From Verrucomicrobiota bacterium (GTDB taxonomy: Bacteria; Verrucomicrobiota; Verrucomicrobiia; Chthoniobacterales; UBA10450): a DNA stretch of 51,536 nucleotides. The stretch covers positions 1 to 51,536 of the forward strand of contig QHRO01000244.1 in NCBI GenBank assembly GCA_003220155.1. Direction: 5' to 3'. Every line of letters begins with the position of its first letter. Within the stretch, counting starts at the first letter, position 1. Below the pieces are notes generated by a model. That model saw only the letters and a list, made by a program, of their open reading frames with translations. It had not been told where the DNA came from and did not search any database. The position numbers and the translations under genes were made by a program. Shown piece by piece: positions 1-51,536 of this stretch.

Positions 1-1
1 T

Positions 2-970
2 TACCTTGAGGAGCTCAGCCGCATCGACACTGTCGTTCTGGACAAAACCGGCACGCTCACGCTCGGAATTCCGGCAGTGACCGCCGTGCGAGCGATCAAT
101 GACGCGATAGAGAATGACGTGCTCCAGACCGCTGCCATCGCCGAGCAACATTCCGAGCACCCCCTCGGAGAAGCGATCGTGCGTTGCGCTCACGAGCGCA
201 ATTTGCCGCTGCATGAGTATTCGCAACTGCGTTACTCGCCGGGAAAAGGGATCGTTTGTGAGGAATCGAGCACCCGCATCTTCGTCGGCACACGCGCTCT
301 TTTTGAAGAGAATGGCGTGCCGGTTCCGGCGGACGCACTTTCCGAGGTTGACGGTGGTAACGGCGCGGGCAAAACCGTTGTGCTGGTCGGGCGCGACCGC
401 CGCGTTCTCGGCGCCGTGACGCTGGCCGACCAGCTTCGGACCGAGGCGAAGCAGGCCGTGAACGATCTCAAAGCGCAAGGCTATCGCGTCATCTTGCTAA
501 CGGGTGACAGCTCCGACACGGCAAAAACAATCGGTTGTGAATTGGGCGTCGATGAATCGATCGGCGATCTTTTGCCCGAGCAGAAAGTGGAAAAAATTCG
601 CGAGTTGCTGCACGCGGGTCGGAAAGTGGCGATGGTCGGCGATGGCGTGAACGACGCGCCGGCGCTGGCCGAAGCAACAGTCGGTATCGCGATGGGCCAG
701 GGCGCCGACGTGGCGCTCGAAACGGCGGATGTGACGCTGATGACCAGCGACCTCTCGCGCCTAGTCGAAGTGCTCGCGATCAGCAAACGCTGCTATCGTG
801 TGATCATGTTCAACTTCTGGGGCACGATTGGTGTGGACACCGCCGGCATCGTGCTCGCCTTTTTCGGAATGCTCGCCCCGATCATCGCGGCACTCATTCA
901 CGTCGGCTCGGAATTGGCTTTCATTCTCAATTCCGCCCGGCTATTCCGCCAGCCACCACCAGGACCTTGA
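2..970 (+). CDS. Heavy-metal translocating P-type ATPase (P1B), C-terminal part
   Basis: ATP-driven efflux pump for a soft or transition metal in the inner membrane; the 5' part lies outside the window. The first codons read into the phosphorylation motif DKTGTLT, with the aspartate at bases 41-43. Next come the nucleotide-domain motif SEHPLGEAI, a TGD segment, and the hinge motif GDGVNDAPALA. Two C-terminal membrane helices end in a GSELAFILNSARLF segment typical of P1B ATPases. The CPC or other metal-binding helix that would fix Cu, Zn or Cd specificity is missing from view. A ZIP transporter gene follows on the same strand after about 60 bases, so the two probably form a metal homeostasis unit. 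The ATPase family is certain; the metal is not. Confidence 0.95.
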   Translation, partial: YLEELSRIDTVVLDKTGTLTLGIPAVTAVRAINDAIENDVLQTAAIAEQHSEHPLGEAIVRCAHERNLPLHEYSQLRYSPGKGIVCEESSTRIFVGTRALFEENGVPVPADALSEVDGGNGAGKTVVLVGRDRRVLGAVTLADQLRTEAKQAVNDLKAQGYRVILLTGDSSDTAKTIGCELGVDESIGDLLPEQKVEKIRELLHAGRKVAMVGDGVNDAPALAEATVGIAMGQGADVALETADVTLMTSDLSRLVEVLAISKRCYRVIMFNFWGTIGVDTAGIVLAFFGMLAPIIAALIHVGSELAFILNSARLFRQPPPGP

Positions 971-1031
971 CGGCTGGGCTACGTTCTACTGCGAGGAGCA
1001 AAGTCTAGCCCGCCCCGGGCGTTTATCTGCG

Positions 1032-1832
1032 ATGGCGCTGGAAGCCTTTGGCGACAGCAAAATAATGAGTGGTCAAGTCATTCTCTGGCAGGTCCTCGCG
1101 GCCTATGTTTTCGCTCTTGCCGGTGGATCGATCAGCACATCCCTGCACTTAGCGCACAAGCCGCTTTGCGCGCTGATTAGTTTCGCAGCCGGAACCCTTC
1201 TGGGCGTAACGCTCTTTGCCATTTTGCCCGAAAGCTTGGGCAACAGTCCTTGGTGGGCCGTAGCGTTGGCGGCGGCTACCGGATACGCCCTGTTCTTCTT
1301 CATCAGCAAATACGTCCATCATGTCTGCCCCGCCTGCGCGGCCAGTCACTTCGACGCAGACGCGACGCGACATTTTAGCGAAATCGCGACTGCGCTGATT
1401 GTTGCATTGTCGATTCATAGCACGACCGACGGTTTGGCGTTGGGGATTCAACAGGAAGCTGCCGCAGCGGAAGCCGTCAAGTGGTCCTTATTCTCCGCAC
1501 TTTGCATTCACAAAGTTCCGGAAGGCCTCGCGCTGGGGAGTCTTTTGATTGGCGCTGGATTGCAACGCCGCGGTGCGCTCGGCTGGGTTGCCGCAGTTGA
1601 AGCGACGACTCTCCTCGGTGGCGTGATTGGCTATTTCTTCCTGGCGAAGGTTTCCACGTTTTGGCTCGGTTTAATCATGGCGCATGTTGGCGGCGGATTT
1701 TTCTATCTGGCGGCGCACGCCGTTCTGGGAGAGATGATGAAGCACGGAAAAAAATTGGTCCTGACAAGTTTTTGTGCGGGAGTTACGCTGATCGGAATCC
1801 TCAATCTCGTGTTGAGAGTTTTTTCTGGGTAG
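1032..1832 (+). CDS. ZIP family divalent metal transporter
   Basis: Integral membrane permease moving Zn2+ or another divalent metal, of the ZIP (ZIP/GufA/ZupT) family. About eight hydrophobic segments are visible. The two signature metal-site motifs HSTTDGLALG and HKVPEGLALG sit in the fourth and fifth core helices. The frame stays open back to 828, but that part overlaps the upstream ATPase and reads as its shadow. The two plausible starts are ATG 1032 and ATG 1065 (protein MSGQVILW), and neither has a clear ribosome site. The length of 255-266 residues is normal for the family. A metal ATPase lies directly upstream, suggesting linked import and export of the same metal. Family certain, substrate inferred, start uncertain. 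Confidence 0.9.
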   Translation: MALEAFGDSKIMSGQVILWQVLAAYVFALAGGSISTSLHLAHKPLCALISFAAGTLLGVTLFAILPESLGNSPWWAVALAAATGYALFFFISKYVHHVCPACAASHFDADATRHFSEIATALIVALSIHSTTDGLALGIQQEAAAAEAVKWSLFSALCIHKVPEGLALGSLLIGAGLQRRGALGWVAAVEATTLLGGVIGYFFLAKVSTFWLGLIMAHVGGGFFYLAAHAVLGEMMKHGKKLVLTSFCAGVTLIGILNLVLRVFSG

Positions 1833-1840
1833 CGCACGCT

Positions 1841-1940
1841 ATGCCAGTCCGGCTCGGACCTCGCGTGTCGTAATCCTATTCCTATTCGTTGGTAACCTCC
1901 CGAAGGAATAAGATTATGAGTAGGAATAGGAATACGATTA
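1841..1940. repeat. Repeat-rich gap: 14-bp module and TCCTATTCC inverted repeat
   Basis: The gap between the ZIP gene and lysA holds one copy of the 14-bp module AGTCCGGCTCGGAC (1846-1859). It also holds an imperfect inverted repeat whose arms, near 1869-1888 and 1918-1939, are built from a TCCTATTCC unit. Similar 'ctcctaatcgtaatcg'-type text recurs after glpX near 27683-27720. The hairpin may act as a transcription boundary, but there is no T tract. Confidence 0.5.
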
Positions 1941-1950
1941 GATTCTAATC

Positions 1951-3297
1951 GTGCACTCGTTCCACTACTGCGACGGGCGGCTTTTTTGCGAAGACGTCGA
2001 TGTCACTGTCGCCGCGGAGAGATTCGGCACGCCGCTTTATTTATATAGTGCGAGCACGATTCTCGATCATTATCAGCGATTAGATGATGCGCTCTCGAGT
2101 CTCGATCATTCGATCTGTTACGCCGTTAAAGCGAATACGAATCGGGCCATTCTGCGCTTGTTGCGTGATGCCGGTGCTGGATTCGATATCGTGTCGGGCG
2201 GTGAGCTGTTTCGCGTAATCAATGCCGGCGCCGATCCGGCAAAGTGCACCTTTGCTGGCGTAGGAAAATCGCACCAGGAAATCGAGTATGCTCTCGAACA
2301 AGGCGTTTATTCGTTCAATATCGAGAGCGAAGCCGAACTCGATTACATCAATGAGATCGCGTCGGCCAAAAACCAACGCGCGCCGATTGCGCTGCGAGTG
2401 AACCCCGATGTCGAGGCGCAGACGCATCAATACATCTCCACTGGTAAGAGCGAGAACAAGTTCGGCATCGCGCTCGAATGGGCCGCGAAAGTTTACGAGC
2501 GGGCGAGCAAAATGCCGGCCATCAGTATTCGCGGCGTGCAGATGCACATCGGGTCGCAGATTACCGAAGCGGCACCGTTCGTGGCTGCGATCGAAAAAAT
2601 TGCACCGCTGGTTTCCGAATTGAAAATCAAATATGCGATCGAGTTCTTCAGCATCGGTGGCGGATTGGGGATTGCCTATGAATCATCGATCGCTAGTGGG
2701 AGCGGCGATTGGTGGACGTCGCAGCGATCGCATCCGCTTACGATCCAGCAATACGTCGATGCCATCCTGCCGCCGCTAACGAGACTTGGGCTGCGAATTT
2801 TGCTCGAGCCCGGTCGATTGCTGGTGGGGAACGCGGGGATTTTGCTGACCCGTGTTCGTTACATCAAAGAAACAGCGCAGAAAAAATTCGTCATCATCGA
2901 CGCCGGCATGAACGATCTCATTCGTCCCGCGCTTTACGGGAGCTATCATGAAATCGTCCCGGTGGAGAAGATTACCGAGCCCTCACCTCAATCCTCTCCC
3001 TCAGGGAGAGGAGGCCGCGAAGCGGCCGGTGAGGGTAAAACAAACAAGATCGATGTCGTTGGACCGGTTTGTGAAAGCGGTGATTTTTTTGCCCAGGATA
3101 GGGAAATGCCAGAGTTGCGCGCGGGCGATTTGCTCGCGGTCATGAGCGCAGGCGCCTACGGATTTGTCATGGCGTCCAATTACAATTCCCGACCGCTGCC
3201 GGCGGAAGCGCTCGTCCGAGGGGATAAAGTTGCCCTTATTCGCAAGCGACAAACGCTGGCGGAACTTACGCGCGACGAGGTCGATGCATCTTTCTAA
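1951..3297 (+). CDS. lysA: Diaminopimelate decarboxylase
   Basis: PLP enzyme converting meso-diaminopimelate to lysine and CO2, the last step of lysine synthesis, in the cytoplasm. The PLP lysine lies in CYAVKANTNRAILRL near residue 60. The glycine-rich phosphate-binding loop FFSIGGGLGI, the substrate arginine segment LEPGRLLVGNAG and the partner-subunit motif GPVCESGD are all present. The start is GTG 1951, since no earlier ATG gives a better N-terminus. At 448 residues it is about 20 longer than usual. The excess is residues ~344-362, encoded by a palindromic repeat inserted in frame between YHEIVPVEKIT and VVGPVCES. The stop overlaps the convergent membrane gene by a few bases. A 54-codon copy of its 3' end lies at 4994-5158. 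Confidence 0.95.
   Translation: MHSFHYCDGRLFCEDVDVTVAAERFGTPLYLYSASTILDHYQRLDDALSSLDHSICYAVKANTNRAILRLLRDAGAGFDIVSGGELFRVINAGADPAKCTFAGVGKSHQEIEYALEQGVYSFNIESEAELDYINEIASAKNQRAPIALRVNPDVEAQTHQYISTGKSENKFGIALEWAAKVYERASKMPAISIRGVQMHIGSQITEAAPFVAAIEKIAPLVSELKIKYAIEFFSIGGGLGIAYESSIASGSGDWWTSQRSHPLTIQQYVDAILPPLTRLGLRILLEPGRLLVGNAGILLTRVRYIKETAQKKFVIIDAGMNDLIRPALYGSYHEIVPVEKITEPSPQSSPSGRGGREAAGEGKTNKIDVVGPVCESGDFFAQDREMPELRAGDLLAVMSAGAYGFVMASNYNSRPLPAEALVRGDKVALIRKRQTLAELTRDEVDASF
2980..3035. repeat. REP-like palindrome inserted in frame in lysA
   Basis: A 56-nt GC-rich palindrome bounded by CCCTCACC and GGTGAGGG, with an inner CCTCTCCC/GGGAGAGG pair. It lies inside lysA without breaking the frame and encodes a low-complexity Pro/Ser/Gly/Arg stretch. 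A related element with the same outer and inner arms lies in the gap near 23028-23065. Confidence 0.75.
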
Positions 3298-4922
3298 TGC
3301 GCCGCCGCATCGTTGAGTTTCAAAATTTCACGCAGTTGGGCGAACGCTGGAACCTTCGACTCGTAGTCCGCGCCTCGCACCGACAGCGCGTCTTGCATAT
3401 CGGTGAAGTTGATTCGCTCTTGCGGTGGCAGATGTAATTCACTGCGAAGGAGTGGTTCAAAGAGTTTTGTGTCCCAGTCGTAAAATTCGTGCGTCAAATG
3501 GCCCAGCGGAACATTTGGAACCGCAAGCCCGGCTCCGCGAGACTGTACTGTCATCGCGCACACCAGTGACCATGCACGATCGTGAGAAATGGTAGCATCG
3601 GGTTGCTGCTGCGCATAGCTGTTACGGGCAAACTGCCGCTGGCCAATGAGCGCGCAAGCAGCCAGCCCTAATGCCGTAACCGCGGCGAGGCGCTGATGGC
3701 GACGCAGTGCGGGCATAAGCAGCGCGAGCACGGCAACGATCAAAATGACGCTGGCTGGCACCATGTAACGAGCACCGACAAAATATCCAAAGAGCGGATC
3801 GCCGGAGGATGCGGACGACCATTCCCGCATTCCAACCATGGCAACAAAAACAACGTAGAAGAGCGCCGAAAAACCGAAAAGCAGTAGCCGAGTTGCAGTA
3901 AATTCTGAGTTGCGTCTCGCCACGCGAGCAAAGATCAGGACGGCAAAAATCAACACGGCAGCGAAGGAAAGCCCAAACGGCCAGCTATCCTGGAGCAACA
4001 CGGCGATGTTGTAGGGCGCAAACGGAAACAAGAAAAGAGAATGCGCCAGAAAGAATGGATAGAGAGCAAAGAAAGCAAGCAGCGCACGATTGAGTGAGAT
4101 CGGCAGCGCGCCGCTTGCAGCCGGGCTTACCGACGGCACCAGCAGCCACATGCAGCAAGCATGGATAAGGGTCATAAGGGCCAGCGCACTCGACGCCGCA
4201 ATCAACGAGCGCCGATGCAGCCGCAGGGAGTCGAAAACTCCGCTCTCACTTTGAAATGTCAGAAACAGGAACAACAATAGTGTCCCGAGTGTTGCCGCCG
4301 CGCTGGCGAGGCCCAATCCCGATGTATGCAAAGAAGCGTAGGCCGCAATTGCGCTGATCCATATCCATCTTTTCGCCGCTGCCTCGGAAACGACCCCGAC
4401 CAGTGCCCGCAACGCGAATGTGGTCAAAATGATCCACATCATTTGGAGAATCAGGAACGGCCAAGCAATCATCTCTCGCATCAGCGGCTGAAAGATAAAG
4501 AGCATCGCCGTCCCCCCTCCAATACAGGATTGCGCCACGGCATTCAAACCCGAGTGCGCTGCGGCCGCGCGAACGAGGCAAAAGATCGCGGTCGCCACGA
4601 GTGCCGCAATCAGCAGCGCGCGCAGGCGCCAGTAACTTGCGTGCGGCCCGGCGATTTTGGTTTGCTCGAATTCGAGCCAAAAAGCGATCGGAGTGTAGTG
4701 CCCGTGATAACTCCTCTTCCAAAACAATCGCTTCATATTCTGCTGCGTCGCATCGTCGGAGTGAGCGACAAGTTCATACCAGCCACTTTCCGCACGAAGA
4801 AATGTGATCGTGGTATCGCGATAGGCGACAGTGACGACTGTTAATGAAGAGAAGTAAACGATCAGGAGCAGCAACCAGACACGGTTGCGCGATGTATTTT
4901 GAGCAGGAGACCCAGACTCCAC
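3294..4922 (-). CDS. Multi-pass membrane protein with HGHYTP motif (copy 1)
   Basis: Unknown function. About 542 residues with a start anchor helix, a short outside loop containing GWYELVAHSDD and SYHGHYTPIAF, about ten further membrane helices, and a soluble C-terminal tail with NVPLGHLTHEFYDWD and ELHLPPQER. The architecture (first long loop after helix 1, many helices, soluble tail) resembles GT-C glycosyltransferases or oligosaccharide-processing membrane proteins, but no catalytic motif proves this. The start is GTG 4922, as the first methionine lies far inside. It is convergent with lysA and overlaps its stop by a few bases. It is clearly paralogous to the gene at 5203-7065, which shares the HGHYTP block and the C-terminal EPLL-ELHLP block. 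Confidence 0.8.
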   Translation of the reverse strand: MESGSPAQNTSRNRVWLLLLIVYFSSLTVVTVAYRDTTITFLRAESGWYELVAHSDDATQQNMKRLFWKRSYHGHYTPIAFWLEFEQTKIAGPHASYWRLRALLIAALVATAIFCLVRAAAAHSGLNAVAQSCIGGGTAMLFIFQPLMREMIAWPFLILQMMWIILTTFALRALVGVVSEAAAKRWIWISAIAAYASLHTSGLGLASAAATLGTLLLFLFLTFQSESGVFDSLRLHRRSLIAASSALALMTLIHACCMWLLVPSVSPAASGALPISLNRALLAFFALYPFFLAHSLFLFPFAPYNIAVLLQDSWPFGLSFAAVLIFAVLIFARVARRNSEFTATRLLLFGFSALFYVVFVAMVGMREWSSASSGDPLFGYFVGARYMVPASVILIVAVLALLMPALRRHQRLAAVTALGLAACALIGQRQFARNSYAQQQPDATISHDRAWSLVCAMTVQSRGAGLAVPNVPLGHLTHEFYDWDTKLFEPLLRSELHLPPQERINFTDMQDALSVRGADYESKVPAFAQLREILKLNDAAAH

Positions 4923-4993
4923 CAGTAAGCGGCGATTCTCTCGGAGGATGATCTCACGGTCAAGACCGCGACGAAGTCAGGTAGTTCTTTAGA

Positions 4994-5158
4994 ATGCCGG
5001 AAGTTCGCGCGGACGCTTGCGGATTTATCTTGGCCTCCAATTACAATTCGCGTCCCTTGCCCGCAGAAGCGCTGGTGCGAGGGGATAAAATTGCGCTCAT
5101 TCGCAAACGCCAGACGATAGAAGACCTCATCCGCGACGAGGTCGATCCGATTTGGTAA
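4994..5158 (+). pseudogene. Duplicated 3' fragment of lysA
   Basis: A 54-codon open fragment that matches the last part of LysA almost residue for residue: MPEVRAD, then a deletion of about ten residues (LLAVMSAGAY in the intact gene), then GFILASNYNSRPLPAEALVR and a C-terminus ending RDEVDPIW. The differences from lysA are mostly at third codon positions, so the copy was once under selection and is not recent. It has no plausible start region or catalytic part. It lies next to a paralog of the membrane gene that also adjoins lysA, which marks a segmental tandem duplication. Confidence 0.9.
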
Positions 5159-5161
5159 ATT

Positions 5162-5188
5162 GGAGGGACTCGCCGCGGCGAGTCCTCC
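5162..5188. terminator. Perfect palindrome between convergent genes
   Basis: A perfect 20-bp palindrome (5166-5185, half GGACTCGCCG) with flanking GGA/TCC extensions. It lies between the lysA fragment and the end of the minus-strand membrane gene. It would fold into a very stable hairpin on either strand. There is no T tract, so it may be a bidirectional transcription block or a REP-type element. Confidence 0.45.
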
Positions 5189-5202
5189 GGTCGGTAGATC
5201 GG

Positions 5203-7065
5203 CTACGGGCGGTTTGGATTCGGCAGGTCAACATTAAGCAGCTGGGCCGTTGGCAAAAGAGTCGGGCATTTCGTCAAATACTCAGCAAGCCGGTGCTCGC
5301 GGCACTCGGTCCAATCGAGAAAGGAGTCATGTTCATTCTCCGGAAGATGAAGTTCATCATGGAGAAGCGGCTCGAGAAATTTGAAGTCAACAAAGGAAAA
5401 ACCAGAGAGCGATTGCAACGGAATATTTGGAATAGGTAGATTGGCAGCACGCGCTTCGTGCGCGATTTGCACCAGGTTCCGCCAAATCTGGATGTGCGAG
5501 GCACCATGCAGTGGCGCTGTTCGCGCCAGAACATGAGACTCGTAGCTGCGGTGGCCAACAATTGCGCCAACAGCGAACAGACTCGAAACGATGGCCACGA
5601 AAACAAGACGCTGCGGAGATAAAAGCATCAGGGTTGCAAGAACGATCCCGAGCCAGGAAAGTGTAAGCGGCAAGACATATCGCGCTCGAATCAGATATCC
5701 AAAAAGGCCAACGCCAGTCGCTTCCCGTATCTCCCGCATCGAAATCATGGCGACGAGTGTGACAAGCATGACCCCGGAAAACGATGCAAGACATAAGGCG
5801 GCAAGGCGGGGTCGCGTGCAGATTTGTCGGCTTCTCTTCGCCAGCACGACGACAAACAATCCAATGGTTAGCACGACTGCAGCGCCAATCGGCCACGCGC
5901 TGTGTAGCACGCCGTCAATTACTCCTTTGTCTAAGCTCGCACCAAAAAGGCCGGCCCCAGTCGCTTCCCGTATCTCCCGCATCGAAATCATGGCGACGAG
6001 TGTGACAAGCATGACCCCGGAAAACGATGCAAGACATAAGGCGGCAAGGCGGGGTCGCGTGCAGATTTGTCGGCTTCTCTTCGCCAGCACGACGACAAAC
6101 AATCCAATGGTTAGCACGACTGCAGCGCCAATCGGCCACGCGCTGTGTAGCACGCCGTCAATTACTCCTTTGTCTAAGCTCGCACCAAAAAGGCCGGCCA
6201 CGATCGAGATTGGCAATAAGGCGTACAAACCGACCAATTGGTGCCAATCGGGAAGGCGACCGGCATTCAGTCCGGCGTTAGCTGGCGCATTGTTCAACGC
6301 GATCATCGCGAGCGTGTGAAGGGAGCCAGCGACGGCCAAAAAAATCAGGGTCGCTACCAGAGTCGGCAGATGTGATTTGAATTCCGTGAAGGAGCCAGTC
6401 AGTGCTCCTATCAGAATAAGAGAGAGCACAGCCACTGTTCCGGTAACAACTGCCAGACCCAGGCCAAGGACATGCATCGAGCCGTAGGCGGTCAGCACGA
6501 TCAGCCAAAGGAGACGATCCTTGTTGGGCGAACCCGGCAGCCGCACCAACGCCCAGCCAGTGGCTGCCGCAAAAATCATCCACCCGATTTGCAAACTGTG
6601 AAAGGGCCATTCCAGAAGGTTCCGCATCAGGGGTTGCGCCACGAAAATTAAAGTCATGGCCGCCGCCAGGAGTGCGGTGGCGAAAGGAGGCGCGCCGGTC
6701 TGTTCGGCGGCGGCTCGAATGAGACCAAAAAAAACGAAGATAAGCAAAGCGCCCAGAAAAAGCTGCCTGTTTCGCCACCAATTCGGGCGGAGTCCAACGT
6801 GTTTGGCAAATAAAAACTCCGCGGTAAATGCCAGAGGCGTGTAGTGCCCATGCGAACTCGTTGTCCAAAACCCCCGCAGCAATGTGCGTTCGTGCCGGGC
6901 CGAGGTATGAGCGATTACCTGATAATATCCGGTCTCGGCCCCGAGCACTGTGGGTTGCATCTTCCCGTGCAGTGCGATAATCGCGACAAACGAGAGCGCC
7001 AGAATAATGGCCGCTTCAATCCCACGACGATGCGGTTTTAGGGCAGATTCAGGCGACGTCACCAT
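5203..7065 (-). CDS. Multi-pass membrane protein with HGHYTP motif (copy 2), internal tandem repeat
   Basis: Unknown function; paralog of the gene at 3294-4922. Shared features are the first-loop block GYYQVIAHTSARHER followed by SSHGHYTPLAF, many membrane helices, and a soluble tail with FLEPLLHDELHLP. The start is ATG 7065 (MVTSPESALKPH), because GGAG lies about 11 bases upstream; the frame is open further back but then overlaps the divergent gene at 7175. At 620 residues it is longer than copy 1. The excess is an exactly duplicated 81-residue segment with two extra membrane helices, starting GLFGASLDKGV. The duplication would change helix count and possibly topology, so the protein may be altered or non-functional. 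Confidence 0.8.
   Translation of the reverse strand: MVTSPESALKPHRRGIEAAIILALSFVAIIALHGKMQPTVLGAETGYYQVIAHTSARHERTLLRGFWTTSSHGHYTPLAFTAEFLFAKHVGLRPNWWRNRQLFLGALLIFVFFGLIRAAAEQTGAPPFATALLAAAMTLIFVAQPLMRNLLEWPFHSLQIGWMIFAAATGWALVRLPGSPNKDRLLWLIVLTAYGSMHVLGLGLAVVTGTVAVLSLILIGALTGSFTEFKSHLPTLVATLIFLAVAGSLHTLAMIALNNAPANAGLNAGRLPDWHQLVGLYALLPISIVAGLFGASLDKGVIDGVLHSAWPIGAAVVLTIGLFVVVLAKRSRQICTRPRLAALCLASFSGVMLVTLVAMISMREIREATGAGLFGASLDKGVIDGVLHSAWPIGAAVVLTIGLFVVVLAKRSRQICTRPRLAALCLASFSGVMLVTLVAMISMREIREATGVGLFGYLIRARYVLPLTLSWLGIVLATLMLLSPQRLVFVAIVSSLFAVGAIVGHRSYESHVLARTAPLHGASHIQIWRNLVQIAHEARAANLPIPNIPLQSLSGFSFVDFKFLEPLLHDELHLPENEHDSFLDWTECREHRLAEYLTKCPTLLPTAQLLNVDLPNPNRP
5699..6195. repeat. Perfect 243-bp in-frame tandem duplication
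   Basis: Two adjacent 243-bp copies (5699-5941 and 5942-6184) are identical except for a few bases at the first boundary. They are followed by a third copy of the 11-bp boundary sequence CCAAAAAGGCC. The middle boundary is a hybrid: its left part matches the 6185 boundary and its right part the 5699 boundary. This is what recombination between two short repeats would leave. Confidence 0.95.
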
Positions 7066-7174
7066 CGTCACTGATTCTCCATAGTTGAGAACGTTCGAGA
7101 CAAGTGAATTTCTCGCCTGCACCCAGCGAGTTGCGCGACCTATGCGGCAGCATAAATAGTGCTGCTCGGCGGTT

Positions 7175-7882
7175 ATGACGAAACGATTCCTCCCATTGGC
7201 TGCAATTTTTGCGCTCGCCCTCGCGCGGCCAATCCCGGCGGCCAATTTGCCGCAAGGCGAATGGATTATCCTGGTCGGTGGCGTCTCCCTCAATCAGTGG
7301 GAGAAATACAAGGCCCAGCCACATGATCATTGGTGGGCAAATTTCGTGCATGCGGCCCGCATTCGGACCGAGCAATTGCGCGAGCAGTTTGGACCGGACC
7401 TGATGATAACGTGGCTGGTTTACAAGCCCGCCTATATTGAGCGGGCTAAGCAGGACGGAGTCGATTTGATCGGGGACATCAATTCCGTGCGCGACAAATT
7501 TAATCTGCGTCTTGTTTACTTCAACAAGGGCGGAGACGTGATCGATTACCTTAATAACGGTCAACCGCGCACTTCGCTGAAGGTTGCTGCCTTCGAATAC
7601 TTCGGCCATTCCAATAAGGCGTGCTTCATGTTCGATTATAGCAACGTGATCGACAGTTCCGCCAAAGCGTGGCTACACGAGACCGAGCTTTCGAAAATCG
7701 ACCGGCGCATTTTTGCCAAAGGCGCATTTGTGAAAAGCTGGGGCTGTCACACCGGCGAAGAAATGAGCGGGTATTGGCACGCCGCCACCGGCACGCGCAT
7801 GTGGGGTGCGCTCGGCAAGACACAATTCATGGATGACGAATTGCCGATTCTCACATCCGAAGGCGGCAAATGGGTGAACTGA
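7175..7882 (+). CDS. Exported protein, possible caspase-like (clan CD) fold
   Basis: A 235-residue protein not recognised as a named family. It has a clear signal peptide (MTKRFLPLAAIFALALA, cut near PAAN). The rest is soluble. Two spaced blocks stand out: a hydrophobic strand ending in a histidine (FEYFGHSN, near residue 147) and a second strand ending in a cysteine (FVKSWGCHTGEE, near residue 191). This His...Cys order after two beta strands is the catalytic pattern of clan CD peptidases and related DUF4347-like proteins. That role is only an inference. ATG 7175 is divergent from the membrane gene, with about 110 bases between the two starts. A repeat of family D follows. Confidence 0.75.
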   Translation: MTKRFLPLAAIFALALARPIPAANLPQGEWIILVGGVSLNQWEKYKAQPHDHWWANFVHAARIRTEQLREQFGPDLMITWLVYKPAYIERAKQDGVDLIGDINSVRDKFNLRLVYFNKGGDVIDYLNNGQPRTSLKVAAFEYFGHSNKACFMFDYSNVIDSSAKAWLHETELSKIDRRIFAKGAFVKSWGCHTGEEMSGYWHAATGTRMWGALGKTQFMDDELPILTSEGGKWVN

Positions 7883-7884
7883 GG

Positions 7885-8026
7885 ACAATGACGAAGCACG
7901 AATGTCTAATGACGAAATCCCAATGACAAAAAAGGCATTCGCGTATGGTTTCGTCGTTTAAGCATTCGGATTTGTTTCGTCATTCGTCATTCGTGCTTCG
8001 TCATTCTCATTGGCTTGGTCATTCTT
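7885..8026. repeat. Family D palindromic repeat (GACGAAGCACGAAT)
   Basis: The gap between the 235-aa gene and bioB is one long imperfect inverted repeat. The left arm is built from AATGACGAAGCACGAATG units; the right arm is its complement, near 7980-8016. A second, disrupted copy lies at about 17125-17265. Confidence 0.8.
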
Positions 8027-8051
8027 TTCGATTTAACCTCGCAGGCACGCG

Positions 8052-8942
8052 ATGAATTTCGAAAAACTGAACGGGCTGTATCACCGGCCTCTCTTTGCTT
8101 TGATTTCGCAATCGCGTGCGGCTCATCTGGAACATTGGCGCGGAGAATCCGTGCAGCGATGTTCGCTGCTCAGCATCAAGACCGGCGGTTGCAGCGAGGA
8201 TTGCGCTTATTGCGCACAGAGCGCCCATTACACTACCGGCGTCGAACGCGAAGATTTGCTTCCGCTGGAGCGGATCCTATCGACCGCGAAACAAGCGCGG
8301 GCACAGGGGGCGACACGTTTTTGCATGGGTGCAGCCTGGCGCGGCGTGCGTGATGGCACCGACAAATTCGAGCGCGTTCTCGAAACCGTGCGCGAAGTCA
8401 GCCAACTCGGCATGGAAGTCTGCGTTACCCTCGGTGAAATCGGCGATAATGAAGCGGCCAAACTCAAGGCCGCTGGCGTCACCGCTTACAACCACAATAT
8501 CGATACCTCGCCCGATTTTTATCCAAGAATCGTTAGCACACACACGTTCCAGGACCGGGTCGATACCATCCGGGCAGTGCAACGCAGCGGTATGTCGGTG
8601 TGTAGTGGCGGAATTATCGGCATGGGCGAAAGCGCGGACGATCGGTTGCGCATGCTCGAAGTCTTGAGCGAATTCGATCCGCAACCCGAAAGTGTTCCGA
8701 TTAATTGTCTGATGGCGATGCCGGGAACGCCCCTGGCCGATGCCGCGCCGGTGGATATTTTCGAGCTCGTCCGGTTGATCGCCGTCGCCCGCATCGCAAT
8801 TCCCCGGGCCCGGGTCCGTCTTGCCGCTGGTCGAACGCGCATCACCCGCGAAGGCCAGGCGCTTTGTTTTTTCGCAGGCGCAAACTCGATCTTTTTCGGA
8901 GACAAACTACTGACCGCCCGCCGATGTGAAGCTGCTGCGTGA
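8052..8942 (+). CDS. bioB: Biotin synthase, C-terminus frameshifted
   Basis: Radical-SAM enzyme inserting sulfur into dethiobiotin, the last step of biotin synthesis. The 4Fe-4S motif CSEDCAYCAQS lies near residue 50. The BioB blocks FCMGAAWRG, YNHNIDTSPDFYP, CSGGIIGMGES and NCLMAMPGTPLA follow. The frame ends with TARRCEAAA at 8942. The normal C-terminus is intact in the next frame (PADVKLLRELGLNLELLNEK) and runs to a stop at 9015. A single-base gain or two-base loss near 8915 therefore separates the last ~32 codons. All catalytic residues lie before the break, so activity may survive. An assembly error is the simplest alternative. No other bio gene is adjacent. Confidence 0.93.
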   Translation: MNFEKLNGLYHRPLFALISQSRAAHLEHWRGESVQRCSLLSIKTGGCSEDCAYCAQSAHYTTGVEREDLLPLERILSTAKQARAQGATRFCMGAAWRGVRDGTDKFERVLETVREVSQLGMEVCVTLGEIGDNEAAKLKAAGVTAYNHNIDTSPDFYPRIVSTHTFQDRVDTIRAVQRSGMSVCSGGIIGMGESADDRLRMLEVLSEFDPQPESVPINCLMAMPGTPLADAAPVDIFELVRLIAVARIAIPRARVRLAAGRTRITREGQALCFFAGANSIFFGDKLLTARRCEAAA

Positions 8943-9016
8943 ACTTGGGTTAAATCTCGAGCTGTTAAACGAAAAAGAAATGAGCGCCGTCGCGGCTGAG
9001 GCAGTTCGCGCCTGAC

Positions 9017-9062
9017 GTAGCACAGCCATCTTGGCTGTGGGGCCAGCGGCATCTTGCCCGCT
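9017..9062. repeat. Family B palindrome (CACAGCCAAGATGGCTGTG), copy 1
   Basis: Minus-orientation copy of a two-hairpin element: GTAGCACAGCCATCTTGGCTGTG followed by a spacer and GGCATCTTGCCCG-type text. Other copies are at 13040, 14610 and 30154. It sits two bases after the restored bioB stop. Beyond it, up to ~9170, is further repeat-like sequence with a GAAGCTGGA/TTCCAGCTT inverted pair and no gene. Confidence 0.8.
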
Positions 9063-9178
9063 GATTGCAGCTGGGAGGAGACACGCTAGAAGCTGGAGCC
9101 TCATTTGGAAGTCAGGCTTCCAGCTTGCCGCCGTGATCATCGGCGCTTCCCCGCCATTTTTAACAAATTTAAATGTCT

Positions 9179-9349
9179 CTAGAACCTTTTCGCCACGCTC
9201 ATTCCAGCGATAAAGAGCACCAGGCAAACAACCAGGAACAGGAAAAAGAGAAATTTCGCAATTCCCGCCGCGGCCGAGGCAATCCCGGTAAACCCAAAGA
9301 GCGCAGCTACTAGCGCAATCACCAGAAAAATAACAGCCCAACGCAACAT
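9179..9349 (-). CDS. DUF1328 (YtjA-type) small membrane protein
   Basis: A 56-residue hydrophobic protein starting [20 protein letters not shown] and ending SVAKRF, with two membrane helices separated by a short [12 protein letters not shown] turn. Sequence and length match the DUF1328/YtjA family of small inner-membrane proteins, whose role is unknown. The start is well supported: ATG 9349 is preceded by the strong ribosome site AAGGAGG. It stands alone between two repeat elements. Confidence 0.9.
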
Positions 9350-9405
9350 AATAATCCCCCCTCCTTTTCTGATTCGCCCATCACCGCGATGTTGCGCGCA
9401 CGTTG

Positions 9406-9479
9406 TGGAGGGGCGAGCTCCTGCGAGCCCCGTCCGAGCCGGACTGGCGGTTCCGGCGTCGCAGGAGCTCCGCCCTCCA
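9406..9479. repeat. Family C palindrome (GGAGGGGCGAGCTCCTGCGA), copy 1
   Basis: A 74-bp element with arms TGGAGGGGCGAGCTCCTGCG and its near complement at the right end. The 14-bp module GTCCGAGCCGGACT is nested in the middle (9432-9445). It lies between the DUF1328 gene and pyrD. The second full copy is inside lipB (47459-47531). Confidence 0.8.
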
Positions 9480-9495
9480 CTTGGGACAGCGGGAG

Positions 9496-10467
9496 CTAGA
9501 GGCCGGCGATTTCGTGAATCAGTTTCGGCCCGCGAAAAATGAAGCCGGTATAAACCTGTAATAACTTCGCGCCGGCTTCGATTTTTTCCCGGGCCGAGCT
9601 GACATCAAGAATTCCGCCGCATCCGATGATTGAAATTTTTGTTTTGTTGGTGATTTGCCGGATGATCGCCGTCGATTTTTGCTGCAACGGCGCGCCACTC
9701 AACCCGCCTTCTTCGTCGTGAGCAATGGCCGAATGATCGAGCGTGGTATTGGTCGCGATAATCCCTGAAATGTTGTTGGCCTCACAGACGCTGACAATCT
9801 CATCCAACGCGGCCGGCTCCAGATCGGGTGAGATTTTTACCAGCAGCGGCATATTTCCGCGCTCGGCATTGATCGCACGCAACAATTCATCCAATCGCTG
9901 ACCTCCCTGCAATTCGCGCAATCCCGGCGTATTCGGTGAACTGACATTAAGCGCGATGTAATCGGCCTGGGCCCGCAGTTTACGAAAAGAAAATAGATAA
10001 TCCTCGACCGCACGTTCAATCGGCGTGACGCGCGATTTTCCAATATTGATCCCGACCGGAATACCGGGCCAGCCGCCACGATCGCGCAATTCCGCAAGAC
10101 GATTAGCAATCGTTTCCGCGCCGTCATTGTTGAATCCGAGCCGATTGATGAGCGCGCGTTCTTTTGGATAACGAAAAATGCGCGGGCGCGGATTGCCCGG
10201 CTGCGCCTGGGCAGTCACGGTTCCAATTTCAACAAACGAAAATCCGAGCGCTTCCCACGCCGACAGCGCGACGCCATTTTTATCCAGACCAGCCGCGAGT
10301 CCAATCCGGTGCCGGAAATTCAGTTCGAACGCCGACACCGGCGAGGTCTTTTCGGTCGCTTTTGGAAGCAACGGTCCGGTGGCGCGCAAAAACGCGAGCG
10401 CGAAGTGATGCGCCGTTTCGGGGTCGAGCACAAACAGAAGCGGGCGGAGAAAGCGCTCGTAAATCAT
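9496..10467 (-). CDS. pyrD: Dihydroorotate dehydrogenase (quinone), class 2
   Basis: FMN enzyme oxidising dihydroorotate to orotate with quinone, in pyrimidine synthesis, bound to the inner membrane. The class 2 layout is complete at 323 residues: an N-terminal quinone-site helix ([14 protein letters not shown]), [21 protein letters not shown], the catalytic serine loop [14 protein letters not shown], the lysine segment [24 protein letters not shown] and the FMN phosphate loop IIGCGGI. The ATG at 10467 lies 22 bases after the mnmE stop, so both are probably one transcript. Confidence 0.97.
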
Positions 10468-10489
10468 TTATTGGCGCGAATCATTCGCA

Positions 10490-11857
10490 TCATTTGCCGA
10501 TGCAAAACTGGCTAAAGATGGCATCGCGGACCGCCTCTTCGTCTCCGCCTCCAAGTAATTCGTCGATAGCGTGCTGCGCATCGTGCAAATCGATCGCGAA
10601 CATTTCCGGGGTGGCTCCGGCGCCGATCGCGGCCAACGCCCGCGCGATCGAATTCGAGGCGCGGCGTAGTTGATCGCGATGTCGGGCATTGATCGCGACC
10701 GGGCTTTCCGCGCTCAATTTCGCGCCGCCGATGCGCCGATAAATTTCGTCCGCCAAATTCGGCAAGCCGGCGCTGGTCTTACACGAAATCCGGATCGCGT
10801 CAGTGGACGACCAGTCAGCATGTTCCGCCAAATCGCTTTTATTCAGTATCAGAAACTCATCTGGGTTCGTTGCGAAATCGCGAGGACGCGGCCCGCTGGC
10901 ATCGACGATGTGCAAACGCAGGTCGGCTGTTTCGAGTGTGCGTTGGGTGCGTTCGATCCCCTCGCGTTCCACCAGATTCTCCGGGGGGCGCAAGCCGGCG
11001 GTGTCGAACAAACGCAGGGCGACGCCGCGCAGGTTGATTCGTTCTTCAATGGAATCGCGAGTGGTGCCGTGGATCTCGCTCACAATCGCGCGATCAAATC
11101 CGAGCATGCAATTGAGCAGACTCGATTTGCCGGCGTTGGTCGCGCCGAAAATCACTACTCGCAAACCTTCGCGCAAAATGCGCCCTGTCTCAGCGGTGGC
11201 AATTAATTTATCGACCTCGTTCCGTAATGACTCGAGGCGGTTATGAATCGTCGTGACATCATCCGGCGAAATTCCTTCCTCGGGAAAATCCATCGACGCT
11301 TCGACATGCGCGATGATCTCGATGAGCCGCTCACGCAGCGCGCGAAATTCGTCGCCGAGCCGGCCGCGCAATTGTTCGGTAGCGGAGCGCAAGGCGAGGT
11401 CGGTCTGCGCACGAATCAAATCGATAACGGCTTCCGCCTGGGTTAGGTCGATCTTACCGTTCAGATAAGCGCGCTCGGTAAATTCGCCGGGCCGGGCCGC
11501 ACGTGCGCCGGCGCGCAAACATGTTTCCAAAACTTTGGTCGTAACCAACGTGCCGCCATGACAACTAATCTCGACCAGATCTTCGCCGGTGTAACTTGTT
11601 GGCGCGCGATGGACCGCCAGCATTGCCTGATCAATGGTGACGCCGTCTTCGATAATTTCACCGAGATGTTGAGTGTGCGACTGCAAGTCGGAGGCCCGTT
11701 GTTTGCCGCGAAAAATCTTATCGGCAACTGCAATCGCGTCTTCGCCAGAGATGCGAACCAGCGCGATCGCCGCTTCGCCTGCCGCAGTGGAAATGGCCGC
11801 GATCGTTTCTCCTGGGACGATTGAACGGTTCACGCCAGCCTCAAGCCCAAATGGCAT
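10490..11857 (-). CDS. mnmE: tRNA modification GTPase MnmE (TrmE)
   Basis: With MnmG it makes the cmnm5 group on U34 of tRNAs. An N-terminal formyl-THF-binding domain (TIAAISTAAGEAAIALVRIS) is followed by helical parts. The inserted G domain has the P-loop GATNAGKSSLLN, switch GTTRDSIEE, DTAGLR and NKSDL. The protein ends in the diagnostic CIGK motif, whose cysteine is conserved in the family. The length of 455 residues is normal. The start is ATG 11857; translation could also begin a few residues later, as the family usually starts just before the ETIAAIST block. It is upstream of pyrD in the same direction. Confidence 0.97.
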   Translation of the reverse strand: MPFGLEAGVNRSIVPGETIAAISTAAGEAAIALVRISGEDAIAVADKIFRGKQRASDLQSHTQHLGEIIEDGVTIDQAMLAVHRAPTSYTGEDLVEISCHGGTLVTTKVLETCLRAGARAARPGEFTERAYLNGKIDLTQAEAVIDLIRAQTDLALRSATEQLRGRLGDEFRALRERLIEIIAHVEASMDFPEEGISPDDVTTIHNRLESLRNEVDKLIATAETGRILREGLRVVIFGATNAGKSSLLNCMLGFDRAIVSEIHGTTRDSIEERINLRGVALRLFDTAGLRPPENLVEREGIERTQRTLETADLRLHIVDASGPRPRDFATNPDEFLILNKSDLAEHADWSSTDAIRISCKTSAGLPNLADEIYRRIGGAKLSAESPVAINARHRDQLRRASNSIARALAAIGAGATPEMFAIDLHDAQHAIDELLGGGDEEAVRDAIFSQFCIGK

Positions 11858-12076
11858 CGAGGGAACAGCTGGCTTTCACCATTGGCATGTAATATCCATA
11901 TCATAGACCCACCCCACGGCAACCGCCCCGCGCGCCTCTACTCTCTTGCCTTGCTGGAGGGCTTCTGACAAATCTGAAGCATGGCTCCGTCTTCCACTGG
12001 CTGCAATCTGAGGAGTAACTGGATGACAGATTTTATCTGGTCTTCGTCGCGGATCTTTAGGCAGAATACTCGTTAG

Positions 12077-12590
12077 ATGCACTACTCCATTAAAACTGGA
12101 GCTTGTCTCTTGGCGATGTTCGTCGCCTTCCAATTAAGTGCATTTGCGCAATCGCACACCGAACCAGGTTCCGGAGCCACCTATCACTACGATGATTGGC
12201 GCAAGCAATCTACGCAAGAAGCCTTTGGCACCTGCTCCAGCTGAAGGAATGCACTCCTTTATCTCTCGGTTGGATTATCCGGCCGAGCTCAGGCGTCGAC
12301 GCGTCACCGGCACAATGCGCGTATCCGTTACACTAGACGCTGCTGGCCAGGTTCAAGATGTAAAAGTGATTCAATCCGTCCATCCCTCTTTGGACCGTAT
12401 TGTAACCAGTGCGATCAGAAAGACGCGCTGGACACCAGCGCTAAAGCACGGTGTGCCAATCGCCGCGAAAATCTCTTTCCCGCTTACATTTAAGGCTGCG
12501 CGATGGGCCGAAGTATCTAGCCGTACATCCGAGGTAGTTCAGCAAGGATTTGCGGGCGAGATATTGAGCATCGGTGTTTTAGGCATCTAG
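12077..12590 (+). pseudogene. Exported TonB C-terminal domain protein, frameshifted
   Basis: The signal peptide and linker are in one frame: MHYSIKTGACLLAMFVAF, then an export site near AFAQS, reading on to a stop after FGTCSS. The TonB C-terminal domain is in the next frame: KKPLAPAPAEGM, RLDYPAELRRRRVTGTMRVS, TLDAAGQVQDVKVIQS, and a TRWTPALKHGVPI block ending near 12590. One base gained or lost between about 12200 and 12240 would join them into a ~170-residue periplasmic protein. Its role would be energy transduction or, as in many Verrucomicrobia, a stand-alone TonB-like domain. It could be a pseudogene or an assembly error. The DUF3052 gene follows after 13 bases. Confidence 0.75.
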
Positions 12591-12603
12591 GTAGATCGTT
12601 TCT

Positions 12604-13008
12604 ATGGCTGGATATTCAGGCACTCCTCTGTGGAAGAAGCTCGGCTACAAGACGGGAATGTCTGCCTACGTGGATGGAGCACCCAACAGTTACATTTCGT
12701 TGCTGGCCTTACCCGCTGATGTCACTGTTACCTGGCTTCGCAGTGCGAAATCGGACATGGAGTTCGTGCATCTTTTCGCGACCTCCGCTTCTAAGCTCAA
12801 AAGGAAACTGGAATCCTATCGAAAGAGAATCGTTCCTGGCGGAGTGATCTGGGTGTCCTGGCCGAAGAAGAGTTCCGGGGTGAAAAGCGACATCACCGAG
12901 GACACGATTCGCGATGTGGCGTTACCGATGCGGCTTGTCGATGTAAAGGTTTGTGCAGTCGATGAAGTGTGGTCCGGACTGAAGCTGATGATTCGACGCA
13001 CGGGTTAG
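12604..13008 (+). CDS. DUF3052 family protein
   Basis: A soluble 134-residue protein starting MAGYSGTPLWKKLGYKTGM, the typical opening of DUF3052. It has no signal peptide or membrane segment. A block GGVIWVSWPKKSSGV and the C-terminal VDEVWSGLKLMIRR are characteristic. The function of the family is unknown. It is 13 bases after the TonB-domain gene and convergent with hisC, with a family B repeat between. Confidence 0.88.
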   Translation: MAGYSGTPLWKKLGYKTGMSAYVDGAPNSYISLLALPADVTVTWLRSAKSDMEFVHLFATSASKLKRKLESYRKRIVPGGVIWVSWPKKSSGVKSDITEDTIRDVALPMRLVDVKVCAVDEVWSGLKLMIRRTG

Positions 13009-13039
13009 TTAGCTGTGCGGTCATTATGTTATTGCAACG

Positions 13040-13085
13040 GCGGGCAAGATGCCCACCGGCCCCACAGCCAAGATGGCTGTGCTAC
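13040..13085. repeat. Family B palindrome, copy 2, overlapping the hisC stop
   Basis: GGGCAAGATGCCC hairpin followed by CACAGCCAAGATGGCTGTG and GCTAC. It lies between convergent DUF3052 and hisC. Its last bases supply the TAG stop of hisC (13082-13084). Confidence 0.8.
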
Positions 13086-14179
13086 GAGCCTAGCACTCGG
13101 CGGAGGGCTTCAACGCATTTCCGGTTTTGGTCCATCGTACCGATGGTGATGCGGACCCATTCCGGCAAGTTGTAACCTTTCATCGCCCGCACGATCACTT
13201 TGCGCTGAAGCAGGGCGCGAAAAACCGCGAGACCATCGCCAACGTTGACCAGAACAAAATTTGCTGCGCTGGGAACGAAGGGAAGTTTTATCGTGGCAAA
13301 TTCTTTTTCGAAAAAGGCGCGCCCTCTATCGGTCAATTCTTTTGTTTCACGCTGATGCTCTTCGTCGGCCAGCGCCGCGAGTGCGCCGACTTGACCGACT
13401 CCGTTGACGTTGAAGGGTTGCCTTGTTTTATGCATCACTTCGATCAATTCCGGCCGGGCGATGCCATAGCCGATGCGCAAACTGGCCAGTCCATGAATCT
13501 TCGAAAAAGTACGGAGCGTGACGACATTTCGACCGTCGCGCATGTAGCGAAGCGTATCGGGCATTTCATCAACGAATTCGTAGTAGGCTTCGTCGAACAC
13601 GACCAATACCTGCGGCGGCAGCCACGCCATGAAACGCTCGATCGCGTCGGCGGATAAAAGTGTGCCGGTCGGATTATTCGGGTTGGCGATGAAAATTAGC
13701 CCGGTGCGGTCGGTGATGGCGCCGAGCATAGCATCAAGATCGTGGCCGTAATCGCGGCTCGGCGCTTCAATTGTTTCTGCGCCAAAAACGCGGGCGATGA
13801 TTTTGTAAGCAACAAAGGCGTGCTCGGAAGTGACGATGACGTCGCCGCGTTCCAGGAAAGCGTGGGCCAGCAACTCGATGATTTCGTTCGAGCCGTTGCC
13901 GAGAATGATATGATCGGGCGTGACGTTGAGCTTTTTGGCAATGGCGTTGCGCAAGTAAAACGCGCCGCCGTCGGGATAAAGGTGTGCGTTTTCGATCGCA
14001 TCGTACATGCCTTTGATTGCCTTCGGAGAAGGGCCAAGCGGATTTTCATTCGAGGCGAGCTTGATGATCTCGGACGGCTCGCAGCCAAGCTCGCGCGCGG
14101 TCTCTTCGATTGGTTTGCCCGGCTGATAGACGGCGAGATCGCGCAGCTGCAGATTGGCCCGGTCCCAGATCGATTCCAC
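13082..14179 (-). CDS. hisC: Histidinol-phosphate aminotransferase
   Basis: PLP aminotransferase of histidine synthesis (imidazole-acetol phosphate to histidinol phosphate). It is a fold-type I enzyme of 365 residues. Motifs: KLASNENPLGPSPKA near the N-terminus, LGNGSNEIIELL, FIANPNNPTGTLL, the PLP-aspartate segment VVFDEAYYEF, the Schiff-base lysine in TFSKIHGLASLRIGYG, and the arginine segment near the end (PEWVRITIGT). No other his gene is adjacent. The stop codon lies inside a family B repeat, so the repeat has defined or changed the last residues. It is divergent from the LAB_N gene at 14252. Confidence 0.95.
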   Translation of the reverse strand: MESIWDRANLQLRDLAVYQPGKPIEETARELGCEPSEIIKLASNENPLGPSPKAIKGMYDAIENAHLYPDGGAFYLRNAIAKKLNVTPDHIILGNGSNEIIELLAHAFLERGDVIVTSEHAFVAYKIIARVFGAETIEAPSRDYGHDLDAMLGAITDRTGLIFIANPNNPTGTLLSADAIERFMAWLPPQVLVVFDEAYYEFVDEMPDTLRYMRDGRNVVTLRTFSKIHGLASLRIGYGIARPELIEVMHKTRQPFNVNGVGQVGALAALADEEHQRETKELTDRGRAFFEKEFATIKLPFVPSAANFVLVNVGDGLAVFRALLQRKVIVRAMKGYNLPEWVRITIGTMDQNRKCVEALRRVLGS

Positions 14180-14251
14180 CGGCGCAGCTTAAACGAAAAT
14201 GTTCGCGGGAAAAGACTCGCGAGGGCACGCGTTCTCCGCCAACGTCGCGCC

Positions 14252-14593
14252 ATGCACAGTTTTCATTTGATTGCCGATGCAGCGATCGCTGGAGTGACGG
14301 TCAATGGCTGGAAAATTCTTGGCTGGAGCGGCAACCTCGTTTTCGGTGCCCGCTTCTTTATTCAGTGGATCGCATCGGAACGGGCCCGCAAGAGCATTAT
14401 TCCGGTTGGTTTCTGGGAATGCAGCGCAATCGGCTCGATATTGCTGCTGATTTATTTCGCGTTTTACCGGCATGATTCGGTCGGGGTGTTGAGCGCATTA
14501 TTTCCCCTGCCGGTTTACCTGCGAAATCTTTATTTCCGCTACACTCATCAGCACCCGAAACATCCGGGGAACGAGCCGCGACCGCCGGAATGA
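14252..14593 (+). CDS. Lipid A biosynthesis N-terminal domain (LAB_N) membrane protein
   Basis: A 113-residue protein with three membrane helices. The block GWSGNLVFGARFFIQWIASE followed by IIPVGFWECSAIGSILLLIYF and LFPLPVYLRNLYF matches the LAB_N domain, a small domain found at the N-terminus of some lipid A enzymes or alone, related to SWEET/PQ-loop-like folds. The start is ATG 14252. The frame is open further upstream, but only as the shadow of hisC. The function is unproven; a part in envelope lipid handling is the usual guess. A family B repeat follows. Confidence 0.88.
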   Translation: MHSFHLIADAAIAGVTVNGWKILGWSGNLVFGARFFIQWIASERARKSIIPVGFWECSAIGSILLLIYFAFYRHDSVGVLSALFPLPVYLRNLYFRYTHQHPKHPGNEPRPPE

Positions 14594-14609
14594 TCGGAAC
14601 GGAAGAATC

Positions 14610-14695
14610 GGCAGGCAAGATGCCCACCGGCCCCACAGCCAAGATGGCCGTGCTACAATTGCGGGCTCGCAGAGCTCGCCCTCCATGCATTTGGA
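14610..14695. repeat. Family B palindrome, copy 3, with part of family C
   Basis: GGCAAGATGCC hairpin and CACAGCCAAGATGGCCGTG, followed by a half-element GGCTCGCAGAGCTCGCCCTCC that matches the right half of family C. A similar composite occurs at 30154-30233. It lies between LAB_N and the cysteine desulfurase. Confidence 0.75.
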
Positions 14696-14748
14696 CGCTC
14701 GGCTTGCCGCTACAGCGGGTTTACATCGGCGAACTAGAGAGATAACAT

Positions 14749-15927
14749 TTGTCCTCTATGATCGCGTCGGAGAAAATTATTTATCTCGATAATAACGCGA
14801 CGACAGCGATCGATCCGGCGGTGCTGGAAGCGATGCGGCCGTTTCTGGAAAAATATTTCGCCAATCCGTCGAGCGGTTACCGGTTCGCCGCGCAAGTACG
14901 CGAAGCCATCGAGCAAGCGCGCGAGCAAGTGGCAGCACTCCTGGGTTGCGAGCCAGGCGAGATCGTGTTCACCAGTTGCGGCACGGAATCGAACAACGCC
15001 GCTTTCCATTCCGCGCTTGAAACACGACCGGATTGCAAGCACGTCGTTACCACCGCGGTCGAACACAGCGCAGTGCGCAAACCGGCGCAGGAACTGGAGC
15101 GACGCGGTTACGAAGTCACAGTCATCGGTGTCGATAAATCTGGCCGCCTGAGTTTGCGCGCCTTGGCCGATGCCATTCGCCCCGATACCGCGCTGGTTTC
15201 CGTGATGTGGGCCAACAACGAGACGGGCGTGATTTTCCCCATCGAAGAGATCGCGGAGATCGCGCGCGATAAAGGCGTGCCGCTTCACACCGACGCGGTG
15301 CAGGTGGCAGGGAAAATTCCGATCAACCTGCGCGAAATCCAGCTGCAATTCCTGTCTATTTCCGGCCACAAGCTGCATGCACCGAAAGGTGTCGGCGCGC
15401 TTTATGTGAACCGCCACTCCCGATTTCACCCCCTAATACTGGGCGGCAGCCACGAAAACAACCGGCGCGCCGGGACCGAGAACTCCGCTTCCATCGTCGG
15501 TCTCGGAAAGGCCGCGGAGATCGCATTGGCGAAATTGTCGGAGGAGCAAACGCGAGTGCGAAATTTGCGGGACCGCTTTGAAAAAGCTCTCACCGAAAAA
15601 ATTCCCAGTGCACGTGTGAACGGCGCGGGCGCGCCGCGTTTGCCAAATACCTCCAGCATCATGTTCGACGACATCGAATCGGACGCCGCGCTAATGATGC
15701 TCGACCAGGAAAATATCTGCTGCTCGGCCGGATCGGCCTGTCGCACTGGATCACTTCAGCCATCACACGTTTTGAACGCGATGGGGCTGGTTAACGAGCA
15801 GGCGCGGGGCAGCCTGCGTTTCTCCTTCGGCCGATTCAACGACGAGGCGGACATCGATCGCGCACTCGAAATCGTTCCGCGTGTCATCGGAAAATTGCAG
15901 GCACTGTCACCGGCGGCCGCGCGGTAG
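14749..15927 (+). CDS. Cysteine desulfurase (IscS/NifS family)
   Basis: PLP enzyme releasing sulfur from cysteine for Fe-S clusters and thiolated cofactors. Motifs: YLDNNATTAIDPAV at the start, TSCGTESNN, the PLP lysine in SISGHKLHAPKGVGALYV, and the persulfide cysteine in CCSAGSACRTGSLQPSHVL. The length of 392 (or 389) residues fits. Two starts are possible: TTG 14749, with a GAGAG site about 8 bases upstream, and ATG 14758. No iscU or sufB is next to it, so the exact subtype (IscS, NifS or a tRNA-thiolation partner) is not settled. Family A repeats follow. Confidence 0.95.
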   Translation: MSSMIASEKIIYLDNNATTAIDPAVLEAMRPFLEKYFANPSSGYRFAAQVREAIEQAREQVAALLGCEPGEIVFTSCGTESNNAAFHSALETRPDCKHVVTTAVEHSAVRKPAQELERRGYEVTVIGVDKSGRLSLRALADAIRPDTALVSVMWANNETGVIFPIEEIAEIARDKGVPLHTDAVQVAGKIPINLREIQLQFLSISGHKLHAPKGVGALYVNRHSRFHPLILGGSHENNRRAGTENSASIVGLGKAAEIALAKLSEEQTRVRNLRDRFEKALTEKIPSARVNGAGAPRLPNTSSIMFDDIESDAALMMLDQENICCSAGSACRTGSLQPSHVLNAMGLVNEQARGSLRFSFGRFNDEADIDRALEIVPRVIGKLQALSPAAAR

Positions 15928-15938
15928 ATTTAAAACGT

Positions 15939-16021
15939 GTCATCCCGAGCGAAGTCGAGGGATCCCGATGCGAAAGCTTAAGGGTAACTTGGCGGGATCC
16001 CTCGACGTCGTTCGAGATGAC
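15939..16021. repeat. Family A palindrome (GTCATCCCGAGCGAAGTCGAG), copy 1
   Basis: Inverted repeat with outer arms GTCATCCCGAGCGAAGTCGA and its near complement ending TCGAGATGAC, and inner GGGATCCC/GGGATCC arms. It lies 12 bases after the desulfurase stop. Other copies are at 16183, 18603, 19485 (in resB), 30871 (half, in the DAO gene), 42109 and 45754. Confidence 0.85.
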
Positions 16022-16182
16022 CGTTGCCAGTCCGGCAATCGTTCTCAGTGTTTTGCGAATCAGATTTACTGGTAAAAATGCTCTGGCGTTTGTAAGGCGG
16101 CAGCGCGAGCATTTTCTCCGAGCTGTATCCTTCTCCGAGCAGGAAGCTGCGCGCAATAGCCGACATCTCGTCGGCCTCTTCT
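16022..16182. other. Gap between two family A repeats, no supported gene
   Basis: About 160 bases between the two repeats. A 69-codon minus-strand ORF (15978-16187) covers it, but it begins inside one repeat and ends inside the other, and its protein has no recognisable features. No tRNA or riboswitch fold was seen. Confidence 0.4.
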
Positions 16183-16275
16183 GTCATGTCGAGCGAAGTC
16201 GAAACATCTCAAACTATTTCAGGATAAGTTAGAGACCTCGGTCCGAGCCGGACTGGCGTTTTCGCTCGGAATGAC
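16183..16275. repeat. Family A palindrome, copy 2, carrying the 14-bp module
   Basis: Starts GTCATGTCGAGCGAAGTCGA and ends TTCGCTCGGAATGAC. The right half is interrupted by GTCCGAGCCGGACTGGCG (module at 16241-16254). From its end to the pdxH start at 16401 no further gene is seen. Confidence 0.8.
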
Positions 16276-16400
16276 AAAAATGCTCGCATCGGCCCGCGCG
16301 TTGCCCTGCTGTCTGCAAGGCAATCGTCCCATTTCCTCGTGGCACCGGGAGCGCGATTTCAGCTTTCAGCGGCTGCCGGCGTCGGCTAATTTTCGCTGGC

Positions 16401-17048
16401 GTGGACTTACCGCACGATCTTGTCGCTTTGCGCGAAGAATACTTCACCCACGGTTTGCGCCGCATCGATCTCGATCCCGACCCGATCAAGCAGTTCGGGA
16501 TTTGGTTTACCGCGGCGGTGGAGGTTGGGATCAGTGAGATGAATGCAATTGCCCTGGCAACGGTGGCGGAAAACGGCCAGCCGACCACGCGTATGGTTTT
16601 GCTCAAGGGTTACGACCACGCTGGTTTCGTTTTTTACACGAATTACCAGAGCGAAAAGGCCCGGCACCTGGAAAAAAATCCGCGAGCGGGTCTGGTTATT
16701 CATTGGAAGGAACTCGAGCGGCAGATCCGGATCGACGGCATGGCTGAAAAAGTTTCGCGCGAAGAATCGGCCCGCTATTTTCATTCGCGGCCGATTGGCA
16801 GCCAACTTGGGGCGTGGGTTTCGCATCAGAGCGACGTGATCGACGCACGCCGAATATTGGAAGCGCGGCTTTCGGAATTGGAAGAGCGATTTGCCGGACA
16901 GGAAATTCTATGTCCACCGCACTGGGGCGGTTATCGGGTGAAACCGGAGCGAATCGAATTTTGGCAGGGTCGCCCCAACCGCTTGCACGATCGCTTTCGT
17001 TACACGCGCGACGGCGAATCGTGGCGGATCGAACGGCTCGCGCCGTAG
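16401..17048 (+). CDS. pdxH: Pyridoxamine 5'-phosphate oxidase
   Basis: FMN oxidase making pyridoxal 5'-phosphate from PNP or PMP. The 215-residue protein has the N-terminal LREEYFTHGLRRIDLDPDPI, the FMN-binding ALATVAENGQPTTRMVLLKG and FVFYTNYQSEKARHLEKNP, and the dimer and substrate blocks SRPIGSQLGAWVSHQS, PPHWGGYRVKPERIEFWQGR and LHDRFRYTRD. It ends WRIERLAP as usual. The start is GTG 16401 (protein MDLPHDLVALREEY); no ATG is available. It has no partner genes nearby. Confidence 0.96.
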   Translation: MDLPHDLVALREEYFTHGLRRIDLDPDPIKQFGIWFTAAVEVGISEMNAIALATVAENGQPTTRMVLLKGYDHAGFVFYTNYQSEKARHLEKNPRAGLVIHWKELERQIRIDGMAEKVSREESARYFHSRPIGSQLGAWVSHQSDVIDARRILEARLSELEERFAGQEILCPPHWGGYRVKPERIEFWQGRPNRLHDRFRYTRDGESWRIERLAP

Positions 17049-17124
17049 CTAGCCAGCAGGCGTTGGCGAACCCTTTCGAGCTCAGACCGACGAGTGAATT
17101 GCGATTCGTACTTCGAAGTGTGTC

Positions 17125-17265
17125 CTGCTAGAAATCCCAAATCACAAGATCCAAAGCTCAAGGAAACTCCAAAGCTCAAAAATGAATTCTCTCGTCATAC
17201 GAGCTTCGTCATTCCTTCGTCATTCACGCAGTCCGGCTCGGACCATTCGTGCTTCGTCATTTGTC
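17125..17265. repeat. Family D repeat, copy 2, with nested 14-bp module
   Basis: AAATCCCAAATCACAAGATCC-type text on the left and CGTCATTC...CATTCGTGCTTCGTCATT on the right. Compared with the copy at 7885-8026, the right arm is split by ACGCAGTCCGGCTCGGAC (module at 17230-17243), and CATTC stands on both sides of the split. Confidence 0.7.
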
Positions 17266-17335
17266 GACGAGAACCCCCCCACATAGACCTCCAAGGTACG
17301 AATCGCGACCCAAAGGGCGTTGAGCCGAATGCGCC

Positions 17336-17928
17336 TCAGCTCTGCTTTGGTTTGTAACCCTCGAGCGCGAGTTGCCAGCCGAGCGCTGAGGAAGGCGCCA
17401 CCATCGCTTCGTGGTTATCGACCGGGGCGACATTGATGAATCCCACCGCTTACATGCATATTTGCAACGTCGATTCATCGAAGACCCGATTGTACAGCAC
17501 CGTTTCCTTATCCTGATCGCCGACGTCTTCTGCTTTCACTCCAGTGGTGATGGCGATGATTCCTTCATCGGGTCCTAACTCCAACGCGGGAAAACGCTTT
17601 CGTTCTAACCACATCCGATTTGCGCCGCGACAATCCGGCACTGTTATGGTGATGCGACCGCCGGTTTCAGCACCTCAAACCATCGCCCGAAGCTCGCTTT
17701 CACGTCGTCCACATGCTCCTCGGCCACGTGCCCGGCGTAAATCTCATCGGCGCAATTCGCTTCGAAACTCGAGAGGGTGGAAATGTCCTCGTAACGATCG
17801 GCTCGCACCTCGCGATTGCGGTCGAGATTGCGGTAACCTTCCTGGTAGAAAATCCAGCAGCCGAGGTTAAGTTTCACTTTGCCAAGATACGGCGCGTAAA
17901 TTTTCCAGCAATCGGACTGGCCGCGCAA
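17336..17928 (-). pseudogene. Decayed SAM-dependent methyltransferase
   Basis: The first part has the class I methyltransferase start KVKLNLGC (motif I, though with W for the usual GxG glycine), GYRNLDRN, ADRYEDISTL, CADEIYAGHVAEEH and RWFEVLKP. There the frame breaks near 17660. Restoring one G gives LKPGGRITITVPDC and the rest, RMWLERKRF through VLYNRVFDESTLQICM. A TAA at 17450-17452 interrupts this, but the frame then resumes with AVGFINVAPVDNHEAMV to the true stop at 17336. So at least one deletion and one nonsense change are visible. The start is unclear (TTG 17928 is the best in view). It is divergent from the YqjD-like gene. Confidence 0.8.
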
Positions 17929-17957
17929 ACTGGCCGCGAAATACGAAATCTTTTTGT

Positions 17958-18425
17958 ATGATCAATCCAACTGGCGACGAATTTAATGAGGAGGTTCCCA
18001 CAAGCGCATCGGCTGACGTGGGCGCTTTCCAGACAAGCAACCGTAGTATGACCGGAACTGCGAGCAACGCGTGGGAACAAACCAAAGAGAAAGCGGAAGC
18101 GGCGCGAGTGCGCACGGAGATTTTTGTGCGCCGGAATCCCATTCCGATCCTGCTCAGCGCACTTGGCGTTGGCATCGCTATCGGACTGGCCATTCGCTAT
18201 GCTTCCGGCACGGCCGAGAGAAAGATCGAGCCGGAGGGAAAAATAAGTGACGGTGCATTAGGTTTCCTTTCGCTGCCGTTTCTGTGGCCGCTGCTGAAAT
18301 CGGTCAAGGCCAAGGCGGAGGATTCGGCTGATGCGCTCAAGGAAGGCGTCGATCGTTTGAAGAACGTGAAGGTTTCACGTTATGCGAAACCGATTCGCAA
18401 ACGCTGGAAGGCCTGGACACGCTGA
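17958..18425 (+). CDS. YqjD/ElaB (DUF883)-like membrane-anchored protein
   Basis: 155 residues. A polar N-terminal half is rich in Ser/Thr/Glu, followed by a charged helical stretch (WEQTKEKAEAARVRTEIFVR), one membrane helix after RRNPIP (ILLSALGVGIAIGLAIRYA), and a basic C-terminus (VSRYAKPIRKRWKAWTR). The layout of charged helix, NP, then membrane anchor is like YqjD/ElaB proteins, which bind ribosomes in stationary-phase E. coli; that role here is only by analogy. It is translationally coupled to the next small gene through the overlap TGATG. Confidence 0.7.
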   Translation: MINPTGDEFNEEVPTSASADVGAFQTSNRSMTGTASNAWEQTKEKAEAARVRTEIFVRRNPIPILLSALGVGIAIGLAIRYASGTAERKIEPEGKISDGALGFLSLPFLWPLLKSVKAKAEDSADALKEGVDRLKNVKVSRYAKPIRKRWKAWTR

Positions 18426-18589
18426 TGGCTGATGCAAGGCGGCCGAGTATGCGCGCGGCAAAAAGTAAGAGCGCCGCGGGAAATGAATCTGAGTTTCGAC
18501 GCCGGCGGGTGATGGCGCGAAAAAATCCGCGGGCCCACGCCCTTGGCCGGGCGCCGGTGAAAACAGCAAAGGCACTGCGAAAGAAATAG
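18425..18589 (+). CDS. Small very basic protein (54 aa)
   Basis: Not a recognised family. The ATG at 18425 shares its A with the TGA of the preceding gene, so translation is probably coupled. The product starts MADARRPSMRAAKSKSAAG and contains EFRRRRVMARKNPRAHALGR, ending KALRKK. It has about 19 Arg/Lys against 2 Glu and 1 Asp, and no hydrophobic segment. Such a composition suggests nucleic-acid or ribosome binding, possibly together with its YqjD-like neighbour. It could also be spurious; the coupling and unbroken frame are the only support. Confidence 0.5.
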   Translation: MADARRPSMRAAKSKSAAGNESEFRRRRVMARKNPRAHALGRAPVKTAKALRKK

Positions 18590-18602
18590 GACTGATTTTC
18601 CC

Positions 18603-18698
18603 GTCATCCCGAGCGGAATCGAGGGATCCCGCAGCGAAAGCTTTAAGGTAACGTCGTCGCGATCCCTCGATCCGGCGGCCGCCGGACTCGGGGATGAC
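18603..18698. repeat. Family A palindrome, copy 3
   Basis: Outer arms GTCATCCCGAGCGGAATCGA and the right end CTCGGGGATGAC; inner GGGATCCC arms. The right half contains a GATCCGGCGGCCGCCGGACTC palindrome where other copies have a short GACTGCG. It lies between the small basic gene and resB. Confidence 0.85.
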
Positions 18699-18728
18699 GA
18701 GCTGAGGGTTGAATCGCACGCGTTTCTT

Positions 18729-20795
18729 GTGGAAACTGCTCGCCCGACCATGGCGACTATTTCCTCAGTGCGTCCCCCCTGGCAGCGCGGCTCGGTCTTC
18801 AAATTTTTCGCGTCGCTCAAGCTGGCAGTCGTTCTGCTCGCGGTCCTGATCGTTGCCGCCATTGCCGGCACAATTTGGGAATCAAGCTTCGATGCCAAAG
18901 TCGCGCGCGCTTATGTTTATCGCGCGCCCTGGTTCAATCTCTGGCTCGTCTTACTCGGCGCTAATCTCACCGTCTCCGCTCTCTCGCGGTGGCCGTGGCG
19001 CAAGCATCACGTTGCCTTTCTCGTCACCCATCTCGGTATCATTACGCTGCTGACCGGCTCGCTCATCGGTCGCATTTTCGGAATCGAAGGGACGATCACT
19101 TTGTTTAAAGGCGATCCACCTACCAACCGGTTGCTCATCGATGAACATCAACTGCGCGTTCATGATTCCGATGGCGTGTTGAAGGGTTATCGCGCGGAAT
19201 TCTTGCATCGTCCGCCAACGCCGAAGCATCCACGCGATTTGGGAAAGCTAGCCAGCGGTGGGCGGTTGAGCGTGATTGATTATGCCGAAGCAATTGATGC
19301 CAAACTGAATCCGCGACCGTTGGATGGGGGCGGCACGCCAGCGCTCCATTTCACGATCAAAACCGCGATGATGGGGCAACGACTGGAAAGTTGGTTGCTG
19401 GCCGATGACGCCCAAAACGGAAATTTCGCGATGGGCCTGGCCAACATCGAATTAAAACGCGGCAAATCCGAAATCCCACGGTCGGTCAACCCGAGTCCGG
19501 CAGCCACCGGATCGAGGGATCCCGAGGAAGTTACCGGAAAGGTTTCGCAACGGGATCCCTCAACTGCGTTCGGGATGACGACGAGCGAAACCGACCTCGA
19601 CGAATCAATCTTCGTCTTTGCCAAAACGCCGGACCAGATTACTCATGTCGCCAAGGGTGGCAGTACCGGCGCAAAAATTTCGTTCTCACCGCCACAAGAT
19701 GGCGACAAAGGTCAGCTCACCATTTCGCTCGCGGGAAAAACGCAGACGCTCGATGTCGCGCAAAATTTGGGAAAGGACGTCGCGATTGCGGGAACGCAAT
19801 TGACCGTTCGCATCGAAAACTACTGGGCCGATTTCCGAATTCAGGATGGGAAACCGGTCTCGCTCAGTGATTCGCCGAACAATCCTGCGGCAGTCGTCAC
19901 CATTCGCGGCCGCGGAATTCCAATTGCGACGTCGGCGCAAAATAGCCACGGGACGGAGCAGGCCGTTTCAACCAATGGCGGGCCTTCAACCATTCCGAAC
20001 ATTGCCCCGGCGATGAACGAAGCGAACGCTGCGGAAAATCATCTCACGCTTTTTGTCGCTGACGACGGCGCGATTTCCTACGAGTTGGATTCACGCAAAC
20101 TCGGCCATTCCTCGGGCCCGCTGGAATTAAATAAACCACTCGTGACCGGCTGGGCCGATTGGCAATTGTTGGTCGATCGCAGTCTGCCGCACGCGGAGGA
20201 ATGGATGGATTTCACACCCGCAAAAAATGATAGCGCAAATCAATTGCCCGACGGCATCCGCGTTCGAGTGGAACAAAATGGTGAAACTTATGAACAATGG
20301 ATTTCGGCAGGTTGGCAAATCACCGTTCCGACGTTGCCAAATCCAATTGGCGTTTCCTACGGTTGGCGTTCGACGCCATTGCCAATCGCGCTCGAGCTGC
20401 TGGATTTCGAGGTCGCGCGCAATGAAGGCAGCGATGCGCCCGCTGGTTTCAAGAGCACGTTGCGGGTCTCGACCGCCGAGGGCGATAGCGCCACCGGCCA
20501 ATGCTGGATGAATCATCCCTTCAGTTTTCCCGGCAGTTGGTGGCGAACCTGGAGCGGCCAGACCTTCAAGATGTCGCAGGCGTCGTGGAATCCCGAGAAT
20601 CTCGGGCAAAGCACGATTCAAATTTTGCGGGACCCTGGCTGGCTCTTGAAGTGGATCGGTTCGCTCCTGATTGTGACCGGTGTGTTCCTGTTGTTCTATG
20701 TGAAAAAATTTCGCCGGCAGTACGCCACCGCGAAAACCAAACGGATCGTTGCGCCCTCTCCGGCGTCGGAAGCGCGTGAAGTTGCGGTCTCGTAG
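18729..20795 (+). CDS. resB: ResB-like cytochrome c biogenesis protein
   Basis: Membrane protein of the system II cytochrome c maturation machine, thought to deliver haem or thiol-reduced apocytochrome together with CcsA/ResC. The 688-residue product has an N-terminal helix (FFASLKLAVVLLAVLIVAAI) followed by AGTIWES, two more helices around residues 70-115 (PWFNLWLVLLGANLTVSA and FLVTHLGIITLLTGSLIG), a large periplasmic domain, and a last helix (WIGSLLIVTGVFLLFYV) near the end. The start may be GTG 18729 or ATG 18750. Residues ~253-284 are encoded by a family A repeat inserted in frame. No ccsA follows, which is unusual, so the partner must be elsewhere. Confidence 0.88.
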   Translation: METARPTMATISSVRPPWQRGSVFKFFASLKLAVVLLAVLIVAAIAGTIWESSFDAKVARAYVYRAPWFNLWLVLLGANLTVSALSRWPWRKHHVAFLVTHLGIITLLTGSLIGRIFGIEGTITLFKGDPPTNRLLIDEHQLRVHDSDGVLKGYRAEFLHRPPTPKHPRDLGKLASGGRLSVIDYAEAIDAKLNPRPLDGGGTPALHFTIKTAMMGQRLESWLLADDAQNGNFAMGLANIELKRGKSEIPRSVNPSPAATGSRDPEEVTGKVSQRDPSTAFGMTTSETDLDESIFVFAKTPDQITHVAKGGSTGAKISFSPPQDGDKGQLTISLAGKTQTLDVAQNLGKDVAIAGTQLTVRIENYWADFRIQDGKPVSLSDSPNNPAAVVTIRGRGIPIATSAQNSHGTEQAVSTNGGPSTIPNIAPAMNEANAAENHLTLFVADDGAISYELDSRKLGHSSGPLELNKPLVTGWADWQLLVDRSLPHAEEWMDFTPAKNDSANQLPDGIRVRVEQNGETYEQWISAGWQITVPTLPNPIGVSYGWRSTPLPIALELLDFEVARNEGSDAPAGFKSTLRVSTAEGDSATGQCWMNHPFSFPGSWWRTWSGQTFKMSQASWNPENLGQSTIQILRDPGWLLKWIGSLLIVTGVFLLFYVKKFRRQYATAKTKRIVAPSPASEAREVAVS
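19485..19579. repeat. Family A palindrome inserted in frame in resB
   Basis: Full-length copy with outer arms GTCAACCCGAG...CGGGATGAC and inner GGGATCCC arms, inside the periplasmic domain of ResB. The reading frame passes through (SVNPSPAATGSRDP then SQRDPSTAFGMT). The left arm contains AGTCCGGCAGCCACCGGATC, the complement of the insert type seen in copy 3. Confidence 0.85.
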
Positions 20796-20850
20796 CGGCG
20801 CGTCATTTCATCGAAATTTCGGCCGCATTCTGCGAACGCTCCGATTTCCA

Positions 20851-20976
20851 TCTGGGGAGCGCACGCACTCGCGTGCACTTTTCGGCGCCTCGCCGAAAAG
20901 ACTGTGGAATAAACTTAACGAAAGAACATTGCGGCGAGGCGCCGCAATGAACACGCGAGGCGCGTATGCTCTCCGG
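20851..20976. repeat. Family G repeat (GGGAGCGCACGC ... GCGTATGCTCTCC)
   Basis: Nested palindromes: an outer pair GGGGAGCGCACGCACTCGCG and ACGCGAGGCGCGTATGCTCTCC, with inner stems TTTTCGGCG/CGCCGAAAA and TTGCGGCG/CGCCGCAA. It fills most of the 240-base gap between resB and the DUF1353 gene. No gene is seen in this gap. Confidence 0.7.
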
Positions 20977-21039
20977 AGTCACTCGCCACGTTCTTGAGCC
21001 ATTTTCACAACAAGAAAAGTGGCTACGTTTTCGCGCCAG

Positions 21040-21654
21040 ATGAGAAAAATTTACTTCCTTCTCGCGCTCGCTTTTACCGCGTGCGGCGGGCATCAACCGC
21101 CCGCCTGGGATGTTGCCGCGGTACGGCCGAAACATCCGTGGGGTTATTACAGCGGGCAGGTCGAAGCGCGCTGGGAAAACGATGGTCGGCACATGACGCT
21201 GCTGAGCGAACTGCATTACACCGATCCGGATGGCGTCGTCTGGACCGCGCCGGCGGGCTCGGTCGTCGATGGCGCCTCAATCCCGCGCGTGCTCTGGTCT
21301 TTCATGGGCGGACCCTTCGACGGAAAATACCGCAACGCCTCGGTCCTGCACGATGTCGCTTATGATGAAAAGACGCGGCCTTGGAAACAATGCGATCGCA
21401 TGTTCTACAACGCGATGCGTTGCAGCGGAGTGAGCCCGACTGAGGCCAAGACAATGTATTACGCGTTATATCGCCACGGCAGGCACTGGAAACACCTGCG
21501 TGGTGTTGCCGGCGCGATTGCGGTCGAGGAAGAAACTGTCCCCCGTGCGCTACCTGTGAGCGAGGAGGAAATCCAGGAAACCCGAAGCTGGATCGAGAAC
21601 GCGAATCCATCGCTGTCGCAAATCGAGGCCCGCGCCGACGCGCCGACGCAATAG
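21040..21654 (+). CDS. DUF1353 domain lipoprotein
   Basis: 204 residues from ATG 21040 (an in-frame GTG lies at 21019). The N-terminus MRKIYFLLALAFTACGG is a probable lipoprotein signal with the cysteine at residue 15. The DUF1353 core is clear: YTDPDGVVWTAPAGSVVDGA, then SIPRVLWSFMGGPFDGKYRN and a VLHDVAYDEK block with a conserved HD pair. The family is common in phage and bacterial genomes and has no proven function. Only 16 bases separate it from the MFS gene downstream, so the two are probably co-transcribed. Confidence 0.85.
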   Translation: MRKIYFLLALAFTACGGHQPPAWDVAAVRPKHPWGYYSGQVEARWENDGRHMTLLSELHYTDPDGVVWTAPAGSVVDGASIPRVLWSFMGGPFDGKYRNASVLHDVAYDEKTRPWKQCDRMFYNAMRCSGVSPTEAKTMYYALYRHGRHWKHLRGVAGAIAVEEETVPRALPVSEEEIQETRSWIENANPSLSQIEARADAPTQ

Positions 21655-21670
21655 CCTCTTTCAATCTGCG

Positions 21671-22987
21671 ATGAAGTCGCGTCAGGCCGCCGTCATTTTC
21701 GTTTTTGTCACTGTTGTGCTCGACATGCTCGCGCTCGGTCTGATCGCGCCAGTGCTGCCGAAATTGGTGCTGAGTTTTTTGAACAACGACATGAAACGCG
21801 CCGCCGATTGGAACGGCATCTTCCTGACGGTTTTCGCGGCGATGCAGTTTTTCTTCTCGCCCGTGATCGGGGTTTTGTCCGATCGGATCGGACGGCGACC
21901 AGTGCTTCTCCTTTCAAGCCTTGGACTTGGTCTCGATTACGTGGTGATGGCGCTTGCGCCAACTATCGGCTGGCTCTTTCTCGGCCGCATCATTTCCGGA
22001 ATCACCGCTTCGAGTATTCCGACCGCGATGGCCTACATCGCCGACGTCACTCCGCGAGAAAAACGCGCTGGCGCGTTCGGGATGATTGGCGCTGCTTTTG
22101 GCATCGGATTCACCCTCGGCCCAGTCGTCGGCGGTCTTGTTGGTAACAGCGATCCGCGCATGGCATTTTGGGTTGCGTCCGCTTTTAGCCTGGCGAATTG
22201 GCTCTACGGATTTTTCTTCGTCCCGGAATCGTTACCCCACGATCAACGCAAAGAATTTACCTGGCGTCGCGCCAACCCCGTCGGCTCCCTCGTTTTGCTA
22301 CGCTCGCATCCGGACTTGTGGAAACTGGCGACGATTCAATTTCTTGCCTACGTCTCCCATGAAATTTTCGCAATTTGGGCGCTCTACGCCATTTATCGCT
22401 TCGCCTGGGATCCGTGGAGCATCGCCAAATCACTCTTCGTTGTCGGCGTCTGTACGGCGGTAATTTCCGGCGGTCTGACTGGTCGAATCGTCGCCTGGCT
22501 CGGCGAGCGCCGCACTCTTTACATTGGCCAGTTTTTCGGCGCGCTCGGAATGTTGATCGCGGGGCTCGCGCGCAATGGCGCGATGTACGTGGCGTCAATT
22601 CCCGTGATTTCGATGTGGAATATTTCCTTTCCCGCCGCGCAAGGAATCATGACGCATCATGTGAGCGAACGAGAACAAGGCGAATTGCAAGGCGCGATCA
22701 GCAGCTTGCGCTCGATCGCTTTCGTGATCGGCCCATTTTTGTTTTCGTGGACCTTCGGCTGGTTCATCGACCCGAGACATTCCTTCCACGTTCCCGCCGC
22801 GGGATATTATTTGGCGGCCGCGCTTCTGTTCACCGCGATGCTGATGGCAACGGGCATTAAACAACCGGATTTTGCCGCCGCAAAATCCCCGCTTCCAGAT
22901 CGCGTTCCTGATGTCGTCCCGCCCGAAGGTGTCACTTCCGGAAATGTCGCGCCGCTCCCCGATGCTTTGAGGCCCGACGACGTTTAG
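21671..22987 (+). CDS. MFS drug-efflux type transporter (TetA-like)
   Basis: A 438-residue inner-membrane proton-coupled exporter with about 12 helices. The N-terminal half carries the DHA1-family blocks VLDMLALGLIAPVLP and the loop 2-3 motif GVLSDRIGRRPVLLLSSLG, then ITASSIPTAMAYIADVTPRE and GFTLGPVVGGLVG. These are the landmarks of the TetA/TCR 1.2 tetracycline transporter group. The substrate cannot be told from sequence; many soil homologs are not tetracycline pumps. The C-terminal tail after the last helix is Pro-rich. It is probably cotranscribed with the DUF1353 lipoprotein and is followed by repeats. Confidence 0.9.
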   Translation: MKSRQAAVIFVFVTVVLDMLALGLIAPVLPKLVLSFLNNDMKRAADWNGIFLTVFAAMQFFFSPVIGVLSDRIGRRPVLLLSSLGLGLDYVVMALAPTIGWLFLGRIISGITASSIPTAMAYIADVTPREKRAGAFGMIGAAFGIGFTLGPVVGGLVGNSDPRMAFWVASAFSLANWLYGFFFVPESLPHDQRKEFTWRRANPVGSLVLLRSHPDLWKLATIQFLAYVSHEIFAIWALYAIYRFAWDPWSIAKSLFVVGVCTAVISGGLTGRIVAWLGERRTLYIGQFFGALGMLIAGLARNGAMYVASIPVISMWNISFPAAQGIMTHHVSEREQGELQGAISSLRSIAFVIGPFLFSWTFGWFIDPRHSFHVPAAGYYLAAALLFTAMLMATGIKQPDFAAAKSPLPDRVPDVVPPEGVTSGNVAPLPDALRPDDV

Positions 22988-23027
22988 CGGGTATCTGTTT
23001 AGCGTCCGCTGCGGGATGATTCCGCCT

Positions 23028-23254
23028 CTCCCTTTCCAAAAGGCAGAGGATGAAGGTGAGGGATTTTCCCATTAACACCGGCCTTCAGGCCAGTGGTTCT
23101 CCGCGTGAAATGGAAACGAGCCGTTTTAACGGCTTAGCCTCGAAGCCGGTGTCCGTTGAACGCTGTGGTTCGCATTGTGAGGATGCGAAAGCCGTTGAAA
23201 CGGCTTAAGTGCGCTGAGTGCGGGATGTACACCGGACTAAAGGCCGGTGTTAAT
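23028..23254. repeat. Two palindromic repeats in the MFS downstream gap
   Basis: The 330-base gap between the convergent genes at 22987 and 23318 holds two elements and no gene. The first (23028-23065) has CCTCTCCC and GGTGAGGG arms like the element in lysA. The second (23071-23254) starts ATTAACACCGGCC and ends with its exact complement GGCCGGTGTTAAT, with inner AGCCGTTTTAACGGCTT-type stems. Confidence 0.8.
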
Positions 23255-23317
23255 GAGAACAGAGCTAACGCTCGATGCCAGACGCGCGCCTGCGGCGACC
23301 CACGCTAAACGCACTCT

Positions 23318-23823
23318 TTAGCGCGTCAATCTTTCGAAACCGAACGCGAGTAAATTCTGCAATGACCAATTGTCGTCGATTTGCACCCAACGTCCGCCGT
23401 CCCGCGGTTGCGCGGTGGCATTCAATACGGCGGTGACCTGACCGCTGCGTTTAAACAGAAAGATTTTCGCGTTCGGCTCGAGCTTGTAACCGGCGTATGG
23501 AGAATTGGGGTGTAACGCGGCGATCGGAATCGCACTTGACGACCGGTGCGGGTGACAAAGTCATTTCGTGCCGCGTCGAAATGCAGACCGGGGAAAACAA
23601 AGTCGAATGTCTCGTCGCAACGAGGCTCGGGATCACCGGCATAGGGATAATTGCTGAAGGTTACTCGTGCGATCATCTCGTTAGTTAAATGGTCGCGTTC
23701 GATCTGATGCAAAATCGCGTCGCCGTAGGCGAAGGTGTACGCGTGATTCGGGCTAACGATTTCGACGCTTTGTCCATACGCGCCCGGAACTATTAACGCC
23801 AGTAAAGCGAGGCACAATTTCAT
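23318..23823 (-). pseudogene. Secreted protein with frameshift
   Basis: Not a recognised family. It begins with a signal peptide (MKLCLALLALIVPGAYGQS), then ETFDFVFPGLHFDAARNDFV. After TGRQV the frame runs into unrelated residues to 23422. The neighbouring frame carries a sensible continuation: IPIAALHPNSPYAGYKLEP, IFLFKRSGQVTAVLN, RDGGRWVQIDDNWSLQNLL and FGFERLTR to a stop at 23318. One base lost near 23533 would explain this. Restored, it is a ~168-residue exported protein. It could be a pseudogene or an assembly error; the opposite-strand ORF here is a shadow. Confidence 0.7.
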
Positions 23824-23867
23824 CCACCTGATTTTCGCACGAATCTATTCTCACGAAAGCGCAACCC

Positions 23868-24050
23868 ATTAAGCCAGCATTTTGGACTGCGCGCCGGCAA
23901 AGCGAAGCAGCGATGGCGCTTTTTTCGCGCCGATGTGATCCTCGAGCGCAGAGAGCGTCAAGTGATTCGCGATCCCCGCGAAGCTGAGCTAAGCAAAGCG
24001 GTGTGGCGCTGCGCTTCCTACCGCACTCCAAAATGTCGCCTAACATCAGG
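23868..24050. repeat. Family F repeat (GGAGTGCGGTAGGAAGCGCAGCGCC, minus orientation)
   Basis: The 410-base gap between 23824 and 24233 is mainly one long repeat. It runs from TTTTGGACTGCGCGCCGGCA through GCGAAGCAGCGATGGCGC to AAGCGGTGTGGCGCTGCGCTT and CGCACTCCAAAATG. A second copy, in the other orientation, lies at 51055-51172. Near 24128-24152 is a GGCGGT/ACCGCC hairpin of the type also seen at 32370-32385. No gene is supported here. Confidence 0.7.
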
Positions 24051-24233
24051 GGGCATCACACGAATCCCTGCGCCGTTGCCCGGCTAAAGTGAATATCGCG
24101 CCTTTGGCGCTAAACATGCACCCATCCGGTTCCGGCGGTTATAGACCGCCGCTACCGGAGCTTAACGCACAAACATCGTTATCGTGCCGTCGTTCGCGTT
24201 GATTCGCCTCACACGCGTGTTAGGTTCGACATC

Positions 24234-24569
24234 GTGATCACGGCGTTGTCGCGCTGCATTGTCTTGATCGTTGCTGCATCGATCTTTGCCGTGACCCTCC
24301 CCACTCGCGCTGAAGTAGCGCAACCAACACGGCATCGGATGAGCTGCTGCGCACACATGGCGAGCGAGCGCGGTCACTGTGGCGGCAGCGAGCCGATGAA
24401 ATCGCAAGACCGCCAAGGTTGCGCGGCCTGCAACCTCTGTCTTTCCCTCATCGCAGCTTCCACTTACCCCTTTGTCTTTTCGCCCGACCGAGGCGAAAAG
24501 CTTGTCGGCGAAATCGCCGCCTCATCGTCGCGGTCCGACCGTCCGCCTGTTCCACCGCCACGGCCCTGA
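24234..24569 (+). CDS. Small exported Cys/His-containing protein
   Basis: 111 residues, GTG start at 24234. An N-terminal signal (MITALSRCIVLIVAASIFAV) is followed by HRMSCCAHMASERGHCGG, DRQGCAACNLCLSL, a second hydrophobic stretch (SLIAASTYPFVFSP), and a Pro-rich end. The CC, CxxC and His pattern in an exported protein suggests metal binding. No family is recognised. Two further metal-type genes follow on the same strand, so the three probably form one unit. Existence is likely but the start is uncertain. Confidence 0.6.
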   Translation: MITALSRCIVLIVAASIFAVTLPTRAEVAQPTRHRMSCCAHMASERGHCGGSEPMKSQDRQGCAACNLCLSLIAASTYPFVFSPDRGEKLVGEIAASSSRSDRPPVPPPRP

Positions 24570-24637
24570 TTGTTTGTTCGCGTCGGCTCGCTCATGCGCA
24601 TGAGCGAGAAGCAATTCAATTCAACAGGAGGGACTCT

Positions 24638-24763
24638 ATGAGGTACCTTTTGATGATTATTACCACCCTGGCCATGATCGGCACAGCGACCGCGACTTCG
24701 CGGAGCGCTGATTGCTGTGGTGGCGGCAAGTGCTGCTCCGGCAGCCACTGCTGCGCTCGATAA
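24638..24763 (+). CDS. 41-aa exported Cys-rich peptide
   Basis: ATG 24638 has a strong ribosome site (AGGAGG, 24626-24631). The product is a signal peptide (MRYLLMIITTLAMIGTATA) followed by a mature part of about 20 residues with six cysteines in pairs: ADCCGGGKCCSGSHCCAR. This looks like a metallothionein-like or copper/zinc-buffering peptide in the periplasm. No named family is recognised. It lies between another Cys-rich exported protein and an outer-membrane barrel with a heavy-metal-binding domain. Confidence 0.75.
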   Translation: MRYLLMIITTLAMIGTATATSRSADCCGGGKCCSGSHCCAR

Positions 24764-24832
24764 GCGCGCGGGTTATGTAATCGGGAGCCTCCGCTGGTGA
24801 AAAACCGGCGGAGGTATTCCGCATTCTCAATA

Positions 24833-26317
24833 ATGCTTAGATTCCTTTTAACTTTTATTTTGGTCGCGACGATCACATCAGCGCTCCTGGCGCAGGCTCC
24901 GAAACCGGAAGCCACCCAATACACCTGCGTAATGCATCCGGAAGTGATCCAGGATCACCCCGGCAGATGTCCGAAATGCGGGATGGAATTGGTGCCGATC
25001 AAGGAAGATCACAGAAAACATCGAACATCGAACGTCGAACATCGAACATCGAATGAAGAGGCGGTTCACCAAACCGCGCACCACGATCACGCGATGCATG
25101 AAATGAAAATGCAATCCTCGGTGAATTTAGCCGACCCGATGACGCAGGAAGGCTCGGGCACAAGTTGGCTGCCCGATTCCTCGCCGATGTACGAACGCAT
25201 GTTCATGCTCGGCCAGGACATGCTCATGCTCCATGGTGCGGCCTTTCCGCGTTACACCAATGTTAGCACTCGGCGCGGCGACGATCGCATCGACGCGCCG
25301 AATTGGTTGATGGGAATGTTCTCGCATCCTCTCGGCGACAGCGCGCAGTTCGGCGTACGCTTGATGATGAGTCTCGATCCGCTGACCGAAGGCGGCCGTG
25401 GTTATCCGCTGCTTTTTCAATCGGGCGAATCATGGCACGATCAACCGCTGCACGACCGGCAACATCCGCACGATTTGTTCAGCGAATTATCGGTGACCTA
25501 CTCGCAGAAATTCACGCCCGATCTTTCGAGCTACATTTATTTCGGCTATCCCGGCGAGCCAGCCCTGGGGCCGCCCACATTCATGCATCGCATTTCGGCA
25601 ATGGACGATCCCGATGCGCCGCTTGGCCATCACTGGCAGGACTCGTCTCACGTCACATTTGGTGTTGCCACCGGCGGGCTGGTCTGGCGCACCGTGAAAA
25701 TCGAGGGCAGCGTTTTCACCGGACGCGAGCCGGACGAAGACCGCTACGATTTTGATCGGCCGCGCTTCGATTCCGCCAGCGGACGCATTTCCTGGAACCC
25801 GACGCCAGATCTTGCTCTGCAATTTTCGCATGGCTACTTGAAAAGCCCGGAGGGACTCGAGCCCACGGTGAACCGCCACCGCACCACCGCTTCGATCATA
25901 TATAATAAGGCGCTGGGCCACGACGCGAATTGGGCCACGACCTTTGTCTGGGGACAGAACGACGACACCCACGAAGGCAAAACGCAATCGTTCCTGCTCG
26001 AGTCTAATTTTCAGCATCAGCGCGACACTTTTTATACCCGGCTCGAGCGCGTGGAAAAATCGGGACACGAACTCGTCCTCGAGGGCGCGGACCTCGCAAA
26101 AATATTTCCGATCTACGCTGCGTCATTTGGTTACGTGCACGATTTTACGCATGGCAATGGCGTAGACGTCGGACTCGGCGCGCAATTCACGATCGATCAT
26201 CGGCCGGATGAATTGGATCGCTATTACGGCGATGAGGTTGGATACGGCCTGGAAGTTTTTCTTCGAATCCGTCCGTCTCTCCACCGGCACCACGAGATGG
26301 TTGACGCGATGAAATAG
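24833..26317 (+). CDS. Outer-membrane barrel protein with heavy-metal-binding domain
   Basis: 494 residues from ATG 24833 (an in-frame ATG at 24797 gives 12 more, but the signal peptide starts at MLRFLLTFILVATITSALL). After the signal comes a compact heavy-metal-binding domain (TQYTCVMHPEVIQDHPGRCP, then CGMELVPIK), as found in CusB/CopA-associated proteins. Next is a His/Met-rich linker (HHDHAMHEMKMQ) and a ~380-residue region of alternating strands typical of an outer-membrane beta-barrel, with many HDR, HQ and DDP turns. A role in copper or heavy-metal resistance is likely. A run of five 7-bp repeats codes for the linker (25017-25051). Confidence 0.8.
   Translation: MLRFLLTFILVATITSALLAQAPKPEATQYTCVMHPEVIQDHPGRCPKCGMELVPIKEDHRKHRTSNVEHRTSNEEAVHQTAHHDHAMHEMKMQSSVNLADPMTQEGSGTSWLPDSSPMYERMFMLGQDMLMLHGAAFPRYTNVSTRRGDDRIDAPNWLMGMFSHPLGDSAQFGVRLMMSLDPLTEGGRGYPLLFQSGESWHDQPLHDRQHPHDLFSELSVTYSQKFTPDLSSYIYFGYPGEPALGPPTFMHRISAMDDPDAPLGHHWQDSSHVTFGVATGGLVWRTVKIEGSVFTGREPDEDRYDFDRPRFDSASGRISWNPTPDLALQFSHGYLKSPEGLEPTVNRHRTTASIIYNKALGHDANWATTFVWGQNDDTHEGKTQSFLLESNFQHQRDTFYTRLERVEKSGHELVLEGADLAKIFPIYAASFGYVHDFTHGNGVDVGLGAQFTIDHRPDELDRYYGDEVGYGLEVFLRIRPSLHRHHEMVDAMK
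25017..25051 (+). repeat. Five 7-bp tandem repeats (AACATCG) inside a coding gene
   Basis: AACATCG occurs five times in a row (the third has one change), followed by AATGAAG. It encodes part of the linker (HRTSNVEHRTSN) between the metal-binding domain and the barrel. Because 7 is not a multiple of 3, loss or gain of one unit would shift the frame. Confidence 0.9.
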
Positions 26318-26360
26318 ATCGTGCCAGCCTAACTTAACCATCGATCTGTTCGCTCACTGC

Positions 26361-26437
26361 GCGGCTCGACCGAGTCTCGCCCTGCCAATGCGTCTTCGCG
26401 AAAATCTTCTCGGTAGGGCGACGCTCTGCGGAGCCGC
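26361..26437. repeat. Family I inverted repeat (GGTAGGGCGACGCTCTGCGG)
   Basis: Arms near 26361-26386 and 26412-26437 (GCGGCTCGACCGAGTCTCGC and GGTAGGGCGACGCTCTGCGG) pair imperfectly. A second copy lies at 42271-42354. In the same gap, ATTTGGGATTTGGATCTTGG-type text and a perfect 10-bp hairpin (26538-26561, CCGGGCAGCG stem, GATG loop) precede glpX. No gene is seen between 26318 and 26616. Confidence 0.7.
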
Positions 26438-26616
26438 ACTCAAGCCAATGTTTCCTATCACACGGTCGAGACTCGGTTTGGTCATTAGCGCTCAAGGTTT
26501 CCCTGCGATTTGGGATTTGGATCTTGGGATTTCCGTTCCGGGCAGCGGATGCGCTGCCCGGAAAAGGTCTCCCCACTTGTCAGCCATCAAATGCGCGCGC
26601 AATATAATCGCTCCTC

Positions 26617-27681
26617 ATGCCGCGCCTGCCGAAGCAGAATTATCACGATATCGAGCGCATCATCGAGATCGATTTCCTGCGCGCGACCGAAGCCGCCGCG
26701 CTCAACTCCTTGAAATGGCTTGGCCGGGGCGACAAGGAGGCAGCCGATGCGGCCGCCAGCGACGCCATTCGGGGCATGTTCGATCTCATGAATATATGCG
26801 GTGAGGTCGTCATCGGTGAAGGAATCAAAGATAACGCGCCAGGAATTTTCAAAGGCGAACAGCTCGGCACCTGGCTGCCGGGAACCCCACAGTTCGACAT
26901 TGCGATTGATCCGATCGATGGCACCACCAACATCTCCAAAGGCGCGCCCAATTCGATCAGTTGCATCGCGGCCGCGAGCCCGGAAGAAGGCGTCAAAGTC
27001 GCGCTTCGCGATGTGCCTTCATTTTACATGACGAAACTTTCCTACGGCCCGCGCGTGATCCAATACATGCAACGCCGGGGCGATAATTTGAAACTGGAAG
27101 CGCCCATCCCCGAAACCCTGGCCATCGTAGCACGGGCCGTGGACAAACGCGTACAGGACATCGTCGTCATGATGCTCGATCGTCCGCGGCACAAGGAAAT
27201 GGTGGACGAAATTCGCGGCGCCGGTGCCTCGCTCCGCATGATCGGGGACGGCGACATTGCCGCGGCCATGGCCCCGGCCATTCCTGACAGCGGCGTTGAC
27301 CTTTACATGGGGATTGGTGGTTCGCCTGAAGCGGTGCTGGCGGCAGCCGGGATCAAATGTCTCGGCGGCGACATGCAATGCAAAATGTGGCCGCGCGATG
27401 AAAAGGAGCACAAAAATTTGGTCGAGGAGGGTTATGAAAAAGAACTCGACCGGATCTATTCCGCCGATGATCTGGCCAACGGAAAAAACATTGTCTTTTG
27501 CGCAACCGGCATCAGCGATAGTGCGCTCCTGCGCGGCGTTCGTTCGCAGGGCGCGACCGCTGTCACCCATTCGATTTTGATGCGCGCAAAAAGCCGGACC
27601 GTCCGTTTTATTCGTGCGAGCCACGATCTTTCGCAAAAAACCATCCGCCTCCGCACCACCAACCGCGAAGCCCGCATTTAA
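26617..27681 (+). CDS. glpX: Fructose-1,6-bisphosphatase class II
   Basis: Mg-dependent phosphatase of gluconeogenesis converting fructose 1,6-bisphosphate to fructose 6-phosphate. The 354-residue protein begins MPRLPKQNYHDIERIIEIDF, has the lithium-sensitive phosphatase metal site GEVVIGEGIKD and DIAIDPIDGTTN, and the GlpX blocks DGDIAAAMAPAIPDSGVDLY, GIGGSPEAVLAAAG and KNIVFCATGISDSALLRGV. In Verrucomicrobia some GlpX also act on sedoheptulose 1,7-bisphosphate, which cannot be told here. It stands alone and is followed by a terminator-like hairpin. Confidence 0.97.
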   Translation: MPRLPKQNYHDIERIIEIDFLRATEAAALNSLKWLGRGDKEAADAAASDAIRGMFDLMNICGEVVIGEGIKDNAPGIFKGEQLGTWLPGTPQFDIAIDPIDGTTNISKGAPNSISCIAAASPEEGVKVALRDVPSFYMTKLSYGPRVIQYMQRRGDNLKLEAPIPETLAIVARAVDKRVQDIVVMMLDRPRHKEMVDEIRGAGASLRMIGDGDIAAAMAPAIPDSGVDLYMGIGGSPEAVLAAAGIKCLGGDMQCKMWPRDEKEHKNLVEEGYEKELDRIYSADDLANGKNIVFCATGISDSALLRGVRSQGATAVTHSILMRAKSRTVRFIRASHDLSQKTIRLRTTNREARI

Positions 27682-27733
27682 CCACTCCTGCTCATGCTCC
27701 TAATCGTGCTCGTAATCGTTCTTCCCCGAGTAT

Positions 27734-27756
27734 CCGGGGTCGGTGACCCCGGTTTT
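27734..27756 (+). terminator. Intrinsic terminator after glpX
   Basis: Perfect 8-bp stem CCGGGGTC/GACCCCGG with loop GGT and a following TTTT. It lies about 50 bases after the glpX stop, within CTCCTAATCGTGCTCG-type repeat text that begins at about 27683. Confidence 0.65.
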
Positions 27757-27841
27757 GAGCTGCGGGTTTCAGTTTTTTGCACCACTTTCCTTGCTCGACA
27801 CGCGACTTTCCCTTTGTTGAAATAGAAAAAATCCGTCGCTT

Positions 27842-28246
27842 ATGAAACAAGTATCCAAGACTGAACTTTCACCCGACAACGGCTGCGTCATCGATACCAA
27901 GTGGAAAGTGGGGCCGTTGAGTTATCACGCCTGCGCCGCCATGCCAAAAGACGTCCACGGCAAACCGCTCGATGGAAATTTGCGGCTGCCTGAGATCATC
28001 ATTTACGATCACACCGGCTTCAAAGGCGCCTACGCCCGCACCAATCTCAGCTTCCATTATCTGGGCGATTTCTGGAACGACCGCATCAGTTGCGTCATTG
28101 TCGTCAGTGGCGTCTGGCGTTTTTATCGCGACGAATACTACAAGGGCGATTACTGGGACCTGGGCCCGGGCTTTTACGAATCCTTCTTCACCGAAGCCGG
28201 CCCGGACGACGTCGTGAGCTCCTTCCAAGCCATCGCGCTGACGTAA
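27842..28246 (+). CDS. Beta/gamma-crystallin-like protein
   Basis: 134 residues, no signal peptide. The block IIIYDHTGFKGAYARTN is a Greek-key motif start, with the aromatic-rich partner FHYLGDFWNDRISCVIV and a second strand set WRFYRDEYYKGDYWDLGPG. This is the layout of a single beta/gamma-crystallin domain, known in microbes as small Ca-binding or stress proteins. The Ca-binding consensus (N/D-N/D-X-X-S/T-S) is not clear, so calcium binding is uncertain. ATG 27842 is used. It lies just before the integron-like cassette region, and the candidate R' box at 28354 comes after it. Confidence 0.75.
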   Translation: MKQVSKTELSPDNGCVIDTKWKVGPLSYHACAAMPKDVHGKPLDGNLRLPEIIIYDHTGFKGAYARTNLSFHYLGDFWNDRISCVIVVSGVWRFYRDEYYKGDYWDLGPGFYESFFTEAGPDDVVSSFQAIALT

Positions 28247-28416
28247 GGCTTATCAGGTCGGGGAGCGGCGTCCCGGTGCGCCATAATTACTCGTTCCTGT
28301 AATGTTATACGAAAAAATGTTCGCCTTTAATCGCGAACTTTCGCCTATATCTCGTTAGGTGCAGAAACACGCATGATTGGCCCAACGATATCAATCTCCC
28401 CTTCTTCGCGTATGGA

Positions 28417-29219
28417 GTGTTCCGAAAGGGAGAACTCGGCTTTCTCAGCATCTCCGATTTGGTTAGTAGGGTTGTGGAGCCGTGTTCCGTTACGGGAAGC
28501 CTGCTGCTACGTGACGGTTTGCCGATCATCGATCCAGCAGGACGTTCAAATGTCCCGGGCAGTCTGATCTCCTTCAGAGAAGGACTCAACGGCGAGGCAT
28601 ATGACAGGATTGATCGGCTGGAGCCCCAACGGCAGTACCGATGGGAAGAAACGACGACTGCTAAAAGTGTGCGGTGCAACTATCTTATCGGGCGCTCCCC
28701 ACATAAAAGTAGTGTGCCAGCGGATGAAGGATGGAATGGACGAAACGATCCGCTTTTCACCTCCGCTCTGGAGGTGGTCAACGAGAGTTTGGCGGCCTAC
28801 TCGGATTTTGACTCGAATTTAAAGCCGATGTTCAGGCTGCAAATGGCTTATCTTCTGCTTTGGTCGTCGATGGAACGCTACGCTTCACTGCGCTTTCATC
28901 TCGGCGACCGCGCTGTCGACAAACTGATGCAGATTGCTGATGATCCCAGTTCGGCCAACTTCTGAGAAGAGTAGTCAAGCGAACGCACCGGGTGCAACGC
29001 GCCGATAGGCCGACCGATCACTACGAACTAACTCCAGATGACCCCAGGAACTCCCTGAATTACTACTACCAGATCCGCTCAAACATCACACATCGAGGCA
29101 AGGGAGTTGTCCGTGATCACGACATCGTCAGAGCTTCACTGAAAGAGTTACTCGAGATTTTCACAGAGCTTGTGAGGGCCGCTTTCGAATCCTCGTCAAA
29201 AGGAGCACCTAACCAATAG
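28417..29219 (+). pseudogene. HEPN-like protein, cassette-borne, frameshifted
   Basis: Unknown family. The frame shown opens at GTG 28417 but reads back further (HDWPNDINLPFFAYGVFRK), so the true start may lie nearer 28359, with one more frame break between. A block LFTSALEVVNESLAAYSD, then FRLQMAYLLLWSSMERYASL is followed by an early stop at 28965. Adding one G (TTCTGG for TTCTG) restores RRVVKRTHRVQRADRPTDHY and a C-terminal YYYQIRSNITHRGKG to 29219. RSNITH fits the R-X4-H motif of HEPN RNase domains, as in Apea-type proteins. The stop lies inside the attC site, as in integron cassettes. Confidence 0.6.
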
Positions 29220-29330
29220 CTGGAGCCAGCCCCTGGCCGCTGTGAAGTCCACCTTTGATTTTATGAAACAGTTCCCCATATTTGCCACGCTCGCCGCCGC
29301 CAGCGGTGGCTCAGCTCTTTCTCGTTAGAT
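29207..29330 (+). other. Integron attC recombination site
   Basis: R'' box ACCTAAC (29207-29213) and R' box GTTAGAT (29324-29330) fit RYYYAAC and GTTRRRY and are near complements (ACCTAAC against ATCTAAC). Inside, after unpaired spacers (CAAT and CTTTCTC), the left arm AGCTGGAGCCA pairs with the right arm TGGCTCAGCT, leaving one extra G on the left: the extrahelical base of attC sites. Pairing continues imperfectly inward (CCCCTGGCCGC against GCCGCCAGCGG). At 124 bp it is within the normal size range. It spans the stop of the upstream gene, as cassettes do. Confidence 0.8.
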
Positions 29331-29332
29331 GG

Positions 29333-29485
29333 ATGAAGCCCGATCGCGTTTTCCTTGATTTCGGCGCTCCTGACAGCGGTCGAATACGACTTCTGGATTC
29401 CAAGCAGCTACAGGTGCAAACGCCTTATCCAGGTTTCGCATCGTTCTATCGGTCGCGCGAAGACTCACAAACTGAAGCTCACTGA
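29333..29485 (+). CDS. Small cassette ORF (50 aa)
   Basis: Unknown protein of 50 residues starting MKPDRVFLDFGAPDSGRIRL, with QTPYPGFASFYRSREDS near the end and no membrane segment. The ATG is three bases after the R' box of the attC site, and the stop is two bases before the next candidate R'' box, the spacing expected of an integron cassette. It may be a truncated remnant or a real small protein. Its only support is the frame and this context. Confidence 0.4.
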   Translation: MKPDRVFLDFGAPDSGRIRLLDSKQLQVQTPYPGFASFYRSREDSQTEAH

Positions 29486-29487
29486 AC

Positions 29488-29544
29488 GTCTAGCCAGGGC
29501 ACCGCGGCCAACCGCTCACAGCTCGTCGGATAGCGGAGTTAGAT
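29488..29544 (+). other. Candidate short attC site
   Basis: R'' is GTCTAGC (29488-29494, one mismatch to RYYYAAC) and R' is GTTAGAT (29538-29544). The inner arms CACCGCGG and CGTCGGATA pair with two extra bases. At 57 bp it would be a normal short attC. Pairing is much weaker than in the site at 29207, so this is only a candidate. Confidence 0.4.
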
Positions 29545-29628
29545 CTTAATATTTGATATTTCTAACACTGACCGACCGTTGCTGGTCGCCGATGTACAAG
29601 GATACTAGAAATCAATCAACCAAGTTTC

Positions 29629-30114
29629 GTGAATTCCACGATCACGCCCGAACAATTCGAGATGCTGCTTCCGCTTGCCTGTGAGTGGGCGTCCTCGCAG
29701 GAACAGCGCATCCTCGCAACAGGCGAAGCATTATCGGACACGATGCTTGCGGATGCGCGTCTTCTCGGCGTCGCCGCCCCGGAGCGGGTCCGACTACTAT
29801 ACGTCTCTGAGACTCCCATCCCCGACGATCCAGCGTTACGCGCTGCTATTCTGGAAACACAATTTCTCTCGCCGCTCACCCGCGGTCTGACCCTGCGCTA
29901 TGGCATTTTCATCCGTTCCGACTGCAGATTCGACCGAACGATGGTTATCCACGAACTAGGGCACACCGCGCAGTATGAACGCCTGGGCGGGTTCGAGCCT
30001 TTTCTCCGGCGGTATCTTTTTGAATGTCTTACGATCGGCTACCCTGAAGCTCCGATGGAGCAAGAGGTGATCGAACTCACAGCGCGCATTTGTGGATCGC
30101 AAACACAAACCTGA
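29629..30114 (+). CDS. HELGH-motif protein, possible zincin metallopeptidase
   Basis: 161 residues, GTG start at 29629 (no ATG available). The zinc-binding motif HExxH appears as TMVIHELGHTAQYERLGG near residue 112. Upstream is a helical region and a block LRAAILETQFLSPLTRGLTL. A third zinc ligand could be E144 or E149 near the end (EAPMEQEVIELTARI). It has no signal peptide. It lies in the candidate cassette region, same strand as the HEPN-like gene. It was not matched to a named peptidase family. Confidence 0.65.
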   Translation: MNSTITPEQFEMLLPLACEWASSQEQRILATGEALSDTMLADARLLGVAAPERVRLLYVSETPIPDDPALRAAILETQFLSPLTRGLTLRYGIFIRSDCRFDRTMVIHELGHTAQYERLGGFEPFLRRYLFECLTIGYPEAPMEQEVIELTARICGSQTQT

Positions 30115-30153
30115 CCCGCCGATCGACCCTATGTTCGTATTCATTTTCATCAA

Positions 30154-30233
30154 CGGGCAAGATGCGCGTTGGCCCCACAGCCAAGGTGGCTGTGCTACAA
30201 TGTGGTCTCGCAGGAGCTCGCCCCTCCATTTTA
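30154..30233. repeat. Family B palindrome, copy 4, with part of family C
   Basis: GGGCAAGATGCGC hairpin and CACAGCCAAGGTGGCTGTG, followed by GTCTCGCAGGAGCTCGCCCC, the right half of family C. It is the same composite as at 14610-14695. It lies between the HELGH gene and the stop of the DAO gene. A GTTAGGC (30262-30268) next to it fits an R' box. Confidence 0.75.
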
Positions 30234-30262
30234 AAGCGCGATCAACGTTCTTGGTTTGCGCG

Positions 30263-31246
30263 TTAGGCAATCGCCCTCACTTCTTCGGCGCAGGCCCACG
30301 AGAGAGTGAAGCCGGCACCGCCGTGGCCGTAGTTGTGAATGACGGAGCGGCCATCGCCTAATTTTTCCAGATCGAGGCGCACTCCAGAATTTCGGAACGG
30401 GCGCAGTCCGACCTTCACGGAGATCACGGGCGGCGGGTCGATCCCGAGGACGCGGCTGCATTCGGAAACGATCGCGGCGGTGTCGCCGGATGAGGGCTCG
30501 CGATTTTCGCAGATCGAATTGGTGCCTCCGAAAACGCAGTCGTGCGCGCGCGGAATGGCGTACATCAATGGGGCATCGTTGCAGATAATTGCCTGCGCCA
30601 GATCGATCTTTGGCACAATCGCGACCTGACCGCGGTGCGCTTCCAAATCCGAATCGTGAACCAGGTCACGCGCGCCAATACCGGAGCAATTGATGATCAC
30701 ATCAAAATCGCGCGGAATTTCGTCCACCTTACTAATATGGGCGGATTGGATTCTGCCACCGGCGGTGCGCAACCGCTTGGCCAGGTAATCGAGGTAAATT
30801 GTGGCGTCGATGAGGGGAACAGTTAAGGCGTAGCCGCTTGTGAAGGTGGTTGGGAAAGCAGGAATAGTTAGAGATCCCTCGGTCCGAGCCGGACTGGCGT
30901 TTTCGCTCGGGACGACAGAAATCGAATAAGCTCCCAGGTTTTTCGCCCAATCGGGGATTGCAATTTCGCCGGCGCGCGTGAATTGACGGAGCTCGACCAT
31001 CGAAACGCCGCTTTGCGAATCACGCGCCAGATCGCGCAATCGTTCGTAAGTGATTAGCGACCAGGGAATGACTTTGTCGACTGGCTCGGCATCATACGGA
31101 AACCAAACGGCCGCAGCTGCGCCGGATGTTGTTTGCTCACCGGTTTCGTCGGCGAGAATTGTCACATTCCATTCGTGTTCGGCGAGAACAACGCCGCAAG
31201 TCAGTCCGGAAACACCGGCGCCGATGATGGCTGCGCGTTTTCGCAC
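30263..31246 (-). CDS. FAD-dependent D-amino-acid oxidase family protein
   Basis: Oxidative deaminase of D-amino acids or a close relative, FAD-bound. The 327-residue protein has the N-terminal dinucleotide fold IIGAGVSGLTCGVVLAEH, a second block SGAAAAVWFPYDAEPVDK, the DAO segment LTVPLIDATIYLDYL, VIINCSGIGARDL, YAIPRAHDCVFGG and the C-terminal VGLRPFRNSGVRL with NYGHGGAGFTLSW. These match the DAO family (DAAO/DASPO), with the substrate arginine in GLRPFR. Residues ~110-127 come from half a family A repeat inserted in frame. The start ATG at 31246 lies 4 bases after the alcohol dehydrogenase stop, so they share a transcript. Confidence 0.9.
   Translation of the reverse strand: MRKRAAIIGAGVSGLTCGVVLAEHEWNVTILADETGEQTTSGAAAAVWFPYDAEPVDKVIPWSLITYERLRDLARDSQSGVSMVELRQFTRAGEIAIPDWAKNLGAYSISVVPSENASPARTEGSLTIPAFPTTFTSGYALTVPLIDATIYLDYLAKRLRTAGGRIQSAHISKVDEIPRDFDVIINCSGIGARDLVHDSDLEAHRGQVAIVPKIDLAQAIICNDAPLMYAIPRAHDCVFGGTNSICENREPSSGDTAAIVSECSRVLGIDPPPVISVKVGLRPFRNSGVRLDLEKLGDGRSVIHNYGHGGAGFTLSWACAEEVRAIA
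30871..30915. repeat. Half family A element in frame in the DAO gene
   Basis: GAGATCCCTCGG, then the 14-bp module GTCCGAGCCGGACT (30882-30895), then GGCGTTTTCGCTCGGGACGAC: the right half of family A as in copy 2 (16183-16275). On the coding strand it adds about 15-20 residues (SVVPSENASPARTEGSL) between two conserved DAO blocks. Confidence 0.75.
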
Positions 31247-31250
31247 GCGA

Positions 31251-32240
31251 TCAGGTTTCCATCAGCAAGACCGCGGCGCCATTGAGCTTTCCCTCGCGCA
31301 ATCGCGTCAGCGCTTCGTTCGCCTGCGCCAGCGGGAAGGTTTCTGTTTCGGTTTTTATCGGGACGCGTGGCGCAATTTCCAGAAACTCTTCGCCATCGCG
31401 GCGAGTGAGGTTTGCGACCGAGCAAATCGCGCGTTCGCCCCAGAGATCGCGATAGGGAAATGCGGGGATGTCGCTCATGTGAATGCCGGCGGAAACTACG
31501 ACGCCGCCTTTATCGAGATGACGCAATGCGAGCGCCATGAGCGCGCCAACCGGTGCGAAAATGATCGCAGCATCCAATTTTTCGGGCGGCGCTTCATCTG
31601 AGCCGCCAGTCCATTTTGCGCCGAGACGTTGGGCAAATTTCTGGGTCTCTGAATCACCCGGACGGGTGAAAGCGAAAACTTTCCGCCCTTCAAAAACTGC
31701 GACTTGCGCGATGATGTGGGCGGCGGCACCGAATCCGTAAAGACCGAGCCGTCTCGGATCGCCACATTTCCGCAACGCGCGAAACCCGATCAAGCCCGCA
31801 CACAACAACGGCGCGGCCGCGACATTCTCGAACTGATCGGGTAGAGGAAAACAAAAACGCGCATCGGCCACGGCAAATTCCGCGTAGCCGCCGTCGATGT
31901 TGTAGCCGGTGAACCGCGCGCGATCGCAAAGATTTTCGCGGCCGGAACGGCAGAACCTGCATTCGCCACAAGTCCAGCCCAGCCACGGAATGCCAACGCG
32001 ATCGCCTTCGCGAAATTTCTGAATATCGCGGGCGACCTTCTCGACCCGGCCGACGATTTCGTGACCGGGAATTAGCGGCAATTTTGGTTCCGGCAATTCA
32101 CCATCGACGATATGGAGATCGGTCCGACAAACGGCGCAGGCAGAAACGCGCACCAGCAATTGTCCGGTTTCTGGCTGCGGCTCGGGAACATCGCGCAATT
32201 GCAGCGGCTTCTTCGGCGCATCCAGGAGCATCGCGCGCAT
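31251..32240 (-). CDS. Zinc-dependent alcohol dehydrogenase
   Basis: Medium-chain NAD(P)-linked dehydrogenase of the AdhP/AdhA group. The 329-residue protein starts MRAMLLDAPKKPLQLRDVPE. Catalytic zinc ligands are in ACAVCRTDLH (Cys), PGHEIVG (His-Glu) and LLCAGLIGFRAL (Cys). The structural zinc loop has four cysteines (CGECRFCRSGRENLC). The Rossmann fold glycine motif is LYGFGAAAHIIAQVAVF. The substrate is not identifiable. The DAO gene follows 4 bases downstream. Confidence 0.94.
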   Translation of the reverse strand: MRAMLLDAPKKPLQLRDVPEPQPETGQLLVRVSACAVCRTDLHIVDGELPEPKLPLIPGHEIVGRVEKVARDIQKFREGDRVGIPWLGWTCGECRFCRSGRENLCDRARFTGYNIDGGYAEFAVADARFCFPLPDQFENVAAAPLLCAGLIGFRALRKCGDPRRLGLYGFGAAAHIIAQVAVFEGRKVFAFTRPGDSETQKFAQRLGAKWTGGSDEAPPEKLDAAIIFAPVGALMALALRHLDKGGVVVSAGIHMSDIPAFPYRDLWGERAICSVANLTRRDGEEFLEIAPRVPIKTETETFPLAQANEALTRLREGKLNGAAVLLMET

Positions 32241-32329
32241 GAACGGAATTATGTCCAGGAAGACCAGGAGCGCAGGAATTTATTTACGATGATTTCAGCC
32301 GAGCGAAAATCTGGCAGCGCACGGTTTGG

Positions 32330-32390
32330 CGGTCATCCGCCTTCGTGCCACTACGGCGCGACAGGTAGACCGCCGCTACAGCAAAAGCGG
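32330..32390. repeat. Repeat-like hairpins upstream of mqnC
   Basis: GGCGGTCATCCGCC and a GGTAGACCGCCGCTACAG block within 200 bases between the divergent alcohol dehydrogenase and mqnC. Similar 'gaccgccgctac' text occurs at 24141-24158. No gene is seen here. Confidence 0.4.
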
Positions 32391-32445
32391 GCGGTTAAAC
32401 GACGGAAAGCTTGCGCGGAGATGAAATGGCTGGTGTAGAGTTCGG

Positions 32446-33540
32446 ATGATGGTTTCGATCAACAATAATGCACTGACCGACAAGATTCTCGCGGGCGAAC
32501 GGATCACGCCGGAAGAGGCGCTCTTATTATATGAGTGGCCACTAGAGGAGCTTGGCGCGCTGGCCGATCAACGGCGACGACAGGCGAAGCGTTCGTCCTA
32601 CAAGGGCGACGGAAATGAAATCGTGACCTACATCGTCGATCGCAACATCAATTACACCAACGTCTGCAACGTTTATTGCAAGTTCTGCGCGTTTTATCGC
32701 ACGGAAAAAGATGACGATCACTACGTCATTTCATTGGAACAGCTCGATCAGAAGCTGGACGAACTTTCCGCCGTGGGCGGTGTTCAAATTCTGATGCAAG
32801 GCGGACATCATCCCAAGCTGAGCTTCGAATGGTACATCAACTTGCTGCGGCACATCCGCGAGAAATATCCGCACATCAATATCCACGGATTCAGTCCGCC
32901 GGAGTTCCAGCATTTCGCGGAAGTTTTCGGAATGCCGCTACGTGAAGTAATCGCAAACTTCAAAGAAGCCGGCCTGGGCTCGATCCCGGGCGGGGGCGGT
33001 GAAATTCTGGTCGATCGGGTGCGGCAGAAAATTTCGCCACTGAAAATCAAGAGCGATAAGTGGCTCGAAGTGATGCAGGTCGCACACGAACTGGGGTTAA
33101 AGTCGAGCGCGACAATGATGTTTGGTCATGTCGAAACGATTGCGGAACGGATCGAACATTTACAGCGCATTCGTGATCAACAGGACGGAAGTGGCGGATT
33201 CACCGCTTTCATTTGCTGGACGTTTCAACCGGAGAATACAGTATTGAAAGTGAAACAAAAAACGAGCGTGGCGGAATATTTGCGCACGCAGGCACTGGCG
33301 CGGATTTTTTTGGACAACGTCGAAAACATTCAGAGCTCATGGGTGACGCAGGGACCGGGGATCGGGCAAGTGGCGCTCAAATTTGGGGCCAACGACTTTG
33401 GGAGCGTGATGATGGAAGAAAACGTGGTCAGCAGCGCAGGGACAACATTTCGCCTGGATGCAAAACAAATCGAATCGCTCATTCGCGACGCCGGTTACGA
33501 GCCGCACCGGCGCAACAATTGGTATGAATTGCTCAATTAG
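32446..33540 (+). CDS. mqnC: Cyclic dehypoxanthinylfutalosine synthase
   Basis: Radical-SAM enzyme of the futalosine route to menaquinone, cyclising dehypoxanthinyl futalosine. The 364-residue protein has the N-terminal ILAGERITPEEALLLYEW, the 4Fe-4S motif CNVYCKFCAFYR, GGVQILMQGGHHPKLSFEWY, GFSPPEFQHFAEVFGMPL and GLGSIPGGGGEILVDRVR, which define MqnC against its relative MqnE. Two ATGs overlap (32446 and 32449). The other mqn genes are not in the window. It implies that the organism makes menaquinone by the futalosine pathway. Confidence 0.96.
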   Translation: MMVSINNNALTDKILAGERITPEEALLLYEWPLEELGALADQRRRQAKRSSYKGDGNEIVTYIVDRNINYTNVCNVYCKFCAFYRTEKDDDHYVISLEQLDQKLDELSAVGGVQILMQGGHHPKLSFEWYINLLRHIREKYPHINIHGFSPPEFQHFAEVFGMPLREVIANFKEAGLGSIPGGGGEILVDRVRQKISPLKIKSDKWLEVMQVAHELGLKSSATMMFGHVETIAERIEHLQRIRDQQDGSGGFTAFICWTFQPENTVLKVKQKTSVAEYLRTQALARIFLDNVENIQSSWVTQGPGIGQVALKFGANDFGSVMMEENVVSSAGTTFRLDAKQIESLIRDAGYEPHRRNNWYELLN

Positions 33541-33643
33541 ATCGTGCGTTGTGATGCTTGCAAGGAATTGCGGCTTGACGATAATCGGCTCTCTGTTGAA
33601 GTAATACTCCGCGCTCCCCTACCGCGGCCGACGATGTCCCGAA

Positions 33644-35980
33644 ATGTTTTATAATTCGCTACGCCGCCTTTGGGGTTGGGGACGGATTTCCGTTTCCGTC
33701 TTTTTCGCAGCCACAATCGCATTGATCGCGCGGGCGCAATCACCCCCCGACGCCGCGCATCAGGGTGCGCCAATCGTTCGGTCAATCGATGTCCAGTACA
33801 CGGGGCCGGCCACGATCAGCCGCGCGCGGGTACTGGCTCAGATACGAACAAAGATTGGATTGCCCTACTCGGATACTGTGGCCGAGGACGACATCCGCAC
33901 CCTTTATAATACCGGGCAGTTCCAGAACGTCCGCATTTTCGGTCAACCGGAAGGCGATGGAGTGAAAGTGATCGTGGCGGTGCAGACGCGCGCGATGCTG
34001 AATGAAATTCAAATCGATGGCGCGACGCGGATCAGCCCGAAAAAGCTGCGCAAGAACCTCGGAGTGAAATTAAACACCCCGCTGCGAGAGGAAGATTTGG
34101 AGAAAGGCCGGCAAAAGATCGTGGAAACTTATCAGGCGCACGGTTTCAACGATGTCGAGGTGACGGTTCACATCGAACCGATTGATGCCACCCGCGGCAC
34201 TTCCCGCGCAGTTTACACGGTCAATGAAGGGATAAAAGGCTCGATCACCTCAGTGCGCTTCGAAGGCAACGCACATTTCTCCGACCGGGTCTTGCGCAAA
34301 CAGATGAAGACGAGACAAAAAACGATTTTTGCTTTCGTCGATAAATCGGGCCGGCTGGATGAAACGCAATTGCAGGACGATCTGCAGAAGATCCGCGAGT
34401 TTTACCAAAACCATGGCTACGTCGACGTGGCGGTGCGCGATGTTCGCAAAGAGCGGACGAGCGGCGGCGCCTTACAAATCGTGATCGTAGTCGATGAAGG
34501 CCCGCTGTACCACGTCGGCAAGATAAGTTTCGTCGGCTACAAAGCGACGAACGAGCAAAAGTTGCGCGCACTCCTAAAGATGAAAGAAGGTGACGTCTAT
34601 TCGGCAAAGGCGATCAAAGATGACGCCAAGGCAATGGCCGACGCGTATGGTAGCGGCGGTTACGTCGACCTGACAGTTATTCCGGAAAGTTCGCCGGCCC
34701 ACGGCGGATTAATCGATCTTACCTATAGAATTGAGGAGGGCCAGCGCTCCTACGTCGAGCGTATTAACATCATCGGAAACACGCGGACCAAGGACAAAGT
34801 AATCCGGCGCGAAGTATTGATCGCGCCGGGCGATGTTTTCAACACCGTGCGGGTGGAGACAAGTAAAAAGCGCCTGGAGAATCTTGGCTATTTTAGCAAG
34901 GTCGAAACCTTTCCGGTTGATACCGGCGTGGAAGGACGCAAGAACCTGGATATTCAAGTCGAGGAAAAGCGGACCGGTTCGCTCAACTTCGGCGCCGGTT
35001 TCAGCACGGTCGATAGTCTCATTGGATTCATCGAGCTAACGCAGGTAAATTTTGACATCACGAATTGGCCAAGTCTGACCGGAGGCGGGCAAAAGTTCCG
35101 TATCCGGCTGCAAGGTGGGCTGCAGCGAAAAGACGCCGAGGTCGTGCTAACCGAACCGTGGTTCATGGACCGGCCGATTGCGGTCAGTTTCAGTGGTTTT
35201 TATCACGAGGCAAACTATCTGAGCTCGCTTTACGACCAGCGGAATTACGGATTTTCGCTTGACGTTCGGAAAGGAATTCTCCCGTACCTCTATGCCACGC
35301 TCGGCTATCGTCTGGAAAATATCGACGCTTTCAATATTGCCGCCAGTGCCAGTCCGCAACTTGTGGCCGAGACGGGCTCTTCCACCAAAAGTGTCGTTAC
35401 TGCCAGCCTGGTGTTTGATCGCCGCGATAATCCGTTTCTTACTCGGCGTGGCGAGCGTATTACTTATACTTGGTGGGTGGCCGGTCCCGGCGGGACCGAG
35501 CAGATTTATGGCTTCGATGTTGAGGCATCCAAGTATTGGCATCTGCCGTGGGATACCATTTTACTGGTCAACGCCGAAGTTGCCGGTGTCGATAGCTGGG
35601 GCGACCAAACCAAGCTAGTAAAGATTTACGATCGCCTCTTTCTCGGCGGTTCCAACAATCTTCGCGGATTTGAGTTTCGTGATGTGGGCCCGAAAGATGA
35701 AGACGGCGAACCGCTCGGCGGACAGAGTATGGCCCGGGTGACCGTTGAGTACACCTTTCCCATTATCGAAAAAGCGCGGGGCGCGATTTTCTATGACACT
35801 GGTTTTGTTAACACCAACCCCTGGGACTACAATTTCAATAACGTCGCGTCCGACATCGGATTTGGTTTACGTCTGGACTTGCCGATTGGCCCGCTTCGTC
35901 TTGACTACGGCATTCCGATTCAACAGGCCGGCAACCACGGTAGTGGGAAGTTTAACTTCAACGTCGGTTATCAATTTTGA
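33644..35980 (+). CDS. bamA: Outer-membrane protein assembly factor BamA
   Basis: Omp85-family barrel that inserts outer-membrane proteins. The 778-residue product has an N-terminal signal (FFAATIALIARAQSPP), five POTRA repeats (first starting VRSIDVQYTGPATISRARVL, later ones with VRFEGNAHFSDRVLRKQM, ISFVGYKATNEQKLRALL and INIIGNTRTKDKVIRREV), then a 16-stranded barrel with LRGFEFRDVGPKDEDGE, where RGF is the Omp85 signature, and a last strand KFNFNVGYQF ending in phenylalanine. Skp follows after about 56 bases, as in many Gram-negatives. ATG 33644 is used. Confidence 0.96.
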   Translation: MFYNSLRRLWGWGRISVSVFFAATIALIARAQSPPDAAHQGAPIVRSIDVQYTGPATISRARVLAQIRTKIGLPYSDTVAEDDIRTLYNTGQFQNVRIFGQPEGDGVKVIVAVQTRAMLNEIQIDGATRISPKKLRKNLGVKLNTPLREEDLEKGRQKIVETYQAHGFNDVEVTVHIEPIDATRGTSRAVYTVNEGIKGSITSVRFEGNAHFSDRVLRKQMKTRQKTIFAFVDKSGRLDETQLQDDLQKIREFYQNHGYVDVAVRDVRKERTSGGALQIVIVVDEGPLYHVGKISFVGYKATNEQKLRALLKMKEGDVYSAKAIKDDAKAMADAYGSGGYVDLTVIPESSPAHGGLIDLTYRIEEGQRSYVERINIIGNTRTKDKVIRREVLIAPGDVFNTVRVETSKKRLENLGYFSKVETFPVDTGVEGRKNLDIQVEEKRTGSLNFGAGFSTVDSLIGFIELTQVNFDITNWPSLTGGGQKFRIRLQGGLQRKDAEVVLTEPWFMDRPIAVSFSGFYHEANYLSSLYDQRNYGFSLDVRKGILPYLYATLGYRLENIDAFNIAASASPQLVAETGSSTKSVVTASLVFDRRDNPFLTRRGERITYTWWVAGPGGTEQIYGFDVEASKYWHLPWDTILLVNAEVAGVDSWGDQTKLVKIYDRLFLGGSNNLRGFEFRDVGPKDEDGEPLGGQSMARVTVEYTFPIIEKARGAIFYDTGFVNTNPWDYNFNNVASDIGFGLRLDLPIGPLRLDYGIPIQQAGNHGSGKFNFNVGYQF

Positions 35981-36036
35981 ACGGAAAATAACAACGGCGG
36001 TCTAACGCCACGCAAAACAACTAACCCCATCGTTTT

Positions 36037-36699
36037 ATGAAGAAGCTCCTCTCCCTCGCCCTCACCGCGATGCTGGCGCTGCCACTGGCCGCCTTTGGCC
36101 AGGGCAGTCTCAAAATCGGGACCATTAATATGGATCGCGCATTCAAGGAATACACGAAAACCAAGGAAGCCGAGAAGAAGATTAACGACGCTAAGGATGC
36201 TGCGAAAAAGGAATTCGACGATCGCACTGATGCTTACAAGAAGGCGCTCGAAGAAGTGAACAATCTCAACAAACAGCTCGAATCGCAGGCCTTGAGTGCG
36301 GACAAAAAGACTCAGCTGGCGAAAGACCGCGACGATAAAATTAACAATATTAAAAATATGGAGCGCGAGATTAACGAGTTCCGGCAGACCCGAGAAAATC
36401 AGTTGCGGGAACAGGCGTTACGAATGCGCGAGGGAATCGTTAAAGAAATTACCGAGATCGTGAATGACAAGGTCAAAACCTTGAACATGGACCTGGTCTT
36501 CGACAAATCGGGAATGAGCTTCAATGGCGTGCCACTGGTGATGTACTCGCGCGATAGTTACGATTTCACGAACGATGTTGTCGCAGCACTGAACAAGCCC
36601 GGGCGTACCAGCACCCTCAACACGGAGATGCCTTCTTCGCCACCGGCAGCGGCCGCCAAGACTTCGCCGGTTGCATCTGCGACTCCGAAAAAGCCGTAG
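36037..36699 (+). CDS. skp: OmpH/Skp family periplasmic chaperone
   Basis: Holds unfolded outer-membrane proteins in the periplasm for BamA. The 220-residue product has a signal peptide (MKKLLSLALTAMLALPLAAF), then KIGTINMDRAFKEYTKTKEA, a long charged coiled-coil, and a DLVFDKSGMSFNGVPLVMY core strand region. A Pro/Ala/Ser-rich tail follows. It is directly downstream of bamA and ends in a strong terminator. Confidence 0.93.
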   Translation: MKKLLSLALTAMLALPLAAFGQGSLKIGTINMDRAFKEYTKTKEAEKKINDAKDAAKKEFDDRTDAYKKALEEVNNLNKQLESQALSADKKTQLAKDRDDKINNIKNMEREINEFRQTRENQLREQALRMREGIVKEITEIVNDKVKTLNMDLVFDKSGMSFNGVPLVMYSRDSYDFTNDVVAALNKPGRTSTLNTEMPSSPPAAAAKTSPVASATPKKP

Positions 36700-36713
36700 G
36701 CTCATTTTCCCGC

Positions 36714-36757
36714 GCAAAACGCACGCCCGCGTCGGCCCGGCGTGCGTTTTGCTTTTC
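36714..36757 (+). terminator. Intrinsic terminator after skp
   Basis: Perfect 14-bp stem (GCAAAACGCACGCC, 36714-36727, and its complement at 36739-36752) with an 11-base loop, then TTTT. It ends the bamA-skp unit. A GTG at 36742 inside it is an unlikely start for the next gene. Confidence 0.9.
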
Positions 36758-36759
36758 CG

Positions 36760-37590
36760 ATGTCGCGTCTTTCCCCATTTCCTCTAGCGCGATCGACTTG
36801 GTGCACGGCACTCCTAACGAGTCTTGGGATCTTGATCTCCCAGGAGACAAGAGCGGCGAGCAATTGGCCGTCGAGTTTAACACGCGATCCGCGCGGCAGT
36901 TTCCCGGATCTGCGGCCAGCGCGGGCGGCCTATGTTTACGGGTGGAGCGGAATCACCGCCGCCACATCCGACGTTTATTTTCATCGCGGCGATCAGCGAA
37001 CATTTGTGCTGGAAGGGCGAGGGCGAACCGTAGGTCTGGCACGCGTCCTTTGGAGATTCGATCTGGACTATCGTTCGGCGGCAAATGCCGAGACCTTGCG
37101 CCCCCTCGACACGCATCAGGTCGAAACCGTGCGCGGCAAGCGGGTCGAAACCAATCTCAAGTTTTCTGATGAAGGAGTGAGCGGCAGCCGCGTTGAAAGC
37201 AATCACGCCACGCCCGTGGTGAAAGATTTTAACCTGGAAAATCTGTACGATCTCCACTCCGCGTTTCTCTATCTGCGTAGTCAACCGTTACGCGATCACA
37301 GCGTTTATCGCGTTACAGTTTATCCGGCGAATTCCGCCTACGTCGCCACTCTTACTGTTGTCGGCCGCGAACACCTGCGCGTGCGAGCGGGAAGTTACAA
37401 TGCGATCAAGCTCGATCTGAAGTTGCAACGCGTGAGTAAAAAGAACGAGCTCGAGCCACACCGGAAATTTAAACGCGCCACCATTTGGATTTCAGATGAC
37501 AACGATCGGTTGCTGCTGCGAATCGAGAGCCAGATTTTTGTCGGCACAGTCACCGCCGAACTGCAGTCGGTTCGCTTCGAAAACGGCTAG
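36760..37590 (+). CDS. DUF3108 domain periplasmic protein
   Basis: 276 residues from ATG 36760, chosen because the earlier in-frame GTG 36742 lies in the terminator stem. A signal-like start contains ARSTWCTALLTSLGILISQ. The DUF3108 body has YVYGWSGITAATSDVYFHRG, LDYRSAANAETLRPLDTHQV, AYVATLTVVGREHLRVRAGS and YNAIKLDLKLQRV, with a last block RATIWISDDNDRLLLRIESQ. The family is thought to act in the envelope; no enzyme activity is proven. It is convergent with the peptidoglycan-binding gene and overlaps it by 4 bases. Confidence 0.85.
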   Translation: MSRLSPFPLARSTWCTALLTSLGILISQETRAASNWPSSLTRDPRGSFPDLRPARAAYVYGWSGITAATSDVYFHRGDQRTFVLEGRGRTVGLARVLWRFDLDYRSAANAETLRPLDTHQVETVRGKRVETNLKFSDEGVSGSRVESNHATPVVKDFNLENLYDLHSAFLYLRSQPLRDHSVYRVTVYPANSAYVATLTVVGREHLRVRAGSYNAIKLDLKLQRVSKKNELEPHRKFKRATIWISDDNDRLLLRIESQIFVGTVTAELQSVRFENG

Positions 37591-38294
37591 TGAATCCATT
37601 CCCCCCGGACCGGGGGCTCATCCGACGGCGCAACCCGCCGATGCGGTATTTCCATCGGAGTGCGCCCGCGCTGACCCGGCAATAAGCCGAGCGCAGCCAG
37701 CGTATCCATGTCGAGCCGGCCATTGGGCGGAATACCCAGGCGCGACTGAAATGCGCGCACCGAAAATTCCAGATTCGCTCCAAAGACGCCGTCGCTTTCA
37801 CCTTTGTAAAACCCGCGCCGCCGCAGCAACGTTTGCGCGCCGAGAATAACGCGCTGCTGCAATTCCGGCGGCGCCATTTCGTACGGCGTGTTCCTGAAAA
37901 TACTCGTCGCCGATTCTGCTGGCGCCGGTTGCGCGCGATAAGTCTGAAGATCGCGTGGTGGCGACGTCGCGGGTGCGACTCTCTCAGTGGTATTGCCGGA
38001 ATCTTCCAAATTCCGTGGTTGCGGCGTAGGCGTCGTCGCTGCTGTCGAAGAAGCAGAGGCCCCGTGCAATGCGCGCAGCGTCTCTTGATCCAACTCTCCG
38101 GTTATTTGCAAACCGCTGCGAATTTGAAATCGCCGGATCGCGGCGATGGTATCGGCGTTTTTGTCCCCGTTGATTTCGCCAAAATAATAACCTTGTTCCT
38201 TTAGCTCTTCCTGCGCCTGCTGGACCGTGCTGTCCGCCAGCGCCAGCTGCGCCAATGCACTCGCCAAAATCGCCGTCCCAATTTTTCTTTTCAT
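37587..38294 (-). CDS. Secreted peptidoglycan-binding protein with two PG-binding domains
   Basis: 235 residues with a signal peptide (MKRKIGTAILASALAQLALA). Domain 1 (residues ~23-80) is a PG_binding_1 fold: VQQAQEELKEQGYYFGEING, then AIRRFQIRSGLQITGELDQE. A Pro/Ser/Thr linker follows. Domain 2 (~145-215) has AQTLLRRRGFYKGESDGVFG and VRAFQSRLGIPPNGRLDMD. It is the last gene of the UBact-prcB-prcA-amidase series, 37 bases after the amidase, and would bind the same wall substrate. The function beyond binding is unknown. Confidence 0.88.
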   Translation of the reverse strand: MKRKIGTAILASALAQLALADSTVQQAQEELKEQGYYFGEINGDKNADTIAAIRRFQIRSGLQITGELDQETLRALHGASASSTAATTPTPQPRNLEDSGNTTERVAPATSPPRDLQTYRAQPAPAESATSIFRNTPYEMAPPELQQRVILGAQTLLRRRGFYKGESDGVFGANLEFSVRAFQSRLGIPPNGRLDMDTLAALGLLPGQRGRTPMEIPHRRVAPSDEPPVRGEWIH

Positions 38295-38331
38295 CGCTGC
38301 GGGCAGTTTGACGCCTTGTCTACCTTCTTAT

Positions 38332-39123
38332 TCATGGACTCGCTCCGTCAAGATCGTCACCGGATGCTTTGATCGTGTCGCGATATTTCAAAATGCCATC
38401 GCTTATCGCCACCGCCAGTTGCTCGCGATAGTTTGCGTTCGCCAATTTCCCGATCTCATTTTTGTTGGTTAGAAAGCCGCCTTCCACGAGCACCGCGGGA
38501 TGGCGCACATTTGCCAGCACATAAAACTGCTCTGCTTTCGTTCCGCGATTAATTGCCTGCGTGTGTGTCACCAGTTGCTGCTGAACAGATTGGGCCAGGC
38601 TCTGACTTTCCACATTCGGCTGAATGTTGGCGATCTTTTGCAGAAATGGCAGCCAACTTGCAATCGTCGGAATGCCAGTGCTTTGTTGCGCAGCAAAGTA
38701 GGTCTCAATTCCGCTGACGTCCGGCCGCAGTCCCTCATCAAAATGAATGCTCACCACGATGGCATTGTTGGCGCGATTGATCAGCTGTGCCCGCTCGCTT
38801 AACGAAACATAGGAATCTCCCGTACGCGTCAGCAATGTCGAGATGCCTTGAGCACCCAGAAGGCGAGCGACTCGCTGGGCCACATCAAATGTCAGATCTT
38901 TCTCCAAAACATTGTCCGCCATCGCTCCCGAATCCTGCCCGCCATGACCGGGATCGAGTATCACCAATGTGAACGGCTCGGCCTTTTTATGATGTGGGAG
39001 TGTGGTGTGCGGCAATAGTGGTTCCCGCGTCCACATCAACGCCAAAAACGACAACGCCATTAAGACGAGACCAAGCCAGGCAATTAAATCACTGGCCGGC
39101 TCGGCGAGACGGAAACGGCCCAT
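38332..39123 (-). CDS. N-acetylmuramoyl-L-alanine amidase (Amidase_3)
   Basis: Zinc hydrolase that cleaves the amide between muramic acid and the stem peptide in the periplasm. The 263-residue product has an N-terminal membrane anchor (LIAWLGLVLMALSFLALMW) and the Amidase_3 domain: LVILDPGHGGQDSGA (first zinc His), the following Glu segment VLEKDLTFDVA, STLLTRTGDSYVSLSERAQL, IVVSIHFDEG (second His region) and the late catalytic glutamate in AVLVEGGFLTN. It starts one base after the prcA stop, so it is translated from the proteasome transcript. AmiC-type fusion domains are absent. Confidence 0.93.
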   Translation of the reverse strand: MGRFRLAEPASDLIAWLGLVLMALSFLALMWTREPLLPHTTLPHHKKAEPFTLVILDPGHGGQDSGAMADNVLEKDLTFDVAQRVARLLGAQGISTLLTRTGDSYVSLSERAQLINRANNAIVVSIHFDEGLRPDVSGIETYFAAQQSTGIPTIASWLPFLQKIANIQPNVESQSLAQSVQQQLVTHTQAINRGTKAEQFYVLANVRHPAVLVEGGFLTNKNEIGKLANANYREQLAVAISDGILKYRDTIKASGDDLDGASP

Positions 39124-39124
39124 T

Positions 39125-39880
39125 CTATTTTGCGATCAAGGGCGCCAGCTCGCTCGCTTCCACAGCGCGATATCGCACCGCCCGATTGCTGTTGCGCTCC
39201 AACACCGCCGCCGAAATTGTCCCACTGCCAACTCGCTCCCTCCATTGCCGCCGAATGTCATCCTCTGCCGGCATCGCTTCGTCGGTTTTAGATTGGCCAA
39301 CCGTCCAGGTGTCGAGCGCGAGTTCGAGAGTCGCCGATAGATCCTTGCCGCTTTGAAATCGTTTCCTCAGAAATTCTGCCATTTGCTCGGCCGATTTTTT
39401 GCTCGCAGCCAGAACAGCAAAAGGCGTATTGCCTCCATTACTTGGGTGCAGATTGATGGCGCCGTCGTATTCCACTTCCAGAAAGAGGTCGTCGGCCAGG
39501 GAGGTTCCGATTTCGACAAAAAGCAAGCGGGCCAGGAAGGGTGCGCCGTAAATTTGCTCGAAGGCGTTTTTCATCACCGGACTTAACGAGTAATAGGCCA
39601 GGCGACGCAGTGAAACATCCGCCACCGAGCGGGTAAATCCTTCACTGCTGGCAAGCTCAATCGCAGCCATGCGCAGACGCTCGATGTCGCCCGGATGCCC
39701 AATAGCACCGAGCGCAATCCGATCGTAAATCTCGAAAAGCTTTTGCTGCCCCACCGTCAGGAGCAAGATCCCCTCTGAATAACCAAGCGCGACGACTGGA
39801 CTGCCGGTGGCCAGCTGCATTTCGATGTAATCGCGACGCGTGGCGACTGCTTCCACCCAACGATACGGCTCTTCGATCAT
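39125..39880 (-). CDS. prcA: 20S proteasome alpha-subunit-like protein
   Basis: Structural ring subunit gating entry to the proteolytic chamber. The 251-residue product has the N-terminal VEAVATRRDYIEMQLATGSP, the fold core VVALGYSEGILLLTVGQQKL with FEIYDRIALGAIGHPGDIER, and the second half YGAPFLARLLFVEIGTSLAD and DLFLEVEYDGA. It lacks the N-terminal threonine of beta subunits, as alpha subunits do. The gene overlaps prcB by 4 bases (ATGA), so the two subunits are coupled. It resembles the proteasomes of UBact-bearing Gram-negatives more than those of actinobacteria. The chaperone or unfoldase is not nearby. Confidence 0.9.
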   Translation of the reverse strand: MIEEPYRWVEAVATRRDYIEMQLATGSPVVALGYSEGILLLTVGQQKLFEIYDRIALGAIGHPGDIERLRMAAIELASSEGFTRSVADVSLRRLAYYSLSPVMKNAFEQIYGAPFLARLLFVEIGTSLADDLFLEVEYDGAINLHPSNGGNTPFAVLAASKKSAEQMAEFLRKRFQSGKDLSATLELALDTWTVGQSKTDEAMPAEDDIRRQWRERVGSGTISAAVLERNSNRAVRYRAVEASELAPLIAK

Positions 39881-40680
39881 GCGACGCGTTTGTGAAATAA
39901 CTCCGCAATCTTTTCTTCCGGCAGGGTGAGAATCCCATCAGCCGACACGATTTTCATTACCGGAAAAATTTTCGCGTGGCGATCGATCCCGCCCGTGGCG
40001 GTATCCGCTTCCGACGCGGTATCGAGTGCACGCAAGGCAACCACGACGGCCTCATCCTGGTCGATTTTTTGCAGCGGCTTTTTGCCCCAGGTATTTTCGT
40101 AATATAAAATTCCCCGCACCGCCGGCGAGCCCGAGCCGGTCGCGGCAAAATCGGTCGCTTCGAACTGCGCCCCCATGGCATCGTAAAAATAAAGGCGCGC
40201 CGAAGGCGATACTTTGACATCGTAAGTCGCGAAAATCGGGACGACGATCCCAACTCCCTGAAGGGCAAAGCCGAAGTTGTCGCGCAATAATTTCGAAAGC
40301 GCTCGCACTTTGCCGTCCACGCTCATTTCCTGTAATTGCGTCCGGCGAAAAAACTGAAACGAGTGTTCGAGCACGCGCGCCATTTCCCAAGCCGTGGCAG
40401 GCACGCCCGCGATCGCCATAATAGAACGCCGGTCGATCTCCAGCACCTTATCGGCTCGATCGTAAACAACAGTGTTTCCGGAAGTCGCCCGCCGGTCGCC
40501 CGCGACCAGCACACCATCGGAAAATTTGAAGGCCAAAATTGTAGTTGATTCCGTCGGCGTAATTTCAGCGCGCTTATTCATCGGACCAATCTGAGCAGCG
40601 GGCCCGAGTAAACCCTGGCGCCGGAGCAAGGAGGGAAAATCACTGCTCGCTCCGAAATCGAGCGCCTCTTTGCCGTCCAT
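39877..40680 (-). CDS. prcB: 20S proteasome beta subunit
   Basis: Proteolytic ring subunit with N-terminal threonine chemistry. The 267-residue precursor has a propeptide of about 45 residues, ending PTES, before the active site TTILAFKFSDGVLVAG; Thr46 would become Thr1. The partner residues are in place: Asp in AGDRRATSGNTV and Lys in YDRADKVLEID, with the GSGSPAVRGILYYE block further on. The start codon follows the UBact stop with no gap. It forms the chamber with PrcA and would degrade UBact-tagged proteins. Confidence 0.94.
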   Translation of the reverse strand: MDGKEALDFGASSDFPSLLRRQGLLGPAAQIGPMNKRAEITPTESTTILAFKFSDGVLVAGDRRATSGNTVVYDRADKVLEIDRRSIMAIAGVPATAWEMARVLEHSFQFFRRTQLQEMSVDGKVRALSKLLRDNFGFALQGVGIVVPIFATYDVKVSPSARLYFYDAMGAQFEATDFAATGSGSPAVRGILYYENTWGKKPLQKIDQDEAVVVALRALDTASEADTATGGIDRHAKIFPVMKIVSADGILTLPEEKIAELFHKRVA

Positions 40681-40857
40681 TTATTGGCCGGTGCGCTGCC
40701 GGTAACGCTTCGATTGATTCGGATCTACCTTGCGCATCTTTTTTAGCAAATCCTTCGTGTCCGGCCGCGAAATATCGGGTGAACGCGGCCCACCGCCGTC
40801 ACCCTGTTTCGGCCCCCACGGCACCGGTTCGACCGGCTTCTGAATGCGTTCTGGCAT
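40681..40857 (-). CDS. ubact: UBact, Pup-like protein modifier
   Basis: A small tag attached to proteins for proteasomal degradation, the Gram-negative counterpart of Pup. The 58-residue product starts MPERIQKPVEPVPWGPKQGD, continues with GGGPRSPDISRPDTKDLLKK, and ends VDPNQSKRYRQRTGQ. The C-terminal Gln would need deamidation before ligation, as in many Pup proteins. It has no cysteines or tryptophan-rich core and is predicted disordered. ATG 40857 gives the family start MPER; an in-frame ATG at 40881 has a better ribosome site and would add eight residues. It heads the operon before prcB, a position known for UBact. Confidence 0.92.
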   Translation of the reverse strand: MPERIQKPVEPVPWGPKQGDGGGPRSPDISRPDTKDLLKKMRKVDPNQSKRYRQRTGQ

Positions 40858-40980
40858 CAAGAAAAAGGTACGGGAAATCATCAGAACCGCAACCTCTCCC
40901 GGTGACTTTCGGTTCGGCTGTCCCTGTACAAATCGCGCGCGTGCTTGCCAGCCTTCGCACCAGATGTCAGAATTTCTGAA

Positions 40981-41448
40981 ATGAAATTTTTCGCTGCCTG
41001 CGCGATCTTGCTACTCGTGGTCGCCGGCGCATTGGCTCAACCGCCGCAGGGTTCCCCATCGCCCGACGAAATTGCCGGGCTGGAAAAAAAGATCGATCAG
41101 ATCAACACCAAGATCGACGCGCTTTCCCAGCAGATTTTGAAGCTGGAACAGCAGATTTCCCGTCCGGGAATGATGATTGGCGAGCCGACGCCAGGGCCGG
41201 TTCCTAATGCTGCGACATCGACGAACGAAACCCCGCATCCGGCAGCGAGCAATGGTAATACTCACGTCGTGGCCCGCGGCGAGACGCTCACTTCCATTGC
41301 CAAACAACACAAGGTCGGCGTGGAAGAGCTTCAAAAATTTAATCATATTGAAGACGGCCGAAAATTGCAGGCTGGGCAAACAATCATGATCCCCGCGCCC
41401 TCTGCCAGCCCGGCGGCGAGCGCGTCACCTTCGCCGACAGCGGAATAA
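40981..41448 (+). CDS. LysM domain protein with coiled coil
   Basis: 155 residues from ATG 40981 (an in-frame ATG at 40945 gives 12 more, but no signal). Signal peptide MKFFAACAILLLVVAGALA. Then a coiled coil (IAGLEKKIDQINTKIDALS, then LKLEQQISRPG), a Pro/Ser linker, one LysM domain (THVVARGETLTSIAKQHKVG, LQKFNHIEDGRKLQAGQTI) and a PSASP tail. It probably binds peptidoglycan. It is divergent from UBact and four bases before the GYF gene, so they are likely co-transcribed. Confidence 0.88.
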   Translation: MKFFAACAILLLVVAGALAQPPQGSPSPDEIAGLEKKIDQINTKIDALSQQILKLEQQISRPGMMIGEPTPGPVPNAATSTNETPHPAASNGNTHVVARGETLTSIAKQHKVGVEELQKFNHIEDGRKLQAGQTIMIPAPSASPAASASPSPTAE

Positions 41449-41451
41449 ACG

Positions 41452-41991
41452 ATGGCAATGGGCCCAAGCTGGTATCTCCGCAAATACGATGACGGCGGCA
41501 TTTTTGGCCCGTTGCCATTTGATCAACTGTCACGCTGGGCCTCGAAGGCGCGAGTAGCCCCACGCGATCTCGTTTCCTCGGACCAGGAAACCTGGATGAA
41601 AGCACCGATGCTCTCGGAGCTGGGAATGGATTGGCTGGTGGAGGTGACGAGCGAGCGGTACTACGGGCCGACAACGTTAGGAGCAATCAATGAATTCGTT
41701 CGGCTGGGCGAAGTAACCCCGGAAAATTTTGTCATCAACACGTGCGACGGATCGCGCCGAAAAATCCAGGAGATCACTCCATTTTTCCCTAACCAGATTG
41801 AAGAGGGCGATGCCTTGGTCGAACAAACGCCCGCGGCCACGGGCATGTCGATCAAGTTCGAGGAACGAATTCGCGATCTGGAGCGAAGTCTGGGAGAGGA
41901 ACGACGCGCTTTGCACGAAGCGGAAGCCCGCTACCGCGAACTCGAACAGCGCTATCAGGAATTGCTGGCGGCTTCGCCTGCTCAATCGTAG
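41452..41991 (+). CDS. Tandem GYF_2-like domain protein with C-terminal coiled coil
   Basis: 179 residues. The first GYF_2-like domain (residues ~6-60) has WYLRKYDDGGIFGPLPFDQL and DQETWMKAPMLSELGMDW. The second (~62-105) is a diverged repeat: WLVEVTSERYYGPTTLGAIN and VTPENFVINTCDGSRR. The C-terminal ~50 residues form a coiled coil (FEERIRDLERSLGEERRALH). GYF_2 domains in bacteria usually sit on membrane proteins; here no membrane segment is seen. The function is unknown. It starts three bases after the LysM gene stop. Confidence 0.8.
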   Translation: MAMGPSWYLRKYDDGGIFGPLPFDQLSRWASKARVAPRDLVSSDQETWMKAPMLSELGMDWLVEVTSERYYGPTTLGAINEFVRLGEVTPENFVINTCDGSRRKIQEITPFFPNQIEEGDALVEQTPAATGMSIKFEERIRDLERSLGEERRALHEAEARYRELEQRYQELLAASPAQS

Positions 41992-42108
41992 CGCTCCTTA
42001 CAAATTAGGTTGGGGCGAATTGTAGGGGCGTTTGTACTACTGTCGCTCGCAATGTTGTTTTTCTGGGAGATTTTGGCGTTCCGATCGTGCACTCGACCCG
42101 TCTGCTTT

Positions 42109-42190
42109 GTCATGTCGAGCGAAAGTCGAGACATCTCTTGCTATTCCTTTTCCAAGAAGTCAGAGATTCCTCGACTGCGCTCGGAATGAC
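42109..42190. repeat. Family A palindrome, copy 6
   Basis: GTCATGTCGAGCGAAAGTCGA to GACTGCGCTCGGAATGAC, with a CTATTCCTTTTCCAAGAAG centre. It is the plain form without the 14-bp module. The gap 41992-42365 contains this element and a family I inverted repeat (42271-42354), and no gene. Confidence 0.85.
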
Positions 42191-42270
42191 AAAAGGCTGT
42201 TCACGCGAGGTAAATCTGCTTTGTGGGGCGGTTTCACCGTGCCGGTCAGACGCCGCATCTTTCAAATTCT

Positions 42271-42354
42271 GGTAGGGCGAGACTCTGTCGAGCTGGCGAA
42301 ACGCTCTAGGACTACGAACCTGAAAACGCGGCTCCGCAGAGCGTCGCCCTACCA
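42271..42354. repeat. Family I inverted repeat, copy 2
   Basis: GGTAGGGCGAGACTCTGTCG on the left and GCTCCGCAGAGCGTCGCCCT then ACC on the right, as at 26361-26437. It ends 12 bases before the stop of the ABC transporter. Confidence 0.7.
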
Positions 42355-42365
42355 AAAAAGCGGTC

Positions 42366-44108
42366 TCACATCGGTACTGGCTCGATCTCGGGTATCTCCA
42401 GCAAACTTTGTTCGCACAGGCGCGCGTATTTTCCACCGAGCGCCAGCAATTGCTCGTGAGTGCCGCGCTCGATGATGCGACCGCGATCGAGCACCAGAAT
42501 TTTATCGGCGTGCACGATGGTCGAGAGGCGATGCGCGATGACGATTGAGGTCCGATGAAACATTAGATTCTCCAGGGCTTCCTGAATTAGCCGCTCGGTC
42601 GCCGTGTCCACGCTGGCGGTCGCTTCGTCCAGAATCAAAATCGGCGGATCTTTCAGGAGCGCGCGCGCAATCGAAAGCCGTTGCTTTTCCCCGACGCTCA
42701 GTTTCACTCCGCGCTCCCCCACCACGCTGCTCAATCCATTTTGTAATAGCTCAATGAAATTGCGGGCGTTCGCCGCTTCCGCTGCTTCCGTCAGTTCGTC
42801 ATCAGTGGCCCCCGGTTTTCCTATTTGCAGGTTTTCGCGAATAGTGCCGTTGAAGAGAAAACTTTCCTGCGTCACCATCCCGATCTTCTGCCGCAGTTCG
42901 CGGATGTTGAGGTCCTGAATCGATTGTCCGTCGATCAAAATTTCGCCCTCCTCAAACTCGTAGAAGCGTGTCAGCAAATTGATCAAAGTGGACTTTCCCG
43001 CGCCGGTCTTGCCAACCAATGCAATAGTTTCACCGGGGCGCGCATGAAATGAGACATTGCTGAGCGCTGGCAACTCTGTGCCGTAGCTAAAGCTGACGTC
43101 TCGAAATTCAATCTCGCCTCGCACTTCACGACCAAATTTATGTCCACGTTGCGACTCGGCCGGTTCGTCGATGATTTCGAAGACGCGCTCGCCTGCCGCC
43201 CGTCCGGCTTGGATCAGTTGGTTGAGCTGATGCAATTTGCCCACAGGCTCGTAGAGAAAACCGGACAGCAAAAGGAAGGCCCCGAGATCGCCCAGCTGAA
43301 TCGCCTTGGACAGAATATCTTGTGTTCCTACCGCTACCACCAAGAGAACGCCGAGGGAGCCGAACAAATACATCGAGGGGTTGTAGACTGCCCATACTTT
43401 CATCACCACGAGAGTGGCGCGCCGCAAAGCGTCACTCGCTCGGTTAAAGCGAATGTGTTCCTCGCGCTCGCGCACAAAGCTCTTGATCTGACGAATGCCG
43501 GAAAGGTTGTCGTGCAACAGCGAATTCATGGAGGAGGCGGCGCCGCGTTGTAATCGATAACGTCGGTGCGCCGTGAGCGTGTACCACAGCGCGCCACCGG
43601 CCAGAAAAGGCACTGGTGCCAAGCCGACGAGCGCGAGTTTTGGGCTTAGGTAAAACATTCCCGCGAGCACGATGATGATTTGTAAAACTGCCACCGTTCC
43701 CTGCTCGATTCCGTCAATGAGCATGCGCTCGACGGAGGTTACGTCCTCTAAGATTCGCGTCATTAGATCGCCGGTGGCGCGGTTATCGAACCAGCGCAGC
43801 GGCAACAGTTGAATGTGCGAATACAAATCGCTGCGCAGATCGAAGATGACTTTTTGCTCGAAAGTGTTGTTAAGGAGAAGGCGCAAAGAATTGAGCCCGT
43901 TTTGCAGCAAGGCTGCGACCGCTGCCACCGCCAAAAGCGGCAGCAGACGCTCAGGATGATGCCCGGTCACAACTTCATCGAGGATCCATTTTGTAACCGC
44001 CGGAAAAACAATCAGCATCAACGTGCCGGTAATGGCACACGCCATCATCGCGAACGCGAGCAGCGGGTAACGTTTCAAATAAACAAAGACGCGCCAGACC
44101 GTATTCAT
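42366..44108 (-). CDS. ABC transporter, MsbA/lipid A exporter-like, fused ATPase and membrane domain
   Basis: Homodimeric half-transporter of 580 residues. The N-terminal membrane domain has six helices (for example FAMMACAITGTLMLIVFPAV). The C-terminal ATPase has Walker A ALVGKTGAGKSTLINLLTRF, the Q-loop GMVTQESFLFNGTIRENL, the signature LSVGEKQRLSIARALL, Walker B ILILDEATASVD and the H-loop IVIAHRLSTI. It may flip lipid A or another lipid. The MsbA name is by similarity only. It is divergent from the MOSC gene. No gene for a partner subunit is adjacent, so a homodimer is likely. Confidence 0.93.
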   Translation of the reverse strand: MNTVWRVFVYLKRYPLLAFAMMACAITGTLMLIVFPAVTKWILDEVVTGHHPERLLPLLAVAAVAALLQNGLNSLRLLLNNTFEQKVIFDLRSDLYSHIQLLPLRWFDNRATGDLMTRILEDVTSVERMLIDGIEQGTVAVLQIIIVLAGMFYLSPKLALVGLAPVPFLAGGALWYTLTAHRRYRLQRGAASSMNSLLHDNLSGIRQIKSFVREREEHIRFNRASDALRRATLVVMKVWAVYNPSMYLFGSLGVLLVVAVGTQDILSKAIQLGDLGAFLLLSGFLYEPVGKLHQLNQLIQAGRAAGERVFEIIDEPAESQRGHKFGREVRGEIEFRDVSFSYGTELPALSNVSFHARPGETIALVGKTGAGKSTLINLLTRFYEFEEGEILIDGQSIQDLNIRELRQKIGMVTQESFLFNGTIRENLQIGKPGATDDELTEAAEAANARNFIELLQNGLSSVVGERGVKLSVGEKQRLSIARALLKDPPILILDEATASVDTATERLIQEALENLMFHRTSIVIAHRLSTIVHADKILVLDRGRIIERGTHEQLLALGGKYARLCEQSLLEIPEIEPVPM

Positions 44109-44202
44109 GTAGTGATCTCGGCACCTCTGCCGATAAATTCACAATTCCACAGGCTGCAATGCTGTGCCACTGTCAGTCACAGGTTTCTGCTGTTCTTCCG
44201 AC

Positions 44203-44709
44203 GTGAAAATCGAACAAATCTTCATTTCATCCGAACACAATTTCGTCGGCCACTACGGCCAGCCGCCAGGAACGTCGCCGCTCGTTGAGAAGGAACGAAT
44301 CAAGTGTGTCACGGGCAAGGGTTTGCTCGGGGACCGCTACTTTAATCATGCTGAAGATTACAAAGGCCAGATCACATTTTTTGCCGCGGAGGTTTTCGAG
44401 CGGCTCTGCACCCACTTTGGAATCAGGGAGAAACCGGCGGGCGTTTTGCGCCGCAACGTTATCGTCTCCGGGGTCGATCTTCTTTCGCTTATCGGTTGTG
44501 AGTTTGAAATTCAAGGTGTGAGGTTTCGAGGGACGCAGCATTGCGCACCCTGTGAATGGATGGATGTCGCCTTCGCCCCGGGCGCGAAAGAATTTCTCAA
44601 GGAAAACGCGGGCCTGCGCGCAAAAATTCTAAGCGATGGCGAACTCCACCTCGGCGACGCACAGCTTCGAATTGTGAAGGACGTTGAAGCGTTGGTGTCG
44701 AACGCCTAA
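44203..44709 (+). CDS. MOSC domain protein
   Basis: 168 residues from GTG 44203 (MKIEQIFISSEHNFVGHYGQ); the frame is open back to 44164 without a sensible start. MOSC domains carry a conserved cysteine and bind molybdenum cofactor sulfide or related ligands. Here the block GTQHCAPCEWMDVAFAPGA holds the likely cysteine, and GLLGDRYFNHAEDYKGQITF and RRNVIVSGVDLLSLIGCEF are typical. It is a stand-alone domain. The substrate is unknown; YiiM-type proteins detoxify N-hydroxylated compounds. Confidence 0.9.
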   Translation: MKIEQIFISSEHNFVGHYGQPPGTSPLVEKERIKCVTGKGLLGDRYFNHAEDYKGQITFFAAEVFERLCTHFGIREKPAGVLRRNVIVSGVDLLSLIGCEFEIQGVRFRGTQHCAPCEWMDVAFAPGAKEFLKENAGLRAKILSDGELHLGDAQLRIVKDVEALVSNA

Positions 44710-44742
44710 AACTGACTCGTCGTGCGAATCAAACATGATCGC

Positions 44743-44840
44743 CCATCGAGGTGGATCGTGCGTTTCGTCGCGCGATGCCAAACAATTGCGGCTTCCGCCG
44801 CCTAACTAACATCGAGCAAGGGACTGCTCGATCCACCTCA
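44743..44840. repeat. Family K inverted repeat (CGAGGTGGATCGTGCG)
   Basis: Left arm CGAGGTGGATCGTG and right arm GCTCGATCCACCTC surround GCGATGCCAAACAATTGCGG. It lies between the MOSC gene and the convergent dehydrogenase and overlaps the latter's stop by a few bases. Similar ATCGTGCGTTGTGATGC and AATTGCGGCTTG text follows mqnC at 33540-33580. Confidence 0.65.
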
Positions 44841-45734
44841 CACATGATCGCCACCGTGCTGGTGACGGTTCTTGAAGGTCAACTCGGCAATGCCTGATTT
44901 GTCGAGTTCGCCCAACCCTTCCGCGATCATAGCGTCGTACTGCTGTTTGGTGGCCCGAGCGAGCGGAAGATCCAGCTCAAGTTCGCCCGCGAGATCGAGC
45001 GCGATACCGCTGTCTTTGGCGGCGTGCGCGGCCGAGAAAAAACAGCTATGTTCGCGGTTTTGCATGTCTTCGCCGTCCGTTTGCAAAACGCGCGAGGCCG
45101 CGCCGGTTTCAGAAAAAACTTCGCGCAATATTGTAAGATCAAGGCCCATCGCTTCGCCCAGGCCAAGACCTTCGGCAAGGCCGGCAGTATTGATGTTCAT
45201 TACCATGTTGACCAGCGCCTTTATCTTGGCAGCTTCCCCCGCTTTCCCGAAGTAACGGATGGTTTTCCCAAGTTTTTCCAGAACCGGTTGCGCGGAACGA
45301 AACGCCTCCTTATCACCGCCGCACATCAAATAAAGGTAACCATCGCGCGCCTGCGTGATACTCGATGCCATGCACGCTTCGAGGGAACGCGCACCGGCTT
45401 TCCCGGCCAGTTCTTCCACTTCAAGGTGCACCCGTGGCGTAATGGTCGCGCAATTGATAAATAACTTGCCTCTCGCGTTCACCAGCAGGCTGTCGCCCGA
45501 TTTCGCAAAAATCTTTCGCATCGCCGCATCATCGCTTACGACGGTAATAATGACCTCCGACTCGCCCGTCACTTCGGAAAGATCCTGGCAGGCGGCGCAG
45601 CGCAGTTCGTCGGCCAGCTTCGTCGCTGCCGCTCGATTTACATCGTAAACAGCCGTTACGTGAACGCCGCAATCAACCAGTCGGCGCGCCATATTCGCGC
45701 CCATTCTGCCAACACCAACAAAACCAACGTTCAT
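44838..45734 (-). CDS. Beta-hydroxyacid dehydrogenase (3-hydroxyisobutyrate dehydrogenase family)
   Basis: NAD(P)-linked oxidation or reduction of a small beta-hydroxyacid. The 298-residue protein has the Rossmann start MNVGFVGVGRMGANMARRL, the substrate-binding block INCATITPRVHLEVE, a variant of the DAPVSGG loop (LEACMASSITQARDGYLYLM), the catalytic lysine in KIKALVNMVMNINTAGLAEG, and the C-terminal DSGIALDLAGELELDLPL. The usual DAPxSGG motif is replaced by EACMASS, so the preferred substrate may differ from hydroxyisobutyrate (tartronate semialdehyde and glyoxylate are alternatives). It is a single-gene unit. Confidence 0.9.
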   Translation of the reverse strand: MNVGFVGVGRMGANMARRLVDCGVHVTAVYDVNRAAATKLADELRCAACQDLSEVTGESEVIITVVSDDAAMRKIFAKSGDSLLVNARGKLFINCATITPRVHLEVEELAGKAGARSLEACMASSITQARDGYLYLMCGGDKEAFRSAQPVLEKLGKTIRYFGKAGEAAKIKALVNMVMNINTAGLAEGLGLGEAMGLDLTILREVFSETGAASRVLQTDGEDMQNREHSCFFSAAHAAKDSGIALDLAGELELDLPLARATKQQYDAMIAEGLGELDKSGIAELTFKNRHQHGGDHV

Positions 45735-45753
45735 GTGATTACTCTTTCATTCT

Positions 45754-45848
45754 GTCATGTCGAGCGAAGTCGAGACATCTCTTACTATTTCGCTGATCCT
45801 GCTGGAGTCGACTAAAACAAGAGATTCCTCCACTTGGGTCGGAATGAC
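45754..45848. repeat. Family A palindrome, copy 7
   Basis: GTCATGTCGAGCGAAGTCGA at the left and CCACTTGGGTCGGAATGAC at the right, with a centre like that of copy 6. It lies between two minus-strand genes, ending 10 bases before the stop of the MBL gene. Confidence 0.85.
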
Positions 45849-45857
45849 AAAAGGACT

Positions 45858-46655
45858 TCACACGCGTCCCGCAAAAAACGGGTTGTGCTGTTTTTCTTCT
45901 CCCACCGTCGTAAGCGGCCCGTGCCCCGGACAAATGACCGTCTCGTTCGGCAAGGTCAGAATTTTTTCCAGATTATTTTTTATTGCATCTTTGTAGGAAA
46001 CATTTCCGCCGCCCATTGAGCCGGCAAAAATTGAATCGCCCACAATCGCGACCGGACGCGCCAGTCCAGCAACAAAGAAGGTCATTCCTCCGCGGGAATG
46101 CCCCCAGGTCAGCAACGCTTTTATTTTCAAATTGCCAACGTTGAATTCATGACCTTCGGGAATTGTTTCTGCGCCCGGAATGGATTCGCGTTCGGAAATA
46201 TAAACCGGCGCGCCGGTTTCTTTTTTTAACCGCCCCAGATCGGCTATGTGATCGGTGTGCGCATGCGTTAAGAGGATCAGTTTGACCGCCAATTTCTCCT
46301 TCGCGACTCGATCGAGGATCGGACGACAGTCGGCACCAGTATCGAAGGCAATGGCTTTGCGCGATTTCGGGTCCGATACCAGGAACGCATTTACCCGCAT
46401 GTCATGGAACGGCGTGTTGAGCACGGCCAGACCATCAATCTCACGCGCAGCCGGTCGATATTCGTTCTGCGCGAGATCGTTTAGCGCGCGCGCGCCAAGC
46501 CCAAGCACCGGCGCCACGCGAAAGAGTGCCAGCTCATCAAAATGTCCACTGCGCAATTTTCGTATCGTATTCGCGTCCAGGCGCGCTTTTTCCGCCAGAT
46601 CTGAATCGGAAATTTCCAAGACGTCGCTGAAATTATCCTCGAGTGGAATGTTCAT
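45858..46655 (-). CDS. MBL-fold hydrolase with N-terminal HTH-like domain
   Basis: 265 residues. Residues 1-55 look like a helix-turn-helix of the XRE type (VLEISDSDLAEKARLDANTI, then RKLRSGHFDELALFRVAPVL). The rest is a glyoxalase II-like metallo-beta-lactamase fold with the zinc motif LLTHAHTDHIADLGRL, the second His in WGHSRGG, the aspartate in AIVGDSIFAG, and the last His in CPGHGPLTTVGEEKQH. The family includes glyoxalase II, persulfide dioxygenase and others. The fusion to an HTH is unusual and suggests a substrate-linked regulatory role. No further partner is adjacent. Confidence 0.85.
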   Translation of the reverse strand: MNIPLEDNFSDVLEISDSDLAEKARLDANTIRKLRSGHFDELALFRVAPVLGLGARALNDLAQNEYRPAAREIDGLAVLNTPFHDMRVNAFLVSDPKSRKAIAFDTGADCRPILDRVAKEKLAVKLILLTHAHTDHIADLGRLKKETGAPVYISERESIPGAETIPEGHEFNVGNLKIKALLTWGHSRGGMTFFVAGLARPVAIVGDSIFAGSMGGGNVSYKDAIKNNLEKILTLPNETVICPGHGPLTTVGEEKQHNPFFAGRV

Positions 46656-46670
46656 GCGCCAGTATGTTTA

Positions 46671-46800
46671 GCTCCCTTGGGAGCGGGATGTTTATAGTCT
46701 ATCGTCCCAAGAACAGCCAAGCTCCATCGGAGCGAAGTTTGCGGATGCGCGATCATTCGTGTGTAGGCGTTAGCCATTCATGCATTCATAGGCTACGAGA
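46671..46800. repeat. Family H repeat (AGCTCCCTTGGGAGCGGGATG)
   Basis: GCTCCCTTGGGAGC is a palindrome followed by GGGATGTTTATAG, CCAAGCTCCATCGGAGCGAAG and GTGTGTAGGCGTTAGCC. It lies in the gap between the MBL gene and lipB. No gene is seen. Confidence 0.6.
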
Positions 46801-46819
46801 ACTCTAAGCATGGCGCTGC

Positions 46820-47557
46820 CTACGGCGCTGGCGGAACGCGCAACTCCGGGATCTTACGGGCAACCAACTTTTCAAACGCCGCCGCTACTTCGATAACGGA
46901 AACGGATCTTCGGGTCTCTGTTTCAATTGATGTCATGGCAACGTTCGAAATTCCGCACGGCGTGATCTGATCGAATGGCGAGAGATCGCCGCACACATTT
47001 AGTGCGAACCCATGCATGGTGATCCAATGCCGAACACCTACGCCGATGGACGCGATTTTTCTTTCCTGAACCCAAACACCGGTCAATCCTTCGCAACGTT
47101 GCGCTTTAATTTCGAACTCGCCCAAAAATTCGATCAGCAATCCTTCAATCCAACGCAAATATTTGTGCAAGTCCTGACCATAATTGCGTAGATCGATAAT
47201 GGGATAACCCATTAACTGGCCTGGCCCGTGATAGGTCGCCTGCCCGCCACGATTGATTTGGAAAAACGGATGCGGCAGATGTGAAGCACCGCGCAAGCTG
47301 GTCTGATCCGGTGTCCGGCCAATCGTGTAAACGGGATCGTGCTCGAGTAACAGGATGGTGTCGGCGACGTTTGGATCGTTTCGTTTTTGCGCGACGACTT
47401 TTTCCTGCAACTGCAGCGCGTCCGCAAAATTCATCCGACCGAGCCAGCGCACACCGAGTGGAGGGCGGAGCTCCTGCGACGCCGGAACCGCCAGTCCGGC
47501 TCGGACCGGGCTCGCGGAGCTCGCCCCTCCAAGTCGCGCTGCGACGTCGAGACTCAT
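46820..47557 (-). CDS. lipB: Octanoyltransferase LipB
   Basis: Transfers octanoate from acyl carrier protein to lipoyl domains, the first step of lipoate synthesis. The 245-residue product has the LipB blocks RGGQATYHGPGQLMGYPIID, the catalytic lysine in KIASIGVGVRHW and the active cysteine in FDQITPCGI. The ATG at 47557 overlaps the ruvC stop (ATGA), fixing the start as MSLDVAARLGG. The next residues, ~10-34, are encoded by a family C repeat inserted in frame ([20 protein letters not shown]), and the conserved start GVRWLGRMNFADALQLQEK follows. It is the last gene of the DUF4337-ruvC-lipB operon. lipA is not in view. Confidence 0.95.
   Translation of the reverse strand: MSLDVAARLGGASSASPVRAGLAVPASQELRPPLGVRWLGRMNFADALQLQEKVVAQKRNDPNVADTILLLEHDPVYTIGRTPDQTSLRGASHLPHPFFQINRGGQATYHGPGQLMGYPIIDLRNYGQDLHKYLRWIEGLLIEFLGEFEIKAQRCEGLTGVWVQERKIASIGVGVRHWITMHGFALNVCGDLSPFDQITPCGISNVAMTSIETETRRSVSVIEVAAAFEKLVARKIPELRVPPAP
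47459..47531. repeat. Family C palindrome in frame in lipB
   Basis: 73-bp element with GGAGGGCGGAGCTCCTGCGA at the left, the 14-bp module AGTCCGGCTCGGAC (47493-47506) in the centre, and GCGGAGCTCGCCCCTCC at the right. It encodes a ~25-residue insertion near the LipB N-terminus. The other full copy is at 9406-9479. Confidence 0.85.
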
Positions 47558-48057
47558 ATTTGAGTCGCTCCTGGAATTCCGAGTCGCGCGGCTTCCTGTG
47601 CCCGCAAATGAGTGAGGGCAATCGCCAGCGCATCGGCTGAATCTGCATCCGGTGTTTCGGTTAAGCCGAGCAACGCCCGCATCATGAACGCAACCTGATT
47701 TTTCCGCGCTCCACCGGTTCCAACCGTCGCCTGCTTGATTCGCCTTGGTGCATATTCGAAAATCGGCAAGCCCTTCTCCGCCGCCGCCAGGATGGCGGCA
47801 CCGCGCGCCGCCCCGAGCAAAATCGCAGTTTTGTAACTCTGCACGTAAATGACGGCTTCGAGCGCGCAGCAGTCCGGCTCATGCTCGCGAATCAATTGTG
47901 CCAGACGATCGCGAATCGCCACCAGACAAGCTGAATATTTCACGGAAGTGGCATTATGAATGGTGCCAAAGAAAAGCGCGCGCGATTTTCCATTCTCGCC
48001 GTCAACAATCGCCACTCCGCAATTACGCAACGAAGCATCAATCGCCAGGACACGCAT
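47554..48057 (-). CDS. ruvC: Crossover junction endodeoxyribonuclease RuvC
   Basis: Resolves Holliday junctions with RuvAB. The 167-residue protein has the RNase H-fold acidic residues: Asp in VLAIDASLRNCGVA, Glu in CCALEAVIYV, and the late Asp pair in PDADSADALAIALTHLR. The block YAPRRIKQATVGTGGARKNQ is diagnostic. It begins 3 bases after the DUF4337 stop and overlaps lipB by 4 bases. ruvA and ruvB are not in the window. Confidence 0.96.
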   Translation of the reverse strand: MRVLAIDASLRNCGVAIVDGENGKSRALFFGTIHNATSVKYSACLVAIRDRLAQLIREHEPDCCALEAVIYVQSYKTAILLGAARGAAILAAAEKGLPIFEYAPRRIKQATVGTGGARKNQVAFMMRALLGLTETPDADSADALAIALTHLRAQEAARLGIPGATQI

Positions 48058-48060
48058 GGT

Positions 48061-48588
48061 TCAATGTTGAACAAAACCGAGGACAAGAAAAATGCAGCCA
48101 ATGGAGCCAAAGGTCATACTCACGAGCCAGTAGCGTCTGCGTTTCGTTAGAGCCGAAATCGCCGCAATCGCGATTGCGATTTGAAATAAGGTTACCCCAC
48201 GCGCGAAAACTTCGTGCTGATGAAAGTTTTGTTTTGCTTCCCCTTCCTTCTCACGCGCTTCTTTTTGAATTTCGCTTTGTTCTTCGGAATATTTTGCCGC
48301 CTTCTCGCGATCCGCATCACTCGTGGAACCGGTCAGACTCATTTTGGCATCGAGCACCGAGGCCTTGATTCCCTTCGCTTGATAAAATGCCCACTGATCA
48401 GCTGATTCGATCTGTTTCATCATTGCTTCGTTGGCGTGACTGCCGGAAAGCAATCCGGCAATCGCCGCCAGCACCGCGAGAATGGCCGTGCTCAGTGCCA
48501 CCCACGAGATCCATTTCTCGCCGCCATGTTCTGCGTGAAAATGAATCTCTTCGTGCAAATGTTCGAGCGGGACCTCGGCTTCCTCCAT
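48061..48588 (-). CDS. DUF4337 membrane protein
   Basis: 175 residues: an acidic His-rich N-terminus (MEEAEVPLEHLHEEIHFHAE), a first helix (WVALSTAILAVLAAIAGLL), a charged coiled segment (AAKYSEEQSEIQKEAREKEG), then two C-terminal helices (ARGVTLFQIAIAIAAISAL and YWLVSMTFGSIGCIFLVLG). This matches DUF4337, a family of unknown function. It is upstream of ruvC and probably shares its transcript. Confidence 0.87.
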   Translation of the reverse strand: MEEAEVPLEHLHEEIHFHAEHGGEKWISWVALSTAILAVLAAIAGLLSGSHANEAMMKQIESADQWAFYQAKGIKASVLDAKMSLTGSTSDADREKAAKYSEEQSEIQKEAREKEGEAKQNFHQHEVFARGVTLFQIAIAIAAISALTKRRRYWLVSMTFGSIGCIFLVLGFVQH

Positions 48589-48667
48589 CGCACCTAGCTT
48601 AAAATCACGAACGCCGCGTTCAAGATTGAATCGACAAGCCGAAAGTGCTCGCCGTTAATTGAGAAGA

Positions 48668-49420
48668 ATGGAAGCGACCACGTCGCGAAAACTCAATTGC
48701 CAGATTTGTGGGCGGTCGTTCCTGCCGCAAAACGGCGCCATCGGCGAGAACGTGCGGCCGTCGCTCGCCGAATTCATCAAATCGCAGCGGCCGAACTGGG
48801 ATCCGCAGCAGTTCATTTGCTTCGCCGATCTCGGCGCGTTCCGCCGAGATTACGTTAAACACACGCTCGAGTGTGAAATTGGTGAGCTAACGGCACTCGA
48901 CCACGAAGTCATCGAAAGTCTGCGCGAGCATGAAGTGCTTTCCGAGAACATTGAAAAACAATTCGAGCGCAAACTGACCTTTGGTGAGCGTTTGTCGGAT
49001 AAAATCGCGGAGTTCGGCGGTAGTTGGAAATTCATCATCACTTTCGGCAGTGTTATCGTCGTCTGGGTCGTGCTCAACGCGCTCCTCCTGCTCGACCGCG
49101 GCTTCGATCCTTATCCGTTTATTCTCCTTAATCTGATCCTCTCCTGCCTGGCTGCGTTGCAGGCGCCCGTCATCATGATGAGCCAAAATCGGGCCGAGGC
49201 GCGAGATCGATTGCGGGCGGAAAATGATTACAAGGTCAATCTCAAGGCCGAGCTCGAGATTCGGCATCTGCACGAGAAAATCGATCATCTCCTGCGCCGG
49301 CAATACAACCGGCTCTTCGAGATTCAGCAAATTCAAATCGAACTGCTGGAAGAAATCAGCCAGCGTAAACGCGGTTCTCCTCGCGAGCAACCGCCGCCTC
49401 CTGGTAATTCGTCGGCCTAG
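48668..49420 (+). CDS. DUF1003 membrane protein with N-terminal zinc-finger-like segment
   Basis: 250 residues from ATG 48668 (the frame is open from TTG 48659). An N-terminal CQICGRSFLPQNGAIGENVR segment resembles the cysteine-pair head found in many DUF1003 proteins. The DUF1003 body follows: FGERLSDKIAEFGGSWKFII, TFGSVIVVWVVLNALLLLDR and PYPFILLNLILSCLAALQAP, then MMSQNRAEARDRLRAENDYK and a long helical tail (LEIRHLHEKIDHLLRRQYNR). The family is widely conserved and uncharacterised. It is divergent from the DUF4337-ruvC-lipB operon. A hairpin GCTCGGC/GCCGAGC lies just after it (49440-49458). Confidence 0.92.
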   Translation: MEATTSRKLNCQICGRSFLPQNGAIGENVRPSLAEFIKSQRPNWDPQQFICFADLGAFRRDYVKHTLECEIGELTALDHEVIESLREHEVLSENIEKQFERKLTFGERLSDKIAEFGGSWKFIITFGSVIVVWVVLNALLLLDRGFDPYPFILLNLILSCLAALQAPVIMMSQNRAEARDRLRAENDYKVNLKAELEIRHLHEKIDHLLRRQYNRLFEIQQIQIELLEEISQRKRGSPREQPPPPGNSSA

Positions 49421-49580
49421 CCCGGGATATTTTATATCCGCTCGGCAGAGGGCCGAGCAGCCCCCTTCCAAGCGAATGAGTTTCAGCGCATTCTAAGACG
49501 ATTCTGCGATTACAGTTTGGATCGGTCGAAGTAGCTGTCCTTTCGAACGCATGTTTCGCTGGGCGAGTGAAAAATGCGGG

Positions 49581-50933
49581 CTAGTTTTCGCCCGCAGCTT
49601 CCGCAAAGGCCACATCGCCGGAACGCAAGTCGAGTTCAGCTTCCGCCGGCGTGCCGAAGACGCGCGCCCGATTATCATCGAATTCGCCCTCCCACCGCGC
49701 AATCACCAGGGTGGCGAGGGCGTTACCAATCAGGTTCACGCACGATCGGCCCATATCCATGATCGCATCGACGCCGAGGACGATAGCGACGCCGGCCGTC
49801 GCGACCGGTGCCGGGATTAGATTCGTCAAAGTCGCGAGGAGCACCAGAATGGACGCGCGCGGAACACCAGCGAGTCCTTTGGATGTAATCATGAAGGCAA
49901 CCATCATAGAAAGTTGCTGCGCGAAACCAAAGTGTTGCCCCATGCTTGGACCGGCGGCCTGCACAATAAAAATCGAGGTGACGGCGAGGAAAATCATCGA
50001 GCCGTCGAGATTAAAGGAATAACCGGTCGGCATCACGAAACCGACGATGCGTTTCGGCACGCCGAGGCGTTCCATCGCCTCCATCGCTCTGGGCATGGCT
50101 GATTCGCTGCTCGTGGTTGCGAAAGCGATTGTCGCCGGCTCGCGAATCGCGCTCACAAATTGCCGAATCGGCGCCTGGATTACCACCAGGATGAGTCCGA
50201 AAACGAACACAATGAAAATGATCAGTCCGAGGTAGTAGCTGAATATGAGGTTTCCCAAACTAACGAGCACGCCCGGACCCTGGGTGCCGATGGTATGCGC
50301 CATGGCCGCGCCGACACCAATGGGTGCAAATTTCATGACGTAGTTCGTCAGCTTGAACATCACCTGCGAGAGACTTTCCATTCCGCGCAAGAGCGGTTTT
50401 CCTTTTTCGCCAACCGCCGACACCGCCATCGCGAACAGCACGGCGAAGGCGACAATTTGGAGAATGTCGCCGCGCACCAGCGAATCAATGACGCTCGAGG
50501 GGAATACGTGTACGAGCGTTTCGATCAAAGTCTGCGGATGAGTTTCGCCAATTTTCTGGACCGTCTCACTCGCCCCCGCCACAAGCGGGACTCGCGCACC
50601 CGGCCTGGTTAAATTAACGACCGCTAATCCAATAAATAATGCGGCGGTGGTGACAACTTCGAAGTAAATGAGCGCTTTCACGCCCATCCGCCCTACCTTC
50701 CGTAAATCGCCACCCCCAGCGATACCGACGACCAGAGTCGAAAAAACAAGCGGACCAATGATTGATTTGATCAGATTCAGGAAAATGTCGCGAAGAAAAT
50801 AGACGTTGTTTCCCCACTCCGGCCGTATCCAGCCGACCGCGACGCCGACAACCAGCCCGATCATAATCTGCGTGGTCAGCGATGGACGGTACGAGGGGCG
50901 CGATGGGCGGCGCACGGAAACGTTTTTAGTCAT
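49581..50933 (-). CDS. Dicarboxylate/amino-acid:cation symporter (GltP/DctA family)
   Basis: Na+ or H+ coupled uptake of glutamate, aspartate or C4-dicarboxylates. The 450-residue protein has the N-terminal helices with LNLIKSIIGPLVFSTLVVGI, the re-entrant serine-rich loop ATTSSESAMPRAMEAMERLG, PTGYSFNLDGSMIFLAVTSI and the second re-entrant loop with MITSKGLAGVPRASILVLLA, all hallmarks of the DAACS family. The substrate cannot be fixed. The tail beyond the last helix is acidic. It is a single-gene unit. Confidence 0.95.
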   Translation of the reverse strand: MTKNVSVRRPSRPSYRPSLTTQIMIGLVVGVAVGWIRPEWGNNVYFLRDIFLNLIKSIIGPLVFSTLVVGIAGGGDLRKVGRMGVKALIYFEVVTTAALFIGLAVVNLTRPGARVPLVAGASETVQKIGETHPQTLIETLVHVFPSSVIDSLVRGDILQIVAFAVLFAMAVSAVGEKGKPLLRGMESLSQVMFKLTNYVMKFAPIGVGAAMAHTIGTQGPGVLVSLGNLIFSYYLGLIIFIVFVFGLILVVIQAPIRQFVSAIREPATIAFATTSSESAMPRAMEAMERLGVPKRIVGFVMPTGYSFNLDGSMIFLAVTSIFIVQAAGPSMGQHFGFAQQLSMMVAFMITSKGLAGVPRASILVLLATLTNLIPAPVATAGVAIVLGVDAIMDMGRSCVNLIGNALATLVIARWEGEFDDNRARVFGTPAEAELDLRSGDVAFAEAAGEN

Positions 50934-51054
50934 GCGACGCTTGGATTAACACAATGCGCACAACGGATCGAGTCTTCGGCTACGCAATCTTAACGGTTTT
51001 GCCCGGTAAAACGTTGGAGAAATGTGCCGTGTTTCTGTTCTTCCGGGAGCGCGT

Positions 51055-51172
51055 GTGGGAAAAGCGCCGTCGTCGCTTCGCTTTGCCGGCGCAGTCCAAA
51101 AAAGGTCTTGTGGAGTGCGGTGGGAAGCGGAGCGCCACACCGCTTTTCTTTCGCGAACAATACCCTGGGGAT
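51055..51172. repeat. Family F repeat, copy 2
   Basis: GAAAAGCGCCGTCGTCGC, CTTCGCTTTGCCGGCGCAGTC and GGAGTGCGGTGGGAAGCGGA then GCGCCACACCGCTTTT. It is the opposite orientation of the copy at 23868-24050. The gap 50934-51318 between gltP and thrC is mostly this element; the short ORFs here are repeat translations. No other gene or riboswitch was recognised. Confidence 0.75.
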
Positions 51173-51318
51173 CACTTTTAGCATTTCTTGGCGTGTTAGC
51201 GGTTTAGCGGTACGAGTCTCATCTTATCGCGGCTCCTGCTTGCCGGTCTGAGCGACTTCGCTAAACAAATGGCAGTGATGCCACATCATGTTAGCATCGC
51301 CCCAGGCCGCTCCATCTC

Positions 51319-51536
51319 ATGTTTCTAACGCATCTGAGCTGCACATCCTGTGGGTTGCGTCACGACTGGGGGAAGCTGCAAAACTTATGCACGGCGTGCC
51401 GCAAACCGCTGTTCGCTGTTTATGACTTGGAACGAGCAGGACGCGCTCTCAAACGCGATGCGCTGTTAACCCGTGCAGAGAAATCGCTTTGGCGTTATCG
51501 CGAATTGTTGCCGGTGCCGATCGAGACCTCACTCGT
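51319..51536 (+). CDS. thrC: Threonine synthase, N-terminal part
   Basis: PLP enzyme making threonine from O-phosphohomoserine; only the first ~72 residues are in the window. The N-terminal zinc-ribbon-like part has LSCTSCGLRHDWGKLQNLC and CRKPLFAVYDLERAGRALK, followed by LWRYRELLPV, which is typical of the ThrC group with an N-terminal zinc ribbon. The catalytic lysine and PLP site lie beyond the window edge. The start is ATG 51319, the first in-frame methionine. Confidence 0.9.
   Translation, partial: MFLTHLSCTSCGLRHDWGKLQNLCTACRKPLFAVYDLERAGRALKRDALLTRAEKSLWRYRELLPVPIETSL

What the first reader, a model, noticed from the sequence alone, without database searches (positions are those of the whole stretch)
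29207..29330. A well-formed integron attC site without an integrase (orphan cassette cluster)
Seen in the sequence: R'' (ACCTAAC) and R' (GTTAGAT) fit the attC consensus and each other. The L-box arms AGCTGGAGCCA and TGGCTCAGCT pair with one unpaired G, the extrahelical base that guides single-strand recombination. The site spans the stop of the upstream gene, and the next ATG is three bases after R', as in cassettes. No integrase gene is present in 51 kb, so by definition it is CALIN-like. A second weaker site lies at 29488-29544, and an R'-like GTTAGGT at 28354 sits in the same TCTCGTTAG context. Integron cassettes are little described in this group.
Basis: partly seen in the sequence, partly recalled or inferred. 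Interest (0 to 1): 0.8.

Follow-up and report, generated by a model that had tools for sequence, protein, structure and literature searches.

The report
Integrase-less integron docking site with cassettes
This stretch of a soil Verrucomicrobia genome is an integron (a gene-capture platform) that lost its integrase gene but kept its docking site and gene cassettes, and related species carry many such orphan docking sites that still gained different genes.

Summary
The attC is real. A covariance model built only from 24 attC sites of other genera (most in arrays beside integron integrases) finds 29207-29330 at 98.4 bits (E 7.8e-28), the only significant hit in 51.5 kb.

(1) GTTAGGT at 28354 is not an attC remnant but the R box of an attI: 28303-28360 is 85-91% identical to the stretch just downstream of the integrase in three integrons of the same family, of the type with integrase and cassettes in one direction. 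(2) The 'cluster' holds one good attC; the second site (29488-29544) scores 7 bits and is at best decayed.

The locus is therefore attI + cassettes with the integrase missing. Elsewhere this genome has about 19 attC hits and a short integrase remnant. At the same site relatives carry different first cassettes or none.

Following the attI: 67 copies in 45 of 83 family genomes, 57 without an adjacent integrase, 44 of those followed by attC. At one host gene, orthologous orphan attIs with the same left junction carry zero cassettes or one, each different. This suggests that integrase-free attIs are reused, probably by an integrase in trans. That step is inferred.

The parts
28303..28360 (+). attI site (direct box GTTATAC 28304-28310, crossover box GTTAGGT 28354-28360), integrase missing
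   Evidence: 85-91% identical to the stretch downstream of the integrase in L097, L113, L115; 67 copies in the family, attC downstream
28355..29324 (+). cassette 1; open frame 28375-28965 resembling gamma-glutamylcyclotransferase (below Pfam cut-off), then a second frame to the stop at 29219, so probably a broken gene
   Evidence: no relative in 83 family genomes
29207..29330 (+). attC of cassette 1 (R'' 29207-29213, R' 29324-29330)
   Evidence: 98.4 bits, E 7.8e-28; structure and covariation
29325..29538 (+). probable cassette 2 with a 50-aa frame at 29333-29485
   Evidence: boundaries by attC1 and a GTTAGAT at 29538; no Pfam match
29488..29544 (+). possible decayed attC
   Evidence: 7.0 bits; 5' half matches an attC half, 2 of 100 shuffles as good
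29539..30133 (+). probable old cassette with a 161-aa gene (29629-30114; HELGH motif, peptidase-like by inspection)
   Evidence: shared with G007 and G008 at the same locus; its homologue in G005:C4 is directly followed by an attC hit
27842..28246 (+). left host gene (beta/gamma-crystallin domain), conserved in relatives
30263..31246 (-). right host gene (FAD-dependent oxidoreductase, DAO)

Best explanation
An integron of the type whose integrase gene points toward attI once stood between the crystallin-domain gene and the FAD oxidoreductase gene. Its integrase was lost before the window's species and its relative G007 split, leaving a bare attI with cassettes. Cassettes enter at G28354|TT of attI: the bottom strand of a cassette's attC (here 29207-29330) folds into a hairpin, the integrase cuts it and joins it to attI, and replication resolves the product. 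Shown: attI and attC identity, the missing integrase, and different cassettes in relatives at the exact point. Inferred: the earlier complete integron, the reaction itself, and that an integrase elsewhere in the cell (in trans) did the later insertions. In the present genome no complete integrase is assembled and the later sites have decayed, so the array is probably now frozen.
For: attC: R1 98.4 bits, covariation in the lineage model. attI: homologues beside integrases; 44 of 57 orphan copies have attC downstream within 4 kb and only 1 has attC upstream. Missing integrase: the own genome has only a fragment matching residues 1-31 of the family at C128:2952-3044, plus XerC/XerD-like genes. 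Decay series beside this attI type: near-full-length, broken, internally deleted, absent. Window and G007 share spacer and attI (79% over 28252-28358), yet their first cassettes are unrelated (46% identity against a random median of 50%). Polarity: the distal gene is shared by window, G007 and G008, the proximal ones differ. Independent locus in genus g164: same host-gene/attI junction, zero cassettes (G336, G359) or one that differs between species, identity right of G|TTAG at the random level in all 21 pairs of seven loci. The same-direction integrases form one clade, support 100/99.
Against: No recombination assay. MAGs are incomplete, so an intact integrase could be unassembled. Cassette differences could partly come from losses from longer arrays. 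26 of 45 genomes with this attI have no integrase over cut-off in the assembly, so a trans source is not always visible. No integrase remnant is left beside the window's attI. The attC is at the weak end of fold energies.
Confidence: 0.82

Rival explanations
1. Frozen relic only: all cassette differences arose while each lineage still had an integrase beside the attI, and the integrase was then lost separately in each, as in Xanthomonas.
For: Xanthomonas arrays were dynamic before integrase loss (PMC12444791); some integrases beside this attI are caught decaying; attC2 is decayed and relatives' sites are degenerate.
Against: Window and G007 share the integrase-free spacer, and g164 species share one host-gene/attI junction, so the adjacent integrase was already gone before the cassettes diverged.
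Confidence: 0.3
2. Cassettes were dropped at an arbitrary genomic site (attG-type off-target insertion) by an integrase elsewhere, without any attI.
For: Off-target insertion is a published route to integrase-less arrays (PMC8618304).
Against: The left end is a conserved attI, recurring at about 36 other places always upstream of the cassettes.
Confidence: 0.08
3. The array differences come only from deletion out of one long ancestral array, with no insertion after the integrase was lost.
For: G355 and G005 look like imprecise deletions.
Against: Zero-cassette attI alleles joined to the host flank and single unrelated cassettes in different species; exact joints at attI, where attI and attC share only about ten bases.
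Confidence: 0.2
4. Chance palindrome or assembly artefact.
For: The fold energy alone is not exceptional.
Against: E 7.8e-28 against an independent model; the longest exact match between the window's attI or attC and the own-genome loci checked is 21 bases, too short for a misjoin at typical word lengths.
Confidence: 0.01

Closest known systems
CALIN (cluster of attC sites lacking an integron-integrase; PMC9024848)
   Same: attC and cassettes without an integrase in the neighbourhood
   Different: has a recognisable attI at its head; only one attC passes the model here, below the default of two
Treponema chromosomal integrons (PMC3607928)
   Same: integrase transcribed toward attI in the related complete integrons; one species (T. 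phagedenis) with attC but no integrase
   Different: here the attI is present in many copies at many loci, most without an integrase
Xanthomonas ilvD integrons and CALINs (PMC12444791)
   Same: repeated loss of the integrase, arrays kept at fixed chromosomal sites
   Different: no dispersed attI copies in the passages read; here cassettes differ although the integrase-free junction is shared
Delta-attI-type gene cassettes of mobile integrons (PMC12901181)
   Same: attI sequence found away from its own integrase
   Different: there a truncated attI stands at a cassette end (abstract); here a whole attI heads an array in the chromosome

Membership tests
attC site | R''/R' and L''/L' inverted repeats, G|TTRRRY crossover, unpaired L'' bases | tested here: met
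attC site | sequence and structure homology to attCs in integrase-bearing arrays | tested here: met
   98.4 bits, E 7.8e-28; 90% identity to L113:16275-16395
attC site | recombined by an integron integrase | not testable with these tools
   needs an assay
attI site | lies next to an integron integrase in complete integrons and precedes the cassettes | tested here: met
   homologues beside the integrase in L097, L113, L115; attC downstream in 44 of 57 orphans
complete integron | integron-integrase gene | tested here: not met
   none on this contig; only an N-terminal remnant elsewhere in the genome
CALIN | at least two attC sites without integrase (IntegronFinder 2 default) | tested here: inconclusive
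   one strong attC, one at 7 bits; IntegronFinder itself was not run
gene cassette | presence/absence between relatives with exact G|TT boundaries | tested here: met
   for window against G007; same test at the g164 locus

The most novel reading that the evidence does not exclude
In this family of soil Verrucomicrobia the integron is a distributed system: many solitary attI docking sites at separate chromosomal loci, without an integrase beside them, each loaded and unloaded with one or a few cassettes by an integrase acting in trans.
Probability: 0.4. Interest if true: 0.72.

Novelty: new variant of a known kind. Interest (0 to 1): 0.5.

Why it matters
attI is usually treated as one site per integron, beside its integrase, and is hard to recognise outside the classic classes. 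Here it can be recognised by homology, and orphan copies outnumber integrase-linked copies 57 to 10. That makes two open questions testable: how integrase-less arrays form, and whether an integrase serves distant sites in nature. It also gives a ready attI and attC reference set for a group whose cassettes are little studied.

Tried and rejected
GTTAGGC at 30262 as a last attC R' box: it holds the stop codon of the oxidoreductase gene, relatives lack it, and no attC half precedes it. 28303-28360 as an attC: 9.4 bits only. Rfam: nothing credible. Integrase remnants left of the orphan attIs: none with a sensitive tblastn. IntI candidates at C22 and C53 of the own genome: XerC/XerD-like, not integron integrases. 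A defence role for the cassette genes: no match worth naming. First attempts at the reading frames of cassettes 1 and 2 were in the wrong frame and were corrected (then 64, 68). How the attI copies spread to about 36 loci is not resolved: left flanks differ completely, and empty sites at two loci of the genus show no clean insertion edge.

Full report
The observation. The described boxes, arms and stop codon are at the stated coordinates. To test against chance I took 24 attC sites from contigs of other genera of the same family, contigs that carry an integron integrase. They were aligned, and the consensus structure has 24 pairs, 12 of them with compensatory changes, and two bulged bases on the L'' side, as in textbook attCs. 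The covariance model R1 from this set finds 29207-29330 with 98.4 bits and E 7.8e-28 in the whole window. The next hit has E=1.

The attI. In these the integrase points toward the site and the cassettes follow in the same direction, as described for Treponema (PMC3607928). Other integrons of the family have the usual divergent layout with a related attI. The same-direction integrases form one clade with 100/99 support. So the window has attI, cassettes and attC, and lacks only the integrase.

The genome. The window lies on a 3.35 Mb MAG of 354 contigs. Record titles of genomes with this attC type are nearly all soil Verrucomicrobia, Spartobacteria, Chthoniobacterales or Udaeobacter; the window's own name was not shown. 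The genome holds 20 attC hits including the window's, a second orphan attI on C35 behind an ftsH-like gene, and an integrase fragment matching residues 1-31 of the family on C128, beside attCs and a classic-type attI. No complete integron integrase is assembled.

The same place in relatives. The flanks are shared. G001 and G002 have almost nothing between the two host genes, and G010 has no cassette match next to the left one. G005 has a remnant. G006, G007 and G008 carry different cassettes at TCTCGTTAG points. Window and G007 share spacer and attI, then identity falls from 86% to 46% (random median 50%) just after G|TTAG. Window, G007 and G008 share the last gene, 29629-30114. New proximal and old distal cassettes is the usual polarity of integron arrays (established knowledge). 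The first gene of the window array has no relative in 83 family genomes, as is common for cassettes; its reading frame is interrupted, so it is probably broken, or the base is a sequencing error.

The wider pattern. A 66-base query over the attI finds copies in 45 of 83 family genomes. I fetched flanks of 60 regions. Of 67 sites, counting the window, 10 have an integrase directly upstream, intact or decayed, and 57 have none. The orphans fall into about 36 distinct left flanks. 44 of 57 have an attC downstream on the same strand, 41 of them within 900 bp, and only one has an attC upstream; most of the rest sit near contig ends. 26 of the 45 genomes have no integrase over cut-off.

A second locus tests reuse. 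In genus g164 the attI is fused to the end of one host gene with the same junction (...GCGAATTAGACG) across species. Seven loci compared pairwise share left flank (74-87%) and attI (74-97%), but are at random identity right of G|TTAG. G336 and G359 have attI joined directly to the right host gene with no cassette. G361 and G362 have one cassette each, ending in an attC whose R' box is completed by the same host flank, and no cassette sequence is shared among the arrays compared. Other species of the genus lack the attI altogether. Because the junction is shared, the absence of an adjacent integrase is older than the cassette differences. Exact replacement at attI is hard to obtain by homologous recombination, since attI and attC share only about ten bases there. 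The simplest reading is insertion and excision by an integrase acting in trans. This is inference: some of these genomes show a complete integrase elsewhere (G351, G358, G362), others do not.

Prior knowledge. CALINs are thought to arise by off-target insertion, integrase loss or rearrangement (PMC8618304). Integrase-less arrays at fixed loci are described in Xanthomonas (PMC12444791) and Treponema (PMC3607928). I found no paper in the held library on dispersed orphan attI sites; the library is partial.

Limits. All genomes are MAGs. At least two contig pairs look shared between MAGs (L196/L199 identical; L204/L207 identical around the attI), so genome counts are approximate. The attI search started from the window's own site, so the copy numbers hold for this attI type only. 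'Orphan' means no integrase match within about 1.5 kb. How the attI itself spread is unexplained.

Verdict. A real attC in a real, integrase-less integron, correctly read by the first stage. The feature in the window is a relic of a known kind. The family-wide set of orphan attIs is the part a specialist would not expect.

Noticed in passing
L097 (G001:C84), minus-strand positions 3132 and 4301: The integrase gene is flanked on both sides by attI-like sites in the same direction, as if the integrase with its attI had itself been inserted like a cassette into another attI.
   Followed up: partly
G000:C35:8286-8335 (L189:2587-2636): Second orphan attI in the window's genome, behind an ftsH-like gene, followed by two open frames without a recognisable attC; related attI copies follow the same gene in four relatives.
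   Followed up: partly
L010 (G000:C128): Classic-type attI, several attCs and an integrase reduced to its N-terminus.
   Followed up: partly
L196 and L199; L204 and L207: Identical sequence in contigs binned into different MAGs (G007/G006; G299/G008), which points to cross-binning.
   Followed up: no
window 30149-30229 and 30863-30923: Two short repeats dispersed in many copies over this genome and its relatives (roughly 81-98% identical).
   Followed up: no
L117, L118, L125: Three Acidobacteria MAG contigs carry the same attC arm as the Verrucomicrobia sites: gene exchange or misbinning.
   Followed up: no

Follow-up and report, generated by a model that had tools for sequence, protein, structure and literature searches.

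Probable co-transcription of the UBact-proteasome core genes with a cell-wall amidase gene and a peptidoglycan-binding protein gene in Chthoniobacterales

The Pup-proteasome locus of actinobacteria consists of mpa/arc, dop, pup, prcB, prcA and pafA. The gene order of the Pup locus is described as rigidly conserved (PMC3511204), and Pup is stated to adjoin a PafA gene invariably (PMC2588565). The locus described here has in common with the actinobacterial one that the tag gene directly precedes prcB and prcA and that the tag ends in G[QE], and a homologous ligase and depupylase and an Mpa/ARC-like ATPase are encoded in the genome. However, dop, mpa and pafA are off-locus, and two wall genes stand behind prcA. 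A UBact system of Gram-negative bacteria was reportedly described by Lehmann and co-workers in 2017, and our locus shares with it a tag of the UBact family (PF20513/NF033388) together with prcB-prcA. In family f9 of the same class, which we take to be Methylacidiphilum-like, the order mpa-dop-UBact-prcB-prcA-pafA was found in 5/5 loci, without amidase or peptidoglycan-binding gene; the UBact-prcB-prcA order and homologous proteins are common to these loci and ours. No paper on a proteasome-wall gene arrangement was found in the open literature, most subscription papers, including that of Lehmann et al., being beyond reach.

The host is a Verrucomicrobiota bacterium of the Chthoniobacterales, a large order of largely uncultured soil bacteria. 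The window, i.e., the whole stretch of DNA analysed, comprises 51,536 nucleotides of contig QHRO01000244.1 (assembly GCA_003220155.1). Five open reading frames run on its minus strand from 40857 to 37587, in the order UBact, prcB, prcA, an Amidase_3 gene and a gene for a two-domain peptidoglycan-binding protein (PGB), with intergenic gaps of 0, -4, 1 and 37 bases, exactly as a preliminary description of this DNA had stated. The features of the locus are as follows.

40981..41448, plus strand: LysM gene, divergent flank, likely ATG at 40981 (PF01476, 47 bits)
40865..40892, minus strand: promoter-like TTGCGG-N16-TACCTT upstream of UBact (sequence motif)
40681..40857, minus strand: UBact, 58 aa, C-terminus RTGQ (PF20513, NF033388)
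39877..40680, minus strand: prcB, 20S beta subunit with propeptide (PF00227, TIGR03690)
39125..39880, minus strand: prcA, divergent 20S alpha subunit, 4-base overlap with prcB (TIGR03691, PDB PrcA)
38332..39123, minus strand: Amidase_3 N-acetylmuramoyl-L-alanine amidase with N-terminal hydrophobic anchor (PF01520)
37587..38294, minus strand: PGB, predicted secreted, two PG_binding_1 domains (PF01471)
36742..37590, plus strand: DUF3108 gene, convergent flank, tail-to-tail with PGB and overlapping it by 4 bases (PF11306, 91.7 bits)

The UBact product scored 81 bits with PF20513, whose cut-off is 27.8, and 83.7 bits with NCBIfam NF033388. An upstream ATG would give 66 aa, and the conserved MPER start, seen in an alignment of eight sequences with 23 invariant columns, fixes the length at 58 aa. 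The RTGQ ending claimed earlier is present in the translation and gives this UBact-family tag its C-terminal G[QE]; the protein is predicted to be conjugated, with degradation of the tagged proteins. PrcB scored 98 bits with PF00227 and 170 bits with TIGR03690, under the cut-off of 191.9, and the catalytic T1, D17 and K33 of a beta subunit were read directly in its sequence. A regular expression found this catalytic pattern in 108/113 copies, and in three of the remaining five the residues were visible by eye. PrcA is more divergent: it had no Pfam Proteasome match and reached 71 bits with TIGR03691, below the 139-bit cut-off. Its similarity to M. tuberculosis PrcA (4e-9 with phmmer against the PDB), which became 2.5e-18 against PDB PrcA with a nine-row profile, identifies it as a 20S alpha subunit, and these matches together with TIGR03691 rule out a misnamed gene. 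Weak FKBP and PE-PPE matches were taken as noise.

The amidase matched PF01520 with 166 bits, and its nearest solved relative was 5emi (1.6e-31). H60, E74, H127 and E214, which are presumably the metal/catalytic residues of Amidase_3, were invariant among 14 aligned sequences, and the enzyme is predicted to cleave peptidoglycan. PGB matched PF01471 with 98.6 bits in two stretches, and its N-terminus, judged by eye, is signal-like, consistent with export.

A whole-genome search located the PafA/Dop homologues and a Mpa/ARC-like ATPase only on two other contigs, C61 and C334. The preliminary description had noted the absence of PafA, Dop and the unfoldase from the window and had proposed this search; both points held, although the mpa gene is only mpa-like (440 bits, under the 504.75 cut-off, with a C-terminus lacking GQYL). 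Two genes of the genome carry PF03136. One scored 491.7 bits as Dop against a cut-off of 492.3. The other is inferred to be a PafA-like ligase because its PafA score (310 bits) exceeds its Dop score (298), although it misses the PafA cut-off of 551. An incomplete pathway appears unlikely from these locations, and with Dop, a PafA-like ligase and a Mpa/ARC-like ATPase encoded elsewhere, the UBact/Pup proteasome pathway of the host therefore looks complete. The order dop-tag-prcB-prcA-pafA is not found at the locus, where tag-prcB-prcA alone is kept; this concerns organisation and not a required activity. Across the order, PF03136 was found in 110/111 UBact genomes; unlike the rule in PMC2588565, a ligase-family gene lies within the UBact neighbourhood in only 4/110 loci. 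In nine dop neighbourhoods from other genomes of the order, mpa adjoins dop in five, lies 0.5-4.4 kb away in three and was not seen in one.

Lack of conservation in relatives had been set beforehand as a refutation of the operon, and the arrangement proved to be conserved. The amidase gene follows prcA within 400 bp in 76/95 scorable loci (22/29 genera), with a median gap of 13 bp in these 76, and PGB follows prcA within 1.3 kb in 86/94 (26/29 genera). Chance adjacency is ruled out by the recurrence of the five-gene order in 22/29 genera. The LysM gene adjoins UBact in 80/105 scorable loci and PGB adjoins the DUF3108 gene in 66/79; because such flanking junctions are also conserved inside the window's own family, f1, synteny within f1 alone proves little. 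Outside f1, prcA..PGB is kept in 12/15 genera, LysM-UBact in 5/15, PGB-DUF3108 in 6/12 and DUF3108-OmpH in 0/6.

The motif TTGC-N16-22-TAnnnT was found upstream of UBact in 96/102 loci of the order (5% in shuffles), a count that is partly in-sample since the motif was first seen in f1 and part of family f83; eight of the 110 loci were excluded for too little upstream sequence or no exact UBact match. In families f84, f87 and f4, which were not used in spotting the motif, it was present in 14/15. The window's own TTGCGG/TACCTT copy is a weak one, and when the window was scanned for generic promoters, no site on the minus strand was listed before UBact. The motif was not found before prcB (0/103), prcA (0/94) or PGB (0/78). 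It occurred at 6/71 prcA-amidase junctions; in a scan of 70 full operons these six promoter-like sites at the prcA end (1.2 expected), which count against a single operon, were all in genus g209. A conserved separate promoter before the amidase gene was thus not seen.

We put at about 0.7 the probability that UBact, prcB, prcA, the amidase gene and PGB form one transcription unit from the UBact promoter, in a lineage where the locus would have split in three and its core joined the envelope pair. The single operon proposed earlier, wall genes included, is supported by the gaps, the synteny, the promoter motif and a natural deletion in genome G409. This reading is built on gene content, gaps, synteny, promoter motif and natural deletions as read in the DNA, from which transcription, protein activities and the order of evolutionary events are deduced. 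The conserved sigma-70-like promoter before UBact would give a single transcript of all five genes. UBact-prcB-prcA would provide a Pup-type proteasome pathway with its tag and its core, the dop, mpa-like and pafA-like genes elsewhere would complete it, and the membrane-anchored peptidoglycan amidase and secreted PGB would act outside the membrane. A locus of the usual mpa-dop-tag-prcB-prcA-pafA type may have broken into three in the Chthoniobacterales, and its tag-protease part may have come under one promoter with two envelope genes that were either already present or newly gained. Co-expression, which is likely, would be the link between proteasome and wall genes, and a facultative one. The tag and proteasome are cytosolic and the wall proteins have anchor or export segments; therefore, any link between them should be indirect. 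Earlier accounts present Pup-type loci as fixed in gene order; in this one large order of soil bacteria, a complete-looking pathway is kept as three units that lie apart, and the protease core is joined at its locus to cell-wall genes.

It seems to us quite improbable that the proteasome genes are simply enclosed by an inherited envelope cluster (BamA, OmpH, DUF3108, PGB, amidase, LysM) with no shared transcription that matters. Conservation of nearly the whole neighbourhood inside f1 and wall genes without proteasome genes in f83 would fit such inheritance, but the gaps are very short, one promoter is conserved, and in G409, where UBact-prcB-prcA was deleted, the UBact promoter is kept and now directly precedes the wall genes. 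The first UBact codons, ATGCCAGAG, from the start codon on, remain there as a leader of 24 codons, and its stop overlaps the start of the amidase gene; promoter and start codon are retained for amidase-PGB alone. The preliminary description went further and suggested that tagged proteolysis is tied to wall turnover or division. This tie is supported only in part, co-expression being likely and a mechanistic coupling conjectural. That UBact-tagged proteolysis and wall hydrolysis belong to one programme (e.g., growth arrest or division) selected for joint action is, in our view, unlikely. The retention of prcA..PGB above its neighbouring junctions outside f1 speaks for it, as do the strict matches to either wall gene, which among 188 class genomes sampled were confined to this order. 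In 213 genomes of the order, an orthologue of the amidase (A2, with E at most 1e-70) occurs in 98, of which 89 are UBact-positive, and 93 lack both, but these counts are uncorrected for shared ancestry, which confounds the co-occurrence. Moreover, at that threshold 22/111 UBact genomes have no amidase orthologue, in some cases because of a contig end or a broken frame, and the UBact-less G391, G409, G419 and G422 retain one; obligate co-occurrence is thereby ruled out. Behind prcA the amidase is absent in 19/95 scorable loci, and it was lost in place in G516 and G519 with prcA and PGB kept. In G409 and G390 it is UBact-prcBA that was lost while the wall genes remain. Genera g218 and g219 carry their wall genes at a distance from those of the proteasome, and the canonical f9 loci do without wall genes. 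The pairing is, on these genomes, dispensable, and either half persists alone in several lineages. The natural deletions in both directions are ready tests of a link between cytosolic tagged proteolysis and wall remodelling.

A replaceable slot behind prcA, served by a steady promoter and filled by unrelated genes according to lineage, wall genes being the commonest, is a minority reading that we rate slightly above joint selection. It would accommodate pafA in f9, amidase and PGB in most lineages, a BrkB-like gene in the amidase slot of g219 (two copies scanned), which also weighs against functional coupling, and PGB alone in f84, f4 g6 and f87 g225/g226. Against it, the amidases behave as one inherited group, a single clade not being rejected (p-AU 0.29), and the amidase within f1, f83 and f4 therefore seems to have been gained once and lost later in places. 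The f87 g228 pair has a long branch in the tree and could be a separate recruitment; its best matches outside its own genus are other operonic amidases. Returning to the shared transcription unit, we regard only as a speculative extension of it, and a doubtful one, that the UBact-20S core and a dedicated amidase/PGB pair form a regulatory unit behind one promoter that turns cytosolic tagged proteolysis on or off jointly with wall cutting outside, e.g., at entry into growth arrest, after the Pup locus split into three.

For the counts above, locus L086 (G445), with a weak UBact match and no genes found, was dropped, and G567, with UBact matches at contig ends, was left unscored. A scan of genome contigs confirmed 327 relatives, and the best 80 of these were all named as Verrucomicrobia(ota), Spartobacteria, Chthoniobacterales, Chthoniobacteraceae or Candidatus Udaeobacter.

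The preliminary description had claimed five same-strand genes, with gaps of 0, -4, 1 and 37 bases from UBact through the gene for the peptidoglycan-binding protein (PGB) and a tag ending in RTGQ, and all of this was confirmed in the sequence of the window, which is contig C284 of a 3.35-Mb genome in 354 contigs.

Genes of the locus in the window
40857-40681, minus strand: UBact, Pup-type tag, C-terminus RTGQ
40680-39877, minus strand: prcB, 20S beta subunit, T1, D17 and K33 present
39880-39125, minus strand: prcA, 20S alpha subunit, divergent
39123-38332, minus strand: amidase (Amidase_3), one hydrophobic segment
38294-37587, minus strand: PGB, two PG_binding_1 domains

The PrcA of the window had no match in Pfam and scored 71 bits, below the cut-off, against TIGR03691; it matched M. 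tuberculosis PrcA at 4e-9 from the sequence and 2.5e-18 from a profile. The amidase starts with a short cytosolic head followed by its single hydrophobic segment, and H60, E74, H127 and E214 were unchanged across 14 aligned sequences. In some amidases of family f83, the head contains QLDLF or QLRLPL (N-termini of the L345 and L179 amidases), which resembles the sliding-clamp binding motif; this may be chance.

Besides the window's genome, 110 genomes of the Chthoniobacterales carry UBact; gene order was surveyed in the neighbourhoods from 109 of them and at five loci of f9, a family of the same class. Junctions were scored by profile, and loci cut by contig ends were excluded junction by junction. 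The UBact-prcB and prcB-prcA junctions were kept in 108/109 and 99/105 scorable loci, respectively, and amidase-PGB in 73/74. The search for synteny in relatives, proposed earlier, found prcA-amidase in 76/95 loci and prcA followed by PGB, with or without the amidase between, in 86/94. The flanks were kept in 80/105 (LysM-UBact), 66/79 (PGB-DUF3108) and 57/64 (DUF3108-OmpH). Because the window's own family, f1, keeps nearly the whole neighbourhood, the informative comparison lies outside it. There, counted by genus, prcA followed by PGB was kept in 12/15 and prcA-amidase in 8/15, and the flanks in 5/15, 6/12 and 0/6, in the same order. PGB is a steadier companion of prcA than the amidase. It follows prcA, with the amidase absent, in f84, where the two genes overlap by 4 bases, in genera g225 and g226 of f87, in g6 of f4 and in genome G392 of f83.

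Upstream of UBact, alignment revealed two boxes ahead of ATGCC, one reading CTTGC..T and one rich in TA. The pattern TTGC-N16-22-TAnnnT lay no more than 100 nt from the start of UBact in 96/102 loci of the order (5% in shuffles), a count that includes the families of its derivation, f1 and part of f83; in f84, f87 and f4, outside the derivation, it was present in 14/15. The copy in the window, TTGCGG-N16-TACCTT, is absent from the list of a generic promoter scan. A separate promoter before the amidase had been named as evidence against a single operon; by motif, the pattern occurred there in only 6/71, versus 96/102 before UBact, and at the prcB, prcA and PGB junctions in 0/103, 0/94 and 0/78. 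No strongly recurrent site was found inside prcA or the amidase in 100-nt bins of 70 complete operons, in which the fullest bin held 6/70 (prcA end, all g209) and one amidase bin 4/70. That the five genes form one operon is well supported by the sequence.

Natural deletions were also found. In G409 (f83), neither UBact nor PF03136 was found in the genome, and amidase-PGB is directly faced by LysM and GYF genes. Still present at the locus is the UBact promoter with ATGCCAGAG, which leaves a leader of 24 codons; its stop codon and the start of the amidase overlap. These remains speak for transcription of amidase-PGB from the UBact promoter, and also for retention of the wall genes without the proteasome. 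G390 has lost UBact, prcBA and the amidase, and PGB remains between LysM and DUF3108. In G516 and G519 the amidase is absent, and prcA to PGB is just 113 and 137 bp. In g219 the wall genes lie away from the proteasome genes, together in G423 and G425 and split between contigs in G426 and G427. The usual place of amidase-PGB behind prcA is taken, in both copies scanned, by a gene for a BrkB-family membrane protein (PF03631).

BrkB-like genes of g219
L106 5516-6460, minus strand: BrkB-like gene
L143 5287-6186, plus strand: BrkB-like gene

In g218, amidase and PGB lie away from UBact-prcB, and DUF3108 adjoins PGB in 4/5 copies viewed. Because deletions and separations run both ways, the pairing of proteasome and wall genes is facultative.

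UBact was above the cut-off in 111/213 genomes of the order, and the strict amidase orthologue (match to A2 at E 1e-70 or better) in 98/213, 89 of them with UBact; these co-occurrence counts are raw genome tallies, with relatives sharing ancestry counted separately. Among the nine orthologue carriers without a UBact match, prcA adjoins the amidase close to a contig end in G490, G493, G545 and G553, a contig end cuts the locus in G543, and no UBact was found in G391, G409, G419 and G422. The orthologue was missing from 22 UBact genomes. The orthologues scored at least 254 bits, and the next-best amidases in a 30-genome sample at most 222. Strict-threshold wall-gene matches in 188 sampled genomes of the class came from this order only (11 PGB, 8 amidase). 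A single clade of operonic and moved copies was not rejected in a tree of 77 amidases (p-AU 0.29), in which the f87 pair sits on a long branch. Among the best 80 of 327 relatives, the best UBact matches elsewhere were labelled Verrucomicrobia(ota), Spartobacteria, Chthoniobacterales or Candidatus Udaeobacter.

The ligase, depupylase and unfoldase are indeed absent from the window, and the suggested genome search located Dop, PafA-like and Mpa/ARC-like genes on contigs C61 and C334. Dop on C61 scored 491.7 bits against a cut-off of 492.3, and the ATPase on C61 440 bits, below 504.75. The paralogue on C334 scored 310 bits for PafA and 298 for Dop, so close that PafA is a putative name. A stretch of ~7 kb with other genes separates dop from the mpa-like gene in this genome (L102 7416-18044); in nine neighbourhoods from other genomes of the order they were adjacent in five and 0.5-4.4 kb apart in three, and mpa was unseen in one. 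PF03136 was present in 110 of the 111 UBact genomes, and in 11 genomes of the order without a UBact match. The exception, G392 (L073; rated 96% complete), has UBact, prcB, prcA and PGB, and a PF03136 ligase/depupylase was found nowhere in its genome.

In f9 the order is mpa-dop-UBact-prcB-prcA-pafA in 5/5 loci. In the Chthoniobacterales, by comparison, mpa and dop are still together, 4/110 loci still have a ligase-family gene near UBact, and wall genes follow UBact-prcBA. In the simplest story, the locus would have split into three in the Chthoniobacterales, and the middle piece, UBact-prcBA, would have come to share a promoter with amidase-PGB. The link is likely co-expression, because proteasome and wall proteins act in different compartments; any tie of tagged proteolysis to wall turnover or division, as suggested in the preliminary description, would be indirect. 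Passages of two papers report Pup-proteasome gene order as rigid (PMC3511204) and Pup as always beside a PafA gene (PMC2588565); unlike the loci of those passages, the Chthoniobacterales break both the order and the adjacency. No publication on UBact-prcBA with wall genes was found in the open literature searched, outside which Lehmann 2017 lies.

G449 carries, besides a normal UBact-prcBA locus, a second UBact copy ending in RSGQ (L088, C227, 16653-16781 of the contig), beside which no prcB was found. The Mpa/ARC-like ATPases of the group end in VI, VV or II (L102 16287-18044; L346-L354; L097-L101), rather than in the GQYL of mycobacteria; docking onto the 20S core may differ. A dispersed repeat starting TGTCATGTCGAGCGAAGTCGAGACATCTC occurs in the window at ~16200, 42112-42196 and 45757-45854, and also in L102 and L105; the Mpa-like ORF of the window's genome contains a peptide that looks related, HPERSASEVEGSRD.
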